Origin: Marivirga sericea
GTDB taxonomy: Bacteria > Bacteroidota > Bacteroidia > Cytophagales > Cyclobacteriaceae
Assembly: GCF_900177665.1 (NCBI RefSeq)
Contig: NZ_FXAW01000001.1
Location: 124,001 to 188,000, forward strand
Direction: 5' to 3'
DNA: 64,000 nucleotides
The notes below the pieces were generated by a model. That model made no database searches and was not told where the DNA came from. It was given only the letters and a program-made list of their open reading frames with translations. Both the position numbers and the translations under genes were made by a program. The first letter of the stretch is position 1, and every line of letters begins with the position of its first letter. Below, piece by piece: positions 1 through 64,000 of this stretch.

Positions 1-1
1 A

Positions 2-895
2 ATAAGGGGAAAGGCGAGAGGTTATGTTCGAAGGCTTGGAGTGAATGAGGACCAGGCTGGGACTTACGCATTTTCACAAGTCGACTTAGATTTCTTACCG
101 AGCTTCAATATTGAAGTGTTGGCAGGAAGGACTTTTAATAAATCCTCAGGATCCGATTTGAATTTTAAGAATTCTGTAATCATCAATAAAGAGGCTAGCG
201 AGTTATTAGGTTTTTCTACGCCCGAGGAAGCCTTGGGAGAAAAAATTTATTATAGAATTAATTCAACGCCAACAATTATAGGGGTGGTTGATAATTTTCA
301 TCAATATGCGATGGATCAGCGTTATCAACCGATTATTTTCGAAGGTAAAATTGATCCTGAAAAGTATTATTATCTTAAATTATCTGAAAAGATTAACCAC
401 AGCAGTTTGCTAAATTTGCAATCAATTTGGAGCAATAATTTCCCCGGGAATCCTTTCAATTACTTTTATTTAGATCAATATTATAACCGACAGTACGAAA
501 GAGATGACCTTTTTATGAAAGCTTTTGTTCTATTTGCAGGACTTTCTATTTTAGTTGCAACCATTGGCTTTTTCGGGTTAATTTATTACACCGCTTCAAG
601 CAAAGTCCAAGAAATTGGCATCAGGAAAATCTTAGGTGCTGAAAGATGGGATATTAGCATCTTTCTTAGTAAAGATATATCTATTATGATATGTTTGGCT
701 ACCATCATTTCTCTACCGATTTTGTATTATTTTTCATCAAATTGGCTGCTGAATTATGCCTTTAAAATTGATTTAGTGTGGTGGATGTTCGTCATTCCAA
801 TTCTGCTCTTAGTTGCCATTGCGGCTATGGTCATTATAGTCCAAACCTTAAGAGTCTACAATATAAATCCCTCCATTACTTTGAAAGAGGAATGA
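2..895 (+). CDS. ABC transporter permease, FtsX/MacB-like (5' end outside window)
   Basis: This is the C-terminal part of a MacB/FtsX-type permease, an inner-membrane subunit of an ABC exporter that works by mechanotransmission rather than by a substrate channel. The frame is open to the window edge, so the GTG at 41 is not taken as the start. Visible are the end of the periplasmic MacB-PCD domain, then three membrane segments of the FtsX domain in the last 130 residues, with the family-typical GIRKILGAE after the first of them. It ends in the usual INPSITLKEE. It is followed by a sigma-54 type regulatory region and a second permease of the same family. The substrate cannot be told from sequence. 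Confidence 0.9.
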   Translation: MRGKARGYVRRLGVNEDQAGTYAFSQVDLDFLPSFNIEVLAGRTFNKSSGSDLNFKNSVIINKEASELLGFSTPEEALGEKIYYRINSTPTIIGVVDNFHQYAMDQRYQPIIFEGKIDPEKYYYLKLSEKINHSSLLNLQSIWSNNFPGNPFNYFYLDQYYNRQYERDDLFMKAFVLFAGLSILVATIGFFGLIYYTASSKVQEIGIRKILGAERWDISIFLSKDISIMICLATIISLPILYYFSSNWLLNYAFKIDLVWWMFVIPILLLVAIAAMVIIVQTLRVYNINPSITLKEE

Positions 896-952
896 TAGTG
901 AGTCAAACTCTTACTGATTTAATGGCCACCAAAGTCTTATTAAAATTGAAAT

Positions 953-966
953 GCCCGAAATCGGGC
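953..966. promoter_or_regulatory. Palindrome, probable enhancer site of a sigma-54 activator
   Basis: The sequence is GCCCGA-AA-TCGGGC, a perfect 14-bp inverted repeat in AT-rich intergenic DNA. A near-identical palindrome (3879-3892, GTCCGA-TT-TCGGAC) sits at the same distance from the next sigma-54 element. The distance (74 bp) fits an NtrC-family activator site about 100 bp upstream of transcription start. The role is inferred from this repeated geometry. Confidence 0.6.
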
Positions 967-1040
967 GTTACAATTACAAATTTGAACATTCATTATCCCA
1001 AAGTCTTCATTTTCAAGTCTTATGGGTACTTTTTATAATA

Positions 1041-1056
1041 TGGCACCTTAATTGGA
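1041..1056 (+). promoter_or_regulatory. Sigma-54 (RpoN) -24/-12 promoter
   Basis: TGGCAC-CTTAA-TTGGA matches the RpoN consensus TGGCACR-N4-TTGCW at the invariant GG and at TTG, with G instead of C at the -12 GC. Transcription should start near 1067. The TTG at 1052 therefore lies inside the promoter and cannot start the permease gene, and the ATG at 1097 is chosen instead. Confidence 0.65.
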
Positions 1057-1096
1057 AAATCAATTAAGATTGAATTTTTTAATAAAAACACTTACC

Positions 1097-3472
1097 ATGT
1101 TCAAACATAACCTACTGATCATTTATCGCAATTTCAAACGATTCAAAAGTACTTTCTTTATTAATCTTTTAGGACTCTCCACGGGTATGGCTTGTGCCTT
1201 GCTTATCTACCTATGGGTGACTGACGAACTCTCTATGGATAAATTTCATGAGAAGGATTCTCAGCTTTATCAAGTCTATATGCATCATGAAGAAAATGGA
1301 GAAATTCGATCCGCTCCCCATGTACCCGCACTTTTAGCAGATGCCTTAGAAGTGGAAATACCTGAGGTGATCACAGCAGTAGAAGATACTGATGCAGATG
1401 AATTTGGAGAAGGGTTTTCTTTATCTGTGGGAGAAGATAAAATGAAGGCAAGAGGGAAATTTTCAGGAGCAGAATATTTTCAGTTATTCTCTTTTCCGTT
1501 TTTGAAAGGAAATCCAGAAACAGCTTTATCAGATAAGAGGGGAATTGTATTGACTGAATCCCTTGCCAAAAAACTCTTTGGCTCGACTGATGTCATTGGA
1601 GAAAGTCTGGCGTGGCAAATACTAAAATTCAAAGGACAGGCGAAGGTTGCTGCAGTTATCGCAGATTTAACTGATAATACTACAGAATCTTTCGAATTTG
1701 TACTGCCTTTCACAGTTTTTATTGACGATTTGATGGGGCCAGAACGAAATCACTGGGGCAATTATATTGCGCTAACACAAGTGCAATTGGTAGAAGGGTC
1801 AGATGTGGCAGCGGTTAATAACAAAGTGGGCTCTATAATTAAAGAAAAAGTACCCAATACAAACGTAGAGCCTTTTTTTAAGCAATATTCCAGTCGGTAT
1901 TTACAAGGTAATTTTGAGAATGGGCAGGAAGTAGGAGGCAGGATAAACTACGTGAGATTGTTTGCTATCATTGCCATATTTGTATTGGCTATTGCTTGTA
2001 TCAATTTTATGAATTTAAGTACTGCACGTGCTTCAAGGCGATTAAAAGAAATAGGGGTGAAGAAAACCATGGGAGCTAGTAGAAAGCACTTGGTTTTTCA
2101 GCATCTTGGAGAATCCATTAGCTTGACGCTCATTTCTTTAGGAGTGGCATATTTGTTAGTATTTGTGTTGTTGCCACAGTTTAATGCTATTACCGCTAAG
2201 CAGCTTAGCCTAGATTTGACTGTAGATTTAGTGCTAGCCACTATCATGATCACTTTATTCACAGGATTGCTTGCAGGTAGCTACCCGGCTCTTTATTTAT
2301 CCGGTTTTAAGCCTGTAAGTATTTTGAAAGGTAAGTTTACCACCTCTACAGGCGAATTATGGACTAGGAAGGGTCTAGTAGTTTTTCAGTTTGTGATATC
2401 GATCATTCTTTTGGTGTCCGTTTGGGTGGTGTACAAGCAAATTGAATATGTGCAGGATAAAAACCTGGGCTATGATCGTCATTATGTGATTAAATTTCCT
2501 ATTGAAGGAACGGTAGCCGATCGACTGGAACCCTTCATTAACCAGCTGAAGCAAGTTCCGGGTGTAAAGCATGCTTCGGCTACGACACACTCCATAGTGA
2601 AAAGTGGCGCCTCTACAACCGGTGTCACCTGGCAAGGAAAGAATCCCGATAGCAATATATTATTTGAGCAAGCACGGGCATATTATGGTTTGATTGAAAC
2701 CTTAGGCATAGAAATGAAAGAGGGGAGGAGTTTCTCTGAAAAATTTGGAGCTGAAGAAGAAAAGATAATTTTTAATGAGGCGGCTATTAAAGTGATGGGT
2801 TTGGAAGATCCGATTGGCAAAACAGTGACCATGTGGGGCAAAGAAAAACAAATCATCGGTGTGGTAAAGGATTTTCATTTCTCTTCTTTACATGAGGAGG
2901 TTTCCCCCATGCTATTTCATTTTGACAAGAGCTTTATGCTGAGCGTTTTCGTAAAAATGCAAGCAGGTCGGCCAGCTGAAGTGATTCAAGGGATACAATC
3001 ATTGTACAAAGAATTTAACCCGGGATTCACCCTAAATTACGAGTTTCTTGATACGAATTACCAAGCACAATATCAGGCAGAGCAGAGAGTATCTCTATTG
3101 TCTCGATATTTTGCTGGAATAGCTATTATTATTTCATGTTTAGGTTTGTTCGGACTTGCGGCTTTCACTGCAGAACGCAGACAAAAAGAGATTGGCATCA
3201 GGAAAATATTAGGGGCTGGGGGATTTCAGATTGTAAGGCTTTTATCAGCCGATTTTACTAAAATCGTGCTGATCGCTATTGTGATTGCTTTGCCTATTAG
3301 CTATTGGGCAGCACAAAGCTGGCTGCAAGGTTTTGCTTATAGCATTGAACCTTCATGGTACTATTTTGCTGGAGCAGGGGCAGCAGCCTTAGGTATTGCT
3401 TGGATCACCATCAGCTTCCAAACCATTAAATCTTTACGAATTAACCCAGCAGATACTTTAAAAGATGAATAA
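1097..3472 (+). CDS. ABC transporter permease, FtsX/MacB-like
   Basis: A full-length permease of 791 residues in the large Bacteroidota MacB/FtsX family. One membrane helix follows the N-terminal MFKHNLLIIYRNFKRFK, then come a MacB-PCD periplasmic domain, a first FtsX domain with three helices (from about residue 285), a second periplasmic domain, and a second FtsX domain near the C terminus with GIRKILGAGG. The gene ends in the typical INPADTLKDE. The longer frame from TTG 1052 is rejected because it starts inside the sigma-54 promoter. The neighbours are another permease upstream and the ATPase and TolC-like genes downstream, so together they form a tripartite-like exporter set. The substrate is unknown. 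Confidence 0.93.
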   Translation: MFKHNLLIIYRNFKRFKSTFFINLLGLSTGMACALLIYLWVTDELSMDKFHEKDSQLYQVYMHHEENGEIRSAPHVPALLADALEVEIPEVITAVEDTDADEFGEGFSLSVGEDKMKARGKFSGAEYFQLFSFPFLKGNPETALSDKRGIVLTESLAKKLFGSTDVIGESLAWQILKFKGQAKVAAVIADLTDNTTESFEFVLPFTVFIDDLMGPERNHWGNYIALTQVQLVEGSDVAAVNNKVGSIIKEKVPNTNVEPFFKQYSSRYLQGNFENGQEVGGRINYVRLFAIIAIFVLAIACINFMNLSTARASRRLKEIGVKKTMGASRKHLVFQHLGESISLTLISLGVAYLLVFVLLPQFNAITAKQLSLDLTVDLVLATIMITLFTGLLAGSYPALYLSGFKPVSILKGKFTTSTGELWTRKGLVVFQFVISIILLVSVWVVYKQIEYVQDKNLGYDRHYVIKFPIEGTVADRLEPFINQLKQVPGVKHASATTHSIVKSGASTTGVTWQGKNPDSNILFEQARAYYGLIETLGIEMKEGRSFSEKFGAEEEKIIFNEAAIKVMGLEDPIGKTVTMWGKEKQIIGVVKDFHFSSLHEEVSPMLFHFDKSFMLSVFVKMQAGRPAEVIQGIQSLYKEFNPGFTLNYEFLDTNYQAQYQAEQRVSLLSRYFAGIAIIISCLGLFGLAAFTAERRQKEIGIRKILGAGGFQIVRLLSADFTKIVLIAIVIALPISYWAAQSWLQGFAYSIEPSWYYFAGAGAAALGIAWITISFQTIKSLRINPADTLKDE

Positions 3473-3614
3473 TTGGCCTTAATAGCATGTTGAATTTTCT
3501 ACAAGTATTGTGTATTTTTTGATAAAATACTTTGCGAAAACTGGACTATGAGAGACTGGTTTTGATCAGAAGATGCGCTTTGATATCAAGGTTTTATTGC
3601 TAGTTGTTGTCTTG

Positions 3615-3765
3615 TTTTCTTGAATTAGAATTAACCCGACCACTTCCGAGGAACTCGGAAAAGCGGGAGGGAGGAAAGTTTAGCGGGCCTGCGGAGGGCT
3701 GGAGGGAGGAAGCATTAAACTTTCTTGTCCGCCAGCTGGCGGATGGTTCTTTTTTGTCAAGAAAA
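3615..3765. repeat. GC-rich REP/BIME-like intergenic element
   Basis: A GC-rich block in AT-rich surroundings, bounded by inverted 9-mers TTTTCTTGA (3615-3623) and TCAAGAAAA (3757-3765). Inside are a nested inverted pair GAAAGTTTA/TAAACTTTC (3674-3682, 3716-3724), two direct copies of GGAGGGAGGAA (3666-3676, 3701-3711) and a perfect 16-bp palindrome TCCGCCAGCTGGCGGA (3728-3743). The 69-codon open frame across it has low-complexity composition and is taken as non-coding. No second copy was noticed in the window, so repetition in the genome is inferred from its structure. Confidence 0.5.
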
Positions 3766-3878
3766 AAGAATAGGAAAGGACTATTTGCAAATGAAATTCA
3801 GAGACTTCAATAATAGATTTACAGTGAATTTAAAGAGATTTAGCACATGATTATTCCTGATGAAATGCATAAATCATT

Positions 3879-3892
3879 GTCCGATTTCGGAC
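3879..3892. promoter_or_regulatory. Palindrome, probable enhancer site of a sigma-54 activator
   Basis: GTCCGA-TT-TCGGAC is a perfect inverted repeat sharing the frame G-Y-CCGA-WW-TCGG-R-C with the site at 953-966. It lies 73 bp upstream of the -24/-12 element at 3966-3981, almost exactly the spacing of the first pair. The likely ligand is an NtrC-type response regulator encoded outside the window. Confidence 0.6.
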
Positions 3893-3965
3893 GTATCCTT
3901 CCGGTTTTGAACAGGAACGGAAAGAATAAAGCCCTTCATTGGCTTTTAGAGTAAGTAATCGGTAA

Positions 3966-3981
3966 TGGCACACAAATTGAA
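3966..3981 (+). promoter_or_regulatory. Sigma-54 (RpoN) -24/-12 promoter
   Basis: TGGCACA-CAAA-TTGAA matches the RpoN consensus TGGCACR-N4-TTGCW except for the final C. The predicted start near 3992 leaves a short leader to the ATG at 4005. It should drive the ATPase and TolC-like genes. Confidence 0.68.
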
Positions 3982-4004
3982 AAAACACATTAAAAAATAT
4001 AGAA

Positions 4005-4700
4005 ATGATACAACTTTCAGATATTGACAAATCAATCGCAAATCGATTTAGCAAACAATTCATATTGAAGGGCATAGACCTTACCATTGAAAAAGGTGAA
4101 TTCCTAACCATAATGGGACCGAGTGGTGCTGGGAAATCTACGCTACTGAATATTATCGGCTTACTGGATGATGCTTCTCAGGGCGAGTATCTTTTGGAAG
4201 GTAATTTGATTCATTCACTCAATGATAAAAAGAAATCAGCACTACATAAGGAATATTTTGGCTTCGTTTTTCAGGCCTATCATCTGATAGATGAACTGAC
4301 AGTCTATGAAAATATTGAAACGCCATTATTATATCGAGGTGTAAAATCTAGTGAGCGGAAAAGCTTGGTGGCTGAAGTCCTGGATAGATTTGGGATTGTT
4401 GCCAAAAAGGATCTTTTTCCTGAACAGTTATCAGGAGGGCAGCAACAATTGGTGGGAGTTGCACGCGCTATAATTGGAAAACCGGCAATTCTACTAGCAG
4501 ATGAGCCCACCGGGAATCTACATTCCTCCCAATCGAAAATTATAATGGAATTGTTCCAAGAGCTTAACAATCAAGGAACTACAATTATTCAAGTAACACA
4601 CTCAGAAGAGAATGCATCATACGGTTCTAGGATAATCGAATTGGAAGATGGTGCAATTACTAAAGACTATTTGAATGAAACGAAAAATGCAGTATTGTAA
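4005..4700 (+). CDS. ABC transporter ATP-binding protein (LolD/MacB type)
   Basis: The cytoplasmic ATPase that would power the adjacent FtsX-type permeases. At 231 residues it has the standard length for a stand-alone LolD/MacB ATPase. Visible motifs are Walker A GPSGAGKST (38-46), Q-loop Gln90, signature LSGGQ (142-146), Walker B ILLADEPTG with catalytic Glu167, and H-loop His199. Two positions differ from the textbook enzyme: the signature continues QQL instead of QQR, and the D-loop reads NLHS instead of NLDS. From memory these variants are usual in this Bacteroidota subfamily. The gene starts 13 nt after the predicted sigma-54 transcription start and overlaps the TolC-like gene by 26 bp, so the two are probably translated from one message. 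Confidence 0.94.
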   Translation: MIQLSDIDKSIANRFSKQFILKGIDLTIEKGEFLTIMGPSGAGKSTLLNIIGLLDDASQGEYLLEGNLIHSLNDKKKSALHKEYFGFVFQAYHLIDELTVYENIETPLLYRGVKSSERKSLVAEVLDRFGIVAKKDLFPEQLSGGQQQLVGVARAIIGKPAILLADEPTGNLHSSQSKIIMELFQELNNQGTTIIQVTHSEENASYGSRIIELEDGAITKDYLNETKNAVL

Positions 4701-6033
4701 ACAACTACTACTAGTCCCTTTTATGCTCATTTGTTTTGCTGTTCAAGCGCAGGAAAGCACGAAAATATTAACTTTTGAGGAGGCCATGAAAGTTGGTTTA
4801 GAACAAAATATAGCGTTGCGAAAGAATTTGAATCAATTGAGCGCTCTTTCCATGCAGGAAACGCAATCGAAAATTGATTTTTTACCTTCGGTTTCAGCTA
4901 ATGTTCAAGCAGCGCGTCAAGGTGGGCAACAGTTTCAGCTGGTGGAAGATGGTTTTGAGATTAATAATGTTCAGGCGAACCGATTGTCAGGAAACCTTTC
5001 TGCTTCTGTTGATATTTTCCGAGGACTTGGTAGACTTAATCAAATCAAAATGGCCGATCTAAACTATCAAGCTCAAAGGAGTGCAATTGAAAGAAGTAAG
5101 CAGCAAGTAGTATTTGACATCGCACAACAATATTTGCAACTATTACTTGATAAAAAGTTGATGGAGATTTCCTCCAATGCAATTCAAGATCAGAAAAATC
5201 AGCTAGAAAGAATAAAAGGCTTTGTTTTGACGGGTTTACGACCCCAAGCAGATGCTCTCGCACAAAAAGCTACCTTAGACCAATTGGAATTATCTTTTAT
5301 AGAAACAGAGAATACTTACTTATTGGACAAGGCACGTCTGGCACAGACTTTACAGCTTGATTTATTAGAAGAGTATGAAGTGTCCGAAGCTTTTGGATCT
5401 GCAAGTACATCACTCGAGGCTTACCAATTATCAGAATTGTTTGAGTTAGCCATTCAGAATAGATCAGATCTTCAGCAACTAGATTTGCAGCGCCAGGCGA
5501 CCAATAAAAATATTGATCTTTTGAAGTCAAATTATCTGCCGACCTTATCTGCTTTTTATCAATATGGGACACAATATAGCTCCTTGAATTCGCTTGGTAT
5601 TAGTGAACAGTTATTTGATTTATACCCCAATAATACTGTTGGACTGAACCTAAGTATTCCCTTATTCAGCAATTACGTGAACAAATCAAGAGTTGCAACA
5701 GCACAAGTAGAATTGGCCAATAGCCGACTTGATGTGGAGGACCTTAAAAGAAGCATATTTCAAGATGTTCAAAACGCATATTTGAATTTCAATGCGGCTA
5801 TAAAAAGAGTAGAGGTGAGTGAATCAGCATTGAATTCTGCTCAAGAGGCCTATAAGATGCAAAATGAACGCTATGCGGAAGGGATAGCGAATCTTTCAGA
5901 GTTATCAATTGCACAGCAAGCTTTAATCACGGCACAAGCTAATCTAGAGCAGGCAAAATTCACTTTATTATTTCAACAAACTATCCTTGATTTTCATACT
6001 GGAGTCTTGCAAGTTGAAACACTGAACCAATAA
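4675..6033 (+). CDS. TolC-family outer membrane protein
   Basis: An outer membrane channel of the TolC/OEP family, 452 residues, the usual length. A signal peptide ends near AVQAQ (residue 25). Two homologous halves of long amphipathic helices with small beta segments follow, with the family-typical pattern of an alanine- and glutamine-rich helix ending NLEQAKFTLLFQQTILDF. The start overlaps the upstream ATPase gene by 26 bp; an internal ATG four codons later would give the same signal peptide. It supplies the outer membrane exit for the ABC exporter encoded next to it. No periplasmic adaptor (HlyD type) gene is present between 1 and 6033, so one may be encoded elsewhere. Confidence 0.92.
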   Translation: MKRKMQYCKQLLLVPFMLICFAVQAQESTKILTFEEAMKVGLEQNIALRKNLNQLSALSMQETQSKIDFLPSVSANVQAARQGGQQFQLVEDGFEINNVQANRLSGNLSASVDIFRGLGRLNQIKMADLNYQAQRSAIERSKQQVVFDIAQQYLQLLLDKKLMEISSNAIQDQKNQLERIKGFVLTGLRPQADALAQKATLDQLELSFIETENTYLLDKARLAQTLQLDLLEEYEVSEAFGSASTSLEAYQLSELFELAIQNRSDLQQLDLQRQATNKNIDLLKSNYLPTLSAFYQYGTQYSSLNSLGISEQLFDLYPNNTVGLNLSIPLFSNYVNKSRVATAQVELANSRLDVEDLKRSIFQDVQNAYLNFNAAIKRVEVSESALNSAQEAYKMQNERYAEGIANLSELSIAQQALITAQANLEQAKFTLLFQQTILDFHTGVLQVETLNQ

Positions 6034-6316
6034 GGGAATTCAATTACGACCTTTCGTCTAGTTTTATTTTTGAAATCATTCAGGCTAATTTATGAATACC
6101 AAGTAATGTAAAGAAGGGGCTCAATAGCAATTGTATGACTCCAAATGACATAAAACTAGCTTCTGGGATAGATTTAACAATCTTTAAATGCCATTGGGAA
6201 GGATAATTTGAAATATACGCTGGACAGATTTCTCAAGTTGTATTTAACAAAATGTATAAATATCCGTTTTATTTAGAATTTATTTAAATAAATAGTTAGC
6301 CTAAACTTAGTGGAAA

Positions 6317-6634
6317 ATGGTACTTATACACATTGTAACAGATAATGAGGAGCAAGCAATTGAAATTACTGATTTGTTAATTGAGAAGAAGCTTATCCTG
6401 AATGCTTTAATGATTGAAAAGGCTAAAATGCGTAAACGCTTGAAAGATGGTACTTTTGAAACGCATCCGCAGACATTAGTCATCGGAAAAACAAAAGGCT
6501 TGCTTTTTAATGACATCGATTTGTTGCTACGCGAAAAATATGGGAAGATGATGCCAACCTTATACTCTATTGCCATTGTAAATATGGATTGGGACCAAGC
6601 TGATGAATTAATGCAAGAGACGCTTAAGATTTAA
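6317..6634 (+). CDS. Small protein, possibly CutA-like
   Basis: A 105-residue protein without signal peptide. The length, the opening strand VLIHIVTDNEEQAIEITDLLIEKKL and the later LVIGKTKGLLFNDIDLLL recall the ferredoxin-like fold of the CutA1 family, in which a DEE-type loop precedes helix 1 and an LLIKT-like strand precedes helix 2. The typical CutA tryptophan-rich and HPYEVP segments are absent, so the family call is weak. It stands alone between the exporter locus and the Crp/Fnr-like regulator, separated by 283 and 229 bp in which no clear promoter was found. The role is unknown. Confidence 0.5.
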   Translation: MVLIHIVTDNEEQAIEITDLLIEKKLILNALMIEKAKMRKRLKDGTFETHPQTLVIGKTKGLLFNDIDLLLREKYGKMMPTLYSIAIVNMDWDQADELMQETLKI

Positions 6635-6863
6635 GAACTTCGTAATTGTAAGCTCTAATAGAACTGCATATTCCATTGCTTTTCGAGTTTTGGAAGGTCA
6701 TCTATGATCGTAGGCAATCGAGAAAGCTAGAATTTTAAAATAATGACAGAGGCTTTGAGGATACGTGTATTTTATACTAGATTGAAGTACTTTACAGATC
6801 AATTAGCTCCTTGATATTTCAATCGTTATGGTAGGAGGATTAAAGTGAGCTTCTGTTATTCTT

Positions 6864-7445
6864 ATGACTCAAGAAGAAATTAAATCCCAGTTTATAGAAA
6901 AGGCCTCGCTTAGTGCTGATGCTGTTAGTGATTTCTTTGAAAATGCTGAGTTGATTTCTTTAGCTAAGAACCAGCATCTCATTAAATCAGGATCGTCCCC
7001 TGTTTACTTTGTATTAGTCAAATCGGGCTGTCTGATGACCTATTTTAAAGACCGTAACGAGCAGGTGCATGCCATCCAATTTGGTCAGGAAATGTGGTGG
7101 ACGGGCGATTTAGATGCTATTTTTAATCAACATGCTTCTAATTATGCGATTAAAGCCTTAGTCCCTTCTGAGGTTTACTTGTTAAGTAAAGAGAAGTTTG
7201 AAGATCTTAATCAAAAGCATCCTGCATTTGAAAGATATTTTAGAGTGCTGTTTCAGAACGCTTTAATTAGTCATCAAAAGCGTATCATTAGAAATATCTC
7301 CTATACGGCAGAAGAGAAATATCTAGAATTCGTCAAGCTCCATCCCCGATTAGAACTAATCGTCCCTCAAAAATATATTGCGTCCTTTATGGGCATCACC
7401 CCAGAATTCCTAAGCAAGCTCAAAAGGAAAATGGCAGAATCTTAA
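6864..7445 (+). CDS. Crp/Fnr-family transcriptional regulator
   Basis: A 193-residue cyclic-nucleotide-binding-fold regulator of the short Bacteroidota type. Residues about 20-115 form the jelly-roll effector domain (the segment VYFVLVKSGCLMTYFKDRNE is typical). A long dimerisation helix follows, and a C-terminal helix-turn-helix spans QKYIASFMGITPEFLSKLKR, the form seen in many Bacteroidota Crp paralogues. The Fnr iron-sulfur cysteines are missing. It lies immediately upstream of a ring-cleaving dioxygenase gene whose promoter bears a palindrome with Crp/Fnr-like N4 geometry (7473-7486), and the same palindrome occurs at 15935-15950. It is therefore the best local candidate for the regulator of both dioxygenase operons, but that is inference. 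Confidence 0.85.
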   Translation: MTQEEIKSQFIEKASLSADAVSDFFENAELISLAKNQHLIKSGSSPVYFVLVKSGCLMTYFKDRNEQVHAIQFGQEMWWTGDLDAIFNQHASNYAIKALVPSEVYLLSKEKFEDLNQKHPAFERYFRVLFQNALISHQKRIIRNISYTAEEKYLEFVKLHPRLELIVPQKYIASFMGITPEFLSKLKRKMAES

Positions 7446-7472
7446 ACTAGATTAAGATTTATGTTCAAATAG

Positions 7473-7486
7473 TAAACATTTGTTTA
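7473..7486. promoter_or_regulatory. Operator-like palindrome over the -33 element
   Basis: TAAAC-ATTT-GTTTA is a 14-bp inverted repeat whose centre contains TTTG, the Bacteroidota -33 element. A -7-like TATAATCT follows 21 bp later (7504-7511). The same layout occurs at 15935-15950 upstream of the second dioxygenase operon. The half-site spacing of 4 bp is that of Fnr-type boxes, and the position suggests repression. Confidence 0.5.
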
Positions 7487-7550
7487 AATAGTAGAACAAG
7501 CTGTATAATCTTTGGTTAAATTCACTGTTGTAAATTAAAATATTACTACT

Positions 7551-8528
7551 ATGAATCCGAACGAATATATTACGGGACTACACCACTTAACAGTGAGCGT
7601 GGGTAGCGCCCAAGAAGACATTGATTTCGTGACCCAAGTAATGGGCATGAGAATGATCAAGCAAACAGTTCTATTTGATGGATCTGCAAGTGTTTATCAT
7701 CTATATTATGCAAATGCTGATGCGGAAGTAGGTTCCGTTTGGACTACTTTTCCATTTAAGAAGGCTGGTTTAACAGGTAAAAAAGGCTCTGGTCAAATTG
7801 AAGTATCAGGCTTTTCTGTGCACCCAGATGCTATTCCTTTTTGGAAAGAGCATTTAGATAAACACAAGGTAAAAAATTCAGGTATCCTAGAGCGTTTTGG
7901 TCAAAAAATGATCCATTTTGAAGATCCCTCAGGTGTAGGGATTGGCGTATTTGGAGATGCAAATGATAACAGAAATGCATGGCAAACAGATGAAATCTCT
8001 AAGGAGAATGGTATTAAAGGAATCCACAGTGCTGTTCTTTCTGTAAGAGAGGTTGAAATGATGGATAAATACTTGACCGACATATTGGGATTCTACAAAG
8101 TTGGACAAGAAGGACAGTATCACAGATACCACATTAAAGATGGAGGAGCGAGAAAAGTAATTGAATTGCATCATCAACCGGATCTTCCGCAGGGAAGTTG
8201 GACTTTTGGAGTGGGTATTCCGCACCATATTGCTTTTGCCACAGGTAACGATGAAGAAAGCGCAAAATTGAAAGCTTATATTGAAGGAACAGGTTATACA
8301 GATGTTACAGAGATAAAAGATAGAAATTATTTTCATTCCGTTTACACCAGGACTCCTGGCGGACAATTATTTGAATTTGCAACTTCAGATATCGGATTTG
8401 CAGTAGATGAGCCCGAAGATTTGTTGGGGCATGAATTATTATTGCCTCCTTTCTTTGAGAATAGGAGAGAGGAATTAACAAGTTCTCTGGAACCTATTAC
8501 AGTTCCGCACTATTTGCAAGATAAATAA
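7551..8528 (+). CDS. Ring-cleaving dioxygenase, VOC family (MhqO/PcpA-like)
   Basis: A 325-residue enzyme of two vicinal-oxygen-chelate modules (about 8-140 and 155-310), the architecture of PcpA (2,6-dichlorohydroquinone 1,2-dioxygenase) and of the MhqO quinone-resistance proteins. The iron ligands of PcpA (His11, His227, Glu276) have counterparts at His11/12, His225/226 (GIPHHIAF) and Glu275 (QLFEFA). The expected substrate is a hydroquinone-type ring, cleaved next to a hydroxyl group. It is monocistronic, with a strong terminator at 8560-8593. A paralogue is encoded at 16649-17596. Its place beside a hydroxyquinol pathway suggests catabolism or detoxification of para-dihydroxylated aromatics. 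The exact substrate cannot be read from sequence. Confidence 0.88.
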   Translation: MNPNEYITGLHHLTVSVGSAQEDIDFVTQVMGMRMIKQTVLFDGSASVYHLYYANADAEVGSVWTTFPFKKAGLTGKKGSGQIEVSGFSVHPDAIPFWKEHLDKHKVKNSGILERFGQKMIHFEDPSGVGIGVFGDANDNRNAWQTDEISKENGIKGIHSAVLSVREVEMMDKYLTDILGFYKVGQEGQYHRYHIKDGGARKVIELHHQPDLPQGSWTFGVGIPHHIAFATGNDEESAKLKAYIEGTGYTDVTEIKDRNYFHSVYTRTPGGQLFEFATSDIGFAVDEPEDLLGHELLLPPFFENRREELTSSLEPITVPHYLQDK

Positions 8529-8559
8529 ACGATAGTCATTAACCGACTAAATTGAAGTG

Positions 8560-8593
8560 AGCATATCCCAAGTGATTGAGATATGCTTTTTTT
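8560..8593 (+). terminator. Rho-independent terminator
   Basis: AGCATATC (8560-8567) and GATATGCT (8580-8587) form a perfect 8-bp stem followed by a run of T. It closes the dioxygenase transcript. Confidence 0.85.
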
Positions 8594-8660
8594 ATGTAAA
8601 AAATGTTGAAAGTAAAGTTTATGTATAAGAATTCCAGTGCCTCAAACTGGACATTTTTTC

Positions 8661-8699
8661 ATAGCAAAGACCAATTGAAGGGAGCTTAACCTTTGCTAT
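8661..8699. other. Inverted repeat between convergent genes
   Basis: ATAGCAAAG (8661-8669) and CTTTGCTAT (8691-8699) form a perfect 9-bp stem with a 21-nt loop, just beyond the stop of the CoA-transferase gene on the minus strand. No T-run follows on that strand, so it is an mRNA 3'-end hairpin rather than a classical terminator. Confidence 0.4.
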
Positions 8700-8712
8700 T
8701 AAGTGTCTAAAT

Positions 8713-10056
8713 TTACGCTAAGTTATTTATAAATTCCACTCCAGTTGAATTTTGCACTTCTTCTAAACTGACTCCAGGCATCAGTTCAATTAGCTCAAAG
8801 CCCGATTCACCAATTTTAAATACTGCTTTGTCGGTGATCACGATATCTACAGCCTTCATAGCGGTAATGGGCAATGCACATTCTTTAACGAGCTTCGGAC
8901 TTCCATCTTTATTGGTATGGTTCATGGTAATGATGAGCGTCTTAGAACCAGAAGCTAAATCCATTGCTCCACCTACGCCCAATAAAGGCTTTCCGGGTAC
9001 AGCCCAATTGGCTAAATTTCCTTGGCTGTCTACTTCTAATCCTCCCATAATGGCCACATCTACATGCTTTCCTCTGATCATGCCAAAAGAGGTGGCGGTA
9101 TCAAAATAGCTGGCTCCTTTCACTGCAGTCACGGGTATCTTGCCTGCATTTACAGGATTTACCATAGCGCCTGTACCATCGGTAGGTTCTGGCCCTACGC
9201 CTAGCATGCCATTTTCAGTATGAAGAATTATTCCGTCTTCTTCTTTGATTAGGTCTGCCACTAAAGTGGGGATACCAATTCCTAAGTTTACGATATGCCC
9301 TCTATTTAATTCCTTCAAAGCTCTTCTTGCAATATTCATCCGGTCTTCACCGGCTTTTTTGCTTCCGACTGAAGCGGAAGAACCAAGATGTTCTTTTTGT
9401 AATTTGGCTTCTACTAGAAAATCAACAAAACAGGCTTGTGTATGAATTTCATTAGGGTCTAGCTCACCTACCGGTACAATTTCTTCAACTTCTGCAATCA
9501 CCAAATCACAAGCAGTAGCCATAGCAGGATTGAAATTTTGTTCCGTCATCCGATAGGTCAAATTACCCGCTGTATCTGCTTTCCAGGCCCGTACAAAAGC
9601 GATATTTCCTCTAATTCCCTCTACAAATACTTGTTCTATTCCACCAATTGTTTTTGTTTCCATCTTTTCAGCTAAAACTGTTCCAGCTGAAGTCGGAGTG
9701 TAGAAACCGCCAATGCCCATGCCTCCAGCTCTGATGGCTTCGCCTAATGTTCCTTGCGGTAGTAAATCATACTCTACCTTGCCCTCCTGCGCCCACTTAA
9801 CAGCGTTTGGATTGCTGGTAAAGTAGGAGCCAATCATCTTTTTTAATTGACCATTGGTCAACAATCTGTCTCCGCCCAAACCCGGCTCACCCACGTTATT
9901 GCCGATGTAAGTCAAGCCTTTTGTGTCAGTTTCAGCAAGAGCATGCAGTAAGTGAACGGGAGCTCCCGTCATGCCAAAACCTCCGCATAAAAGAGTATCA
10001 TTATTTTTTACTTTTTGAGCTGCTTCTTTCGCTGATATTTGTGGAACTATTTTCAT
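8713..10056 (-). CDS. 3-oxoacid (3-oxoadipate) CoA-transferase, fused alpha-beta
   Basis: Transfers CoA from succinyl-CoA to a 3-oxo acid, here most likely 3-oxoadipate, given the pathway genes around it. At 447 residues it joins the two subunits that are separate in PcaI/PcaJ: alpha about 1-225 (glycine-rich GGFGMTGAP near residue 25 and [16 protein letters not shown] near 111) and beta about 240-447. The beta part carries [10 protein letters not shown], in which Glu281 is the expected catalytic glutamate forming the acyl-enzyme. The start lies 4 nt after the monooxygenase stop, so the two genes form one minus-strand operon. Fused enzymes of this type are also used for acetoacetate (SCOT); the context favours 3-oxoadipate. 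Confidence 0.92.
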
Positions 10057-10060
10057 ATTA

Positions 10061-11812
10061 TTAAAGTCCTAAGACTTGATTTAGCGCGTTAAATAATTGT
10101 TCTTTTGCATCCTTGCGAACTTCTGTAGCTCTGAATGCGATGTGAAAGTCCGGTCGGATTAGTAAACAACCGGAGTCTTTGATGTTACGGATTGTTACCC
10201 ATTCTCCATACAAATCTGTATAATCTCTATCGGGTCCAATTTGCACCACCTTTATGTCTATATTTAGAGATTTACTTATTTCTATTGCTGATTGAATCCA
10301 TTCTTCCCCACCTATCCCTGTAAATAGCGTGAATTTGCCTTTTCCAGATACGTCCAAAGTAGATATTTGATGTCCATTGTCTCCCAACCAAACATGGGGC
10401 AAATGTGCTCCCGGTCTTGTGGATGCTTGGTAATACAATTCCTGGTCCCGTAAATACTCTTCTTCAGCAGTTCCATCCGAGAAAATAGCGTTAGAGGTAT
10501 AGCGTTGATTTAATTCTACCCCATGACAGTTAAATTCATACGACTTTAGCGCGATTGCTTTTCTTAAATCTTCTCTTTGTTGCTCTGAAGCAGGATTGTT
10601 GTCCTTCAGCTTTTCCATATTGGCTTTCATCTGCTCCGGTTCTATGTTATCTCCTAGTCCTAGGGATTGGAAAATGGGACCAAATTCTTCTATGCTTTTG
10701 TTAGCTCTGTCCACTATCTGCTTTGCAATGGGGCCTCTTTCTTTTTGATAGGAATCAAGTATGCCTTCATTTGCTTCACCTTTCACTACTGATGCCAATT
10801 TCCATGCTAAATTAAAGGCATCTTGAATAGAAGTGTTAGAGCCTAATCCATTTGAGGGTGGGTGTCTGTGAATAGCGTCTCCCATACAGAAAACCTTCCC
10901 GTCTGAAATTTTGGTTGCATAACAGTGATTGACTGTCCAGGTGGAGGTTTGTAATATTTCGATCGGAATGCTGTCGTCACCTACGAGTTTGATGGCGATT
11001 TCTTTAGCTAAATCATCATTTACTTCAGGAGGTCCGTCATTAATATCGTAGCCCCAAACTATAAGCCACTCATCCCATGGCCTCACCATGCGAACCAAGC
11101 CCATACCGATTCCGCCTACGTTTGATCCGGGCTGCATAACCCAATAGAGTGCACTAGGCCTATGGGCAACATATTTTGTCAGATCCATTTTGAAGACAAT
11201 GTTCATACTGCCGCCTACTCCCATTTCACCTTCGTAGGGTAGGTTTAAATTTTCAGCTACCTTACTGTTTCCGCCATCTGCTCCTACTAAATATTGAGCT
11301 CTAATGCTAAATTCCTCTCCTGATAGCCGATCTCTACACAATACATTTACTCCTGCTTCATCTTGTTCGTGACTGATGTATTCAGTGTCAAATTTATATT
11401 TCGAACCTTTTCTTGCCCCAGCGCCTACAATAATGGGTTCTACCAAATTCTGTGGTATATCGCATATTTTTGTGGGACTTGCTAAAGTGTAATCAGCCAT
11501 TCGGTTAGGTTGATTTCCCCAAGAGTATAATCGCCCCAGTTCTTCACCTGCTAGACTGGTGCAAAAAACATTATTCCCCATTAATTCTTGAGGAACTGCT
11601 TTCTGAATTATTTCCTCTTCGATGCCCAGGTCACGAAATACCTCCATGGCTCTTTGATTGGTAATATGTGCTCTTGGTGAGTTAGCTAGCCAACCGTATT
11701 TGGTCACGACCATGTTCTTTACACCATAATTACTAAGGAGTGCGGAAGTAGTTGAGCCAGCCGGGCCACTTCCAATTATTAAGACTTCAGTTTCATACCT
11801 GGGATTTGACAT
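10061..11812 (-). CDS. FAD-dependent aromatic monooxygenase (TfdB/PheA-like)
   Basis: A single-component flavoprotein hydroxylase that adds a hydroxyl group to a phenolic ring using NAD(P)H and O2. Motifs are the N-terminal Rossmann GSGPAG (near residue 14), the DG motif [10 protein letters not shown], and the second FAD motif [14 protein letters not shown] followed by [14 protein letters not shown], which is close to 2,4-dichlorophenol 6-monooxygenase TfdB. A thioredoxin-like C-terminal domain follows, as in phenol hydroxylases. The open frame runs 60 codons further upstream into the divergent promoter. The ATG at 11812 is chosen because the FAD fold starts right after it. The protein is 583 residues (TfdB about 598). 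In this cluster the likely product is hydroxyquinol, from resorcinol or a similar phenol. The substrate is inferred. Confidence 0.9.
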
Positions 11813-11822
11813 AACTTTTTCT

Positions 11823-11853
11823 TTTGTTTGTAAGTTTATATAACGTACATTTG
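11823..11853 (+). promoter_or_regulatory. Bacteroidota sigma-A type promoter
   Basis: TTTG (11823-11826), then exactly 19 bp, then TACATTTG (11846-11853) is a perfect match to the TTTG-N19-TAnnTTTG consensus. Transcription should start near 11860, giving a leader of about 44 nt to the dioxygenase ATG at 11904. Confidence 0.8.
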
Positions 11854-11863
11854 TTTTATAATG

Positions 11864-11888
11864 AAACAATACTACGAAAATATTGTTT
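11864..11888. promoter_or_regulatory. Operator-like inverted repeat between divergent catabolic operons
   Basis: AAACAATA (11864-11871) and TATTGTTT (11881-11888) are perfect complements separated by 9 bp. They start just downstream of the predicted transcription start of the dioxygenase operon and upstream of the monooxygenase gene. The IclR-type regulator at 14027 is the natural candidate ligand. No experiment or second copy supports this. Confidence 0.45.
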
Positions 11889-11903
11889 ACAAAAAAAACT
11901 GTT

Positions 11904-12767
11904 ATGAGAAATTTGACCGAAGAAAATCTTACCGATATCGTATTGGAGCGCATAAACAGCACAGACAAGAGAGGCCAAGAAGTGCTGACCAAATTAATAA
12001 AATATCTTCATGCTTTTGTGAAGGACTTAGAACCAACAGAAGAGGAGTGGTTTACAGCGATTGATTTTTTAACTCGAACAGGTAAAAAATGCGATGATAA
12101 GCGACAAGAATTTATTTTATTGTCCGATGTATTGGGTGTATCCATGCTAGTTGATGCTATCAACCATAGATCAAAGCAAGAAGTGACTGAAACCACTGTT
12201 ACGGGTCCATTTCATGCGCCTGCAATGGAAATGAAAATGGGGGATAATATTGCAAGAGGTAAAGAAGCCACCAGTGGTGAGCCTGCTTTATTTCGAGGGA
12301 AAATTTTAGATCCGGACGGGAAACCCATTGCAAATGCAAAGATAGATGTGTGGCAATCTAATGATGAAGGATTTTATGACATTCAAGATGACACCCAGCC
12401 GGAAATGAATTTAAGAGGGATTTTTACAACGGATGCTTCAGGGGATTTTTGGTTTAGATCAATCAAACCCTCACCCTATCCGGTTCCAACCGATGGTCCG
12501 GTCGGTGAAGTGTTAAAAGCATCAGGTAGGCATCCTATGCGACCCGCACATATTCATTTTTGGATTGAAGCTGAGGGCTATCAAACCTTGATTACACATA
12601 TTTTTGTGGAGGGTGATGAATATTTAGATTCGGACGCTGTTTTTGGGGTCAAGGAATCACTCATATTAGATTTTCCGCTTAACAATAATAAGGAGGATGC
12701 GGAAAAATGGGGAGTGAAGTCGCCCTTCAGCGAAGTGATATATGATTTTAAACTAGCAAAAAAGTAA
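11904..12767 (+). CDS. Intradiol dioxygenase, probable hydroxyquinol 1,2-dioxygenase
   Basis: A non-haem Fe(III) enzyme that opens the ring of hydroxyquinol (1,2,4-trihydroxybenzene) to maleylacetate. Counting from the ATG at 11904 (287 residues), the four iron ligands are visible: Tyr158 (DEGFYDI), Tyr192 (PSPYPVP), His216 and His218 (RPAHIHFW). The N-terminal helical dimerisation domain spans about residues 1-100. SPYPVPTDGPVG is typical of the hydroxyquinol and catechol branch. The frame is open upstream to a TTG at 11883, but this lies inside the operator repeat, so the ATG is preferred. The thiolase gene starts 3 nt after the stop. A maleylacetate reductase in the same cluster supports hydroxyquinol rather than catechol as substrate. 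Confidence 0.92.
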   Translation: MRNLTEENLTDIVLERINSTDKRGQEVLTKLIKYLHAFVKDLEPTEEEWFTAIDFLTRTGKKCDDKRQEFILLSDVLGVSMLVDAINHRSKQEVTETTVTGPFHAPAMEMKMGDNIARGKEATSGEPALFRGKILDPDGKPIANAKIDVWQSNDEGFYDIQDDTQPEMNLRGIFTTDASGDFWFRSIKPSPYPVPTDGPVGEVLKASGRHPMRPAHIHFWIEAEGYQTLITHIFVEGDEYLDSDAVFGVKESLILDFPLNNNKEDAEKWGVKSPFSEVIYDFKLAKK

Positions 12768-12770
12768 CTT

Positions 12771-13976
12771 ATGCAGGACGCTTTTATAATTGATGCGATC
12801 AGGACACCCATTTCAAAATTTAGAGGTGGGTTATCCAGTGTAAGGGCAGATGACTTAGCTGCCTTTGTGATAGAGAAGCTGATGCTTCGAAACAGCAGTG
12901 TGGATCCAAGCTTAATAGATGATGTGATCCTAGGATGTCATAACCAAGCAGGAGAAGACAATCGAAATGTAGCTCGAATGGCCGCTTTGCTTGCGGGCTT
13001 GCCGGAAAGTGTTCCTGGAGAAACGGTCAACCGCTTGTGTTCTTCAGGCATGTCTGCGGTAATTCATGCGAATAGGGCTATTAAAGCCGGTGATGGAGAT
13101 CTTTTTATTGCGGGTGGCATGGAACATATGACGCGTGGTCCCTTGGTAATGTCAAAATCAGGTATGCCCTATGGAAACGATGCTAAATTGTACGACAGCA
13201 GCTTTGGATGGCGCTTTGTTAATCCGAAAATGAAAGAAATGTATGGCACAGAATCAATGGGAGAGACCGCTGAGAATTTGCAAGGAAAGCATAACATTAG
13301 TCGCGAAGACCAAGATTTATTTGCTTTTAATAGTCAACAAAAAGCTATTAGAGCTCAAAAATCCGGTCGGCTGGCAAAAGAAATAGCGCTCTTAGAGATT
13401 CCGCAACGAAAGTCAGCGCCTGTAATTTTCAAGGACGATGAATTTATTAGAGCAGAGACTACAATAGAAGGTCTTGCTGCCTTAAAACCAGCTTTTAAGA
13501 AAGATGGTACTGTTACAGCAGGTAATGCAGCCGGACTAAATGATGGAGCTGCAGCTTTATTAATCGCCAGTGAGAAGGCAGTACAGAATCATCAGCTGAA
13601 ACCAATGGCGCGAATCGTGGCCTCTCAAGTGGTAGGTGTTAATCCAAGTATTATGGGGATAGGACCGGTGCAAGCTAGCAATCGATCACTGAAGAAAGCG
13701 GGTCTCACTATGGAAGATATTGACATAATAGAATTAAATGAGGCTTTTGCAGCTCAAAGTTTAGCTTGCATTCGGTCTTGGGGATTGGCTGATGACGATC
13801 CTAGGGTAAATATAAATGGCGGGGCTATTGCTTTAGGACATCCTTTAGGCATGTCTGGCGCAAGATTATTACAAACTGCGGCCATAGAATTGCAAGAACA
13901 GAACAAGCGATATGCGCTTTGCACCTTATGCGTAGGGGTTGGTCAGGGCTATGCCACTATCATTGAAAGAGTTTAG
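12771..13976 (+). CDS. pcaF: Thiolase, probable 3-oxoadipyl-CoA thiolase
   Basis: Cleaves 3-oxoadipyl-CoA with CoA to succinyl-CoA and acetyl-CoA, the last step of the 3-oxoadipate pathway. At 401 residues it matches PcaF (about 400). The catalytic residues are visible: Cys90 in [10 protein letters not shown], His357 in [14 protein letters not shown] and Cys387 in [10 protein letters not shown]. It is separated by 3 nt from the hydroxyquinol dioxygenase, so the two are co-transcribed. Sequence alone cannot exclude an acetyl-CoA acetyltransferase, but the pathway neighbours argue for 3-oxoadipyl-CoA. Confidence 0.9.
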
Positions 13977-14026
13977 ATTTAGTGAAGTAGTAATTCTATT
14001 TCATCAATAATCTGCATATTTGCATC

Positions 14027-14803
14027 ATGGAGCCAACGATCAAAAAATCAGATTTTGTACAATCGCTAGAAAAAGGATTGAAAGTTATTAGCGCTTTTGA
14101 TGTAGATAATGCTCAAATGACCTTAACTGAAGTTGCGAAGAAAGTAGATTTGACTCGGGCAAATGCTCGTAGAATCTTGCTCACATTGCAATACTTAGGT
14201 TTTGTAAGCTGTGTAGATGGTAAGCAATTTAGTTTGAGCCCAAAGGTATTGACATTGGGGTATTCTTATCTATCCGCTTTACCTTTTCAGGAGCTTGCTA
14301 AGCCTTATTTGAAAACTCTGGCTGAAGAAGTAAATGAATCATGTTCAATGTCCGTTCTGGATGGCTACGATATTGTCTATGTGGCACGGGTTCAAACGAA
14401 CAGAATCATGACCATCTCTTTAGGTGTAGGAACTCGCTTACCTGTTTATGCCACCTCAATGGGTAGGGTCTTGCTAGCAGGGTTGCCTGATAGCGAGATG
14501 CAAAGTTTTCTGAGAGGAGTTAAAGCTGAAAAATTAACAACTAATACAATTACTGACTCCGAACAACTAATAAAGCGAATTCAATTGGTAAGAGAAAGAG
14601 GCTGGGCACTTGCAGATCAAGAATTAGAGATAGGCGTAAGATCAATTGCCTGTCCTATTAAAGATAAAAATGGAAAAACAATTGCAGCGCTGAATATTAG
14701 CGGACATGCGAGTAGAGTGAGTAAAGATGAAATGCAAGAAACATTTTTGCCTCATTTGAAAAGCACAGTAGCGCAAATTGAAAGTGCTTTACATAAATTA
14801 TAA
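14027..14803 (+). CDS. IclR-family transcriptional regulator (PcaR/PobR-like)
   Basis: A 258-residue regulator with an N-terminal winged helix (about 12-75, recognition region LTRANARRILLTLQYLG) and the C-terminal IclR effector domain (about 85-255, with CSMSVLDGYDIVYVARV and GVRSIACPIKDKNGKTIAALNIS). The opening SDFVQSLEKGLKVISAF is typical of the PcaU/PcaR/PobR group, which senses aromatic acids or 3-oxoadipate pathway intermediates. It lies 50 bp after the thiolase gene and 4 nt before maleylacetate reductase, inside the catabolic operon. The inverted repeat at 11864-11888 is a possible target. Confidence 0.9.
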   Translation: MEPTIKKSDFVQSLEKGLKVISAFDVDNAQMTLTEVAKKVDLTRANARRILLTLQYLGFVSCVDGKQFSLSPKVLTLGYSYLSALPFQELAKPYLKTLAEEVNESCSMSVLDGYDIVYVARVQTNRIMTISLGVGTRLPVYATSMGRVLLAGLPDSEMQSFLRGVKAEKLTTNTITDSEQLIKRIQLVRERGWALADQELEIGVRSIACPIKDKNGKTIAALNISGHASRVSKDEMQETFLPHLKSTVAQIESALHKL

Positions 14804-14807
14804 TGCT

Positions 14808-15860
14808 ATGAATTTTAAGTATACATCATATCCTAATCAAGTATTTTTTGGAAAAGGTAAAACAGAAGAATTACCTGAGATTTTGAAAGAGTACAAGAAA
14901 GTAATGGCTTTTGGTGAGGAGCGATGGTCCACTCAAATTGAAGCAGTAGGGAATGCCATAGGAGGTAACAAACTTTATTACTTCCCCGAAATTATCCAAC
15001 ATGTTCCACAGCAGTTAGTGGACAAGGCAATGGAAAAGTTGAAGGAAGAAAAACCTGATGTGTTGCTTGCATTCGGAGGCGGATCATCCATCGGGCTGGC
15101 AAAAGCTCTTGCCCTAGAGACCAAGTTACCGATTATAGCAGTTCCTACAACCTATTCAGGTTCTGAACAAACAAACATTTGGGGGGTAAGCACAGAAGAA
15201 GGTAAAACCACAGGTAAATCAATGGATGTAATGCCGAAAGTAGTAGTCTATGATTCTGATTTGACTGCAGGATTACCCTTGAGTTTAGCCGTGACTAGCG
15301 GAATGAACGCAATGGCACATCTTATGGAAGCGATTTATGCGCCTAATGGCAACCCTGTTACGCGTCACCATGCTTTGTTAGGCGTAGAAAAAATCAAGAG
15401 CGGTTTAGAAGAGGTCGCCAAAAATCAAAGTTTAACCGAATCAGCTAATGTTGATATTCAGTTTGGAGCCTATTTAGCGGGCAAATGTTTATGTGAAGTG
15501 AGCATGTCCTTACATCATAAAATGGCCCATGTGTTAGGCGGAAGCTTCAAATTGGAGCACTCTTACGTTCATACAGTATTACAAGCCTTTGTGCTCAATT
15601 ATCAGTGGGAGTACCTATCCGATGAGATTAAAAGAGATTTTACTCAGGTGTTAGGCCATCAGCCGGCACATAAGCTGCAGGAACTTTCCTCTCAAGCAGG
15701 AGGCCCGACAGATTTGAAAAGCATTGGCTTCAAGAGGGAAGATATTAATAAAGCAGTCGAAATCGTTTTGGCGAAACCTTACGAAAACGTGGCTCCACTT
15801 GAAAAAGCTAAGCTAGTTGATATGTTAGTCCATGCTTACGAAGGAAGTTTGGAGGGTTGA
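14808..15860 (+). CDS. Maleylacetate reductase (iron-type alcohol dehydrogenase family)
   Basis: Reduces maleylacetate, the product of hydroxyquinol ring cleavage, to 3-oxoadipate with NAD(P)H. The 350-residue protein has the nucleotide-binding LLAFGGGSSIGLAKALAL and the family stretch LPIIAVPTTYSGSEQT found in maleylacetate reductases (MacA/TfdF/PcpE type), followed by an all-helical C-terminal domain with the conserved MSLHHKMAHVLGG. The open frame extends 10 codons upstream over the IclR stop codon. The ATG at 14808, 4 nt after that stop, is preferred, and the YTSYPNQVFFGKGK opening of the family begins right after it. Together with the CoA-transferase and thiolase it completes the route to central metabolism. 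Confidence 0.92.
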   Translation: MNFKYTSYPNQVFFGKGKTEELPEILKEYKKVMAFGEERWSTQIEAVGNAIGGNKLYYFPEIIQHVPQQLVDKAMEKLKEEKPDVLLAFGGGSSIGLAKALALETKLPIIAVPTTYSGSEQTNIWGVSTEEGKTTGKSMDVMPKVVVYDSDLTAGLPLSLAVTSGMNAMAHLMEAIYAPNGNPVTRHHALLGVEKIKSGLEEVAKNQSLTESANVDIQFGAYLAGKCLCEVSMSLHHKMAHVLGGSFKLEHSYVHTVLQAFVLNYQWEYLSDEIKRDFTQVLGHQPAHKLQELSSQAGGPTDLKSIGFKREDINKAVEIVLAKPYENVAPLEKAKLVDMLVHAYEGSLEG

Positions 15861-15934
15861 AGCTGTGTACTTCTAGTTGCCAATCCTTATCTATTGATCA
15901 AAAACCTATCTTAGAAGACATTTTTTCAATCCAC

Positions 15935-15950
15935 TTAAACCTTTGTTTAA
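15935..15950. promoter_or_regulatory. Operator-like palindrome over the -33 element
   Basis: TTAAAC-CTTT-GTTTAA is a perfect 16-bp inverted repeat whose centre contains TTTG, with a -7-like TACATATA 20 bp further on (15966-15973). It is the same motif and placement as at 7473-7486. It controls the esterase-dioxygenase-transporter operon. Confidence 0.55.
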
Positions 15951-15998
15951 AATAATAGTTGTAGATACATATATTGTTGTTGTATTAAATAATTTCTT

Positions 15999-16637
15999 AT
16001 GTCACAATCAATACATCTTTTCGAAAATACTGAATTTCAAGGAGCTTCCTTAGCAGATGCTAAAAGTGCTATTATCATGACACATGGTCGAGGAGATAAT
16101 GCAGATAAAATGAAGAGTTTAGCTCAGGAATTGGAGATCCCTGAGCATACTGCAATAGTATATCCCATTGCTACTGACAATACCTGGTATCCAAAGGGAT
16201 TCATGGAAGATTGGAGTGAAAATCAACCCTGGTTGGATGCTGCTTTGGATAATTTAGATAGCATATTGAGCCATTTGAATGAAAGCGGTATTGCAAATGA
16301 TAAAATATTCCTATTGGGCTTTTCTCAAGGAGCGTGTCTATCTTTAGAATATGCCACTAGAAATGCACAGAAATATGCAGGGATAGCCATTTTGAGTGGA
16401 GGCTTGATAGGTCCACATATTGAAAAAAGTAACTATCAGGGAGATTTTAACAACACAGAGATTTTTATCGGCTGTAGTGATATAGACCACCATATTCCAG
16501 AGCACCGATTACATGAATCAGAAGAAGCTGTAGCCCCTATGGGTGCTAAGGTGGATAAGAGAATTTATCCTAGTATGGACCATATTATTTGCGAAGACGA
16601 GATCAATAAAGTGAACCAAATGCTGAAAGCATTATAA
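15999..16637 (+). CDS. Phospholipase/carboxylesterase-family hydrolase (MhqD-like)
   Basis: A 212-residue alpha/beta hydrolase of the carboxylesterase/phospholipase (YpfH/MhqD) family. The nucleophile serine is in GFSQGA (near residue 109), the oxyanion region in MTHGRGDNADKM, and the acid and His are in the C-terminal GCSDIDHHIP and PSMDHIICEDE. It is the first gene of a tight operon with an MhqO-like dioxygenase (11-nt gap) and a YdcZ-like membrane protein (5-nt gap). In Firmicutes the MhqD hydrolase and MhqO dioxygenase belong to one regulon protecting against quinones, so a role in the same process is likely here. The natural substrate is not known. Confidence 0.85.
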   Translation: MSQSIHLFENTEFQGASLADAKSAIIMTHGRGDNADKMKSLAQELEIPEHTAIVYPIATDNTWYPKGFMEDWSENQPWLDAALDNLDSILSHLNESGIANDKIFLLGFSQGACLSLEYATRNAQKYAGIAILSGGLIGPHIEKSNYQGDFNNTEIFIGCSDIDHHIPEHRLHESEEAVAPMGAKVDKRIYPSMDHIICEDEINKVNQMLKAL

Positions 16638-16648
16638 ATAAACGCATT

Positions 16649-17596
16649 ATGAATTTTAAAGGAATAGTTAAAGGCTTACATCACATTACAGCCACTGTTA
16701 ACGATGCACAGGAGGACTATGATTTCTATACCAAATTATTAGGTCAAAGACTGATAAAAGAAACGGTTAACTTTGATAATGAAAATGTCTATCATTTTTA
16801 TTACGGAAATGAAATAGGAAGTCCTTCAACTATATTTACCACTTTTCCATATAAAGGTCAGGGAGTAAAAGATGGAGTGATTGGTTCAGGTCAGGTGTTT
16901 GAGACGGTCTTTTCAGCCCCAAAAGGAAGTTTAAATTTCTGGGAAAAGAGATTGCAAGGCGCTGGTGTGGAATTTTCTACTATACAATCATTTGGTCAAT
17001 CTAAACTACAGTTTAAAGATCCTTCGGGATTAAATATAGCGATTGTTGAAGATGAAAATGATCAAAGAACTCCAATCTGGAAAACCGATGATATTTCTCA
17101 AGACGATAATTTAATAGGAATCCACCATGTGGTTTTAGCTATTTCAGATGTGAAAGAAAGTTTAGAGTTTCTACAAGTTTTTGGCTATGAAGTAACTGCC
17201 AAGGAAGGCGATTTTACAAAACTTGAAAGCACCCAAAAAGGTGCAGGTAATTCTTTAGTTTTGATGGAGGCAGGAGAGTTGCCGAGAGGAAAAAATGGAA
17301 TCGGAACAGTTCATCATGTGGCGCATAGAGTAAAAAAAATTGAAGATTCCCTCAAGATTCGAGATTACTTGGTAGACGAATTGGGTTTGAAAGTCACAGA
17401 AGTGAAAGATAGAAAGTATTTTCAGTCTATTTACTTCCGAATTCCCGGCGGTGTGCTATTCGAAGTTGCCACTGAAGGTCCAGGCTTTTTGGTAGACGAA
17501 AGTAATGAAGAGCTAGGAAGTTCTTTGAAACTCCCAGATTGGCAAGAACCTAAAAGAAAACAGATTGAAGCGGGTTTACTATCCTATAAGAAATAA
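16649..17596 (+). CDS. Ring-cleaving dioxygenase, VOC family (MhqO-like), second copy
   Basis: A 315-residue paralogue of the enzyme at 7551-8528 with the same two-module VOC structure. The putative Fe(II) ligands are His11/12 (KGLHHITAT), His222/223 (TVHHVAHR) and Glu272 (VLFEVATEG). The shared DRKYFQSIYFRIPGG and FLVDE segments are those of the MhqO/PcpA group. It sits between the esterase and the YdcZ-like gene in one operon. Having two such enzymes under promoters with the same palindrome suggests different ring substrates or different induction strength. The substrate is not readable from sequence. Confidence 0.88.
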   Translation: MNFKGIVKGLHHITATVNDAQEDYDFYTKLLGQRLIKETVNFDNENVYHFYYGNEIGSPSTIFTTFPYKGQGVKDGVIGSGQVFETVFSAPKGSLNFWEKRLQGAGVEFSTIQSFGQSKLQFKDPSGLNIAIVEDENDQRTPIWKTDDISQDDNLIGIHHVVLAISDVKESLEFLQVFGYEVTAKEGDFTKLESTQKGAGNSLVLMEAGELPRGKNGIGTVHHVAHRVKKIEDSLKIRDYLVDELGLKVTEVKDRKYFQSIYFRIPGGVLFEVATEGPGFLVDESNEELGSSLKLPDWQEPKRKQIEAGLLSYKK

Positions 17597-17601
17597 TTAG
17601 C

Positions 17602-18054
17602 ATGTTAAAGTCTACAGTATTTTTAATGTGTTTAGTTTTCTTAGCGGGCGCAATTCTGCCTATTCAAGCTGGCTTTAATATTCAAATTGGTAAGTCCGTT
17701 CAGCAACCTGTTTTTGCGGCCTTTGCCTCTTTTCTTATTGGGACTATAGCCTTGTTTATTTATTTGTTGTCTGTGAGATTCAATTTTTCCAGCATTTCAG
17801 CTACACAATCTGTGTCTCCTATTTTTTGGACAGCGGGAATTTTAGGTGCTTTTTATGTAGCTTCAGTAATCATCATTGCGCCTAAATTGGGGACAGCCTT
17901 AACCTTCTCATTAATAGTAGGTGGCCAAATGATCATTTCTCTCATCCTAGATCACTTTGGCTTATTGGGTTTTTCCATTAAAGAAATTAATTGGCAGCGG
18001 CTCTTAGGCGTGGTGTTTTTGGTGCTTGGTGTACTGTTGATAAGGAAATATTAG
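17602..18054 (+). CDS. YdcZ/DUF606-type membrane protein (DMT superfamily)
   Basis: A 150-residue membrane protein with five hydrophobic segments, fitting the short half-size DMT transporters of the DUF606 (YdcZ) family. Typical are the opening FLAGAILPIQAGFNIQIGK, the middle WTAGILGAFYVASVII and the end LLGVVFLVLGVLLIRKY. It is the last gene of the quinone-related operon (5 nt after the dioxygenase). Export of an aromatic or of its cleavage product is a guess. It ends 36 bp before the convergent TetR gene, and no clear terminator lies between them. Confidence 0.85.
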   Translation: MLKSTVFLMCLVFLAGAILPIQAGFNIQIGKSVQQPVFAAFASFLIGTIALFIYLLSVRFNFSSISATQSVSPIFWTAGILGAFYVASVIIIAPKLGTALTFSLIVGGQMIISLILDHFGLLGFSIKEINWQRLLGVVFLVLGVLLIRKY

Positions 18055-18090
18055 TATCTAAGAATTACTTTATTTTTTGCTGCAATCTTG

Positions 18091-18708
18091 TTAAAACTGA
18101 TAAACCTTCTTAAAGCCTTCTAGTCCCTTTTCAGTTAAAGTAGGTCTCACCAAGTTGAAGAATAACTGCATATAATAATCTAGTTTTTCTTCGTCTGCTC
18201 CTTTGTAGAATACCTCAGCATCGGAAATCCAAGAATTACTCACCATAAGTAGCGCATGAATCAACATATTTTTTTGCTTTTCGTCTTTGAATGGCTTCAT
18301 ATACCCATTTGCAACCAAGAATCCAGAAATAGTATCTAAAATATTCCATCTTTGGTCAAATTGGTCTTGCGCATGTTTCTTGATATGATCGAAATGGCGG
18401 ACGACTTTTGTGATACCTAAATAGATAAATTTGTACTTATAGATTTCCTCAAACAGAATCTTCAGTCGGCTCAACATAAATTCCAGGTTGATGACTTCCT
18501 CTTTGATACTTTTAAATTGCTGTTCAACATTCTTCTGCATGTTCAGATATAATTGCAAAATAATATCATCCTTTTTAGGGAAGTGATAACATAAATTACC
18601 GTAACTAATCCCCATTTCCTCAGCGATAGATTTGCTTGAAATTGCCGAGATTCCATGAGTATTAAATAATATTCTTGCGGTTTCTAATATCTTTTCTTTC
18701 GTCTTCAT
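18091..18708 (-). CDS. TetR-family transcriptional regulator
   Basis: A 205-residue repressor-type regulator. The N-terminal helix-turn-helix is complete (residues about 1-48: TKEKILETARILFNTHGISAIS, then IAEEMGISYGNLCYHFPKKDDI). The all-helical ligand domain is specific and gives no hint of the effector. It is transcribed away from the transglutaminase and acyl-CoA dehydrogenase genes. The 123-bp intergenic region holds two copies of an 18-bp palindrome, which is the expected operator arrangement. The acyl-CoA dehydrogenase suggests an acyl-CoA effector, as for FadR-type TetR proteins. That is inference. Confidence 0.9.
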   Translation of the reverse strand: MKTKEKILETARILFNTHGISAISSKSIAEEMGISYGNLCYHFPKKDDIILQLYLNMQKNVEQQFKSIKEEVINLEFMLSRLKILFEEIYKYKFIYLGITKVVRHFDHIKKHAQDQFDQRWNILDTISGFLVANGYMKPFKDEKQKNMLIHALLMVSNSWISDAEVFYKGADEEKLDYYMQLFFNLVRPTLTEKGLEGFKKVYQF

Positions 18709-18760
18709 TTATCAGGATATCCGCTACAATATTAATCAAATTTTAGCTCCAAATTAAATA

Positions 18761-18778
18761 TTAGGCATATAGGCCTAT
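18761..18778. promoter_or_regulatory. TetR operator, imperfect copy
   Basis: TTAGGCATATAGGCCTAT differs from the perfect palindrome at 18805-18822 at three positions. The two centres are 44 bp apart, about four helical turns. It lies just upstream of the expected -33 region of the rightward promoter, on the side of the TetR gene. Confidence 0.6.
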
Positions 18779-18796
18779 TTTATTAAAACTTCTTAG

Positions 18797-18804
18797 TACA
18801 TTTG
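18797..18804 (+). promoter_or_regulatory. -7 promoter element TACATTTG
   Basis: A perfect TAnnTTTG element between the two operators. The operator at 18805 touches it directly, so bound repressor would cover the start site. No exact TTTG is present at -33, only a T-rich TATTTTATT. Confidence 0.6.
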
Positions 18805-18822
18805 TTAGGCATAAATGCCTAA
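18805..18822. promoter_or_regulatory. TetR operator, perfect copy
   Basis: TTAGGCAT-AA-ATGCCTAA is a perfect 18-bp inverted repeat that starts at the base after the -7 element and ends 9 bp before the ATG at 18832. Confidence 0.7.
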
Positions 18823-18831
18823 TAACAAAAA

Positions 18832-19488
18832 ATGGAAAAACAGAATTTAAAAGCATATTTAGAATCAGCTGATTTTGTTGATTCGGATCATCCCATGGTG
18901 CAGCAGTATGCAAAAGAGGTGACCTACGGTGTGAATAGCATATTAGACCAAGTAAAGTACCTTTATTATGCAGTTCGAGATGGTTTCCGATACGACCCCT
19001 ATCGATTAGATTTTTCAAAGGAGGCTATGAAAGCTAGCAGTTTACTAAAAAGAGATTACGGCTATTGCGTTGAAAAAAGTTGTCTGTTTGCCGCTGCTTG
19101 TCGAGTAATTGGAGTTCCCTCCAGATTGGGTTTTGCAAATGTTCGCAACCACATCGGTACTGCAAAATTGGAAGCTGTATTACAGACTGATGTATTAGTT
19201 TTTCACGGCTATGCTGAAATCTTTTTGAATAATAAATGGATTAAAGTTACACCTGTTTTCAATCGTGAACTCTGCGAAAAACTTAATGTAAAACCCTTGG
19301 AATTTGATCCTAAGGGCGATTCTATTTTTCAAGAATATAATGAGAAGGGCGCAAAATTTATGGAGTACCTCCATCAGTACGGTCATTTCGAGGATATTCC
19401 TTATGAATTTTTCATGGGAGAATTAATCAAGCATTACCCACATCTAAAATCAAAACTTCAAGAAAGAAATTTATTACTAATCAAATAA
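18832..19488 (+). CDS. Transglutaminase-like cysteine protein
   Basis: A 218-residue cytoplasmic protein with the transglutaminase-like core: a cysteine in RDYGYCVEKSCLFAAACR, a histidine in FHGYAEIFLNNKWIKVTPVF, and the typical hydrophobic spacing between them. The residue that is usually Asp after the KW strand is Thr-Pro here (KVTPVFN), a form found in bacterial proteins of the family. Whether the protein cleaves, cross-links or deamidates is not known. It is co-transcribed with an acyl-CoA dehydrogenase (5-nt gap) under a TetR-operated promoter, so a role linked to lipid or acyl-CoA metabolism is possible. Confidence 0.8.
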   Translation: MEKQNLKAYLESADFVDSDHPMVQQYAKEVTYGVNSILDQVKYLYYAVRDGFRYDPYRLDFSKEAMKASSLLKRDYGYCVEKSCLFAAACRVIGVPSRLGFANVRNHIGTAKLEAVLQTDVLVFHGYAEIFLNNKWIKVTPVFNRELCEKLNVKPLEFDPKGDSIFQEYNEKGAKFMEYLHQYGHFEDIPYEFFMGELIKHYPHLKSKLQERNLLLIK

Positions 19489-19493
19489 AAACT

Positions 19494-21293
19494 ATGGAAA
19501 CCAAAGAAGAACAGATCCAATCACAAACAGGAGGATCATTTTTAATTAACGCTATTCCGGAGAGTATTTTTATAGAAAGTGATTTTTCAGAAGAGCAAAA
19601 AATGATGGTCGCTTCAGCCCAAGATTTTGTGCAGCAAGAGGTTAAACCCTTGGCAGACGAACTGGAAAAGCACAAGGATTTAGCGCAAACTATAAAATTA
19701 TTAGAGAAGGCTGGTGATTTAGGTTTGCTGGGTTTAGGTATACCTGAAGCATATGGTGGAATAGAAGTCAGCTTTAATACTACATTGCGAGTAATTGAAG
19801 AATTGGCTAAAACTACGGAATTTTCTCCCGCCTTTGGTGTACAGACCAGTATCGGAATGGCCCCTATTTTATTATATGGCAGCGAAGAGCAGAAAGCCAA
19901 ATACATACCGAATATGGTAAGCGGAAAATGGAAAGGTTGCTATTGCCTTACAGAACCTGATGCTGGCTCGGATGCCAATTCAGGAAAAACCAAGGCGATT
20001 TATAATGTAGATGAAAAAGCTTATTATCTCACTGGACAGAAAATGTGGATTACTAATGCGGGTATTGCTGATGTTTTTACAGTTTTTGCTAAGATTGAAG
20101 ACGATAAGAATCTTTCTGCATTTATAGTAGAAAAAGGATACGAAGGATTGACTTTGGGCGAGGAGGAAGATAAGATGGGGATTCGAGCTTCTTCAACTCG
20201 ACAAGTATTTCTGAATGATGTGAAAGTACCAGAGGAAAACCTGTTAGGTACGAGAGGAGAAGGCTTTAAAATGGCATTGAACGTTTTAAGCACAGGTAGA
20301 ATTAAGTTAGGAATTGGTGGATTAGGAGTTTCTAAAAATGCGATAGATTTTGCATCGGAATATGCTTTAAATCGAAAGCAATTTGGTCAAACTATTAGTT
20401 CTTTTGGTGCTATCCAGCAAAAATTGGCTAAAATGGTGGTCAAGACTTATGCACTTCAGGCAGCAGCTTATCGAACTGGTGAAATGATTGACCAAAAGGA
20501 ACAAGAATTTCAAAAGTCAGGGATGTCTGTGGAGAAAGCTAAACAAAAAGCAGTTTCTACCTATGGAATTGAATGTGCCATTATAAAAGTATTTGGATCT
20601 GAAGCGCAGGATTTCGTAGTAGATGAGGGATTACAAATTTATGGTGGCATGGGTTTTTCGGAAGAAGCACCAATGGCAAGACTTTATCGTGATTCGAGGA
20701 TTAGTAGAATATTTGAAGGAACCAATGAAATTAATCGGATGCTGATTGTTGATATGCTCTTGAAAAAGGCTATGAATGGGGAGTTGGATTTGATGAGTGC
20801 CGCTAGTGAAGTTCAAAAAGAATTAAGCAGTATACCATCTTTTTCGGATAATGGAAATACCGATAGTTTAGAAAGATCCGTTCAGATAGTAGCGAACCTT
20901 AAGAAATTAACATTAATAATTGCAGGATCAGCTGCCCAAAAGTTAATGATGAAGTTGAAAGATGAGCAGGAAATTTTAATGAATGTAGCAGATATGCTCA
21001 TTCAGATTTATGTGTTAGAATCTGTGATTGTGAAAACCCAAAGAATGAAAGATAGGCACGGGAAAGAAGCGAGTGCTGCTCAAATTGATATTTGTCAATT
21101 ATTTATGCTGGAGGCTGTTAAAGAAATTAAAAATTCAGCAGAAGAAGCGTTGTGGTCATTTTTAGAAGGCGATGAAATGAAAATGATGCAAATGGCATTG
21201 AAACGTTTTGCTAAAATTGAATCTTTTAACGTGAAAGAATCAAGAAGGCTAGTAGCCCGAAGACTTTTTGATGAAGGGAAATATAATTTTTAG
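19494..21293 (+). CDS. Acyl-CoA dehydrogenase (long, VLCAD/ACAD9-like)
   Basis: An FAD enzyme that introduces the alpha-beta double bond in acyl-CoA. At 599 residues it is about 200 longer than the simple ACADs and has the extra C-terminal helical domain of the VLCAD/ACAD9 type. Motifs are the FAD-binding CYCLTEPDAGSDANS (150-164), WITNAG (185-190), RKQFGQTISSFGAIQQKLA, and the catalytic Glu408 in SRIFEGTNEINR, the position used by MCAD. It ends in the 3' part of a TetR-controlled operon and is followed by a terminator at 21336-21365. Confidence 0.93.
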   Translation: METKEEQIQSQTGGSFLINAIPESIFIESDFSEEQKMMVASAQDFVQQEVKPLADELEKHKDLAQTIKLLEKAGDLGLLGLGIPEAYGGIEVSFNTTLRVIEELAKTTEFSPAFGVQTSIGMAPILLYGSEEQKAKYIPNMVSGKWKGCYCLTEPDAGSDANSGKTKAIYNVDEKAYYLTGQKMWITNAGIADVFTVFAKIEDDKNLSAFIVEKGYEGLTLGEEEDKMGIRASSTRQVFLNDVKVPEENLLGTRGEGFKMALNVLSTGRIKLGIGGLGVSKNAIDFASEYALNRKQFGQTISSFGAIQQKLAKMVVKTYALQAAAYRTGEMIDQKEQEFQKSGMSVEKAKQKAVSTYGIECAIIKVFGSEAQDFVVDEGLQIYGGMGFSEEAPMARLYRDSRISRIFEGTNEINRMLIVDMLLKKAMNGELDLMSAASEVQKELSSIPSFSDNGNTDSLERSVQIVANLKKLTLIIAGSAAQKLMMKLKDEQEILMNVADMLIQIYVLESVIVKTQRMKDRHGKEASAAQIDICQLFMLEAVKEIKNSAEEALWSFLEGDEMKMMQMALKRFAKIESFNVKESRRLVARRLFDEGKYNF

Positions 21294-21335
21294 TTGTTTT
21301 TGTCCTAATATTGATTGGCATTATTAATTATATAT

Positions 21336-21365
21336 AAAAAGGGGGATTAATTCGATCCCTTTTTT
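21336..21365 (+). terminator. Rho-independent terminator
   Basis: AAAAAGGG and GGGAT on the left pair with ATCCC and TTTTT on the right around a 7-nt loop (TAATTCG), ending in a T-run. It closes the acyl-CoA dehydrogenase operon and, read on the other strand, has a matching T-run too. Confidence 0.75.
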
Positions 21366-21416
21366 GATAGACTATCGAATTTATACAACTTTTTCTGTGG
21401 ACCACTTTACACAAAC

Positions 21417-22052
21417 TCAGAATCCAACAATTTTAATATGTTTCATAAGTTTTCCGTCATAATCCAAGTCTGCTACCTTAGGCTGCTTTTTTTCATTGGT
21501 TTTATTGGTGTAAATTAATGGAAAAGCTATTTTAGATTTTACAGTTTGGCCTTGGTAAACTGCAGGAATCCAATATTCAGGAATTGAAGCAGTAACTTCC
21601 AAGATGGCTTCTTCAAGATATTCTTTATGTTTTCCTAATATATTTTTTTTAACCAAGACTCCTTTTTCGTCAAATTCTAGTTCAAGCAAAATTACTGTAT
21701 TGATATTTTTTTTTGATGCTTCAGAAGAATAGGTGCGGGAAAGGTTCATTGCCAAAAAATCATATAAATGGACATAGCTACCTAAATATCTAATTTGGCG
21801 GTCAGGTTGTAAAGATTGCCATTCTTCATCGAATATAAAGTATGAAGAGCTGTCTTGTTTTAAATAAATTAATTGATTTGAATCATAATCAAAAGTAAGT
21901 GCTAATTCTTTGTTTAAATCATAGTAACTCCATTCTCCTACACGATATCCATTCTTTACTTTTCCTTTTTGGTATGGCTCATCGATGTCTTGAATTTGGG
22001 CTAATAGATTGAGATTTAATAATATTAGTATAGGTAAAAATAATCTTTTCAT
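21417..22052 (-). CDS. Secreted protein with TonB C-terminal-like domain
   Basis: A 211-residue exported protein. The signal peptide ends near NLLAQ (residue 19). The first part holds one MORN-like segment (GKVKNGYRVGEWSYYDLN), of the type found in YwqK-like repeat proteins. Residues about 115-180 resemble the TonB C-terminal domain: LLELEFDEKGVLVKK, then IPEYWIPAVYQGQTVKSKIAFPLIY, like the W-PA-Q-G-x-V motif seen in M56-TonB proteins. There is no N-terminal energy-transducing helix. It is an isolated gene of unknown role with 184 bp of featureless DNA upstream. Confidence 0.7.
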   Translation of the reverse strand: MKRLFLPILILLNLNLLAQIQDIDEPYQKGKVKNGYRVGEWSYYDLNKELALTFDYDSNQLIYLKQDSSSYFIFDEEWQSLQPDRQIRYLGSYVHLYDFLAMNLSRTYSSEASKKNINTVILLELEFDEKGVLVKKNILGKHKEYLEEAILEVTASIPEYWIPAVYQGQTVKSKIAFPLIYTNKTNEKKQPKVADLDYDGKLMKHIKIVGF

Positions 22053-22236
22053 TAGGTGTATTTTGGTTTCTTTTTATACTCAAACTTTACAATAGTAATT
22101 TACAAAAAATATTTTATTTAAGAATTTTTCGATTGAAGTGTGAAATGACAAACTTCCTTTGAATAAAACTTCTATATTCATTTATCAGTCTAGTTCAAAG
22201 TAGTCTTGCCTTGATTCCCTCCATTGGGGTTACGAT

Positions 22237-23889
22237 CTACTCTGTTAAATTAAAGTCTCCAACATAAAAGTTAGGGTCCACTAAAATTTCTGCATTTTCA
22301 GGTAGATTTTGCAAAGATTTATAGCTTTTGGAATTAGGTTGTAGCCATTCAGCTTCACCATTTATGAAAATCCTAATTGGCATTTCAAACCCATCAATAG
22401 TATTTTCCCATTTGTAAAGTAGTTGATTATTCAAAACCCTGTAAGCGAAGGTTGGAATCTGCGTAGTGCGAAGATATTGGTCAAAAATCTTATCCAAGGA
22501 TTTGCCATAAGCTTCTGAAATATAATTTTCAACTTGTGAGGTAGTAACAGTTTGATGATAGAATTCTTGGTTCAAGCCCCTTAAAGTTTGTCTCCATTTT
22601 TCATCATTATCAAATAATTGACGGATTGTGTGCAACATATTAGCACCTTTGTAATACATATCTCCTGAACCTTCATAGGAAACACCATATTCTCCAATAA
22701 TGGCTCTGTCATTTTGTATGGATGATCGTACTCCCTGTACATAAGCATTTGCCGCCAGTGAATCATAATGATAATCTAAAAATAGGTTTTCGGAATAGTG
22801 CGTAAATCCTTCATGAATCCACATATCAGCTACATCTTTATTCGTAATATTATTCGCAAACCATTCATGGCCGGATTCATGGATGATGATAAAATCGAAT
22901 TTTAAGCCCCAACCGGTTTGGCTCAGATCTCTTCCTCTGTAACCATTTTTAAACTCATTGCCATAAGTGACTGAACTTTGATGTTCCATTCCTAAGTAAG
23001 GGGCTTCCACTAATTTATAACTATCCTCATAAAAGGGGTAGGGGCCGAACCAATATTCAAAAGCTTCCAACATTCTGGGGACTTCCTGAAATTGTTTTTT
23101 TGCCTTTGCAAGATTATAACTTAGCACCCAATAACTGCAATCTAAAGCACCTTTTTCACCTTTATATTTTTCTGTGAAATTCACATAATCACCAATATTT
23201 AAATTGACGCCATAGTTGTTGATTGGATTACTTACAGCCCAATGATAGGTACGGCTGTTTTTATGCTCTTCTACTTTTCTTAATCGTCCATTTGATACAT
23301 CTACTAATGGTTTTGGAACGTTTACACTGATCAACATGCTGTCGGGTTCATCTGCTGGGTGCTCTTTGCACGGCCACCATACGCTGGCACCTATTCCCTG
23401 ATTAGCTGTAGCAATAAAATGCTGTCCATTTTGATCTTTTTCCCATGTAAAACCCCCATCCCATGGAGCATTTTTGGCAACTCGTGGATTACCTGAAAAG
23501 TAAACTGTTAATTTCTGAGATGCTCCTTCTAGCTGGGCTTCTTTCAACTGAATGAAATGTGCATTGAATTCGGTTTTGAAGGCTAATTGCGCTCCGTTTT
23601 GCACCACGCTATCGATCTGCATTGGTTTTTGCAGATCAAGTTGCATGATTTGATATGGTTCAAGCACTTTATATAGAATAGTATTACTACCAGAAATGAA
23701 TTTTTTATCGGGGTCCACTTTGGTTTGAAGATGATAATAGCTCAAATCCCACCAAATTCTTTCTTGTGTTAGGCCTCCTTTTAAACTGTCTGCTCTGCTA
23801 AACTCTTTTTGTGCAAATAGTACTCCTGTGAATAACGTTAGCGAAAGAATAAGTAGTGATCTAAATCCTATAAAAATTGAGTGACTCAT
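22237..23889 (-). CDS. M1-family metallopeptidase, secreted
   Basis: An exported zinc aminopeptidase-type enzyme of 550 residues with a signal peptide (end near LFAQ, residue 27). The zinc motif HESGH (337-341) is followed by Glu360 in MWIHEGFTHYSE, the third ligand. The exopeptidase motif usually written GAMEN is here GMEHQS (about 300-305). An N-terminal beta-saddle domain (about 45-235) precedes the catalytic thermolysin-like domain. The long helical C-terminal domain of PepN is absent, as in many Bacteroidota members. It is divergent from the CHAT operon with a palindrome between them. Function is probably periplasmic peptide degradation. Confidence 0.92.
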   Translation of the reverse strand: MSHSIFIGFRSLLILSLTLFTGVLFAQKEFSRADSLKGGLTQERIWWDLSYYHLQTKVDPDKKFISGSNTILYKVLEPYQIMQLDLQKPMQIDSVVQNGAQLAFKTEFNAHFIQLKEAQLEGASQKLTVYFSGNPRVAKNAPWDGGFTWEKDQNGQHFIATANQGIGASVWWPCKEHPADEPDSMLISVNVPKPLVDVSNGRLRKVEEHKNSRTYHWAVSNPINNYGVNLNIGDYVNFTEKYKGEKGALDCSYWVLSYNLAKAKKQFQEVPRMLEAFEYWFGPYPFYEDSYKLVEAPYLGMEHQSSVTYGNEFKNGYRGRDLSQTGWGLKFDFIIIHESGHEWFANNITNKDVADMWIHEGFTHYSENLFLDYHYDSLAANAYVQGVRSSIQNDRAIIGEYGVSYEGSGDMYYKGANMLHTIRQLFDNDEKWRQTLRGLNQEFYHQTVTTSQVENYISEAYGKSLDKIFDQYLRTTQIPTFAYRVLNNQLLYKWENTIDGFEMPIRIFINGEAEWLQPNSKSYKSLQNLPENAEILVDPNFYVGDFNLTE

Positions 23890-23940
23890 ATTTTTTAAAA
23901 AAGTTGAATGTTCAAAGACTTTGATTGGCGCTGTAGCCAG

Positions 23941-23956
23941 TACCTAAAAGTAGGTA
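23941..23956. promoter_or_regulatory. Palindrome between the M1 peptidase and CHAT operon
   Basis: TACCTA-AAAG-TAGGTA is a perfect 16-bp inverted repeat in the 118-bp divergent region. Its size suits a dimeric regulator. No regulator gene is adjacent, and no second copy was seen. Confidence 0.4.
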
Positions 23957-24007
23957 TTTCGATGAATTTTTTTCATTATTCTGTTGAATTTATCATCTTG
24001 CAAGGGT

Positions 24008-27000
24008 ATGATCAGATATATAATTCAAATTGTAATATTTCTGGGTTTTTTCTTTTGCTGTTCATTCTTTGGCCTTACACAAGACACTTGGGATGAATCA
24101 TTTACGGCATTGCAAAAGGCCGAAAAAGATGATCAATTAGAGTTAGCAGAATCACTTTTAAATAAAGCTCTTGAACAGGCGGAAAACACCTATGGTCAAA
24201 AGCATCAGGCTTACGTTCTTACCTTACATCTAGGAGTAAAATTAGCTTTCAAAACAGAAGATTATGCAAGAGGCTTAAAATTAGGCAAGGAAGAATTGCA
24301 GTTGATGAATGAAGTCTCGTTCGATCAACAGTCGCAGTTTTATACTCAGTTGCTAAACTATTTATCACAACTACACCTTCAAAATGGAAATATGGCAGAG
24401 GCACTGCAATTTTCTAAAGATTATATGGAGGTCTTAGAAAAGGAAGATTTGAACTCCCTTAGCCATGCCCTTGCTGTTTACGATTATGCAATACTTTTGT
24501 ATCAGGATCAACAAGAAGAAGCTTTAAAATATGTTGAAGAGGCTTTATTACTTCTCAACCAGTACGCAGCTCAAGCAGGATCTCAATATTTAAACTCTCT
24601 TTACTATGCGGCTACATTATTGCAAGAAGCAGATCAAATAGATAAAGCCGCTGCTTATTATGACAAAGTAATTGGCATCACTCAGGATAATAACCTTCAA
24701 AGTAGTGATCTATGGAAGGTTTCAGCTTATCAAAGGGCATTAATATTTCAAGAGAATAGCCAAAATGATGAAGCGATCTCTTTTTACGAAGTTTTAAAAA
24801 CTCAACTGGAAAATGATGAGGAAACAGGGAAGGAGTTATATGCCAGTGCCAAGAATAATTTAGGAGTTTTGTATCAAAAAACTGGTCAATCTCAAAAAGG
24901 GGAGATTTTATTGTCTTTGGGTGGTGAGGATTTACAAAGTCAATTGAACAGCGCGGCTGTCTCCTTCAATAATGGAGATTATACCACAGCTTTAGCCTTA
25001 TATTCTTTAGCTCATGATTCGCTTAAGGTTCAAAATCAGTATGATAGTTTGCAGTCAGCTAAAATTCTAGCCCAAAAGGCGTTGGTTTATAAAACAATGG
25101 GGCAATTAGATTCCGCTTTACAGTTGTTGTTATTGGTTGATAATGACCTACTGCAACATATTGATGGTAAGAAGGAAGAGAAAGCCTTGACCTACAAAAA
25201 CACTGGTGATATCTATTTAGAGTTGGCTGATTTTGATTCCGCAGAATTGTTTTTAACTAAAGCTTTGGATCAATTTAATGGCGAAGGCAAGTTAAAAACA
25301 GAGATTGAAATTCAAACACGCAATAGTTTAGGAGTTTTGGAGCAAAGCAGAACAAATATTGAAAAAGCTGCTGCTTACTTTACAAAAAATTTGAAACTGA
25401 TCGAAAAAGTCTTAGGAAAGCAGACGGTTGAATATGCTAATACTTTAAATAATTTAGGGTCATTAAGACTGGAAAATGGCGATTATGATTTAGCTGAATC
25501 TTATTTTAAAGATGCGTCCTTTATTTACAGTTCTATTTTTGGTGCTACTCACCAAAGCAATGCCCGAGCTTACGAAAATTTAGGTACTGTAGCACAAAGT
25601 AGATCTCAATACAGAAAAGCAGATTCTTTATATCAATTGGCGGAGCGTACCTATTTAAATAGCTTAGGAGCTTCACATCCAGCTTTATTAAATGTGAATT
25701 CTAAACTGGCTTTGGTTAAATTAGCAGAAGCTGACTATCCAACAGCTGAGCGCTATTTTCGCAAGACTTTAGACCTTTCAAGTAGTATTTTTGGTGATCA
25801 ATCAGTAGCTTATGCAGATGCACTTTCGGGAATGGGATTATATTATCAAAGTACAGGGAATTTAAAGGAGGCGAAAAATAATTTACAAAAGGCAATAAGT
25901 ATTTACATTGATAAATTAGGGAAACTGCATCCTTCATATGTAACCTCTATTGAGAATCTTTCATCGATCTATCAAAGTGAAGGTAATATTGCTGAAGCTT
26001 TGCCTCTCCTCAATGAAGCCTTGGAGATGGATTCTATCATTTATGGAGTTCGTCATCCGAAATATGCTACAACATTACATAATCTAGCTTCTCTCTATCT
26101 TTCAAATGAAGACTATAAAAAGGCTAAAGATTATTATGAAAAATCTTTAGTAATAGATGAAGCAGTATATGGCATTGAGAATCCCGTATTTGCTAGCACT
26201 CAATACAATTTAGCGGTTCTTTTTCAAAAACAAGAACAACATGAAAAGGCAGATTCCTTATTTAGAAAAGTTACCAAACTGAGGAAAGAGGTATTAGGTC
26301 AAAATCATCCTGATTATATATTCACACTTTATGGATGGGGCATTCTAAAGCAAGTTGAAAGCGATGTGGATTCAGCCTATGCTCTTTTAAGTTCATCAGT
26401 TAACAGTTATTTGTTTTTATTTAAAGAATATTTTCCTGCAATGAGTGAAAGTGAGAAATCAGCTTTTTACCATAAAGTGAATCCTGTTTTTGAAGCTTAT
26501 AAGGACTTTGCAATTGAAAATTATCAAACCATTCCTAAGTTGAAAGAAGACTTGTTCAATTTACAATTATCAACTAAAGCGATGCTTTTAAATGCTTCGG
26601 CTAAAATGCGTAATAAAATTATTAATAGTGGTGATGAAGAATTGATTTCTTTATTTAAAACATGGCAAGATGAAAAGGAAAGAGCTATACAATATTATTC
26701 TTATACCGTTGAAGAGCTGAATGCGCAAAATATTGATTTGAACGAACTGGAAGGTACTATCAATAGTATGGAAAAGGAGTTGAGTTTAAAATCTAATTTA
26801 TTCAATGAAGGTTTTGGGACGGATAGTATTAATTGGAGGAAACTAAAAGAGAGTTTACCACCAAATACTGGAGTTGTGGAGTTGATCAGAGTCATGAAGA
26901 GTTTGAAAAATGATTCGATTATTTATGTCGGTCTTATTTTAACTGACACTATGGAGGAGCCTGAAATAGCAGTCTTACAAGAAGGTAGAAGGATTGAAGA

Positions 27001-28057
27001 ACAATATTTTAATGCTTATCAAAATTTAATTAAATTTAAATTGATGGATAAGATCTCCTATGAGAATCTTTGGGAATGGGTAGATCAAAAGATACCACAA
27101 AATCTTGATAAATTATTTATTAGTCCAGACGGGATTTATAACAAGATTAATATCAATACTTTATATAGCGAAAATTTAGACCAGTATCTCTTAGAAAAGG
27201 ATAATATTAGGATTATTACTAGTTCTCGTGACTTAATTAAGGTTCGTAAACCAAAAGAAGATGAAATCCAATATATGGCAGGGGCTGGCAGTGATTTGAA
27301 TGCATTGCCAAGTTTGGTCTTGATAGGAGCTCCCGATTTTTCATTAGGGAGTACTGAGGACAATATGGATTTAACAGCACAGAATATTGGTCTGATGAGA
27401 AATTTTAGTGGAGGAATTCCTTCCCTTCCTGGAACCAAAGTTGAAATAAATGTTATTGACTCTATGACCAGAGCAAATAATTGGTCAGTTCAAAAATTCC
27501 TCGATGATGAGGCTAATGAAATTCTAATTGATAGTTTGACTGCTCCTAATGTTTTGCATATTGCTACTCATGGTTTTTTCAAGGCCTATGATGCTGATAA
27601 GAAAGTAGCTGGAGTGGAAAACCAAGGGAAAGAAGAGAATCCGCTTTTAAGATCTGGAATTTTGTTAGCAGGTGCTTCTATCGGATTGGCAGGTGGTTTA
27701 CCTTACGAAAATAGTTTTGAAGATGGCTTATTAACCGCCTATGAAACTATGAATTTAAATTTGGATGGAACTGAGTTAGTGGTGCTTTCAGCATGTGAAA
27801 CGGGCTTGGGTGATGTGAAAAATGGCGAAGGGGTGTATGGGTTACAAAGGGCATTTTTAGTGGCTGGCGCTGAAAATCTAATCATGAGTTTATGGACAGT
27901 GAATGATTATACCACACAGCTACTCATGACAGAGTTTTATAGGCATTGGACAAAAGGAGATAATAAATTCACAGCATTCCGTAAGGCACAGATGAAGATA
28001 AAAGAAGAGTTTCCGGAACCTTATTATTGGGCGGCATTTACAATTATAGGAGAATGA
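24008..28057 (+). CDS. Secreted TPR-CHAT domain protein
   Basis: A 1349-residue exported protein: signal peptide (end near GLTQ, residue 24), then a long array of tetratricopeptide repeats (about 25-790, including several TPR_12 type units such as YANTLNNLGSLRLENGDYDLAESYF), a helical linker and a C-terminal CHAT domain. The caspase-like dyad is visible: His1188 in HIATHGFF and Cys1263 in LSACETGLGD. CHAT domains are caspase-type cysteine proteases, usually activated through their TPR part. The frame opens 8 codons earlier at a TTG, but the ATG at 24008 directly precedes the signal peptide. The stop overlaps the next start as ATGA, so the gene is translationally coupled to the OmpA-like gene. 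Confidence 0.9.
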   Translation: MIRYIIQIVIFLGFFFCCSFFGLTQDTWDESFTALQKAEKDDQLELAESLLNKALEQAENTYGQKHQAYVLTLHLGVKLAFKTEDYARGLKLGKEELQLMNEVSFDQQSQFYTQLLNYLSQLHLQNGNMAEALQFSKDYMEVLEKEDLNSLSHALAVYDYAILLYQDQQEEALKYVEEALLLLNQYAAQAGSQYLNSLYYAATLLQEADQIDKAAAYYDKVIGITQDNNLQSSDLWKVSAYQRALIFQENSQNDEAISFYEVLKTQLENDEETGKELYASAKNNLGVLYQKTGQSQKGEILLSLGGEDLQSQLNSAAVSFNNGDYTTALALYSLAHDSLKVQNQYDSLQSAKILAQKALVYKTMGQLDSALQLLLLVDNDLLQHIDGKKEEKALTYKNTGDIYLELADFDSAELFLTKALDQFNGEGKLKTEIEIQTRNSLGVLEQSRTNIEKAAAYFTKNLKLIEKVLGKQTVEYANTLNNLGSLRLENGDYDLAESYFKDASFIYSSIFGATHQSNARAYENLGTVAQSRSQYRKADSLYQLAERTYLNSLGASHPALLNVNSKLALVKLAEADYPTAERYFRKTLDLSSSIFGDQSVAYADALSGMGLYYQSTGNLKEAKNNLQKAISIYIDKLGKLHPSYVTSIENLSSIYQSEGNIAEALPLLNEALEMDSIIYGVRHPKYATTLHNLASLYLSNEDYKKAKDYYEKSLVIDEAVYGIENPVFASTQYNLAVLFQKQEQHEKADSLFRKVTKLRKEVLGQNHPDYIFTLYGWGILKQVESDVDSAYALLSSSVNSYLFLFKEYFPAMSESEKSAFYHKVNPVFEAYKDFAIENYQTIPKLKEDLFNLQLSTKAMLLNASAKMRNKIINSGDEELISLFKTWQDEKERAIQYYSYTVEELNAQNIDLNELEGTINSMEKELSLKSNLFNEGFGTDSINWRKLKESLPPNTGVVELIRVMKSLKNDSIIYVGLILTDTMEEPEIAVLQEGRRIEEQYFNAYQNLIKFKLMDKISYENLWEWVDQKIPQNLDKLFISPDGIYNKININTLYSENLDQYLLEKDNIRIITSSRDLIKVRKPKEDEIQYMAGAGSDLNALPSLVLIGAPDFSLGSTEDNMDLTAQNIGLMRNFSGGIPSLPGTKVEINVIDSMTRANNWSVQKFLDDEANEILIDSLTAPNVLHIATHGFFKAYDADKKVAGVENQGKEENPLLRSGILLAGASIGLAGGLPYENSFEDGLLTAYETMNLNLDGTELVVLSACETGLGDVKNGEGVYGLQRAFLVAGAENLIMSLWTVNDYTTQLLMTEFYRHWTKGDNKFTAFRKAQMKIKEEFPEPYYWAAFTIIGE

Positions 28058-30165
28058 AAAAAACTATGAAGAATATTGATAAAATATTTTTATTCACCCT
28101 CTTAATATTTTGGTGTTTTTCAGGTTTGGGACAGTCTCAAAAAGACTCTATAGAGCAGGTATTGGACTCCATTTACCCCAAAAAAATTGTAAGTGAAATA
28201 AGTACTGAAAAATTTACAGAATATGCACCTAGTATTAGTGCTAATGGGAGGACATTGATCTACGAATCTAATAAGGATGGCTCTTGGAAACTGTATTTGA
28301 CACGAGATGAAAATGGCACCTGGGGAGATGAAATTTCTTTAGATAGTATCAATAACTTCGGAGATTCTATAGATGTAATCAGTGGTCCCAATTTTAGTTA
28401 CGATGGAAATAGAATTTATTTCCATGCTTCTTTTGACGATGGGTATGGGTCAGAAGATATCTTTTACTCTGAAAGAATTGGAGACACCTGGTCAAAACCG
28501 AAAAATCTCGGTCCAGAGATCAATAGTAGAAGTTTCGATGGCTTTCCTACCATTACTACTGATGGGAAAACGCTTTATTTTGCAAGAAATAGTAAAAACG
28601 TTCCGGAAGGAGTAACTGAATTTTGTTATGAAATTTACGTCAGTCAAAAAACAGATAGCGGCTGGACAGAACCTACAGTATTACCATATCCGGTTAATTT
28701 AGGGTGTGAAAAGGCTCCTAAAATTATGGCAGATAATCGCACTTTAATATTTGCCTCATTAAGAGAAGGGGGAATAGGTGGATTTGATTTATACCAAACT
28801 AATCTTAATGCTGATGGAGATTGGGTCAGTCCAGTTCCATTAGAATATGTGAATACGACTGATAATGACCTATTTTCCTGTATTTCAGCATCAGGAGAAA
28901 TCATGTATTTTTCAAAAAAGGATGATATTTACAGTGTAGAGATTCCGCAAGAGTACAGGCAATTTCAAAATGTGACGATTCAAGGGTTGATTAGAGATGC
29001 TGATAGTCAGGAAGGCCTTTCAGCTGCCTTAAGAATAACAGATGCAAATACTTCAGAATCAATTACAAGCTTTGATAATAATCCTTCAGATGGCTTTTAC
29101 TCTATCGTTTTGTCAACTGGGAGAGCCTATAATCTGGAAGTGCGTAAAGACGAGTACAGTAGTGCACTTTATTATTACGATCTAAGGGATATTGAAAGTT
29201 ATAAAGAATACGAACAAAATATTGATTTATTTACAACGGCACATTTAAATGTCAATATCTATGATATTGAATTATATGATCCATTAACAGCTACTATTAC
29301 AATTAAAAATGATATTGGTCGTACAGTAGAGATTGTGGAATCAGATGGGGAGACTTGGAAAACCAGATTAGACCTTCCCATAGGAAATGCATTTACAGTT
29401 GAAGTAGAAAGTGAAAATTTTAAGCCCAAGAGTTTTTCAATTGATTTGAGGGGGTTAATACTTTATAGAGAGTATGAACAAGATATTGAACTGATTCCTG
29501 AAAAAGTAGGAGTGCCCATCAATGTAAATGATTTGCTAAGTGGTGGTTCTGTTTCTTCTTCTCAATTAATTATTAGGAACAAAACCAGAAATGAAGAAAT
29601 TGTAATTTCTGGCAATCAGACCGTCAACCTTAGAGTCGGAGACCGATATTTGGTGGAAGCATCAAGTGATAGAGGGTATGCATTTAATTCCACTGAGATT
29701 GGGATTACTAAAGAAGGTAAATTGCAGACAATTGATGAAGAAACTGGTGAAATTAAGAAAGACAGCAAAAGAGTTGAGTTGAGATTGCAGCCTCTGTCAA
29801 AAGATGCTAATTTGACATTGAAAGATATTTATTTTGAATCTAATTCCTCGGATCTTTTCGAAAGTAGTTTTGAAGAATTAGACAGAGTAATCAAGCTAAT
29901 GAAATCCTATCCGAGCATGAAAATTGAGATAGCAGCACATACAGATGATATTGGAGCTGCTGAGTACAATGTGCGTTTGTCAAAAGAAAGAGCAAATAGT
30001 GTAATTAACTATGTTACGAGTAACAGTATTGAGGAGGAGCGCTTGATTTCTAAAGGATATGGCGAATCTAAACCAGTAGTGCTCAACGACTCCGAAGAAA
30101 ATAGGGGCAAGAATAGAAGAGTAGAATTAAAAATACTGGATATTAAATTGGCTCAAAACGATTAA
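28054..30165 (+). CDS. PD40 beta-propeller / OmpA-family outer membrane protein
   Basis: A 703-residue envelope protein with a signal peptide (end near GLGQ). Residues about 40-310 hold five PD40/WD40-like blades (for example SISANGRTLIYESNKDG and FPTITTDGKTLYFARN). Two or three beta-sandwich segments follow (about 320-580), and the C-terminal OmpA domain (about 590-700: DIYFESNSSDL, AAHTDDIGAAEYNVRLSKER, RRVELKI) should bind peptidoglycan. The layout recalls PorE and related T9SS-associated proteins, but the TPR part of PorE is missing. Start and stop of the two genes overlap (ATGA at 28054). The longer frame from 28027 lacks a good signal peptide start. Confidence 0.88.
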   Translation: MKKTMKNIDKIFLFTLLIFWCFSGLGQSQKDSIEQVLDSIYPKKIVSEISTEKFTEYAPSISANGRTLIYESNKDGSWKLYLTRDENGTWGDEISLDSINNFGDSIDVISGPNFSYDGNRIYFHASFDDGYGSEDIFYSERIGDTWSKPKNLGPEINSRSFDGFPTITTDGKTLYFARNSKNVPEGVTEFCYEIYVSQKTDSGWTEPTVLPYPVNLGCEKAPKIMADNRTLIFASLREGGIGGFDLYQTNLNADGDWVSPVPLEYVNTTDNDLFSCISASGEIMYFSKKDDIYSVEIPQEYRQFQNVTIQGLIRDADSQEGLSAALRITDANTSESITSFDNNPSDGFYSIVLSTGRAYNLEVRKDEYSSALYYYDLRDIESYKEYEQNIDLFTTAHLNVNIYDIELYDPLTATITIKNDIGRTVEIVESDGETWKTRLDLPIGNAFTVEVESENFKPKSFSIDLRGLILYREYEQDIELIPEKVGVPINVNDLLSGGSVSSSQLIIRNKTRNEEIVISGNQTVNLRVGDRYLVEASSDRGYAFNSTEIGITKEGKLQTIDEETGEIKKDSKRVELRLQPLSKDANLTLKDIYFESNSSDLFESSFEELDRVIKLMKSYPSMKIEIAAHTDDIGAAEYNVRLSKERANSVINYVTSNSIEEERLISKGYGESKPVVLNDSEENRGKNRRVELKILDIKLAQND

Positions 30166-30170
30166 AGAAA

Positions 30171-32330
30171 ATGAAAAATATAATATTCATCATATCGCTT
30201 TTAATCCTATTGCCGAATATAAACTATGCTCAGTCAGAGTTAGACTATGAAGATGATATCAATCCCTATTTCTTAGGCGACAGTGTAGATCTGGTTTTCC
30301 CATTATTATTTGACTTCTTTAAGAGTAATAATGGTCATCCCGCTACCAATATACAATTAGCGTTGATTTTTGAAGAACGCTACAGAAATGCTCACCCCAT
30401 CTCTGATTACGAAGCGGCCATCGCCAATGCACAGAGGGCAAAGTTATTATTTGGCCGTGCCCGCGATCTAATTGACGAGCGTGAAGTTCGAAGAAATGCC
30501 TGGTACTATCCAAATTTCACTAACCAATTCAAGAGGAATGGTAAACCAGAAGTTGAGTTTGATTCTGTTAGAGTGATTCATGAAAAAGGCTTGAAAGAGG
30601 CGGATTCATTTTTGACTTATATGCCCGCAATACATCAGAATTTCATGAAAATGGTGGAGCACTATGATTTATCCTCAAAAAACTTTGTAAGAATAAATGG
30701 TGATTATAATTCTTTGAAAGATATTTATTTACTCTATGACGCTGAATTAAGCCAGCGATTTGAATTAGTCAGAAATAGCTATGACTCAACGCTTATTTAT
30801 TTTAAGAAATATAAGGAAGCTGCTAATGATTATCCACCATTCAATTTAAATCAACAATTAGCATTTAAAGAGATCCAAACTTACAGGCTAGATGGTTTGG
30901 TGATTCAAACAGATTTTTTGGTGGATGAAATTGAGCTTTGGGATTACAGTAAATGGATTGTGCAGGTGCAAAAATTAATAGAGACTGAAATCGATCAGTT
31001 AAGAAAAGATATAATTGAAATAGAATCAAAGCTTGCGAGTTCTTTTTCTGAGATGGATAATTGGACACCAAATGATTCTATAGATGTAGACCCGATCGAA
31101 AAAAAATCGATATACAAAATACGTAAATATGATTTGAATTCTCCAGTCGCAAACGTATTTCAGTATAAAGACGATAAACTAGATTTAATGAATGCACAGA
31201 AGAGTCTTGCTGTTTATGATACTGCAATAGATATTTCTAATCAAGTTAAGCTTTATACAATCAATCGTGTTTTTCAACAAACAATTGCACTGGAAAACCA
31301 ATTGAAAAAGTATAATAGTGAGATTGAAATGAGCAATTTAAATAAAAACAAAGTGTTTTATAAAAAGTACTATGGTGGAATAGAGGACTTTAAAGAATAT
31401 TTTAAATCAGAAGAAGGAGAATTATTAAATATAAGAAAGGAAACAGCTAATAGATTAAAACGGCAAATTATTGAACAATTTGAAAAGCCATTTAGTCAAG
31501 AAATCCCTTGCTACCGGAGGATTCAATTCGACTGGCAAAATCTTGAATATCAGTATGATTCATTAGCCAAAAATATAGCATTTATTAATTTTTCGAAAAC
31601 TAACGTAAATGAATTAGAATATTTTGGAGGGTACTACTTAAATGCAGACAGTGTTCCTCAAGGATTTTATGGAGCTAAAAATGGAACTACTGTTTCATGG
31701 TACAATGCGGTGTCTTCGAATTATAAATCAAATAAAGCTTGGCAAAAGATCACAGCAATGAATGTGGTAGGAGGTGGAGATCTTAACTACCTGTTATATG
31801 AAAGCCATATTGATTCCTTAGATTTTAGAAATCAAATAGTTGTTTCAAATGAAAAAGGACAAATAAAGAATAAAATTAAAGTCGATACTCAAGAAAAGCC
31901 TGTTGAATTGGTCGCTTTAAGAAATAGCAGCTTGCAATTAGCATTTTATCAAGGTGATGGACTAGGTAATGCTGTATGGCCTAATACCCTCACGATAGCA
32001 AAATTTCATCCTGACAGTACTGACTATTCCATCAAGGAAATTGATATAAATGGCAAATATGAAGGGGTCTTTCAAACTGATGCAGGCATTATTATTTTGT
32101 CTTCATCTGAAGATCAAAAGAATATTTTCGCCACTCTTCTAGACGTTGATTTCAATGAGCTGAAGAAAAGTAGTTTCTCTTTTTCAGCAGCTACAGAGAT
32201 CAATTATTATTATCAGCTTAGTGATGAAAGCTTGCATTTAATTAGTAAGAGCGAGAAGGGACATTTTGTCTTTAATGACAATCTTTCTTTACGATATGCA
32301 GATATTCCAGTATCTAAGGAAGGTATTTAA
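30171..32330 (+). CDS. Secreted protein of unknown function
   Basis: Not recognised. A 719-residue exported protein (signal peptide end near NYAQ, residue 21). Residues about 60-450 are mainly helical and charged, with coiled-coil-like stretches. The C-terminal third (about 470-719) is beta-rich with repeated short strands ending in a polar residue (for example AFINFSKTNVNEL, YLLYESHIDSLDF, GIIILSSSEDQ), which could be a beta-propeller. It lies 5 nt after the PD40-OmpA gene in the same operon as the CHAT protein, so it is probably a third component of one envelope assembly. No catalytic motif was seen. Confidence 0.7.
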   Translation: MKNIIFIISLLILLPNINYAQSELDYEDDINPYFLGDSVDLVFPLLFDFFKSNNGHPATNIQLALIFEERYRNAHPISDYEAAIANAQRAKLLFGRARDLIDEREVRRNAWYYPNFTNQFKRNGKPEVEFDSVRVIHEKGLKEADSFLTYMPAIHQNFMKMVEHYDLSSKNFVRINGDYNSLKDIYLLYDAELSQRFELVRNSYDSTLIYFKKYKEAANDYPPFNLNQQLAFKEIQTYRLDGLVIQTDFLVDEIELWDYSKWIVQVQKLIETEIDQLRKDIIEIESKLASSFSEMDNWTPNDSIDVDPIEKKSIYKIRKYDLNSPVANVFQYKDDKLDLMNAQKSLAVYDTAIDISNQVKLYTINRVFQQTIALENQLKKYNSEIEMSNLNKNKVFYKKYYGGIEDFKEYFKSEEGELLNIRKETANRLKRQIIEQFEKPFSQEIPCYRRIQFDWQNLEYQYDSLAKNIAFINFSKTNVNELEYFGGYYLNADSVPQGFYGAKNGTTVSWYNAVSSNYKSNKAWQKITAMNVVGGGDLNYLLYESHIDSLDFRNQIVVSNEKGQIKNKIKVDTQEKPVELVALRNSSLQLAFYQGDGLGNAVWPNTLTIAKFHPDSTDYSIKEIDINGKYEGVFQTDAGIIILSSSEDQKNIFATLLDVDFNELKKSSFSFSAATEINYYYQLSDESLHLISKSEKGHFVFNDNLSLRYADIPVSKEGI

Positions 32331-32372
32331 TATAAATGAATGGGAGATAAAGATCATTGGAAAAATTAAATA

Positions 32373-32411
32373 AAAGGAAAGCAGTTTAGCATATCAAAGC
32401 TGCTTTCCTTT
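32373..32411. terminator. Bidirectional terminator
   Basis: AAAGGAAAGCAG (32373-32384) and CTGCTTTCCTTT (32400-32411) form a perfect 12-bp stem between convergent genes, with A-rich and T-rich flanks on both sides. Confidence 0.85.
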
Positions 32412-32422
32412 CGTTTTCTATA

Positions 32423-33019
32423 TCACAAAAGCTTTAATCCTACGCTTAACATGATTTGGTTTACTCTCACATTTCCTTCATCATTTCCTAATGTAGCTTG
32501 ATTGCTTAAATTACCTTCATATCGCAAGTCAATTATTATTTTCGAAATATCCACACCAATACCTGCTTGATAGGCAAATACAGAGCTCTTATATTCTGAT
32601 ACTGCACTATTAGTGTTGTTTGGTATTTCATTATCTAAATTGAAACTCGCTACCGGACCGGCATTAATTCTTAAGGGACCCATCTTCCAACCAACTAAAA
32701 TAGGTAAATCAATTTTATTTCGATTGAATTCTATGGTTTGATCTTGAACCGGTAGGTTTGGATTAGGATTTATATATTCACCTCTAACAGAATTAAAGTA
32801 TATTTCAGGTTGAACATAAAAACCAGTTATTTTAATTCTTGCAAAAATACCTCCGTGATAGCTAAACTTGGCATCGCCAGATTTGTACTCACCAACATTG
32901 TCTTTTATGCTCAATGTTGTATTACTCACACCGAACTTAGGACCAATAGTGAATATTTGTGCTTTTGCGACTGAACCAATAAAAAATAATAATGCTGTTA
33001 ATGTAAAAAGCTTTTTCAT
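32423..33019 (-). CDS. Outer membrane beta-barrel protein (PorT/OmpW-like small porin)
   Basis: A 198-residue outer membrane beta-barrel protein with a signal peptide (MKKLFTLTALLFFIGSVAKAQ). The rest consists of alternating strands such as FTIGPKFGVSNTTLS, GFYVQPEIYFNSVRG and the closing IMLSVGLKLL with a terminal hydrophobic residue, as in eight-stranded barrels of the PorT/DUF3575 kind. The open frame extends 23 codons upstream, but the ATG at 33019 is required for the signal peptide. It is transcribed divergently from bioF and shares an intergenic region with an inverted repeat. A role in biotin uptake would be speculation. Confidence 0.85.
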   Translation of the reverse strand: MKKLFTLTALLFFIGSVAKAQIFTIGPKFGVSNTTLSIKDNVGEYKSGDAKFSYHGGIFARIKITGFYVQPEIYFNSVRGEYINPNPNLPVQDQTIEFNRNKIDLPILVGWKMGPLRINAGPVASFNLDNEIPNNTNSAVSEYKSSVFAYQAGIGVDISKIIIDLRYEGNLSNQATLGNDEGNVRVNQIMLSVGLKLL

Positions 33020-33043
33020 CTTGATTAATTTTAGTGTTTGGAA

Positions 33044-33077
33044 TGGTATAACGTTTTTTAATATAAATGTTATACTT
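33044..33077. promoter_or_regulatory. BirA-like inverted repeat upstream of bioF
   Basis: GTATAAC (33046-33052) and GTTATAC (33069-33075) are perfect complements separated by 16 bp; with one flanking pair the halves read TGGTATAAC and GTTATACTT. Biotin repressor sites known from other bacteria have 9-bp halves of the kind TTGTAAACC / GGTTTACAA with a 14-16-bp spacer, so the geometry matches and the half-sites are similar. The site lies 27 bp before the bioF start. Confidence 0.45.
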
Positions 33078-33103
33078 TCATCGAACAATTCATAAAAAAT
33101 AGA

Positions 33104-34213
33104 ATGAAGGCGGAAATTGAATTAGAGCTACAATTAAATAGAAGAAAGGAGGTAGGTGGTTACCGTTTTTTGAAAAAACCAGATGAAGGCTTACTTGATT
33201 TTAGCTCCAACGATTATTTAGGATTGGCTAAAATGAAGAGTATCCATGATCATAATAGTAATTTTGTTGATAATGGAGCTGCTGGTTCGAGATTACTGAG
33301 CGGAAACAAATCTTATCATGAAGAATTAGAAGGTTTTTTATCTGAGTTTTTTAAAGCTAAGTCAGCGCTATTATTTAATTCTGGTTATGTAGCAAATCTC
33401 GGAGTGCTTTCTGCTGTTCCTCAGAAAGGAGATACAGTTTTGATAGATGAGCTTTCTCATGTATGTATCAAGGAGGGTGTTCGTCTCGGTAGAGCTAAAT
33501 ATTTCAATTTTAAGCATAATGATTTAGTTGATTTAGAAGCTAAACTTAAAAATTCTGAGGGTAATGTTTTTATAGTAGTAGAATCGGTTTATTCTATGGA
33601 TGGGGATTTGGCACCTCTAAAGGAAATAGTTGCTTTAGCTACCGAATATGAAGCAGCTGTAATTGTAGATGAAGCACATTCCACCGGTCTTTATGGTGAA
33701 AAAGGTTTTGGGTTATGTTGTGATTTAGGATTGGAAGATCAGATATTTGCTCGAATATATACTTTTGGAAAAGCAGTAGGGGCGCATGGTGCAGCAGTAT
33801 GCGGAAGCAAAATTTTGAAAGAGTATTTGATTAATTATAGCAGGCAGTTTATTTATACTACTGCATTACCTCATTACAGTGTAGCGGCAATTCAAAATGC
33901 ATTGACTTACAGAATGCATCATCCTGAGTTATGGAGCAATTTAAAATCTAAAATCGATTTGTTTAAGGCTCTCTTAAAGAAAGAGATAAATAGTTTAGAG
34001 AGCAAGCATTCGGTTCAAGGTATTATTTTGCAAAGTGCAGAGGAGGCTGTACACTTTTCCAATTATTTAAATAGAGGAGGATTTGATATACGGCCAATCT
34101 TAAGCCCTACGGTTGCAAAAGGAAAAGAAAGAGTAAGGATATGCATTCATGCTTTCAATTCTGAAGAAGAAATCACAAATTTGTGTGATCATATCAATCA
34201 GTATTTCAAATGA
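33104..34213 (+). CDS. bioF: 8-amino-7-oxononanoate synthase
   Basis: A PLP enzyme that condenses pimeloyl-CoA/ACP with alanine, the first dedicated step of biotin ring assembly. At 369 residues it is slightly shorter than E. coli BioF (384). The substrate-binding FSSNDYLGLA (33-42), GAAGSRLLSGN (58-68), PLP-ring contact Asp189 and His192 (VIVDEAHSTG) and the Schiff-base Lys223 (YTFGKAVGAHG) are visible. It is the first gene of bioF-bioD-bioA, with a 4-bp overlap (ATGA) to bioD. No bioB, bioC or bioH is in the window. Confidence 0.94.
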   Translation: MKAEIELELQLNRRKEVGGYRFLKKPDEGLLDFSSNDYLGLAKMKSIHDHNSNFVDNGAAGSRLLSGNKSYHEELEGFLSEFFKAKSALLFNSGYVANLGVLSAVPQKGDTVLIDELSHVCIKEGVRLGRAKYFNFKHNDLVDLEAKLKNSEGNVFIVVESVYSMDGDLAPLKEIVALATEYEAAVIVDEAHSTGLYGEKGFGLCCDLGLEDQIFARIYTFGKAVGAHGAAVCGSKILKEYLINYSRQFIYTTALPHYSVAAIQNALTYRMHHPELWSNLKSKIDLFKALLKKEINSLESKHSVQGIILQSAEEAVHFSNYLNRGGFDIRPILSPTVAKGKERVRICIHAFNSEEEITNLCDHINQYFK

Positions 34214-34818
34214 ACTATTTTATAACCGCAATCGGTACTGACAGTGGAAAATCACTTTTCAGTGCTATCATCTGTGAAGCTTTAGAAGCAGATTATTGGA
34301 AACCTATTCAAGCCGGATTTCCCCGTGATACTGATTATGTTGGAGGGCTTTTGAGTAACTTGAAGTCCGATTTAATACCTGAAAAATACGTACTCAATAC
34401 TCCAGCTTCTCCTCATTATGCGGCAGAAATTGATGGTGTTAGTTTAGAAGCGCAAGATTTCAATATTCCAAAAACTGACAATGAGCATTTAATAATTGAA
34501 GGAGCAGGTGGAGTTTTGGTTCCTATAAATGAAAGGGAGTTTGTAATTGATTTTCCCCAACAATGGGAAATGCCAGTTGTTTTGGTAGCTAACCTTTATT
34601 TAGGGAGTATAAATCATACTTTGCTGACTGTAAACGAATTGAAGAGAAGAGGGGTTGGTGTAAAGGGTATAGTTTTCAATGGACCATCCAATCCTGCTAG
34701 CGAAGATATCATTCTAAAGTATAGCGGTTATGCTTGTTTATTGAGAATAAAGGATGAAAAAGAGATTAATCATAGCATTGTTCGAAAATACGCTGCGGAG
34801 TTAAAAAAGAATTTATGA
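34210..34818 (+). CDS. bioD: Dethiobiotin synthetase
   Basis: An ATP-dependent enzyme that closes the ureido ring of dethiobiotin from DAPA and CO2. At 202 residues it is a little shorter than E. coli BioD (225). The P-loop-like start MNYFITAIGTDSGKS (variant GTDSGKS, usual form GTDTGVGKT with fewer residues here) and EGAGGVLVPIN are visible. It overlaps bioF and bioA by 4 bp each, so the three genes are translationally coupled. The shortened P-loop (GTDSGKS) is unusual for the family and worth a structural comparison. Confidence 0.9.
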   Translation: MNYFITAIGTDSGKSLFSAIICEALEADYWKPIQAGFPRDTDYVGGLLSNLKSDLIPEKYVLNTPASPHYAAEIDGVSLEAQDFNIPKTDNEHLIIEGAGGVLVPINEREFVIDFPQQWEMPVVLVANLYLGSINHTLLTVNELKRRGVGVKGIVFNGPSNPASEDIILKYSGYACLLRIKDEKEINHSIVRKYAAELKKNL

Positions 34819-36089
34819 GTTGGTTAGAAAGAGATAACGAGAGTATTTGGCACCCGTTCACGCAATTGGTAGATGGGTTTGAGCATATAATGGTTGAAAG
34901 GGCAGAGGGAATGTATTTACATACTTCTGATGGCAGGAGGATTTTAGATGCCATTTCCAGCTGGTGGGTGAATTTACATGGTCATAGTCACCCTAAAATA
35001 GCGGAAGCGGTTGCTAAACAAGCACAGAATTTAGAGCATGTAATTTTCGCAGGATTCACACATGCTCCTGCGATTGAATTGGCAGAAAAACTACTTTCCA
35101 TTTTACCCGATAATCAATCAAAGATTTTTTATTCCGATAATGGAAGTACGGCCAATGAAGTGGCATTAAAGATGGCTTTTCAATATTGGTACAATAGAGG
35201 TAATGAAGAGAGAAAGAAAGTTATAGCCTTTGAGGGAGCTTATCATGGTGATACGTTTGGTGCTATGTCGGTAGGAGACCGAGGACCGTTTTCTGCTCCG
35301 TTTTCTCCCTTCCTTTTTGATGTCGATTTTATTCCTATGCCCGTTAAGGGGAATGAGGATGAAGTTATTCAGAAGTTTTATCAACTGGTTGAGTCCGATC
35401 AAGTAGCCGCCTTTATTTTTGAGCCTTTAGTGTTAGGATCTGCCGGAATGAAAATGTATGATGCCTCTTTTTTGGATAAACTTATCAATATTGCTCATGA
35501 TAATGATGTAATATGTATAGCAGATGAAGTTTTTACTGGTTTCGGAAGGACTGGAAAGCATTTTGCTTCAGATTACTTAGAAAATAAACCTGATATATTT
35601 TGTCTATCCAAAGGGCTTACAGGAGGGACAATGGCATTAGGAGTTACCTCCAGTACAGCTGATATTATGGAAGCTTATAAGAGTACTGATATCATGAAAA
35701 CGTTTTTCCATGGTCATAGCTTTACGGCTAATCCCATAGCTTGTGCTGCTTCTATTGCTAGTTTTGAATTATTAATGGAGGAAGATACTCAAAATCAAAT
35801 TACCAATATCAGTCATTGGCAATCAGAATTTAAAGAAAAGATATCAAAGCATCCAAAAGTTCTAAACAGTAGAGTGCTAGGAACCATCTTTGCATTAGAG
35901 TTGAAGACCGAATCCGATACGTCTTATGTGAATGAGGTTCGTCATAAGCTGTATCCTTTCTTTCTAGAAAGAAATATTCTTCTTCGCCCATTGGGAAATA
36001 TTATTTATATCTTGCCGCCCTATATTATCAAGAAAAAGGAGCTAGAACAAGTTTATAGTGCTGTTGAAGAGATGTTGGAAAGTTTGTAG
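34815..36089 (+). CDS. bioA: Adenosylmethionine-8-amino-7-oxononanoate aminotransferase
   Basis: A class III PLP aminotransferase that uses SAM as amino donor to convert KAPA to DAPA. The 424 residues match BioA (429 in E. coli). The N-terminal IWHPFTQL, SSWWVNLHGHSHP, the PLP contact Asp237 (CIADEVFTGFGRTG) and the Schiff-base Lys266 (FCLSKGLTGG) are typical. It is the last gene of the operon, followed by 173 bp without a recognised gene before the type B domain protein. Confidence 0.94.
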   Translation: MSWLERDNESIWHPFTQLVDGFEHIMVERAEGMYLHTSDGRRILDAISSWWVNLHGHSHPKIAEAVAKQAQNLEHVIFAGFTHAPAIELAEKLLSILPDNQSKIFYSDNGSTANEVALKMAFQYWYNRGNEERKKVIAFEGAYHGDTFGAMSVGDRGPFSAPFSPFLFDVDFIPMPVKGNEDEVIQKFYQLVESDQVAAFIFEPLVLGSAGMKMYDASFLDKLINIAHDNDVICIADEVFTGFGRTGKHFASDYLENKPDIFCLSKGLTGGTMALGVTSSTADIMEAYKSTDIMKTFFHGHSFTANPIACAASIASFELLMEEDTQNQITNISHWQSEFKEKISKHPKVLNSRVLGTIFALELKTESDTSYVNEVRHKLYPFFLERNILLRPLGNIIYILPPYIIKKKELEQVYSAVEEMLESL

Positions 36090-36262
36090 AAAAACAATAG
36101 TAGTAGGTTGATTGCATGTCCATGTAAGTGAATCACCTAAATCTCATTCGTATTTTTCCTTATTTTAATGCGGTTTATTCGTATTTTATTAAATAAGAAT
36201 TCCTCTAATTTATCAGAGTAATATTATGTCGAATTTTGAAATATCATCAAAAGGAATTCGTC

Positions 36263-36700
36263 ATGAAAAACTTCATCATCATAATCGGATTAGTATTATT
36301 AGGGTTTAATACTGCTTTTGCTGCGCAGGACCCGGATAAAAAACCCACCAAATTTCGTATAGTAGCTATAAATGCCTCAGATGATTCAATCGTGAGTGCT
36401 TCTAATATAATTACCTTGTTTCAGCCATTCTCACTTGAATTACCTACAGCATTCACACCAAATGGAGATGGTTTGAATGATGAGTTTGGTGCCGTTGCAG
36501 AAGGAGTGAAAGAGTATAGATTAGTGATTTATAATCGGTTCGGAGATATAGTTTTCACTTCTACTGATATTAATATGAAATGGGACGGAACTGTACAAAA
36601 TGAAAGTGCACCCTCCGGAGGTTATGTTTATCAGGTATATGCAAAAGGCCATGAAGGACATGGAGTAGATAAGTCAGGTAAAGTAATGCTAATTAAATAA
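36263..36700 (+). CDS. Stand-alone type B (gliding motility-associated) C-terminal domain protein
   Basis: A 145-residue exported protein: signal peptide (MKNFIIIIGLVLLGFNTAFA, end near residue 20), about 35 residues resembling the last strands of an FnIII domain (KFRIVAINASDDSIVSASN, then IITLFQP), then the CHU_C/type B sorting domain from residue about 62 (LPTAFTPNGDGLNDEF ... YRLVIYNRFGDIVF ... GGYVYQVYAKG ... KVMLIK). In most Bacteroidota this domain is the C-terminal end of very large adhesin-like proteins and directs them to T9SS. Here it is a separate gene, 8 bp before a giant PKD protein that lacks it. The frame is open 9 codons upstream, but the ATG at 36263 starts the signal peptide. 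Confidence 0.88.
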   Translation: MKNFIIIIGLVLLGFNTAFAAQDPDKKPTKFRIVAINASDDSIVSASNIITLFQPFSLELPTAFTPNGDGLNDEFGAVAEGVKEYRLVIYNRFGDIVFTSTDINMKWDGTVQNESAPSGGYVYQVYAKGHEGHGVDKSGKVMLIK

Positions 36701-36708
36701 TCATCATC

Positions 36709-39700
36709 ATGAAATCTATATCTTTTAAGTTTTGGACAATTTTTCTTTTCAGTATAATAGCTGTAGCCTATCAATCTTTAGGTCAAATTCAAGCTGAAAA
36801 AACTTCAGGATGTTTACCGCTAGTGGTAGAATTCGAAATTAACGCTTATGATTTTCAATCTGTAATTTGGCAAACTGAAGACGGCCAAAGTTCAACTGCT
36901 GAAGAGCCAACATTTATTTTTGAAGAATCAGGCGAGTGGCAGGTGACAGCAGATTTGACGCTAGAATCCGGAGAAGTTGTTCAATTGACTTGTGAAACCC
37001 CCATTTCTGTATACGAAAAACCTCAAGTTGATTTTTCTGTAGATGATGAAGTTTTTTGTATAGGTGAAAGCATCTTATTTACAAACCTTACAGATAATGC
37101 AGATTCTTTTATTTGGTCATTTGGCGATGGTAATCAATCAACTCAAGAAAACCCTACTTATCAATATGAAGAAGCTGGGATTTACACTGTAACGCTTACT
37201 GCGAAAGTTGAAGGTGCTTGTCAAGAGATGAAAGTTTTAGAAAATGCTGTTGAAGTTAAAGAAGCCGCAGCAGTAACTATTTCGTCAAGTAGGAATGCTC
37301 AGTGTTTGTCTGACGATGAATCTCTCCTTTTCACTTTAGAAGGGAATGTGAGTGATGTCCAATGGAATTTTGGTGATGGAAATACAAAAATTGGTAAAAC
37401 AGTAGAATATTTATACGCAGCAGTGGGAGAATACACTGTAGAAGTAAATTATTTAAATGAATTCGGTTGTTTGGTAAATGACCAATTAAACACTGTAATT
37501 GCAGTTGAAGAACTTCAAGCTCCCGCTGTCAAAGCAAGTGAGACTTCTGTTTGTCTTGGCGAAAACATAACTTTAAGTGCTGAACATCCTTCTCAAAATG
37601 GATTTGAGTGGGAGATTAATGGTCAAAATTACCAAGGCAAGAATATTACTTTTATTCCAGAAGTGCAAGGTGATATTACTGTTGTACTAACGTATACGAA
37701 TTCTGCAGGATGTTCCATTTCAGCTGTTGAAAATGCTTTATTTAGTGTTCAGGAAGTTCAGCCAATAACTATTGATTATGCTTCTTTTACTGGATGCGAA
37801 CCTTTCAATTTTCTGGCTTCAAATACTACTGCAGGAGCCTCTAGCTATGCTTGGAAAGTGAATGGAAAAACTATTCAAGGTAAAGACTTGAACTACACTT
37901 TTGAGAAAAATGGGAATTATAAAGTAATTGCTATCACGAAATATGAAACGGGATGTGAAGTAGAAAAAGAACTTGTTGACAGAATCCAAGTCTACAAAAG
38001 GAATACTGAGATAAAGGTCAGTGAATGGCAAGGTTGTGCGCCTTTCAATACCGAGTTCGTGATTTTGAACGGAGGAGCTACTGATGTAAAATGGTATTTA
38101 GATGAGCAACAAATTAGTGGGGATAAAGTAGATTTTCAATTCGAATATCCAGGTATTTATTATCCAAAAGTAAGCTATATCAATGATAAAGGATGTACTG
38201 TCGATTATGAGTTTGAAACGCCTATAACCGTTTTGGATAGGAGTATTCCCTTGGATGAACCGGAAGTAATTGAATCATGCACATTTACAGAAGTTCAGTT
38301 TAACGGTGCTATGGGGTATGATTTCTGGGAGTGGAACTTTGGGGATGGTCATTCTTCTACTAAGCAAAATCCAACGCATAGTTACAGTGATCCAGGGATA
38401 TATGAAGTAAGTTTAACCACCAACAATAAAAATAGCTGCAAAACCACAATAGCAACATACAATTTGATTAAAATACCTGATTTAGATGTTGAAACTGACT
38501 TTACTGTCTCAAAAGGAGAAGAGTGTGGCTATTTTAGCGTTTCCCTTGAGGCTGACCTAGAAGATTGGCAGAACATAAGCTGGTTTTATAATGAAAGTCT
38601 TTTGGGAACAGATAATCAGCTGAATGTTTCCTTTATATCATTAGGTGATGTAGGCATAAGCTATAGCATTGGAAGCGGTGGAGAGTGCACAAAAACTAAA
38701 GCTATTATGATTCCAAATCCATGGTCTGATTGTGAAAACCCTGAAATTGAAGAGGATGCTGAAGTTAAAACTGGTGATAGCCCTATAGGTAAGTTTCAGT
38801 TTTCAAGTTGCAATGCTCCTTACTCAATTGACTTGTTAAATCCCCTGCCTAGTGTCAGTAGTTTTGAATGGAGGTTTGAAGATGGTGAAAAGCATTCGAA
38901 AGAGAGTTTTACTAAGGTCTTTAATGAAGCAGGTGAACATAGAATTGGATATTGGGCTAAAGTCAACAAAGATAGTGTGATTTGGGTGGAAGATTATATA
39001 ACGGTAACCATTAATCAATCCGATATTGACTTTGAATATGAAGCAAGAAAAGTGTGTGAAGGATTTGAGATTTTTGTAAGTCCTGAAAATCCAGAGTTTG
39101 AAAATTATGAATGGAAGCTAAATAATAATGAAATAGAATTATCTGCTTCGGGAAGTTTTGTGATCGAAAGGGAAGGTTTGCATGCTATAAGTCTTTCTGC
39201 AAGTGGTCAGAATAATTGTGCTACTACTAAAATCAAAAATATTTTTATTGGTAATCGAGAAAATCAATTTATCAGTCCTAAAACATTATGCTTAGGAGAG
39301 GATTTAAGCGTTGAACATAATTTACATGGTTTTCAAGATATCAGGTGGGATATGGGAAATGGTGAGCTTATTGATGATTTTGATGCTCCCTATGTGTACA
39401 GCTCGTCAGGAGAGTATCAAATTAAAGCAATAGCAACAGACTTTGAAGGGTGCGAGTCCGTATTTGAGTTACCTCACAAACTGTCAATTAAAAATCCAAC
39501 ACCAGAATTTACTGCTAATAAGACGACTGGTTGTGGTGAGACTGTTATTAAATTTCGAAATCAGTCAGAAGGAGCTACATCATGGTTATGGGATTTTGGA
39601 AATGGTGCAAGCAGTACAGAAGAAAATCCTCGTATAAAGTTTTTGCCAGGCACTTACTCTGTAACATTGTCTTCTTCGAATGGAAATTGCAGCCAAACTA

Positions 39701-41982
39701 TAACCAAATCTGATTTTATAGTGATTCAAGAGTTAACTAGTGAATTTAGTTTTGAATATAATCAGCCGTGTTTACCTGTAGAAGTACAGTTTACTGATAA
39801 AAGTGTCAATGCCGTTAGTTGGTTCTGGGATTTTGGAGACGGAAATACTTCGACCCTTCAGAACCCATTACACACTTTTCATGAGTTGCCTAAAAGCAAA
39901 GTAACGCTAACTGTGGAAAATGATAAGGGCTGTAAAGTGACTGAGGAAAAAGCGATGAGTTTTATTTTTATAGCTAGCTTCACGTCTGATATAGAAAAGG
40001 TTTGTTTGGGCAATAGCGTACAATTTTCAGCTTTAAACAATGACGCTGTAAGTTGGAAATGGGACTTTGGTGATGGAACCACAAGTACTGAAAAGAATCC
40101 AAGTCATTTTTATAAGTCAGAAGGAATTTATGATGTTAAATTGATTGCCGATAATGAAGAAGGTTGTGCCGATATGGTCGTAAAAGAGCAATTTATTCAG
40201 GTTTTTCCTGCGGAAGCCGACTTCGAATTAGCGGAGTCCCTTGCTTCTAGCTGTGTTCCAGTACAAGTATCATTTAAAGATTTATCTACTGGTGCTAAGA
40301 GTTATTTCTGGGATTTTGGTGATGGAACAACTTCAAAAGTCGCAAACCCCATTCACGTTTATAATAAGGTTGGTGAGTTTGATGTCTCACTGGTAATTAC
40401 AAATGAACTAGGATGCCAAGATACCTTAATAAAAGAACAATTAGTGAAAGTAAGTGGCCCACAAACTGCTTTTGAGATAGAAGAAAAAGTAATATGTCTA
40501 CCTCAAAAAGCCAAATTTACTGATAAATCGGTCAGCGCTGTAAAGTGGAAATGGGTATTTGGAGATGGTAATACATCACTGGAACAAAATCCTGAACATT
40601 TATATCAAGCGCCAGGTATTTATACTGTTACTTTGATTGCAGAAAATGATCAAGGTTGTGAGCAATTTTTTCAAATGGAAGATGTTAAAGTACTACCAAC
40701 GCCTACAGTAGACTTTAAAATGGATATTTCGGGAGAGTGTTTTCCAGTCGAGCTTAAACTGACTAACGAAAGCACTGATTTATTAAAGCCATCGTACTTG
40801 TGGGAGTTTGGTGATGGACAGACCTCCACAGACGCAAATCCAACGATTTTAATAGAGAAAACTGGAACCTTCGAAGTTTCACTTACTGTAAAAAATGATG
40901 AAGGATGCCCTGTTAGCTATACACACAAGAATCAAGTATTCGTTCGAGATACAGTAGAACATAAGGAAGCTGACTTGACTCAAATATTGGTAGAAAACAA
41001 TCAGGTTAATTTTCAATTAGAACCCTACCAATATAATAATATTTCGCATTACAATGTTTATCGAGATAGTCCAACTGGCTATAGATTGTTACAGAAAATC
41101 GATTTGGAGGGACGAGCAAATCAACGCATTATATACGATGATAAGAGTTGTCGTCCTCAAGATATGTCGCATGAATATGTTTTTCAGGCGGTGTCCTTTT
41201 GTGATGATACAGTGAGTAGAGACTTATTAACAGTATTTAATACAATACTATTGCAGCCTGAGATCAACGAGGAACATCAAAAGCAAATTAATTGGAATAA
41301 GTCAAAAGGCTTTGCAATTGATAATCAGAGGATATTTAGAAAACCGAAAGGAGAGGGGCAATGGCAAGAAATAGCCGTTGTTAAAACTGATGCGGTACAA
41401 TACCAAGATGTTGAAGATTTATGCCCTGGTCTTTATGAATATAGAGTAGCGGCCTTCGAAAAAAATACATTAAGATCGATAAGTAACTACGTGGAAATTG
41501 AAGTAATTGATAAAATCTATGAAGAGCAGGTCGCGAAAATTCAAAACACCACTGTGATGGAAACGGGGGAAGTTTTTACGGAATGGAGCATACCAGAAGC
41601 AGGTAAAGGAAAGATCACCGCCTTTGAAATATATAGAAGTGAAAATGGAGGTGAGTTCCAATATTTTGATAGTGTAGAACCTCATGAGCAATACTATATA
41701 GATGATGAAAGTGATACTGACAATAATACTTACAAATACCAAGTTAAAGTGATCAATGATTGCTCGATTGATACTGAAAGTAGTGCCGAAAGTAATACTG
41801 TGCTGCTGCAAAAGGATGTACAGTTCAGGAAGTATGAACTAAGTTGGAATGCATTTGAAGGCTGGAAAGAAGGTGTTAAAAAGTATGTGATTCAGCGTTT
41901 AAACGAAAAAGGAGAATGGGAAACAGTGGAAGAAGTTTCAAGTGATCGCCATAAAATGATAATAAAAGATACTCAAGATTAA
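36709..41982 (+). CDS. Giant PKD/FnIII-domain secreted protein, last FnIII incomplete
   Basis: A 1757-residue exported protein (signal peptide end near SLGQ, residue 26). It holds about 17 PKD or PKD-like repeats to residue about 1395, nine of them with the clear FGDG/FGNG motif (for example WKWDFGDGTTSTEKNPSHFY). The N-terminal repeats are more degenerate and often contain a conserved cysteine. Three FnIII-like modules follow to about residue 1700, and a fourth that stops after SDRHKMIIKDTQD where the others continue with a YEYRVAAFE-like strand. No sorting domain is present. The missing half-domain and the sorting domain match the small protein encoded upstream. The function is presumably surface adhesion. 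Confidence 0.88.
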   Translation: MKSISFKFWTIFLFSIIAVAYQSLGQIQAEKTSGCLPLVVEFEINAYDFQSVIWQTEDGQSSTAEEPTFIFEESGEWQVTADLTLESGEVVQLTCETPISVYEKPQVDFSVDDEVFCIGESILFTNLTDNADSFIWSFGDGNQSTQENPTYQYEEAGIYTVTLTAKVEGACQEMKVLENAVEVKEAAAVTISSSRNAQCLSDDESLLFTLEGNVSDVQWNFGDGNTKIGKTVEYLYAAVGEYTVEVNYLNEFGCLVNDQLNTVIAVEELQAPAVKASETSVCLGENITLSAEHPSQNGFEWEINGQNYQGKNITFIPEVQGDITVVLTYTNSAGCSISAVENALFSVQEVQPITIDYASFTGCEPFNFLASNTTAGASSYAWKVNGKTIQGKDLNYTFEKNGNYKVIAITKYETGCEVEKELVDRIQVYKRNTEIKVSEWQGCAPFNTEFVILNGGATDVKWYLDEQQISGDKVDFQFEYPGIYYPKVSYINDKGCTVDYEFETPITVLDRSIPLDEPEVIESCTFTEVQFNGAMGYDFWEWNFGDGHSSTKQNPTHSYSDPGIYEVSLTTNNKNSCKTTIATYNLIKIPDLDVETDFTVSKGEECGYFSVSLEADLEDWQNISWFYNESLLGTDNQLNVSFISLGDVGISYSIGSGGECTKTKAIMIPNPWSDCENPEIEEDAEVKTGDSPIGKFQFSSCNAPYSIDLLNPLPSVSSFEWRFEDGEKHSKESFTKVFNEAGEHRIGYWAKVNKDSVIWVEDYITVTINQSDIDFEYEARKVCEGFEIFVSPENPEFENYEWKLNNNEIELSASGSFVIEREGLHAISLSASGQNNCATTKIKNIFIGNRENQFISPKTLCLGEDLSVEHNLHGFQDIRWDMGNGELIDDFDAPYVYSSSGEYQIKAIATDFEGCESVFELPHKLSIKNPTPEFTANKTTGCGETVIKFRNQSEGATSWLWDFGNGASSTEENPRIKFLPGTYSVTLSSSNGNCSQTITKSDFIVIQELTSEFSFEYNQPCLPVEVQFTDKSVNAVSWFWDFGDGNTSTLQNPLHTFHELPKSKVTLTVENDKGCKVTEEKAMSFIFIASFTSDIEKVCLGNSVQFSALNNDAVSWKWDFGDGTTSTEKNPSHFYKSEGIYDVKLIADNEEGCADMVVKEQFIQVFPAEADFELAESLASSCVPVQVSFKDLSTGAKSYFWDFGDGTTSKVANPIHVYNKVGEFDVSLVITNELGCQDTLIKEQLVKVSGPQTAFEIEEKVICLPQKAKFTDKSVSAVKWKWVFGDGNTSLEQNPEHLYQAPGIYTVTLIAENDQGCEQFFQMEDVKVLPTPTVDFKMDISGECFPVELKLTNESTDLLKPSYLWEFGDGQTSTDANPTILIEKTGTFEVSLTVKNDEGCPVSYTHKNQVFVRDTVEHKEADLTQILVENNQVNFQLEPYQYNNISHYNVYRDSPTGYRLLQKIDLEGRANQRIIYDDKSCRPQDMSHEYVFQAVSFCDDTVSRDLLTVFNTILLQPEINEEHQKQINWNKSKGFAIDNQRIFRKPKGEGQWQEIAVVKTDAVQYQDVEDLCPGLYEYRVAAFEKNTLRSISNYVEIEVIDKIYEEQVAKIQNTTVMETGEVFTEWSIPEAGKGKITAFEIYRSENGGEFQYFDSVEPHEQYYIDDESDTDNNTYKYQVKVINDCSIDTESSAESNTVLLQKDVQFRKYELSWNAFEGWKEGVKKYVIQRLNEKGEWETVEEVSSDRHKMIIKDTQD

Positions 41983-42091
41983 TTATTGTATTTCTATGCA
42001 TTTGTTAGAAGGTGATAATTCTAGTAAACTTAATACAGTACAGGAAGACATCAGTTATTGATGGAAATGTATATGATCGGCAGTAAACAAA

Positions 42092-42118
42092 AAAAGCCAC
42101 CAAAATTTGGTGGCTTTT
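42092..42118. terminator. Bidirectional terminator
   Basis: AAAAGCCACCAAA and TTTGGTGGCTTTT form a perfect 13-bp stem around a single A, the strongest hairpin of the window. It separates the PKD gene from the tRNA genes that face it. Confidence 0.85.
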
Positions 42119-42125
42119 CTGCTTG

Positions 42126-42197
42126 TAGCCCGTAGGGGAATCGAACCCCTGTTTCCAGGATGAAAACCTGATATCCTAACCCCTAGATGAACGGGCC
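42126..42197 (-). tRNA. tRNA-Glu (anticodon TTC)
   Basis: Reads on the minus strand from GGCCCGTTCATCTAGG to ACGGGCTA, 72 nt. The acceptor stem pairs GGCCCGT with ACGGGCT (G-U at the end), the T-arm is CAGGGGTTCGAATCCCCT-like, and the anticodon loop is TTTTCAT with TTC. No encoded CCA. It is identical to the copy at 42293. Confidence 0.95.
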
Positions 42198-42292
42198 ATC
42201 ACTGCATTTAATCAAAAAATTAGTTTTGAATAAAAAAGGTTAAATCTATTAAAATCAATGACTTAATAACTTTTTTATTAAGTGTCCTAAAG

Positions 42293-42364
42293 TAGCCCGT
42301 AGGGGAATCGAACCCCTGTTTCCAGGATGAAAACCTGATATCCTAACCCCTAGATGAACGGGCC
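42293..42364 (-). tRNA. tRNA-Glu (anticodon TTC), identical copy
   Basis: Identical over 72 nt and a few flanking bases to the tRNA at 42126-42197, in the same orientation. The 95-bp spacer holds a hairpin ACTTAATAA/TTATTAAGT (42261-42283). The upstream copy here lies directly behind the promoter at 42382-42412, so both are probably processed from one transcript. Confidence 0.95.
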
Positions 42365-42381
42365 ATTTTTAAATGGAGATG

Positions 42382-42412
42382 CAAATATAGAAGGCTCTTT
42401 TTTAATTACAAA
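42382..42412 (-). promoter_or_regulatory. Promoter of the tRNA-Glu pair
   Basis: On the minus strand TTTG (42412-42409), exactly 19 bp, then TATATTTG (42389-42382) match the Bacteroidota consensus perfectly. The predicted start is about 10 bp before the tRNA at 42364. Confidence 0.8.
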
Positions 42413-42736
42413 CCCAAGCATGAAAAAAATGTAAAAATATTTTCTTAACTATGCTTTAGGGCCTCATTTTGAGATTATTGGTATTTCAGAATTAAAAAGA
42501 ATTCGATAGCTAAGACGAGCTTTCCTAAATATGGTTGGCCATAGCAAAAGCAGAAAAGGCCAGTTGGTTCTTTATATGCAGAAGCTTCCCCTCTCTATAG
42601 GTAGCAGTTAATGATTTTCCTTTTATGAAAAATTCTTTGCAAAAGCCTGCAATAGTTTAGGCATCTGAAGAGGAACACACATTTAAGGGGCTCTTTAATC
42701 GTAAATGTTGATCAAACTCAGGTTTTAAGCCTGTAA
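42413..42736. other. Intergenic stretch without recognised gene
   Basis: About 320 bp between the tRNA promoter and the gap promoter. No open frame above 40 codons with coding character, no hairpin with T-run and no repeat was seen. Confidence 0.6.
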
Positions 42737-42768
42737 TTTGATAATGCTGACAAGTAGGTTTATATTTA
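42737..42768 (+). promoter_or_regulatory. Promoter of the gap gene
   Basis: TTTG (42737-42740), 20 bp, then TATATTTA (42761-42768, one mismatch to TAnnTTTG). The predicted start near 42775 gives a leader of about 30 nt. Confidence 0.65.
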
Positions 42769-42790
42769 CATCTTAATTTAACTTAACTAA

Positions 42791-43801
<1,011 letters not shown>

Positions 43802-43813
43802 GTAACTGCAGTA

Positions 43814-43836
43814 GACTCTAGTTTCTTTGTAGAGTC
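43814..43836 (+). terminator. Hairpin after gap
   Basis: GACTCTA (43814-43820) and TAGAGTC (43830-43836) pair perfectly; only A residues follow, so it is an mRNA-end hairpin that precedes the stronger terminator at 43846. Confidence 0.4.
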
Positions 43837-43845
43837 AAAAACTTG

Positions 43846-43882
43846 AAAGGCTATCTTTGACATAATGAAAAAGATAGCCTTT
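43846..43882. terminator. Bidirectional terminator
   Basis: AAAGGCTATCTTT (43846-43858) and AAAGATAGCCTTT (43870-43882) form a perfect 13-bp stem followed by further T residues. It serves gap and the converging small membrane protein gene, whose stop codon begins 2 bp later. Confidence 0.85.
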
Positions 43883-43883
43883 T

Positions 43884-44084
43884 TTAATCCTCTTTATCTT
43901 TTCGCAACCATTTCTTCCGCATGATTAGCCCAAAAATAACAGAGAAAGCGATTGCCTTGAAAAATGATTCTTGAATTTGGGTACTCAATGTGGTTTCCTC
44001 TTTAAAAAGATACATAAGAAATGAATCAAGTATCCAAAATACTAGAGCAGTTATGCCGATTCGGATGAGAAATGTTTTATTCAT
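43884..44084 (-). CDS. Small membrane protein, unknown
   Basis: A 66-residue protein with two hydrophobic segments (about 6-26 and 43-57) and a strongly basic C terminus (MRKKWLRKDKED). The frame ends exactly at a bidirectional terminator, which supports a real gene. It lies 79 bp downstream of smc on the same strand. No family is recognised. Confidence 0.6.
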   Translation of the reverse strand: MNKTFLIRIGITALVFWILDSFLMYLFKEETTLSTQIQESFFKAIAFSVIFGLIMRKKWLRKDKED

Positions 44085-44163
44085 TATGAAAGCTTAATTT
44101 TTTTTAAGCTACGAGGACTCTTTTGCAAACCCCGTAAATAATTTTGACTGCTTTATTTTGTAA

Positions 44164-47100
44164 TTACTCTTCTAGGGTGTCTTCCAATTCTCTTAGATCC
44201 ACAGGAACCACACGCGAAACTCCCAGCTCAACCATAGTCACGCCATAAATTACATCAGTGCTCGACATAGTCCTTTTGTTATGTGTTACAATTATAAACT
44301 GTGACTCTTTTGAGAATTCTCTTATTATATTATTGAATTTATCAATATTAGCATCATCTAGCGGGGCATCCACTTCATCAAAAATACAGAAAGGTGCTGG
44401 CTTTAATAGATAAATGGCAAAGAGGAGGGAAGTAGCCGTTAATGTTTTCTCTCCACCTGACAACTGATTGATGGTTAGAGGACGCTTCCCTTTAGGTTTA
44501 GCCATGATTTCTATTTTAGACTCCAAAGGATTGTCAGGATCAGATAATTGCAAATCACATTCATCTTCATGAGTAAATAGTGTTCTAAATACTTTTTGGA
44601 AATTATCTTTAATTTTTTCGTATGCTTCTATGAAATTAGTTCGAGCTACTTCATCAATTTCACTTATAGTATTTAATAGTGATTCTTTCGCATTGCGTAA
44701 ATCTTCACGCTGCGTTAGAATGAAATCATTTCGCTCTTTGATTTCTTCATAAGCCTCCATTGCCATCGGATTAATTGGTCCAATGCGATCCATTCTTTCC
44801 TTGAGCTTACTCACAGCTTCTCTTAAATCTTCGGCACTCTCTTCAGTTTCGATTTCTTCTTCCTCTGAATTCATTATTTTATCCAGATCAATATCAAATT
44901 CTACTGAAAGTCTCTCCTTTACGCTATTGAGTTCTAGCTTTGTATCGTTCAGATTATTCTGAATTTGCATCAGAAGCTCGTCTACTTGTTCTTTACTGCG
45001 CTGAACATTCCGACTTTCCTTCTCAATTTCATCTATTTGACCGCGAGCAGCATAGTAATCTTTTTCCACGTCATTGACGCCTATTTCAATTTGTTCTTTT
45101 TCATCATACATACCCAATAATTCATCATCATTGGTTTCTGAGGTGTCAATTATGCCCTTGATTGCTTCTTCATTTTCTTTTAATTCAAATTGATTCTTTT
45201 CTAATCTTTCTTTACTGCTTTCAAAAGCAGTTTGCTTGTATCCTATTTCTTGTTCAAGGCTGTTGACTCTATTTTGTTGCTGATGAAATTCAATATTTTC
45301 CTGATTGAAAGCCGATGATTTTTGACTTAAAATTTCATCCTGAACACTGAGATCTTCACTGATAAGACTTAATCTTTGTTCAATCTCTTGAAGTTTCTCA
45401 GATTTTTCTTTTGCTTCAGGTTTTATACTTTCAATTTCCTCGGCTAAGGTTTCTCGTTGTTGCTCCATACCTTCACGTTTATTAGCGGCACTATTGAGCA
45501 TTTGCGAAAATTGTTCCTGTTTTGTTCGGATAGAGACATATTCAGAATTTACCTCATTGATTTCAGACTGAAGAATTTCAATGTTTTCTCTGTAACTATG
45601 AACTTTTAGGTTATCCAAATCTTTTTGACGGCTTTCTAAGCTCTCTTTTATTTGACTTATCTTTTTGTTTAAGTCTTTAATTTCCACCTGTAGCTTTTCT
45701 AGGTTTTTTGCTCTACCAATTCTCTTTCCTTCAAACAGACCTACAGAGCCGCCCGACATGCTGAATTTCCTTTTGGTAACTTTCCCGCTTTGCGTGATGA
45801 AAATGCTTTCATTATCGTTAGGGATCGATTTATAGTCCCCTTTTACTACGTAGACGTTGTCTAAAATAAAACCGATTAATTTTTTGTACTTGGCATCGTA
45901 TTCGACAATTTCCGTAGCTGCAATGGCTTGGTCATAGAGTTTTGAATCACTCGGTTTGAACTTTTCGAAATTATCCAGAATGAAAAAGTGAGCTTTCCCT
46001 TTGCTAGCATCACTCAATAAATTAACGGCCTCGAATGCTTGAGCTTCTGTTTCCACTATATAGTAATTCATATAGGGCTCTAAAAAATTTTCAATCGTAA
46101 TTCGATAATCCTCAGAGCAGGTCAATACATCAGAGAGGAGTGGGGCGTTTTTACCCCATTTTGAGCTCTTTTTTAGAAATTTAATAGCTTCTGGAAAACC
46201 TTCTAAATTATCAACCAAGGATTTGGTTAGATTGTATTCATTTTCTCTTGCATCAAGCTTTCGTGAAGATTGGGTTAGTTCTTCCCTTATGAGTTCAATT
46301 GTATTCTTATGATCTTCGATTTGTTGATTAAGACTATCTTCCTTGTTTTTAAGATTAGTTAAATACTCATTTTTTTCCTTTAAGACTTTTGATAGCTCTT
46401 CTAACTTTGCATCAAACTCTTGCAAACTAGCCGATTGCTCTGTAGTATCGGTACTACTTTTTTCTAATTCTTGTTTTACAGAAGATAGCTGGATCTCTTT
46501 GATTTCTAATGATTTATTTAACTGATAAACTTCATTCTGTAAAGCTTTTTGTTGCTGATTTAAAGTATTAACTTCTTCTCGAATAGCAGATGTTTTGTTC
46601 TTTTGCTCATCAAATTCTGACTTTAGAACTTCAACTCTTTGCTCCGTTTCAAAGAAGATTTTCTCAGCTGAAGATTTTTCCTGCTCTAAACTTTTGATGC
46701 TAAAAGAAGCTCGCTCATTACTTTGTCTATCCTGCTCGATCTGACTTTTTAGACTGTCACTTTTATCTTGTAAAAAGCGTAATCGTTCATTCTTTATTTT
46801 CTTCTCACTTTCGTACTGTCTGATCTTATTGACATGTTCATTCAGTGCTTTTTGACGACTTGCCAATAATTTTTCTTTTTGTAATAATTCTGATTTACCT
46901 TTTTCTAAGGCAGCTTCTTGTTCAGCTAACTGTCTGTTTAAACTGACTTTTTTATCATTTTCTGCTTGAACTTGTTTATTTAACTTCAAAAAGACCTCTC
47001 TCTTATCAGCGACAGTTTTCTTTGCTAAAAGAATACTTTTCTCTTTGTATTCCCCTTTGTATTGATAGTATCGTTCGGCCTGTTTGGCTTGTTTTTCTAG

Positions 47101-47712
47101 CGACTTCAAGTTTTTCTCTATCTCGTAGAGTAAATCCTCAACTCGTTCTAAATCAGCATCAGTATCGGTTAATTTTTTTAAAGTTTCCTTTTTTCTGATT
47201 TTAAACTTGCTGATTCCTGCTGCCTCTTCAAACAATCCCCTTCGAGAATTATCTTTGTCTGTTAAGATATCATCCACCATCTTGAGCTCAATAATCGCAT
47301 AGCTGTTAGAGCTTATTCCAGTATCCATAAAAAGATTAGTGATGTCTTTTAATCGACAACTTACTCCGTTCAGTAGATATTCACTCTCACCAGTCCTATA
47401 GTATCTTCTGGTAATTGTTACGTTAGAGTATTCGGTTGGTAGTAAGTTTTTAGTGTTATTGAAAGTCAGAGATACTTCGGCTAAATTACTTTGCTTACGT
47501 TTTTTTGTCCCATTGAAAATAACGTTTTCCATCTTGTCTGAGCGGAGCATTCGAGATTTTTGTTCTCCTAGAACCCATCTTATGGCATCTACTACATTGG
47601 ATTTACCGCATCCATTTGGGCCTACGATACCTGTGATACCTTTGTCAAAGTTAATGACCATCCGGTCACCAAAGCTCTTAAATCCTTTTATCTCAAGTTT
47701 GGTTAGCTGCAT
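44164..47712 (-). CDS. smc: Chromosome segregation protein SMC
   Basis: The condensin ATPase that organises and segregates the chromosome together with ScpA and ScpB, here 1182 residues, the normal bacterial length. The N-terminal head has Walker A GPNGCGKSN (31-39), two long coiled coils flank the hinge (about 510-660, NLEGFPEAIKFL ... FILDNVYVV), and the C-terminal head has the signature LSGGEKTLTA and Walker B FCIFDEVDAPLDDAN. A -7-type TAAATTTG element is present on the minus strand at 47753-47760. scpA and scpB are not in the window. Confidence 0.97.
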   Translation of the reverse strand: MQLTKLEIKGFKSFGDRMVINFDKGITGIVGPNGCGKSNVVDAIRWVLGEQKSRMLRSDKMENVIFNGTKKRKQSNLAEVSLTFNNTKNLLPTEYSNVTITRRYYRTGESEYLLNGVSCRLKDITNLFMDTGISSNSYAIIELKMVDDILTDKDNSRRGLFEEAAGISKFKIRKKETLKKLTDTDADLERVEDLLYEIEKNLKSLEKQAKQAERYYQYKGEYKEKSILLAKKTVADKREVFLKLNKQVQAENDKKVSLNRQLAEQEAALEKGKSELLQKEKLLASRQKALNEHVNKIRQYESEKKIKNERLRFLQDKSDSLKSQIEQDRQSNERASFSIKSLEQEKSSAEKIFFETEQRVEVLKSEFDEQKNKTSAIREEVNTLNQQQKALQNEVYQLNKSLEIKEIQLSSVKQELEKSSTDTTEQSASLQEFDAKLEELSKVLKEKNEYLTNLKNKEDSLNQQIEDHKNTIELIREELTQSSRKLDARENEYNLTKSLVDNLEGFPEAIKFLKKSSKWGKNAPLLSDVLTCSEDYRITIENFLEPYMNYYIVETEAQAFEAVNLLSDASKGKAHFFILDNFEKFKPSDSKLYDQAIAATEIVEYDAKYKKLIGFILDNVYVVKGDYKSIPNDNESIFITQSGKVTKRKFSMSGGSVGLFEGKRIGRAKNLEKLQVEIKDLNKKISQIKESLESRQKDLDNLKVHSYRENIEILQSEINEVNSEYVSIRTKQEQFSQMLNSAANKREGMEQQRETLAEEIESIKPEAKEKSEKLQEIEQRLSLISEDLSVQDEILSQKSSAFNQENIEFHQQQNRVNSLEQEIGYKQTAFESSKERLEKNQFELKENEEAIKGIIDTSETNDDELLGMYDEKEQIEIGVNDVEKDYYAARGQIDEIEKESRNVQRSKEQVDELLMQIQNNLNDTKLELNSVKERLSVEFDIDLDKIMNSEEEEIETEESAEDLREAVSKLKERMDRIGPINPMAMEAYEEIKERNDFILTQREDLRNAKESLLNTISEIDEVARTNFIEAYEKIKDNFQKVFRTLFTHEDECDLQLSDPDNPLESKIEIMAKPKGKRPLTINQLSGGEKTLTATSLLFAIYLLKPAPFCIFDEVDAPLDDANIDKFNNIIREFSKESQFIIVTHNKRTMSSTDVIYGVTMVELGVSRVVPVDLRELEDTLEE

Positions 47713-47962
47713 AATTTTTACTCAAAAAATCTACGCTCGAAAAAGCGGATAACAAATTTATAATTTATTTGGAGAAGTGGGTAATGATAAGGAATCTTCT
47801 GTTTAAAAAATGCTATAACGGTTCGAATAAAACTAATCTATGCAGATAAGAATTGCTTCAAGTATTCAAAAATGATGTAAATAATATTGTAATTAGTTAA
47901 TTTTTAGTTGAATTTTTATTATTTATGTAGCGGAAATAAAACCAATAATAATCACCAAAACT

Positions 47963-50134
47963 ATGAGTCACCCAAACTTACTCACCTCTACCCGAGAGCC
48001 ACTTGATATTGAATTGAAAGTTAAAGAAGGAACGATTCCAGAGGATTTATCTGGTTTCGTTTTTATCAATTCCGGCGCTGGAACTGTCAACAGTGGTGGA
48101 TTGCCTTACGAAAGGAAGCTTCCAAACGGAGAGTTTAATCAAGAATTTGGTTCCCCTGTGATAAATGGTGATGGATATATGTATCGGTTCGATTTCACTG
48201 ACTCAGGAAAAGTAAAGCTGAAAACGCGATTATTAAAAACCCCCTGTTTTTATGCTGATATTGCTTCGAGCCCGATTTTGAATCCCAACAATCCGTATGC
48301 TGAGATAGCTTTTAAGAATAGGGGCTTGGCAAGGATGTCAATGAAATTAGGGACAAGAAATCAAATCAACACCGCTATAACTCCTTTTCGAAAACCTGGT
48401 GATAAACAATCTCGATTGCTAGCTACTTTCGATGCTGGTAGACCATTTGAATTTGATCCCAAAAGCCTTGATTTAATTACTCCGATTGGAGAAAACAAAT
48501 TCTGGAGGGCAGGGACTCCACCTTTTTTAAATAATCCTTTTCCAATGGTGCTAACAACAGCTCACCCTGTTTATGATCCGGAAACTAAGGAGGTATTTAG
48601 TGTTAATTTCACCAAGACCACTCGAAACCTATTAAGTGCAACTGAAATTTTTCATTTGATATTTAGTAGTGAAGAAGAGATTGAAAGGAGGTTGGAAGAG
48701 AGAATAAGTAGATGGGAGGAAATAGAGGATAAGGAGCAGGTAGTAAAAGAAGTTAATGATTTTTTTTACGAAGAAGCCGCTGAAAAAGAGCCAAAATCTA
48801 TTTGGGATAAACTTCGACAATGGTACTGGAATTTGATTGGCAGGCATTTTTCAAATGAAGATGCAGTCTACTTAGTCCGTTGGACTGGAGAAAAGAATCC
48901 TAAATCTTTTAAAATTGTAAATGAAAATGGTTCAAATATCCAAATTCAGCACAACATGCATCAGATTGGTTTCACGAGAGATTATGTTCTCATGGCTGAT
49001 ACTAACTTCAAATTCACATTAGATGTTATGCTGAATAATCCTTTTCCAAATAATGCAAGAATTGACTCTTTTCTGAGAGAATTGTTGGATGGGGCACAAA
49101 ATGATTATTCTACCCTTTATATCGTACATAGAAGAGATTTAGTTCCTGAAGCTGAAGAGGTCAAAGCTCATAAGGTGGTGCTTCCGGTCGAAACTGTTCA
49201 TTTTTCTGCAAACTATGAAAACCCAGGAGGGGTGGTCACCTTACATGCTGCTCATAATTGTAGCGCATGTCCTGCTGAATGGGTTCGATATTATGACGAA
49301 TGCAAATTACATAATAGGCCTATTGACCCTCAGCGAGTAGGTATGTTGGCTGTTGGCGAGATGGACATTGGTAAAATTGGAAAAATTGTTATTGATGTCA
49401 AGAACAGAGATAACCTCGAAGATAAAACGGTCTTTCTTCATCTAGAAGGTAGACCTGGTGAAAAAGATCCAGGCCCACATACTTGGGGAGTTGGGCTTTA
49501 CACTTATCGTGATATGTTATCACCTGACAAGAATGTAGGAGAGATCAAGCATGTTTTTTGGCAGGCTTACGGTTTAGATGATCAACTTTTAACGGATTTT
49601 ATTTACAGACTTTATCAAGACCCCAAAAGAAACCGAATTTACAGTGCTGAGCAAATGCTTGAATTCACTAAAAAAGGTGCTCCATTCGTTCTAGAGACCG
49701 TTGAGACTGATTCGATGAAGGTCACTGACCACTATAGTTTTCCTCAAGATTGTTTTATGTGGTCTTTACAGTTTATACCCAGTAACTCTTTAAATAATGA
49801 TATTCCCGAATCTTTGAATGGTTATATTTTATGTACTGTCATCGGGAAGGAGGAAAATATTCCTAAAACTAGTTCTTATTTTTCTGAAATATGGATATTT
49901 GATGCGTCTAACCTACATAAAGGCCCTGTGGTTAAGCTAGATCACGATGAACTGCAGTTTGCTTTTACAATTCATTCTGTATGGGTGGAAGAAGCATCTG
50001 ACGTAAGCCTTCCAGATTATAAAATTGATATAAAACAAGATTACGATGAACAGATAAGACATATTAAACGGAGGTGGTTACGTAAAAAAGTACAATCTTT
50101 AATGAAGGATCATGTTTACCCTCATTTTCGATAA
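47963..50134 (+). CDS. Carotenoid oxygenase (RPE65) family protein
   Basis: A 723-residue member of the carotenoid cleavage oxygenase family, longer than typical bacterial enzymes (about 480-500). The four Fe(II)-binding histidines of the seven-bladed propeller have counterparts at His201 (TTAHPVYDP), His333 (NMHQIGF), His413 (VHFSANYENP) and His671 (FTIHSVWVEE). A charged, helix-forming insertion at about 232-295 (SSEEEIERRLEERISRWEEI) interrupts the propeller. No signal peptide. The likely reaction is oxidative cleavage of a carotenoid or a stilbene-like double bond. The substrate is not known, and it stands alone between smc and the phosphatase gene. Confidence 0.88.
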   Translation: MSHPNLLTSTREPLDIELKVKEGTIPEDLSGFVFINSGAGTVNSGGLPYERKLPNGEFNQEFGSPVINGDGYMYRFDFTDSGKVKLKTRLLKTPCFYADIASSPILNPNNPYAEIAFKNRGLARMSMKLGTRNQINTAITPFRKPGDKQSRLLATFDAGRPFEFDPKSLDLITPIGENKFWRAGTPPFLNNPFPMVLTTAHPVYDPETKEVFSVNFTKTTRNLLSATEIFHLIFSSEEEIERRLEERISRWEEIEDKEQVVKEVNDFFYEEAAEKEPKSIWDKLRQWYWNLIGRHFSNEDAVYLVRWTGEKNPKSFKIVNENGSNIQIQHNMHQIGFTRDYVLMADTNFKFTLDVMLNNPFPNNARIDSFLRELLDGAQNDYSTLYIVHRRDLVPEAEEVKAHKVVLPVETVHFSANYENPGGVVTLHAAHNCSACPAEWVRYYDECKLHNRPIDPQRVGMLAVGEMDIGKIGKIVIDVKNRDNLEDKTVFLHLEGRPGEKDPGPHTWGVGLYTYRDMLSPDKNVGEIKHVFWQAYGLDDQLLTDFIYRLYQDPKRNRIYSAEQMLEFTKKGAPFVLETVETDSMKVTDHYSFPQDCFMWSLQFIPSNSLNNDIPESLNGYILCTVIGKEENIPKTSSYFSEIWIFDASNLHKGPVVKLDHDELQFAFTIHSVWVEEASDVSLPDYKIDIKQDYDEQIRHIKRRWLRKKVQSLMKDHVYPHFR

Positions 50135-50194
50135 ATGATTTTTATATTTAGGAATTGTGTGCTAATCTCGCACTGAATTTTTTGAGAAAAATAG

Positions 50195-51727
50195 ATGAAG
50201 CTAAATATAGCAGACAGTTTTGGGATCAATTTGAACGATGCTTGGAAGCAAGAGTATAAGCGTATAGGGCACATCTATGCACGGTGGGGGGCTCTCTTGG
50301 TTATTTTTCTATTTCCATTGAGCACTATTCCAGAACTTTCGATTGAAAAAGCAAATATCAATGTATGGTATGCATTTCGATACGGCCCATCTCTAGTAGT
50401 AGGGATAGTATATTTGCTCCATCAAAAATTTAAGTTTAGCCACGAATTACTTTTTGAAATAATTGCCTTTTGTCTTTTCACGTCTGCGGCTTATATGGTG
50501 GATTGTTCCGATTGGATGACTTACTTGATTTCAATTATTACGGTCTTTATCACAAGTGCGGTTTTAGTGATATTGAGGCCTTTCTATTTTGTGATTAATT
50601 TTTTTGCGGTTTTCTTGATTCAAGTTTTGGTGCATACCTATTTCTGCGATGCGGGAGTTCTAGATTATTTCATGATGAAGGGGGTGAATATACTATTGGT
50701 AGTTGGTATAGCTGCATTTTCGATGGCTGCATTTCGCTACTACATCATGAAAAACAATTTCATGCATCGAGTGGCATTGCAAGAGGCTCATTTTGAATTA
50801 CAGGAGAGGAATCAGAGTTTAATCAAAGCACAGAAGGATTTACGGTTTAAAAGCGATCAGATTTCAGAGCAGAATGAGGAATTGAAAATGCAAAAAGAAG
50901 AGATTCTTTCGCAAAGAGATGCCATGCATTCACAAAAGGATTTCATCGAAAAGCAGAATAGAGATATAATCGGGAGTATTAGATATGCTCAAAGAATTCA
51001 ATCCGCCATGCTACCGACCGATGCTTTTATCAAGAGCATGTTTCCGAAATCCTTTGTCTTATTCCTTCCGAGAGATATTGTGTCTGGAGATTTTTATTGG
51101 GCTGCAGAAGTCAATGGAAAGAAAATACTAGCCGCTATAGATTGCACGGGGCATGGAGTGCCGGGTGCTTTTATGTCATTAGTGGGCGATACGAATCTTA
51201 ACCAGATAGTCCTTCAAGAAGGTGTAACTGATCCTGCAGAAGTTTTGAACAAGCTTCATGAGGGAGTAAATAGTTACTTAAAGCAATCTCAAAATGAAAA
51301 TCAAGACGGCATGGATGCTGCCATTGCCGTTATAGACGAAAATGCAAAAACATTTCACTTTGCAGGAGCTCGAAATCCCTTGGTTATCGTAAGAGAAGAT
51401 CAGCAAATAGAAGTGGTTAAAGGTGATAAGATTTCTATTGGAGGTAAACGAAAGGTAAACAATGACGATCAGTTCACTTCAAATGTTATTGATTATAATC
51501 CGAAAAACACTTATTATATTTTTTCTGATGGCTATCAAGATCAATTTGGTGGCCCCAAGGATAAGAAATTCATGGTAGGTAAATTACGAACGCTTCTTCA
51601 AGAAATTTCTGATAAGGAAACAACAGATCAGATGTTCCTTTTAAACAAGAAATTTGAGGATTGGAAAAGGGGTTACAGTCAAACGGATGACGTTCTACTA
51701 ATAGGCTTTAAGCTTAATGAGTTCTGA
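50195..51727 (+). CDS. Membrane-bound SpoIIE-type PP2C phosphatase
   Basis: A 510-residue signalling protein. The N-terminal third has six hydrophobic segments (about 33-195), followed by a coiled coil (about 200-265, QKDLRFKSDQISEQNEEL) and a SpoIIE/RsbU phosphatase domain (about 275-508). The latter starts with the typical RYAQRIQSAMLP and has SGDFYWAAE, AAIDCTGHGVPGAFMSL with a metal-binding Asp and the closing TDDVLLIGFKL. Such proteins dephosphorylate anti-anti-sigma-like targets. In Bacteroidota their partners are mostly unknown. A weak hairpin terminator follows. Confidence 0.9.
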   Translation: MKLNIADSFGINLNDAWKQEYKRIGHIYARWGALLVIFLFPLSTIPELSIEKANINVWYAFRYGPSLVVGIVYLLHQKFKFSHELLFEIIAFCLFTSAAYMVDCSDWMTYLISIITVFITSAVLVILRPFYFVINFFAVFLIQVLVHTYFCDAGVLDYFMMKGVNILLVVGIAAFSMAAFRYYIMKNNFMHRVALQEAHFELQERNQSLIKAQKDLRFKSDQISEQNEELKMQKEEILSQRDAMHSQKDFIEKQNRDIIGSIRYAQRIQSAMLPTDAFIKSMFPKSFVLFLPRDIVSGDFYWAAEVNGKKILAAIDCTGHGVPGAFMSLVGDTNLNQIVLQEGVTDPAEVLNKLHEGVNSYLKQSQNENQDGMDAAIAVIDENAKTFHFAGARNPLVIVREDQQIEVVKGDKISIGGKRKVNNDDQFTSNVIDYNPKNTYYIFSDGYQDQFGGPKDKKFMVGKLRTLLQEISDKETTDQMFLLNKKFEDWKRGYSQTDDVLLIGFKLNEF

Positions 51728-51744
51728 ATATTTATTTCCTTTAG

Positions 51745-51767
51745 TTTAGATAGTTTTTTTATCTAAA
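51745..51767 (+). terminator. Weak hairpin after the phosphatase gene
   Basis: TTTAGAT (51745-51751) and ATCTAAA (51761-51767) pair around a T-rich loop and are followed by GTTTTAG. The stem is AT-rich, so termination would be partial. Confidence 0.4.
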
Positions 51768-51786
51768 GTTTTAGTAATTTTATAAT

Positions 51787-52332
51787 ATGGAAGATTATAA
51801 AATCCTCATATATATTGTGCTCTCTATTCTCTATTTTTTATTCAAAGGTAGGGGAAAAAAGAAAAAGCCAGATACTAGAAAGAAAGAAGAGTCTCAATCA
51901 ACTGAGCAAACCTCCGAAGGAAAGAGGAGACCTAAATCTTTTGAAGAGCTTTTGGCTGAACTAAGCGGTGAAAATCAGCAGCGAAGCATTGAATCGCAAA
52001 ATGAGTCAGGTGAAATTTTGACGGATAGCGAGGATATTAGACCCCTTTCTGAGCAAGTTGATGAAAGACCTATAAATCAAGAGGTAAGCCAAAAAGATTA
52101 CGAAAATGCGGATGAAACTCTAAAGGAACTTTACAAAAAAGGAGAGAAGCTGAAAAGTATAGACGAATTAGTAGATATTGAAGAGGTATCCACTCAAAGC
52201 AACAGATTTAGAGAGTTCGATGATAAAAAAAGCGAAAACCTTTTTGCAAAAGAAATAAGAGAAGGCTTATCAGATCCTGAAAGTGCAAAGAAAGCAATAG
52301 TTTATGCTGAAATCCTTAATCGGAAGTATTAA
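51787..52332 (+). CDS. Membrane-anchored low-complexity protein, unknown
   Basis: A 181-residue protein with one N-terminal membrane segment (residues about 6-20, ILIYIVLSILYFLFKG), directly followed by the basic GRGKKKKPDTRKK and a long polar, Glu/Ser/Gln-rich region with low complexity. The C terminus (ENLFAKEIREGLSDPESAKKAIVYAEILNRKY) looks like a short helical conserved tail found in small Bacteroidota proteins. Topology is N-out or N-in with a large cytoplasmic tail. Its stop overlaps the converging gene by 17 bp. No function can be given. Confidence 0.7.
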   Translation: MEDYKILIYIVLSILYFLFKGRGKKKKPDTRKKEESQSTEQTSEGKRRPKSFEELLAELSGENQQRSIESQNESGEILTDSEDIRPLSEQVDERPINQEVSQKDYENADETLKELYKKGEKLKSIDELVDIEEVSTQSNRFREFDDKKSENLFAKEIREGLSDPESAKKAIVYAEILNRKY

Positions 52333-52789
52333 TACTGACTTCGTCTAGATTATAATTTTCGACTATCCACTCATTATTACTGTTTTTCAGCAATTGAGCA
52401 TTCAACAATATTTTTTGCTCTTTTTCATAATACATTCTGGAATTCTGATAAGAGAGCATGACTCTTGCTTTTGATTTTTTTAGATCAAATTCATCTATTC
52501 TAATGTAAAAATGATGCTCAAGCTCTTCAATTTCCTTTTCAGAGGTTATTCTGATAGATTTGTTTCGCACTTCAAATTGGACTTCATCGTTTTCTAGGTC
52601 GGGTAGGCCAACCATCAGTACTTCTAGCCTATTGTTAGTTCCCACAAACCGAGGTGAATAGGCAAGGTGCTTTTGAAACTCCTCTATATCAAAAACGCTT
52701 TGCATTACTGCTCTTTGTTGATTTCCATTATTAATCTTAGAAGGAAATATCAATGTACAAAAAATAAGAAGACTTGCTAAGTAGTTCAT
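52316..52789 (-). CDS. Secreted protein of unknown function
   Basis: A 157-residue protein with a short signal peptide (MNYLASLLIFCTLIFPSK) and an otherwise beta-strand-like sequence (LEVLMVGLPDLENDEVQFEV, HHFYIRIDEFDLKKSKARVML). The whole frame is clean and overlaps the convergent gene by only 17 bp. No family is recognised. It lies 98 bp downstream of the M56-TonB gene on the same strand. Confidence 0.7.
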   Translation of the reverse strand: MNYLASLLIFCTLIFPSKINNGNQQRAVMQSVFDIEEFQKHLAYSPRFVGTNNRLEVLMVGLPDLENDEVQFEVRNKSIRITSEKEIEELEHHFYIRIDEFDLKKSKARVMLSYQNSRMYYEKEQKILLNAQLLKNSNNEWIVENYNLDEVSINTSD

Positions 52790-52887
52790 TCTCTAAGATA
52801 TTAGTGTATTCGAAATATAAATAAAACTATTGAAAAGGAATATACTTTTCGAACCTAAATATGTCGTGAGTACTTTTTACAGCGGCA

Positions 52888-54144
52888 TCAGTTTAATACG
52901 AATCTTACTGGAACTACTCTTCTTGAACGTACAGTTTCACCATTTTGCTTTCCAGGAATCCAATCACCGTAATTTTTAATCATATTAACGGCCACTTGAT
53001 CGCACCCACCACCAATACCTTTTACAGCTTGAATATTGCTCAAACTTCCGTCTTTTTCGATTACAAATTGAATGTAGACTATTCCTTCTATTCCATTTTG
53101 AATTGCTTCTTGAGGGTAATTCCCCTTTAAGTCTTCGTTTAGAGCGTCATAAAAAGCTTGTACTCCTTCCCTTGGTTCGGCTTGGTTTTCCACTATAGAA
53201 AAGATGGTGTTTTCATCGACAGCTTTAGGTATTTTATCAGTTAGTTTTATACTGTCTTTTTTTAAGATAATCTCTTCAGTAGGGTTTAAGTCACAAGAAA
53301 AGAGTGCACTGATTAAGATGAAACTTAAAGCAACAATTACGGGCTTTGATTTCGATTTTTTGGAGCTTTTCAGCATATTTAGTCGACTCAAGATTGTTGG
53401 TTTTGCAAAATAGCTGACAAAATTAAGTCGATTTTGATTCAGCGTCTGGTGAATCAAAATTTGAGCATAATGTGATTTATCTGTCATCTCGCAGGCATAT
53501 TCATCTGCTAGAAACTCGTGATTTTCCATTACATATTTTTTGATTTTCTTATGGAAAGGATTGAAAATCAGCAATGAGGATAGAATTTCTACCCAAATTA
53601 TGTCAAAAAAGTGAAATGTTTTTCTGTGGGCTTCCTCATGCTTAATTATTACCTCTTGGTTTTCATCTTCCTGCAATTTTAGTGGTAAGATAGTTTTATT
53701 TAGGAACGTAAAGGGTGGGATATCATCTTCAATCCAGTACACGTTTCTTTTGTAATCCAATTTTGAAATTCTTTGAAGTAGATGAAACTTATTATAACTA
53801 GTAGCGAATCTAATGATGAAGATAATTACGGAAACGGAAACTAGTAAAGCGTAAATCCACGGAAGTAGGTTCTCAAGAATGAGAAAATTAGATTCTAATG
53901 CTGCCGAAGTGTCACCAGCAGTGGTAGCTGTTGATCCACTGTTAAAAAATTGGGGATCTATTATGGTTACATTATTTAGTAATTTGAAATCTAGCAATGG
54001 GGCAAGAATACTTGCCCCGTAAATTGCTAGAAGGTAATATCGATTAAAAGTGAAGTTCTTCTCATTTTTTAGCATAAAATGATAGAGACCACCTAAAATC
54101 AAGAATAGAATATGGGCTTTAAGAACGTAAATTAAGGTTTCCAT
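52888..54144 (-). CDS. M56-family (BlaR1-like) membrane protease with TonB C-terminal domain
   Basis: A 418-residue membrane protein: three hydrophobic segments in the first 115 residues, a zinc protease core with HEEAH (169-173) and HEFLADEYA, another membrane segment near 275, then a periplasmic TonB-like C-terminal domain (about 330-418: YPQEAIQNGIEGIVYIQFVIEKDG ... WIPGKQNGETVRSRRVVPVRFVLN). In BlaR1/MecR1 systems the M56 protease, on sensing a ligand, inactivates a BlaI repressor. Here a BlaI gene precedes it by 5 nt, and a beta-lactam sensor domain is replaced by the TonB-C domain. The signal sensed is unknown. Confidence 0.92.
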   Translation of the reverse strand: METLIYVLKAHILFLILGGLYHFMLKNEKNFTFNRYYLLAIYGASILAPLLDFKLLNNVTIIDPQFFNSGSTATTAGDTSAALESNFLILENLLPWIYALLVSVSVIIFIIRFATSYNKFHLLQRISKLDYKRNVYWIEDDIPPFTFLNKTILPLKLQEDENQEVIIKHEEAHRKTFHFFDIIWVEILSSLLIFNPFHKKIKKYVMENHEFLADEYACEMTDKSHYAQILIHQTLNQNRLNFVSYFAKPTILSRLNMLKSSKKSKSKPVIVALSFILISALFSCDLNPTEEIILKKDSIKLTDKIPKAVDENTIFSIVENQAEPREGVQAFYDALNEDLKGNYPQEAIQNGIEGIVYIQFVIEKDGSLSNIQAVKGIGGGCDQVAVNMIKNYGDWIPGKQNGETVRSRRVVPVRFVLN

Positions 54145-54149
54145 GATGT

Positions 54150-54509
54150 TTACTTTTGATCTTTCAGATGCTTCATTACCTCATCAAGTTCAGAAGTGCT
54201 GAGGTTCTCTTCTTTTGCGAAGAATGATGCCATATTCGCAAATGAGCCTTCAAAATAGCCATGAATAAGTTTTTTTAAACTTTGTTTTTTGTACTCATCC
54301 TTTTTCAAAAGTGGGTAATACAAATAGCTTTTTCCCGTCTTTTCATGTCCAACTACTCCTTTTCTTTCTAAAATGCGAATAATTGTGCTTACAGTATTGT
54401 AGGCTGGTTTGGGTTCAGGTAAAGTCTCTAAAACTTCCTTTACATAAGCTTTTTTTAAGCTCCATAGCTTATGCATGATTTGTTCCTCTGCTCTGGTTAG
54501 TACTAACAT
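54150..54509 (-). CDS. BlaI/MecI/CopY-family repressor
   Basis: A 119-residue winged-helix repressor (AEEQIMHKLWSLKKAYVKEVLETLPEP ... YNTVSTIIRILERKGVVGHEKTGKSYLYYPLL), typical length for BlaI/CopY. It is the first gene of an operon with the M56-TonB protease, the standard two-gene sensor/repressor pair. A perfect palindrome (54546-54565) upstream is the probable autoregulatory site. Confidence 0.93.
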   Translation of the reverse strand: MLVLTRAEEQIMHKLWSLKKAYVKEVLETLPEPKPAYNTVSTIIRILERKGVVGHEKTGKSYLYYPLLKKDEYKKQSLKKLIHGYFEGSFANMASFFAKEENLSTSELDEVMKHLKDQK

Positions 54510-54545
54510 AATTTTTCCCTATTATTTTGTTAAAAAAACTAATAT

Positions 54546-54565
54546 AAAACTAATGCGTTAGTTTT
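54546..54565. promoter_or_regulatory. Palindrome upstream of the BlaI-type gene, probable operator
   Basis: AAAACTAA-TGCG-TTAGTTTT is a perfect inverted repeat, and another AAACTAAT half lies 12 bp further on the gene side. BlaI-type repressors bind such dyads at their own promoters. The sequence differs from the TACA-TGTA core known in Firmicutes. Confidence 0.6.
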
Positions 54566-54646
54566 GAAAGGAATTTTAATATTATTATTAGAAAAATCTA
54601 AATTTTTTGATAGGAGGCTATTAAATGACTAATGTGGAGACTAGCA

Positions 54647-56482
54647 TCAGTCATTTTTGTTACTTGACATATTATAATTTCTATTCTTTAAAAAGATTAA
54701 TCGGTCGTCTTTATTGACTTCTTCAGGGTAACCTGAGATTATGTGAAGTTTTTTCTCAGAGGTTATAATAAACAATGGTATGATAGTCTTACCTTTCTCT
54801 TCTAGAAATTCTTCGTATTCAGACTCTCCGTAAAATTTAACTTCAGATATTTCACTGTTTTGTCTTAAGAGATGGTTCAGACTTAAGTAATCTAACCTGG
54901 ATTTGAAGAGCACATTTTTTGGTAGCGGTAAATTCTCGTTATCAGCTTCTTCTTTACTAACAATTCTGTAAGTATTTTCCATTCCTAGTTCATTATCGAA
55001 CCAGCTCAATGCTAGTGAATTAATCCCAGAGTTACTTGTCACAGCCATCATTTTGCCAATTTGTGACAGATCTATCTCTTCAAATATCTCTTCAGAAAGT
55101 ATATTACCTTCATAAACAGGTAGGTTAAGCTTTCTAGCCTCATTTACATTATGCTTGGCAGTATCAGCTAGTAAAACGTAAAATCCTTCTTTTTTTAAGA
55201 ATAGAGCTAATTTTTTAGCTATTTCGTTAGCTCCTACAAAAAGCACACCCTGAGGTTCTTTCCTTAGCACTCCTAGCCATTTGCCTACGTATTTTGCACT
55301 GGTGCCTTGAATAACTACCGTACCTACAATGACTAGAAACACGAGCGGTAACAACAATTCTGCTTCTGATTTAATTGCGGCACTAGTTGAATCGGAGCTC
55401 AATAGATCTAGTGAGAATAGTGAAGCCACAGCCGCAGCAACAATTCCTCTAGGTCCGATCCATGCTATAAATAGCTTTTCTTGCCATCGGAGAGTAGAGC
55501 CAATAGAGCTCAGCCATACACCTAGTGGTCTCAAAATGAATATAACTACTGCGAATAAAACTAAACTTCTTGTACCTAATTGTTCAATCTGGGCAATGTC
55601 AATTCTACTGGAAAGTAGAATAAATAGCAGTGTCACCAGTATTAGACTGATATCTTCTTTAAAAGACAGTATTTTTTTGAAATCATCTAATTTCATATTG
55701 GCTAGTACGATTCCCATAATGGTTGTTGCCAATAAGCCAGCTTCTTTTTGTAGTAGATCAGAAACAGAGAACACCAATATTACAGTACCCAAAGTGATCA
55801 CATTTCGCAGGTAGTCCGGAATTTTATTTTTACTAATGATATACCAAATTAAGACAGCGCCAAACCCACCGATGAAGAACCCAACGGAGATTGTGGTGAA
55901 GAAATCTTTCAGAGCTTCTACTGTATAATACTCTCCATTAGAAGAACTTTTTATAAACTCATAAACTAAAACGGCTATTAATGCTCCTAATGGATCTATT
56001 AGAATGCCCTCCCATTTTAAGATGGTATTAATTTTAGCATTGGGACGAACATTTCGTAAGATTGGCAATACAACTGTGGGGCCTGAAACAATTATTAAAC
56101 CTCCAAAGAGCAATGCCATAGATAAACTTAAGTCCAGAATAGCAACAGCGGCAATTGTGCCTCCGATGAAAGTGATGATAACACCCACCACTAACAAATT
56201 TCGCACAGTGCTAGCTACAGTCCTGACTTCCTTTAAATTGAGCGTTAGTCCTCCTTCAAAAAGTATGACTCCAACAGAAAGGGATACAAAGGAGAAAAGT
56301 AAATCTCCTGAGAATATATTATCCCCGTTAATGAGCTTATTACCATCTGGGGTGAAAAAAGTGGAAATAGGTCCCACAAGAAGCCCAAACAAAATGAGGG
56401 GAAGAATAGCAGGTTGTTTTATTTTCCATGCCAGCCACTGCGCAAAAACGCCTAATACTAAAATGCTCGCTAATTCTATCAT
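54647..56482 (-). CDS. Cation:proton antiporter (CPA1/NhaP type) with C-terminal TrkA-N domain
   Basis: A 611-residue inner membrane antiporter. About 13 hydrophobic segments span residues 1-395, with the family motifs FEGGLTLNL, SGPTVVLPILR, WEGILIDPLGAL and WIGPRGIVAAAVASL. A TrkA-N/RCK-type Rossmann domain follows from about residue 410 (GVLFVGANEIAKKLALFLKKEGFYVLLAD), with a further small regulatory region to the end. Exchange of Na+ or K+ for H+ controlled by a nucleotide is likely. It is a single gene, with 166 bp of AT-rich DNA upstream. Confidence 0.93.
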   Translation of the reverse strand: MIELASILVLGVFAQWLAWKIKQPAILPLILFGLLVGPISTFFTPDGNKLINGDNIFSGDLLFSFVSLSVGVILFEGGLTLNLKEVRTVASTVRNLLVVGVIITFIGGTIAAVAILDLSLSMALLFGGLIIVSGPTVVLPILRNVRPNAKINTILKWEGILIDPLGALIAVLVYEFIKSSSNGEYYTVEALKDFFTTISVGFFIGGFGAVLIWYIISKNKIPDYLRNVITLGTVILVFSVSDLLQKEAGLLATTIMGIVLANMKLDDFKKILSFKEDISLILVTLLFILLSSRIDIAQIEQLGTRSLVLFAVVIFILRPLGVWLSSIGSTLRWQEKLFIAWIGPRGIVAAAVASLFSLDLLSSDSTSAAIKSEAELLLPLVFLVIVGTVVIQGTSAKYVGKWLGVLRKEPQGVLFVGANEIAKKLALFLKKEGFYVLLADTAKHNVNEARKLNLPVYEGNILSEEIFEEIDLSQIGKMMAVTSNSGINSLALSWFDNELGMENTYRIVSKEEADNENLPLPKNVLFKSRLDYLSLNHLLRQNSEISEVKFYGESEYEEFLEEKGKTIIPLFIITSEKKLHIISGYPEEVNKDDRLIFLKNRNYNMSSNKND

Positions 56483-56648
56483 TTTGTAAGATTTCTGATT
56501 AAATCAATTCTAAAAATAGAGATTAATTGCGGGAATTGTTATCTAATTTGAGATTTATTTGTTTGACATTAAATGAATGAAAATCAAAATGAAAATAGTA
56601 TAATTTAAGGGTTTATGGACTTGCTGTGGTTGAAGGTGGAACGATTTA

Positions 56649-59297
56649 TTATTTCTTTATGTAAAGCTTTTCATTATTTGGCTCTAGTGCTTCGTTAATG
56701 CCAACTAAAGGAAATTTTAAGATAAATGTGCTACCATTATTAATGTTGCTGTTTATTTCAATTTTACCTTTTAGGATATCGATAGCTTTTTTTACTATGT
56801 ATAATCCTAGACCATTTCCTGTCGAGATTTGAGAAGTTCGCTTAAACATACTAAAAATCTCTTTTTGCATTTCATCAGATATTCCAATTCCATTATCATG
56901 CACACTTAGCATAAGCTCATCATCCTCTACTACCACATTAATTTCAATTTCGACTGTCGTTGAGTAATTAAAAATCAAGCTATTTTCAATCAAATTTTTC
57001 AGGCAAATTTCAAGTATCAGGGGGTAGAACAATACGGCTTTAGTAGAAGTTTTAATACTGATATTGCTATTGTAGTTGCTTCCATCAATCGATTTGTTTG
57101 TAATCACATCGTCAACTATTTGTTTAACTTCATTTTCTAAATCAAGGATTTTTGGTGATTTGAAATTTTCAAAATCGCCTAAGAGACTCACGGCTTGTAG
57201 TTTTTTAACTAGGCTATCAAGTTTTTTTACGGTGATGTTTACCTTGTCGAAAAGAACAGTAGCCTCTTCCGAAAGAATATAGCCCCTAGAAATACTTACC
57301 AACCCCATTAAAGTGGTGAGAGGCCCTCGAAAGTCATGCGAGGCCCTGTAGAAAAAATGATCTAATTCTGAAAGTGCTTCTTCTAAAGCTAGTGTTCTAT
57401 CTTTAACTCTTTTCTCTAGAAATTCATTAAGCTCGTGGACATGATCATTGGCTTCTTTTAATTCTTCTGATTGAGCTACAATTTCTTCTTGTTTTTCCTG
57501 AATTTCGTAATTGAGATCTCGTAATTGATGATTAGTTTTAGTTCTAATTTTAAGATATCTAAAAATGATATAGCTGAGAATAAGTAGAATTAGAATGCCA
57601 ATGGTTAACAGAATCAATGTATTTCGTTGTGATTCTATCGTTTTCTGATTTAAAGCAATTGTTTGCTCATTGTTCTCTTTTTGAAGATTTAGCAGAGATA
57701 ACTCTTTCTCTTTATTTTTTAGGTCATAGGTCGTTTCCAGAGTGGCTAATTCGAGTTTCGTATTTTCTTCCGATAGCTCTTTTTGTGTTTTTAGCGCTTC
57801 TTTAAGATATTGACTTGCTAGTAGGTGATTATTAATTCTGGAATTTAAATTTGATTGAGCTTCTAGGATTTTTAAGAGAAAGTACTTTTCGCCTAATCCT
57901 TTTGCTCTTTTCTCACCTACTCGGAAATAATATTGAGCTGAATCCAATTGGTTTTTTTTCATAAAATATTCACCAAGTATCCAATCTCCTTCTATTAAAC
58001 CTATTGTGTTTCTAAATTTCTCATCTACTTTATAGCCGTATCTATACAAATCAAGTGCTTCTTGGTCCTTCCCTAGTTTCTCTAATACTATGGCCTTATT
58101 GAATTTGGCAGCGGCTATGGATCTGATGTTTTGCGTGATTTCTTGATAGTAGATAGATGAATCAAAATAGAAATTAGCAGAGTCGTACTTTTTTAGATCA
58201 GTATATAGGGAACCATAGGCATTATGAACATTACCTAGATATTTTAGGTTGGAGATATTTCTTGCAATCACGATCGATTGTTTTAAATATTTCTTTGCTC
58301 GTTCTTCCATTTGCATCGAAAAGAAAATCCAGCCTAATTCATAATAAGCTATCATAGTTTCATTCTGATTGCCATTCTTTTCAAATACTCTTAAAGCCTC
58401 AAAAATGTAATCACTGGCATCATTGTACTGACCCATCCAGGAAAGCAGGGATCCTGTAAAAAGATTCACGTTTGCCTGTCCAAATTCGTAGCCTAGGCTA
58501 TCATAAACAGTTTTTGCTGCTAGAAGTAATTCTGAACTTCTTTTATACTGACTTATTTCCATTGCATTTTGAGCTAAGAGCAAATGAATTTCAGCAGCGT
58601 CCATTTTATTATGGGGATCGATATAATCCTGTAATAATATGCTCAATAGAGAATCTGATTTCTGATATTGAGCGGTAAGATGGTAGTATTTAGCTTTTAG
58701 TTTGTAAGCTTTTTGTCTAGATTCTAAAGTAAATTCATCTTCTTTAAATTGATCTAAAATTGTAATAATTGATTTGGACTTTTCCGTTGAACCTAAGGAT
58801 ATGGAAGCGGATAATTTGATCATTAACAATTTGTAATACTCTGCATCTTTGAATCTAAGTTGACTAATCCTTTTGTTAGCCAAATTTATTACATCCATAA
58901 ATCGACCAGTTTTTGACATAGCGGAAGTGGTAATAGCCATGTATTTATGAACGATTATTCCATTTTGAGCTGCGACTTCCGTAGCCTTTTTATAATAAAA
59001 TATAGCGCTATCGTAATTTAAGTCTGTATAGAAGGAAATTCCATATTGAGCATAAGCTTCAGCTTTTAATAAAGGGCTCGTTTCGCTGTTAAGCTGTGAA
59101 AATGCTTCTGCAGCTGCTCTTTGCGCTTTTGGTATGTTATTATGCCAGTTCTCATCCGCCTCTTTTAATAAGGTTGATATAGTTTCTCTATCTTCCGTAG
59201 GTTTGGATTGACTCAATAAACCCCTTGGAACTAATATTATACAGAATAATAGTAGTAAATACTGAAAATTTAAGATATATGAATTTACTCTTCCCAA
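56649..59297 (-). CDS. TPR-containing sensor histidine kinase
   Basis: An 882-residue kinase with a signal peptide (end near GLLSQ), about nine tetratricopeptide repeats (about 40-510), a helical segment, one membrane helix (near 565-585, LILLTIGILILLILSYIIF), a coiled coil, HisKA with the phosphoacceptor His654 (FYRASHDFRGPLTTL) and the HATPase domain (DNGIGISDEMQKEIFSMFKR, GNGLGLYIVKKA). The TPR sensor should lie outside the cytoplasmic membrane. The only start in frame is a TTG at 59297, since a stop codon lies 12 bases upstream. No response regulator gene is adjacent, so the partner is unknown. Confidence 0.9.
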   Translation of the reverse strand: MGRVNSYILNFQYLLLLFCIILVPRGLLSQSKPTEDRETISTLLKEADENWHNNIPKAQRAAAEAFSQLNSETSPLLKAEAYAQYGISFYTDLNYDSAIFYYKKATEVAAQNGIIVHKYMAITTSAMSKTGRFMDVINLANKRISQLRFKDAEYYKLLMIKLSASISLGSTEKSKSIITILDQFKEDEFTLESRQKAYKLKAKYYHLTAQYQKSDSLLSILLQDYIDPHNKMDAAEIHLLLAQNAMEISQYKRSSELLLAAKTVYDSLGYEFGQANVNLFTGSLLSWMGQYNDASDYIFEALRVFEKNGNQNETMIAYYELGWIFFSMQMEERAKKYLKQSIVIARNISNLKYLGNVHNAYGSLYTDLKKYDSANFYFDSSIYYQEITQNIRSIAAAKFNKAIVLEKLGKDQEALDLYRYGYKVDEKFRNTIGLIEGDWILGEYFMKKNQLDSAQYYFRVGEKRAKGLGEKYFLLKILEAQSNLNSRINNHLLASQYLKEALKTQKELSEENTKLELATLETTYDLKNKEKELSLLNLQKENNEQTIALNQKTIESQRNTLILLTIGILILLILSYIIFRYLKIRTKTNHQLRDLNYEIQEKQEEIVAQSEELKEANDHVHELNEFLEKRVKDRTLALEEALSELDHFFYRASHDFRGPLTTLMGLVSISRGYILSEEATVLFDKVNITVKKLDSLVKKLQAVSLLGDFENFKSPKILDLENEVKQIVDDVITNKSIDGSNYNSNISIKTSTKAVLFYPLILEICLKNLIENSLIFNYSTTVEIEINVVVEDDELMLSVHDNGIGISDEMQKEIFSMFKRTSQISTGNGLGLYIVKKAIDILKGKIEINSNINNGSTFILKFPLVGINEALEPNNEKLYIKK

Positions 59298-59502
59298 AGT
59301 GCAATTTTGTCAAGTAAATTGTTTATTTTTTTTCTAATAGTAAACTAAATTGATAAATAAGTTCTTTATTTTCGATAATCTTTAACATTAGCTAGTTTAA
59401 AATCAGATGATTAAATTTGTGATTGTCAAATTCTAAGCAAATTATTACAGCTTCGAATTATTTTAAATGCTATCTTTTTTATCCGTTTTATAAGAATTTT
59501 GT

Positions 59503-60057
59503 ATGTCAATTAATCCATGGAAGCTTATAAACTCCAATATCCAATACAATAATCAGTGGATTAGAGTGGAAGAACACGATGTCATTAATCCAAGCGGGGG
59601 AAAAGGGATTTATGGTAAAGTACACTTTAAGAATATAGCTGTGGGTGTGATCCCTATTGATGATGACGGAAATACTTGGCTTGTCGGTCAATATCGGTAT
59701 CCATTAGATGAATACAGCTGGGAAATACCAGAAGGAGGCTGTCCCCTAGGTGAGAAAGAGCTTGATGCTGCCAAAAGGGAACTGAAGGAAGAAACGGGTT
59801 TAACGGCTCAACACTGGGAGGAGCTATTAAGAATTCATACGAGCAATTCTGTCTCTGATGAGCGCGGTGTAGTTTTTATCGCAAAAGAACTCTATCAAGG
59901 GAAAACTCAATTTGAAGAAACAGAAGACTTGAAAATTAAAAAGCTCCCTCTAAAGGAAGCTATTCAAATGGTCATGGATGGAAGCATTACTGATAGTATC
60001 AGTATGGCCGCACTGTTGAAGTTGAAGGTTCTTCTCCAACACAGTGATCTTAACTAG
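59503..60057 (+). CDS. Nudix hydrolase (ADP-ribose pyrophosphatase type)
   Basis: A 184-residue hydrolase with a complete Nudix box: Gly78, Glu84, then RELKEETG (92-99). The preceding beta-rich part and WEIPEGG are those of ADP-ribose and related nucleoside-diphosphate hydrolases (YffH/NudF type). It overlaps the convergent hisC stop by 4 bp. It is transcribed from a 205-bp divergent region shared with the histidine kinase gene, in which no clear promoter was identified. Confidence 0.92.
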   Translation: MSINPWKLINSNIQYNNQWIRVEEHDVINPSGGKGIYGKVHFKNIAVGVIPIDDDGNTWLVGQYRYPLDEYSWEIPEGGCPLGEKELDAAKRELKEETGLTAQHWEELLRIHTSNSVSDERGVVFIAKELYQGKTQFEETEDLKIKKLPLKEAIQMVMDGSITDSISMAALLKLKVLLQHSDLN

Positions 60058-61115
60058 ACTTTTTCTACTATTTCATATAAAGCTAAAATTAAACTTTCAT
60101 TTTGACTTTCAGTCCCCACTGTTACTCTTAGGCAATTATTGCATAATTTCACATTAGATCGGTCCCTAACTACAATACCTTTTGCAATAAGTTTTTGATA
60201 GACTGCTCTTGCATCATTTAGTTGCACTAAAATAAAATTCGAATCAGTCGGAAACACTCTTTTGACACCAGGAATATCTTGAAGCTTTTGGTAGAGTTTA
60301 TCTCTTTCCGATAAGATTGTGTTTATTTGTTGTTCAAATGCCTCTATATTTTTGAGCGATGTTGATACTAGTCTCTGGCTTGGTCCGCTAATATTGTAAG
60401 GAGGTTTAACCTTATTTAAAATTGCAATTAATTCTTGATTTGCAAATGCAATTCCCAGTCGAGCCGAAGCTAATCCCCAAGCTTTACTTAAAGTTTGTAG
60501 CACAACCAAATTGGGATATTTTGATAGTTCATGTATCCATGAATTTTGAGCAGAAAAGTCAATGTAAGCTTCATCAATTACCACAATCCCCTTGAAGCTC
60601 TCTAATAGTTTCTGAATATCATCTTTTCTTAGGCTATTGCCGGTCGGATTATTAGGAGAACAAATAAAAAGCATTTTGCTTTGCTCATTGGCATTTTTCA
60701 AAATTGAGTTGATTTCCAGTTGAAAATCTTCGGATAAGGCGACTTCTATATTTTCAACATTATGAATAGAAGAGGAAACCTTATACATTCCGTAGGTAGG
60801 GGGACATGTAATAACATTCGATTCTCCCGCCTTGCAAAAGATCCTGAACAATAAATCAATGGCCTCATCACTGCCATTACCTAAAAACATATTCTCGGAC
60901 GGAATTCCTTTTATTTTGGCTAGTTGATTTTTGATTTTTTTTTGTAAAGGGTCAGGGTAGCGATTCCAGTTTTGCTGTTCCTCATCAAATGGGTTTTCAT
61001 TGGCATCTAAAAACACCTTTGCATCCCCTGAAAATTCATCTCTAGCTGATGAATATGCTTGTAAACTCAATATGTGAGGAAGTACTAATCCCTTCCAATT
61101 AGGAATATTGCTCAT
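60054..61115 (-). CDS. hisC: Histidinol-phosphate aminotransferase
   Basis: A PLP aminotransferase of histidine synthesis, 353 residues (normal about 350). Typical are FLDANENPFDEE near the N terminus, SPNNPTGN, DEAYIDFS and the PLP lysine in TLSKAWGLASARLG. It is the last gene of hisG-hisD-hisC; the usual hisB neighbour does not follow, because the Nudix gene converges here with a 4-bp overlap. Confidence 0.94.
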   Translation of the reverse strand: MSNIPNWKGLVLPHILSLQAYSSARDEFSGDAKVFLDANENPFDEEQQNWNRYPDPLQKKIKNQLAKIKGIPSENMFLGNGSDEAIDLLFRIFCKAGESNVITCPPTYGMYKVSSSIHNVENIEVALSEDFQLEINSILKNANEQSKMLFICSPNNPTGNSLRKDDIQKLLESFKGIVVIDEAYIDFSAQNSWIHELSKYPNLVVLQTLSKAWGLASARLGIAFANQELIAILNKVKPPYNISGPSQRLVSTSLKNIEAFEQQINTILSERDKLYQKLQDIPGVKRVFPTDSNFILVQLNDARAVYQKLIAKGIVVRDRSNVKLCNNCLRVTVGTESQNESLILALYEIVEKV

Positions 61116-61128
61116 TTTGGCAAATCAT

Positions 61129-62415
61129 TTATTTTTTCAAACTATTCAATCGGAGTGTTACCGCATTTTTATGTGCAATTAATGACTCAGCTTCTGCCAT
61201 GATTTCAACATGGGGTCCAAGGTTCTGCAAACCTTCAGGTGTAATCTCTTGGTAGGTGATGTTTTTAACAAAACTATCTAAAGAAACCCCGCTATAAGCT
61301 CTTGCAGCACCATTAGTGGGTAGTGTGTGATTAGTACCAGACGCATAGTCACCTGCAGATTCGGGAGTGTAATATCCAAGAAAAATAGAACCTGCGTTTT
61401 CAATTTGGTCTGCAATTAGTCTAGCATTTTTGGCAAGTAAGATTAAATGTTCAGGGGCATATAGGTTTATTAAATCTATACATTCCTTTTCGTTTTTAAG
61501 GATGAAGACTGCACTGTTTTGCAAACATCTATCCGCTATTTCCCACCTTGGTAGTTCGCTTAATTGATGATAAATCTCCTTTTGCAAGGCGCCTAACATT
61601 TCAGTAGAGGTCGTTACAAAGATCACCTGACTATCCACTCCATGCTCTGCTTGAGAAAGTAAGTCAGCTGCGATGAAAGCAGGGTCTGCTTCTGCATCAG
61701 CATATACTAATACCTCCGAGGGACCAGCAGGCATGTCAATAGCAACTGCCTCCAAGCTTGCTAATTGCTTTGCAGCTGTAACGTATTGATTACCAGGGCC
61801 AAAAATTTTATCTACTTTAGGAATACTTTCTGTTCCATATGCTAAGCCAGCTATTGCCTGCGCTCCACCCACTTTAAAAATTTGCGTGATGCCAGCTACT
61901 TCTGCAGCATACAATATGGCAGGGTGGATTTTCCCTTCTTTATTAGGTGGGCTGCATAGAACTATTTCTTTACATCCAGCTATTTTGGCTGGAACTGCCA
62001 GCATTAATACGGTACTGAAAAGAGGGGCTGTTCCACCAGGAATATAAAGCCCTACTTTTGGAATCGCTACTGATTTTCTTTCGCATAGAACTCCAGGCAT
62101 AGTTTCAATTTTCAGTGGAGCCATTTTTTGGGCTTCATGAAATTTGGAAATATTATCGTGTGCAACTTGAATTGCTTCTTTGAGTTCGCCTGATATCTTG
62201 GCAGCTGCGGATTTAATTTCATCTCTCGTCACCAATAATTTCCCTAGCTCAATCCCATCAAATTTTTTGGTGTAAGATTTCAAAGCGATGTCACCTTTGC
62301 TTTGAACCTCATCCATTATGGGTTGCACCACTTTTCTGATATCTGAAAGTGATGCAGTAGGTCTTTTCAGTAGTTTTTCCCAGCTTTCTCTTTTGGGGTA
62401 TGTATAGTCTTTCAT
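61129..62415 (-). CDS. hisD: Histidinol dehydrogenase
   Basis: A zinc-dependent enzyme that oxidises histidinol to histidine in two NAD steps, 428 residues (E. coli 434). The family segments VGLYIPGGTAPLFSTVLML, GGAQAIAGLAYGT, KIFGPGNQYVTAAK and GPSEVLVYAD are all present. The stop is 13 bp from the hisC start, and the gene starts 81 bp after the hisG stop. Confidence 0.95.
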   Translation of the reverse strand: MKDYTYPKRESWEKLLKRPTASLSDIRKVVQPIMDEVQSKGDIALKSYTKKFDGIELGKLLVTRDEIKSAAAKISGELKEAIQVAHDNISKFHEAQKMAPLKIETMPGVLCERKSVAIPKVGLYIPGGTAPLFSTVLMLAVPAKIAGCKEIVLCSPPNKEGKIHPAILYAAEVAGITQIFKVGGAQAIAGLAYGTESIPKVDKIFGPGNQYVTAAKQLASLEAVAIDMPAGPSEVLVYADAEADPAFIAADLLSQAEHGVDSQVIFVTTSTEMLGALQKEIYHQLSELPRWEIADRCLQNSAVFILKNEKECIDLINLYAPEHLILLAKNARLIADQIENAGSIFLGYYTPESAGDYASGTNHTLPTNGAARAYSGVSLDSFVKNITYQEITPEGLQNLGPHVEIMAEAESLIAHKNAVTLRLNSLKK

Positions 62416-62496
62416 TTTATATTTAAATCAAGCAATTACTATCTCGCTATTCTAAAACTCTCAGTTTAAATGAACGATAAATAGAATAAATCAACT

Positions 62497-63354
62497 TCAA
62501 ACAATCATCTTTTCAATTGGAGCTACTAATATTCCTTGAGCACCAGCTTCTTTGAGTTTTTCGATTACTTCCCAAAACTCATCTTCTTTAACCACCGAAT
62601 GTAAAGAACTCCACCCTTCCATAGCTAGTGGTAAAACAGTAGGACTCTTCATACCAGGTAATAGGTTTATGATTTTATCAATGGATTCGTTTGGTGCATT
62701 TAGTAAAATGTATTTATTACTTTTTCCGGCCTGAACAGCTTCCATTCTAAATAAAAGCTGGTTTAATGTCTTCTCTTGTTCAGCGGAGAGATTCTTCCCT
62801 GAAACAAGTACCGCCTCAGACCTCATGATCACATCTGCTTCTTTTAGCCCGTTACTCAAGAGCGTGCTTCCTGAACTTACAATGTCACAAACCGCATCTG
62901 CTAAGCCAATGCTTGGAGCAATTTCAACTGAACCACTGATTTCATGAATCTCAGCATTGATTTTGTTTTCTTTTAAGTAATTGCCTAAAATTTTGGGGTA
63001 GGAGGTAGCAATGCTCTTCCCATCTAGCTCTTGAATGCTTTTATAGTTCCAGTTGCGATCAACTCCAATGGAAAGTCTACATTTTGAGAAACCTAATTTC
63101 TTTACGAGCCTTACATCTTTTTCGTATTCTACTAATACGTTTTCGCCCACAATTCCTAAATCCGCAACGCCATCTTCGACATATCCGGGAATATCATCAT
63201 CTCTTAAAAATAGAAATTCTAAAGGGAAATTATCGGCAACAGCTTTTAATTTACCTTTCCCATTGCTGAATTTGATACCGCATTCTTTTATTAATTTTAG
63301 TGAGTCTTCGCTTAACCGACCCGACTTTTGTATAGCAATTTTTAATGTATTCAT
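62497..63354 (-). CDS. hisG: ATP phosphoribosyltransferase, long form
   Basis: The first enzyme of histidine synthesis, with feedback inhibition by histidine. At 285 residues it is the long form with a C-terminal ACT-like regulatory domain (about 215-285), independent of HisZ. The catalytic region has IAIQKSGRLSEDSLKL at the start, DLGIVGENVL and the PRPP-binding CDIVSSGSTLLSNGL. It is preceded by a 29-residue histidine-rich leader peptide (63484-63573), so transcription is probably controlled by attenuation. Confidence 0.95.
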   Translation of the reverse strand: MNTLKIAIQKSGRLSEDSLKLIKECGIKFSNGKGKLKAVADNFPLEFLFLRDDDIPGYVEDGVADLGIVGENVLVEYEKDVRLVKKLGFSKCRLSIGVDRNWNYKSIQELDGKSIATSYPKILGNYLKENKINAEIHEISGSVEIAPSIGLADAVCDIVSSGSTLLSNGLKEADVIMRSEAVLVSGKNLSAEQEKTLNQLLFRMEAVQAGKSNKYILLNAPNESIDKIINLLPGMKSPTVLPLAMEGWSSLHSVVKEDEFWEVIEKLKEAGAQGILVAPIEKMIV

Positions 63355-63483
63355 CTTTGATTTTTGAGATTTAAAAATAGTATTTAACTAAGAGATTTTC
63401 TAAGGAAATGTTTAATGATTTTTTCCTCAAAAGACTAAAATGTGCAGAAACCTGCTTTTGGCGATATGGTGAATTTATTCCTC
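63355..63483 (-). promoter_or_regulatory. Attenuator region between the his leader peptide and hisG
   Basis: On the minus strand the leader mRNA can form ATTCCTC-loop-GAGGAAT (63497-63477) across the leader stop codon. A second GAGGAA (63428-63423) can pair with the same ATTCCTC segment, so the two structures exclude each other. A short hairpin GCAG-GTTT-CTGC (63455-63444) followed by a T-rich stretch lies between them. No textbook terminator with a long T-run is visible, so the exact mechanism is open. Confidence 0.5.
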
Positions 63484-63573
63484 TTAAAACGAGGAATGAT
63501 GGAATACATGAACAGCATGAAATGCTTGAGAGGCATTTTTCTTGACAGTGATATTTATGATTGACTTGCTCAT
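63484..63573 (-). CDS. his operon leader peptide
   Basis: A 29-residue open frame (ATG at 63573-63571, TAA at 63486-63484) whose end reads FHAVHVFHHSSF, with four histidines (positions 19, 22, 25, 26). It is the first short frame upstream of hisG on the same strand and has an inverted repeat at its stop codon, as expected for a ribosome-stalling leader peptide. The frame is too short for ordinary gene finding. The 70-codon frame in another register here has no such character. Confidence 0.82.
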   Translation of the reverse strand: MSKSIINITVKKNASQAFHAVHVFHHSSF

Positions 63574-63580
63574 GTACAGG

Positions 63581-63588
63581 CAAATGTA
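63581..63588 (-). promoter_or_regulatory. -7 promoter element TACATTTG of the his operon
   Basis: A perfect TAnnTTTG element on the minus strand, whose G is 7 bp before the leader peptide ATG. The predicted start would leave almost no leader, so the transcript may be leaderless for the peptide. No exact TTTG was found at -33. Confidence 0.55.
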
Positions 63589-63704
63589 ATAAGGAATTTT
63601 TAAATTGCTACTATTATTGAATTGCTTTTATTGTTTTATGAGAAAAACTAAGCTGGAAGTGCTGACTTATTGATTCATAAAAGAAATTTATCTATTTTAG
63701 ATTC

Positions 63705-64000
63705 ATGAGAAAAATTGATACATTATTAGAAGAATATGGTGCTAGCCATAAGAATGAAACCAATAAAATGGTTCATTGGATCTGTGTGCCATTAATTTTT
63801 TGGAGTGTAGTTGCACTTTTATATTCTATTCCCAATGATATGCTCACCTATGTTTTTGGAGTCGGGTATTTTAATAATTGGGCCGTTGTAGTTTTAGGAT
63901 TTGTTCTGATTTATTATATCAGTTTATCGATTCCACTCTCATTCGGTATGGTTGCTTTTGCCATTTTGTGTATTGCCGTTGCTCGCTGGGCTGATCAATT
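63705..64000 (+). CDS. Mpo1-like (DUF962) membrane protein, 3' end outside window
   Basis: The first 98 codons of a DUF962/Mpo1-family protein. The N-terminal motif Y11-x3-H15-x4-N20-x3-H24-x4-P29 (EYGASHKNETNKMVHWICVP) contains the histidines that bind iron in yeast Mpo1, a dioxygenase of long-chain 2-hydroxy fatty acids. At least three hydrophobic segments follow before the window ends. The ATG at 63705 is the only good start. Confidence 0.85.
   Translation, partial: MRKIDTLLEEYGASHKNETNKMVHWICVPLIFWSVVALLYSIPNDMLTYVFGVGYFNNWAVVVLGFVLIYYISLSIPLSFGMVAFAILCIAVARWADQ

Follow-up and report, generated by a model that had tools for sequence, protein, structure and literature searches.

Two adjacent genes of Marivirga sericea probably specify one three-part adhesin of T9SS type B, in which the sorting domain would be supplied in trans by complementation between two fragments of a single FnIII domain. 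They lie in the window, a stretch of 64,000 nucleotides (positions 124,001 to 188,000 of contig NZ_FXAW01000001.1). There, a small gene (36263..36700, + strand) encodes a 145-aa protein in which a leader is followed by strands F and G of an FnIII domain and then by a type B sorting domain. The giant gene behind it (36709..41982, + strand) encodes a 1757-aa protein that has some 13 PKD stretches and FnIII domains behind a probable signal peptide, but no sorting domain of its own. We infer the association of the two chains, their secretion in trans and their anchoring from what is seen in sequence: a conserved split, three genes that occur together and purifying selection on both half domains.

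Partition of one FnIII domain between two genes

The small gene is defined by its open reading frame, by CHU_C/TIGR04131 matches and by orthologues in all 15 pairs that we found among relatives (see below); we chose the ATG at 36263 as its start, while the mechanically called ORF opens at TTG 36236. Its product consists of a hydrophobic leader, then FRIVAINASDDSIVSASNIITLF, then CHU_C. The leader is a probable Sec signal peptide (about residues 1–20; 36263..36322, + strand), a hydrophobic stretch present in 15/15 orthologues. Residues 31–55 (36353..36427, + strand) can be read as the F and G strands that the giant's last FnIII lacks, an assignment based on the profile partition and on scoring of the FnIII part alone. 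Residues 59–131 (36437..36655, + strand) form the core of the CHU_C type B T9SS sorting domain, which stands at the C-terminus and scores 60 bits against Pfam PF13585 (cut-off 27) and 52.8 bits against NCBIfam TIGR04131 (cut-off 35). A hydrophobic leader opens the large protein of each of the 15 pairs as well.

In the giant, PKD_4 matches 13 stretches (Pfam). Its last FnIII is truncated, with approximately strands A–E in residues 1691–1757 (41779..41979, + strand; identified by profile match), and ends at the break point: the C-terminus reads ...HKMIIKDTQD, and the stop falls after strand E. Neither CHU_C nor TIGR04131 matched the 1757-aa protein in Pfam and NCBIfam, and with no sorting domain in its own chain the giant alone lies outside the T9SS type B substrate class. 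The two genes share the + strand, stand in different frames and are separated by 8 bp (36701..36708, + strand; 0–26 bp in the other 14 pairs). We ruled out a continued or frameshifted giant downstream, where positions 41983–42805 hold short frames and two tRNA-Glu genes only. The first-pass annotation had described a giant surface protein split across two genes, and this arrangement is real: both ORFs are in place, the giant ends in mid-FnIII and nothing downstream continues it. The distance from the end of the giant to the next gene is 823 bp and includes the two tRNA-Glu genes, a near-identical tandem (TTC) on the − strand at window positions 42125–42197 and 42292–42364. A promoter scan of 36000–37000 gave five promoter-like sites against a shuffle mean of 4.3, no excess, and we found no tandem repeats in 36000–42500.

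The case for a shared domain rests on a reference profile of 195 positions, built from 16 unsplit FnIII+CHU_C C-termini that comprise a family of proteins of about 640 aa and a paralogue from the window's own genome (G000). The unsplit set started from 25 loci, 22 of which gave a frame (L003, L006 and L032 did not) and 16 of which entered the profile; six were left out as other CHU_C proteins and reused as controls. In 15/15 pairs, the giant's last piece covers the profile from position 2 to 53–68 and the small protein covers it from 71–78 to 193–195, with no overlap, so that two chains jointly hold the strands of one Fn3 domain. In G000, giant residues 1685–1747 match positions 2–65 (i-E 2e-10) and the small protein matches 71–195 (i-E 5e-45). 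The small protein served as query in retrieving all 16 profile members, a selection that favours its own match and does not touch that of the giant. Residues 1508–1603 of the giant, an earlier FnIII, match positions 10–108 and thus make a complete domain. Against the FnIII part alone (110 profile positions), the 50 residues before the sorting domain matched from position 71–80 onward at 13.9–25.3 bits in 15/15 pairs, compared with maxima of 4.9 bits over 300 shuffles and 3.3 bits among the six other CHU_C proteins, one of which had no match. Judged by these alignments, the split of an FnIII domain between the two genes is beyond chance, and the earlier reading of the two ends as halves of one domain is borne out by the partition of a single profile in every pair.

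The strand names F–G and A–E are a reading from the alignments, with which AlphaFold models agree only roughly. Single-chain models of the separate pieces (five sequences each) were mediocre, with mean pLDDT of 65.7 and 64.7, and PDB fold searches with them returned weak FnIII-like or Ig-like matches. When PDB sequences were compared with the small-protein profile at E ≤ 0.1, the sole match was the Aureispira grappling hook protein GhpA (9flp), near its C-terminus.

Distribution of the pair and of a putative PorP/SprF-like partner

A search for the same gene pair in relatives found it in 15/390 sampled family genomes, and at the thresholds used neither gene occurred alone. The 15 carriers belong to three genera and share the break point; within Marivirga, 8/10 genomes carry the pair. 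The giant's C-terminus matched 16/390 family genomes at E up to 1e-18, of which 15 have a frame of 1755–1775 aa and one an unsplit paralogue; this sixteenth match (G443, a 648-aa frame) was rejected as a giant on its end sequence, which is that of the unsplit ~640-aa paralogue. With the small-protein profile, short frames (147–171 aa; E up to 6.4e-56) came up in precisely these 15 genomes, and its next match (2.3e-37) was an unsplit protein. These searches took the best candidates per genome, at most five for the giant C-terminus and at most 11 for the small protein. Two short frames, in G394 (202 aa) and G435 (283 aa), were rejected as small genes because they are unsplit proteins running off the available sequence.

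The small gene precedes the large one in 15/15 pairs, and the circularly permuted order noted in the window thus holds throughout. Giants are 1750–1768 aa long from the chosen starts. Over the C-terminal 360 aa, the giant of the window is 29–31% identical to the seven non-Marivirga giants; a shared break point at such low identity favours the two-chain reading, and by these comparisons the split pair is old and conserved. The first-pass annotation had named, as evidence that would count against it, relatives with a sorting domain in the giant itself. We found no such giant and no fused form among 390 family, 291 order and 395 phylum genomes (overlapping samples). At E up to 1e-20, the giant C-terminus appeared in the phylum sample only in G000, and at E up to 1e-25 it appeared in the order sample in G000 and G316, both of the same family. 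The genome sets are samples, and pairs more diverged or differently split would escape them.

In the two Marivirga genomes without the pair (G005 and G009), bioA adjoins the GAPDH gene with neither pair gene between them, and neither gene was found elsewhere in these genomes at E ≤ 1e-20. In two other Marivirga, G003 (L044) and G007 (L047), the pair does not lie beside bioA, and it therefore seems to move as a unit.

Small proteins that carry little besides a sorting domain are unusual. Six genomes gave 100 CHU_C matches (E up to 0.001), of which six lie in frames shorter than 200 aa: five are pair genes, and the sixth sits where a contig begins. The shortest frames after these measure 382 and 385 aa, and the pair-less G005 had none below 200 aa. 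The suggestion that one sorting domain might serve several giants fares poorly on these counts, since nearly all other CHU_C matches in the six genomes lie in long frames and, across the 390 genomes, the thresholds used gave no small gene in a genome that lacks the giant.

Beyond what the first-pass annotation had proposed, the pair has a probable third partner. A PorP/SprF-like gene lies directly upstream of the pair in 7/7 non-Marivirga operons (7/15 pairs). Pfam, run on one of these proteins, assigned it to PF11751, and the other operon proteins group with it. The best relative in the window's genome, also PF11751, lies far from the pair (G000:C17:1055060-1056037, equivalent to L113:7061-8038) and matches at 39% identity and 245 bits, where the next candidate reaches 118 bits; inspection by eye revealed no CHU_C-like ORF within 14 kb around it. 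Seven other pair-bearing Marivirga have a counterpart of 57–85% identity on another contig or far off, which brings the genus to 8/8 genomes with the pair, and at E ≤ 1e-40 a counterpart was found in 0/6 tested pair-less genomes, including both pair-less Marivirga. The best matches of the G000 gene in the seven other genomes with the pair are the operon genes. In a thinly sampled tree, all 15 SprF-like proteins group together (97/96 support) to the exclusion of four further paralogues. Because the Marivirga SprF-like gene does not lie beside the pair, its co-occurrence with the pair is not explained by adjacency.

All 15 SprF-like proteins also share one conserved Cys in a C-terminal GKC/GQC tail, where Flavobacterium johnsoniae SprF has Cys-X-Cys. 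In F. johnsoniae, SprF is bonded through a Cys in its tail to GldK, a protein of the gliding track (PMC12635249, in part). Going by the conserved tail Cys, a link of the SprF-like partner to the gliding track is possible.

Selection on the half domains and alternative readings

We compared pN/pS across seven segments in six close Marivirga, where pS of 0.51–0.70 is near saturation and makes the ratios rough. The F–G segment has the lowest ratio (0.092) and the giant's last fragment the second lowest (0.105), followed by the sorting domain (0.22), the small protein's tail before F–G (0.24), the giant body (0.30) and the leaders (0.43 and 0.58). By this measure both half domains are under purifying selection and neither is decaying. 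In column identity among the close Marivirga, 23/1691 sequence windows of the giant beat its last fragment and 18/121 of the small protein beat F–G. With all 15 sequences the counts of more conserved windows are 267/1691 and 52/121, and the half domains are not outstandingly conserved over the full set. Mirror-tree correlations were high everywhere (r 0.73–0.96), hence uninformative.

These ratios bear on an alternative in which the small protein works by itself as a short type B substrate, the giant gets to the periplasm or surface by some other route, and a gene break left the two FnIII remnants behind. An origin of the pair by duplication and degeneration is conceivable, if conjectural; the AlphaFold models of the separate pieces show no interface; and adjacency alone could explain the co-inheritance of the two genes, unlike that of the separate SprF-like gene in Marivirga. 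Yet the supposed leftovers have the lowest pN/pS of the seven segments, the break point is kept in 15/15 pairs, and the sole other CHU_C frame below 200 aa in the six genomes sits at a contig start. We consider this alternative unlikely.

A second alternative, to which we give a slim chance, is that the halves meet only after separate export, for example with the giant let out by a different path and then caught at the surface by displayed small protein. Both chains have a leader-like N-terminus, so that each probably enters the periplasm alone, and the giant has no sorting domain, as this order of events would have it; however, the giant's Pfam and NCBIfam matches show no other outer-membrane route.

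Third, the chains might become covalently joined after docking, by an isopeptide or a disulfide bond. An isopeptide-forming (SpyTag-like) split domain needs a conserved Lys, an Asn or Asp and a catalytic acid. The first two have candidates: K1702 is present in 15/15 split giants and in 0/16 unsplit homologues, and N48 of the small protein is invariant (15/15). However, the giant's last fragment has no invariant acid (E1738 occurs in 14/15), its last 70 residues contain no Cys in 15/15 giants, and no Cys is conserved in the small protein, all of which makes covalent joining very improbable in our view. W1737 shows the same distribution as K1702 (15/15 and 0/16), and Q1729 occurs in 15/15 split giants and 4/16 unsplit homologues; all three residues may reflect adaptation to the split or merely shared ancestry. 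Finally, the same arrangement in 15 genomes of three genera refutes both an error of sequencing or assembly and a break that arose recently in a single strain, and we assign this reading a negligible probability.

Proposed assembly and comparison with known systems

Supply of the sorting domain in trans, which the first-pass annotation had proposed, is the likeliest use of a pair kept as a unit, with one break point, in 15 genomes of three genera. The small protein and the giant would each be exported by Sec with their own leaders. In the periplasm, strands F–G of the small protein would join the A–E half at the end of the giant to make up a whole FnIII domain, and the giant would thereby gain a sorting domain non-covalently. 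A cognate PorP/SprF shuttle would then recognise the sorting domain, bring the assembled chains out through the T9SS translocon and anchor them on the surface. T9SS cargo can cross folded; the part of PMC10994853 covered here has no statement on the point. PorP/SprF binds type B proteins (PMC9143113, in part), and type B domains depend on their cognate SprF-like shuttle, with reporters fused to such sorting domains being exported if that shuttle is made alongside them (PMC12618676, in part); a chain that docks firmly on a type B domain could therefore be a passenger. As for the permuted order, we conjecture that a gene was duplicated in tandem and that the first copy then lost a middle part and the second copy its end.

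A further and tentative possibility, with perhaps a modest chance of being right, is that the adhesin is deliberately two-chained: the translocon would export a preassembled complex held by one FnIII completed in trans, and the split domain could be a breakaway joint. If this were true, the joint would yield under gliding or adhesion force, the giant being shed and replaced while the SprF-bound sorting stub is kept. In the part of the T9SS literature covered, the sorting domain belongs to the cargo chain. A conserved adaptor that provides it in trans would mean that the T9SS can export a non-covalent complex, would let giants without a sorting domain be secreted, and would give engineers a split FnIII from nature that evolution has tuned. 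The pair also allows one to test directly whether folding or assembly of cargo comes before its passage through the outer membrane. Titles and opening lines of abstracts disclosed no case of a T9SS sorting domain in trans or of strand complementation, and the portion of the literature on Marivirga with PKD domains or the T9SS that was covered held nothing on this pair.

The nearest analogues are SprB/SprF and the split Fn3 of HCF-1. SprB/SprF and other type B (CHU_C) substrates share with the pair the type B domain, an accompanying PorP/SprF gene and a large repeat passenger. In that type, however, the sorting domain lies within the substrate and the gene for the shuttle commonly follows directly downstream (PMC12618676, in part), whereas our pair has its passenger on a second polypeptide and its shuttle gene either upstream or elsewhere in the genome. 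In HCF-1, half-Fn3 pieces associate non-covalently (PMC6582346, in part), and its SAS1 (Fn3n/Fn3c) is likewise one Fn3 made up by two chains; for our pair, such an association is proposed. HCF-1 SAS1 (PDB 4go6) was also the top Foldseek match, a weak one from a mediocre model (E 9.9e-04, TM 0.26). HCF-1 is a single nuclear precursor cut by a protease, in contrast to two genes in different frames with two leaders, permuted order and a proposed role in secretion; the halves here do not arise by proteolysis of one precursor, and the pair is similar to the HCF-1 split Fn3 in its working and not a member of that class. In engineered split monobodies, Fn3 reassembles from two peptides (PMC11666773, in part), but these are artificial and cut in the CD loop, whereas the present split is natural and falls between strands E and F.

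The split also recalls the donor strands of fimbriae. In fimbrial donor-strand complementation, an incomplete Ig-like domain obtains the beta structure that it lacks from a partner chain; the pair differs in that F–G are two strands in sequence order, the pairing is one-to-one and no polymer is implied. The ~640-aa FnIII+CHU_C family, including the paralogue in the window's genome (G000:C16, L077:3006-4931), has the same module in one unsplit chain, with K1702 and W1737 absent from the 16 members compared, and is a possible source of the split module. This family occurs in many genomes of the family and the order, and at the two loci inspected by eye (L077 and L107) its neighbours are hisS-like and glycosyltransferase-like genes.
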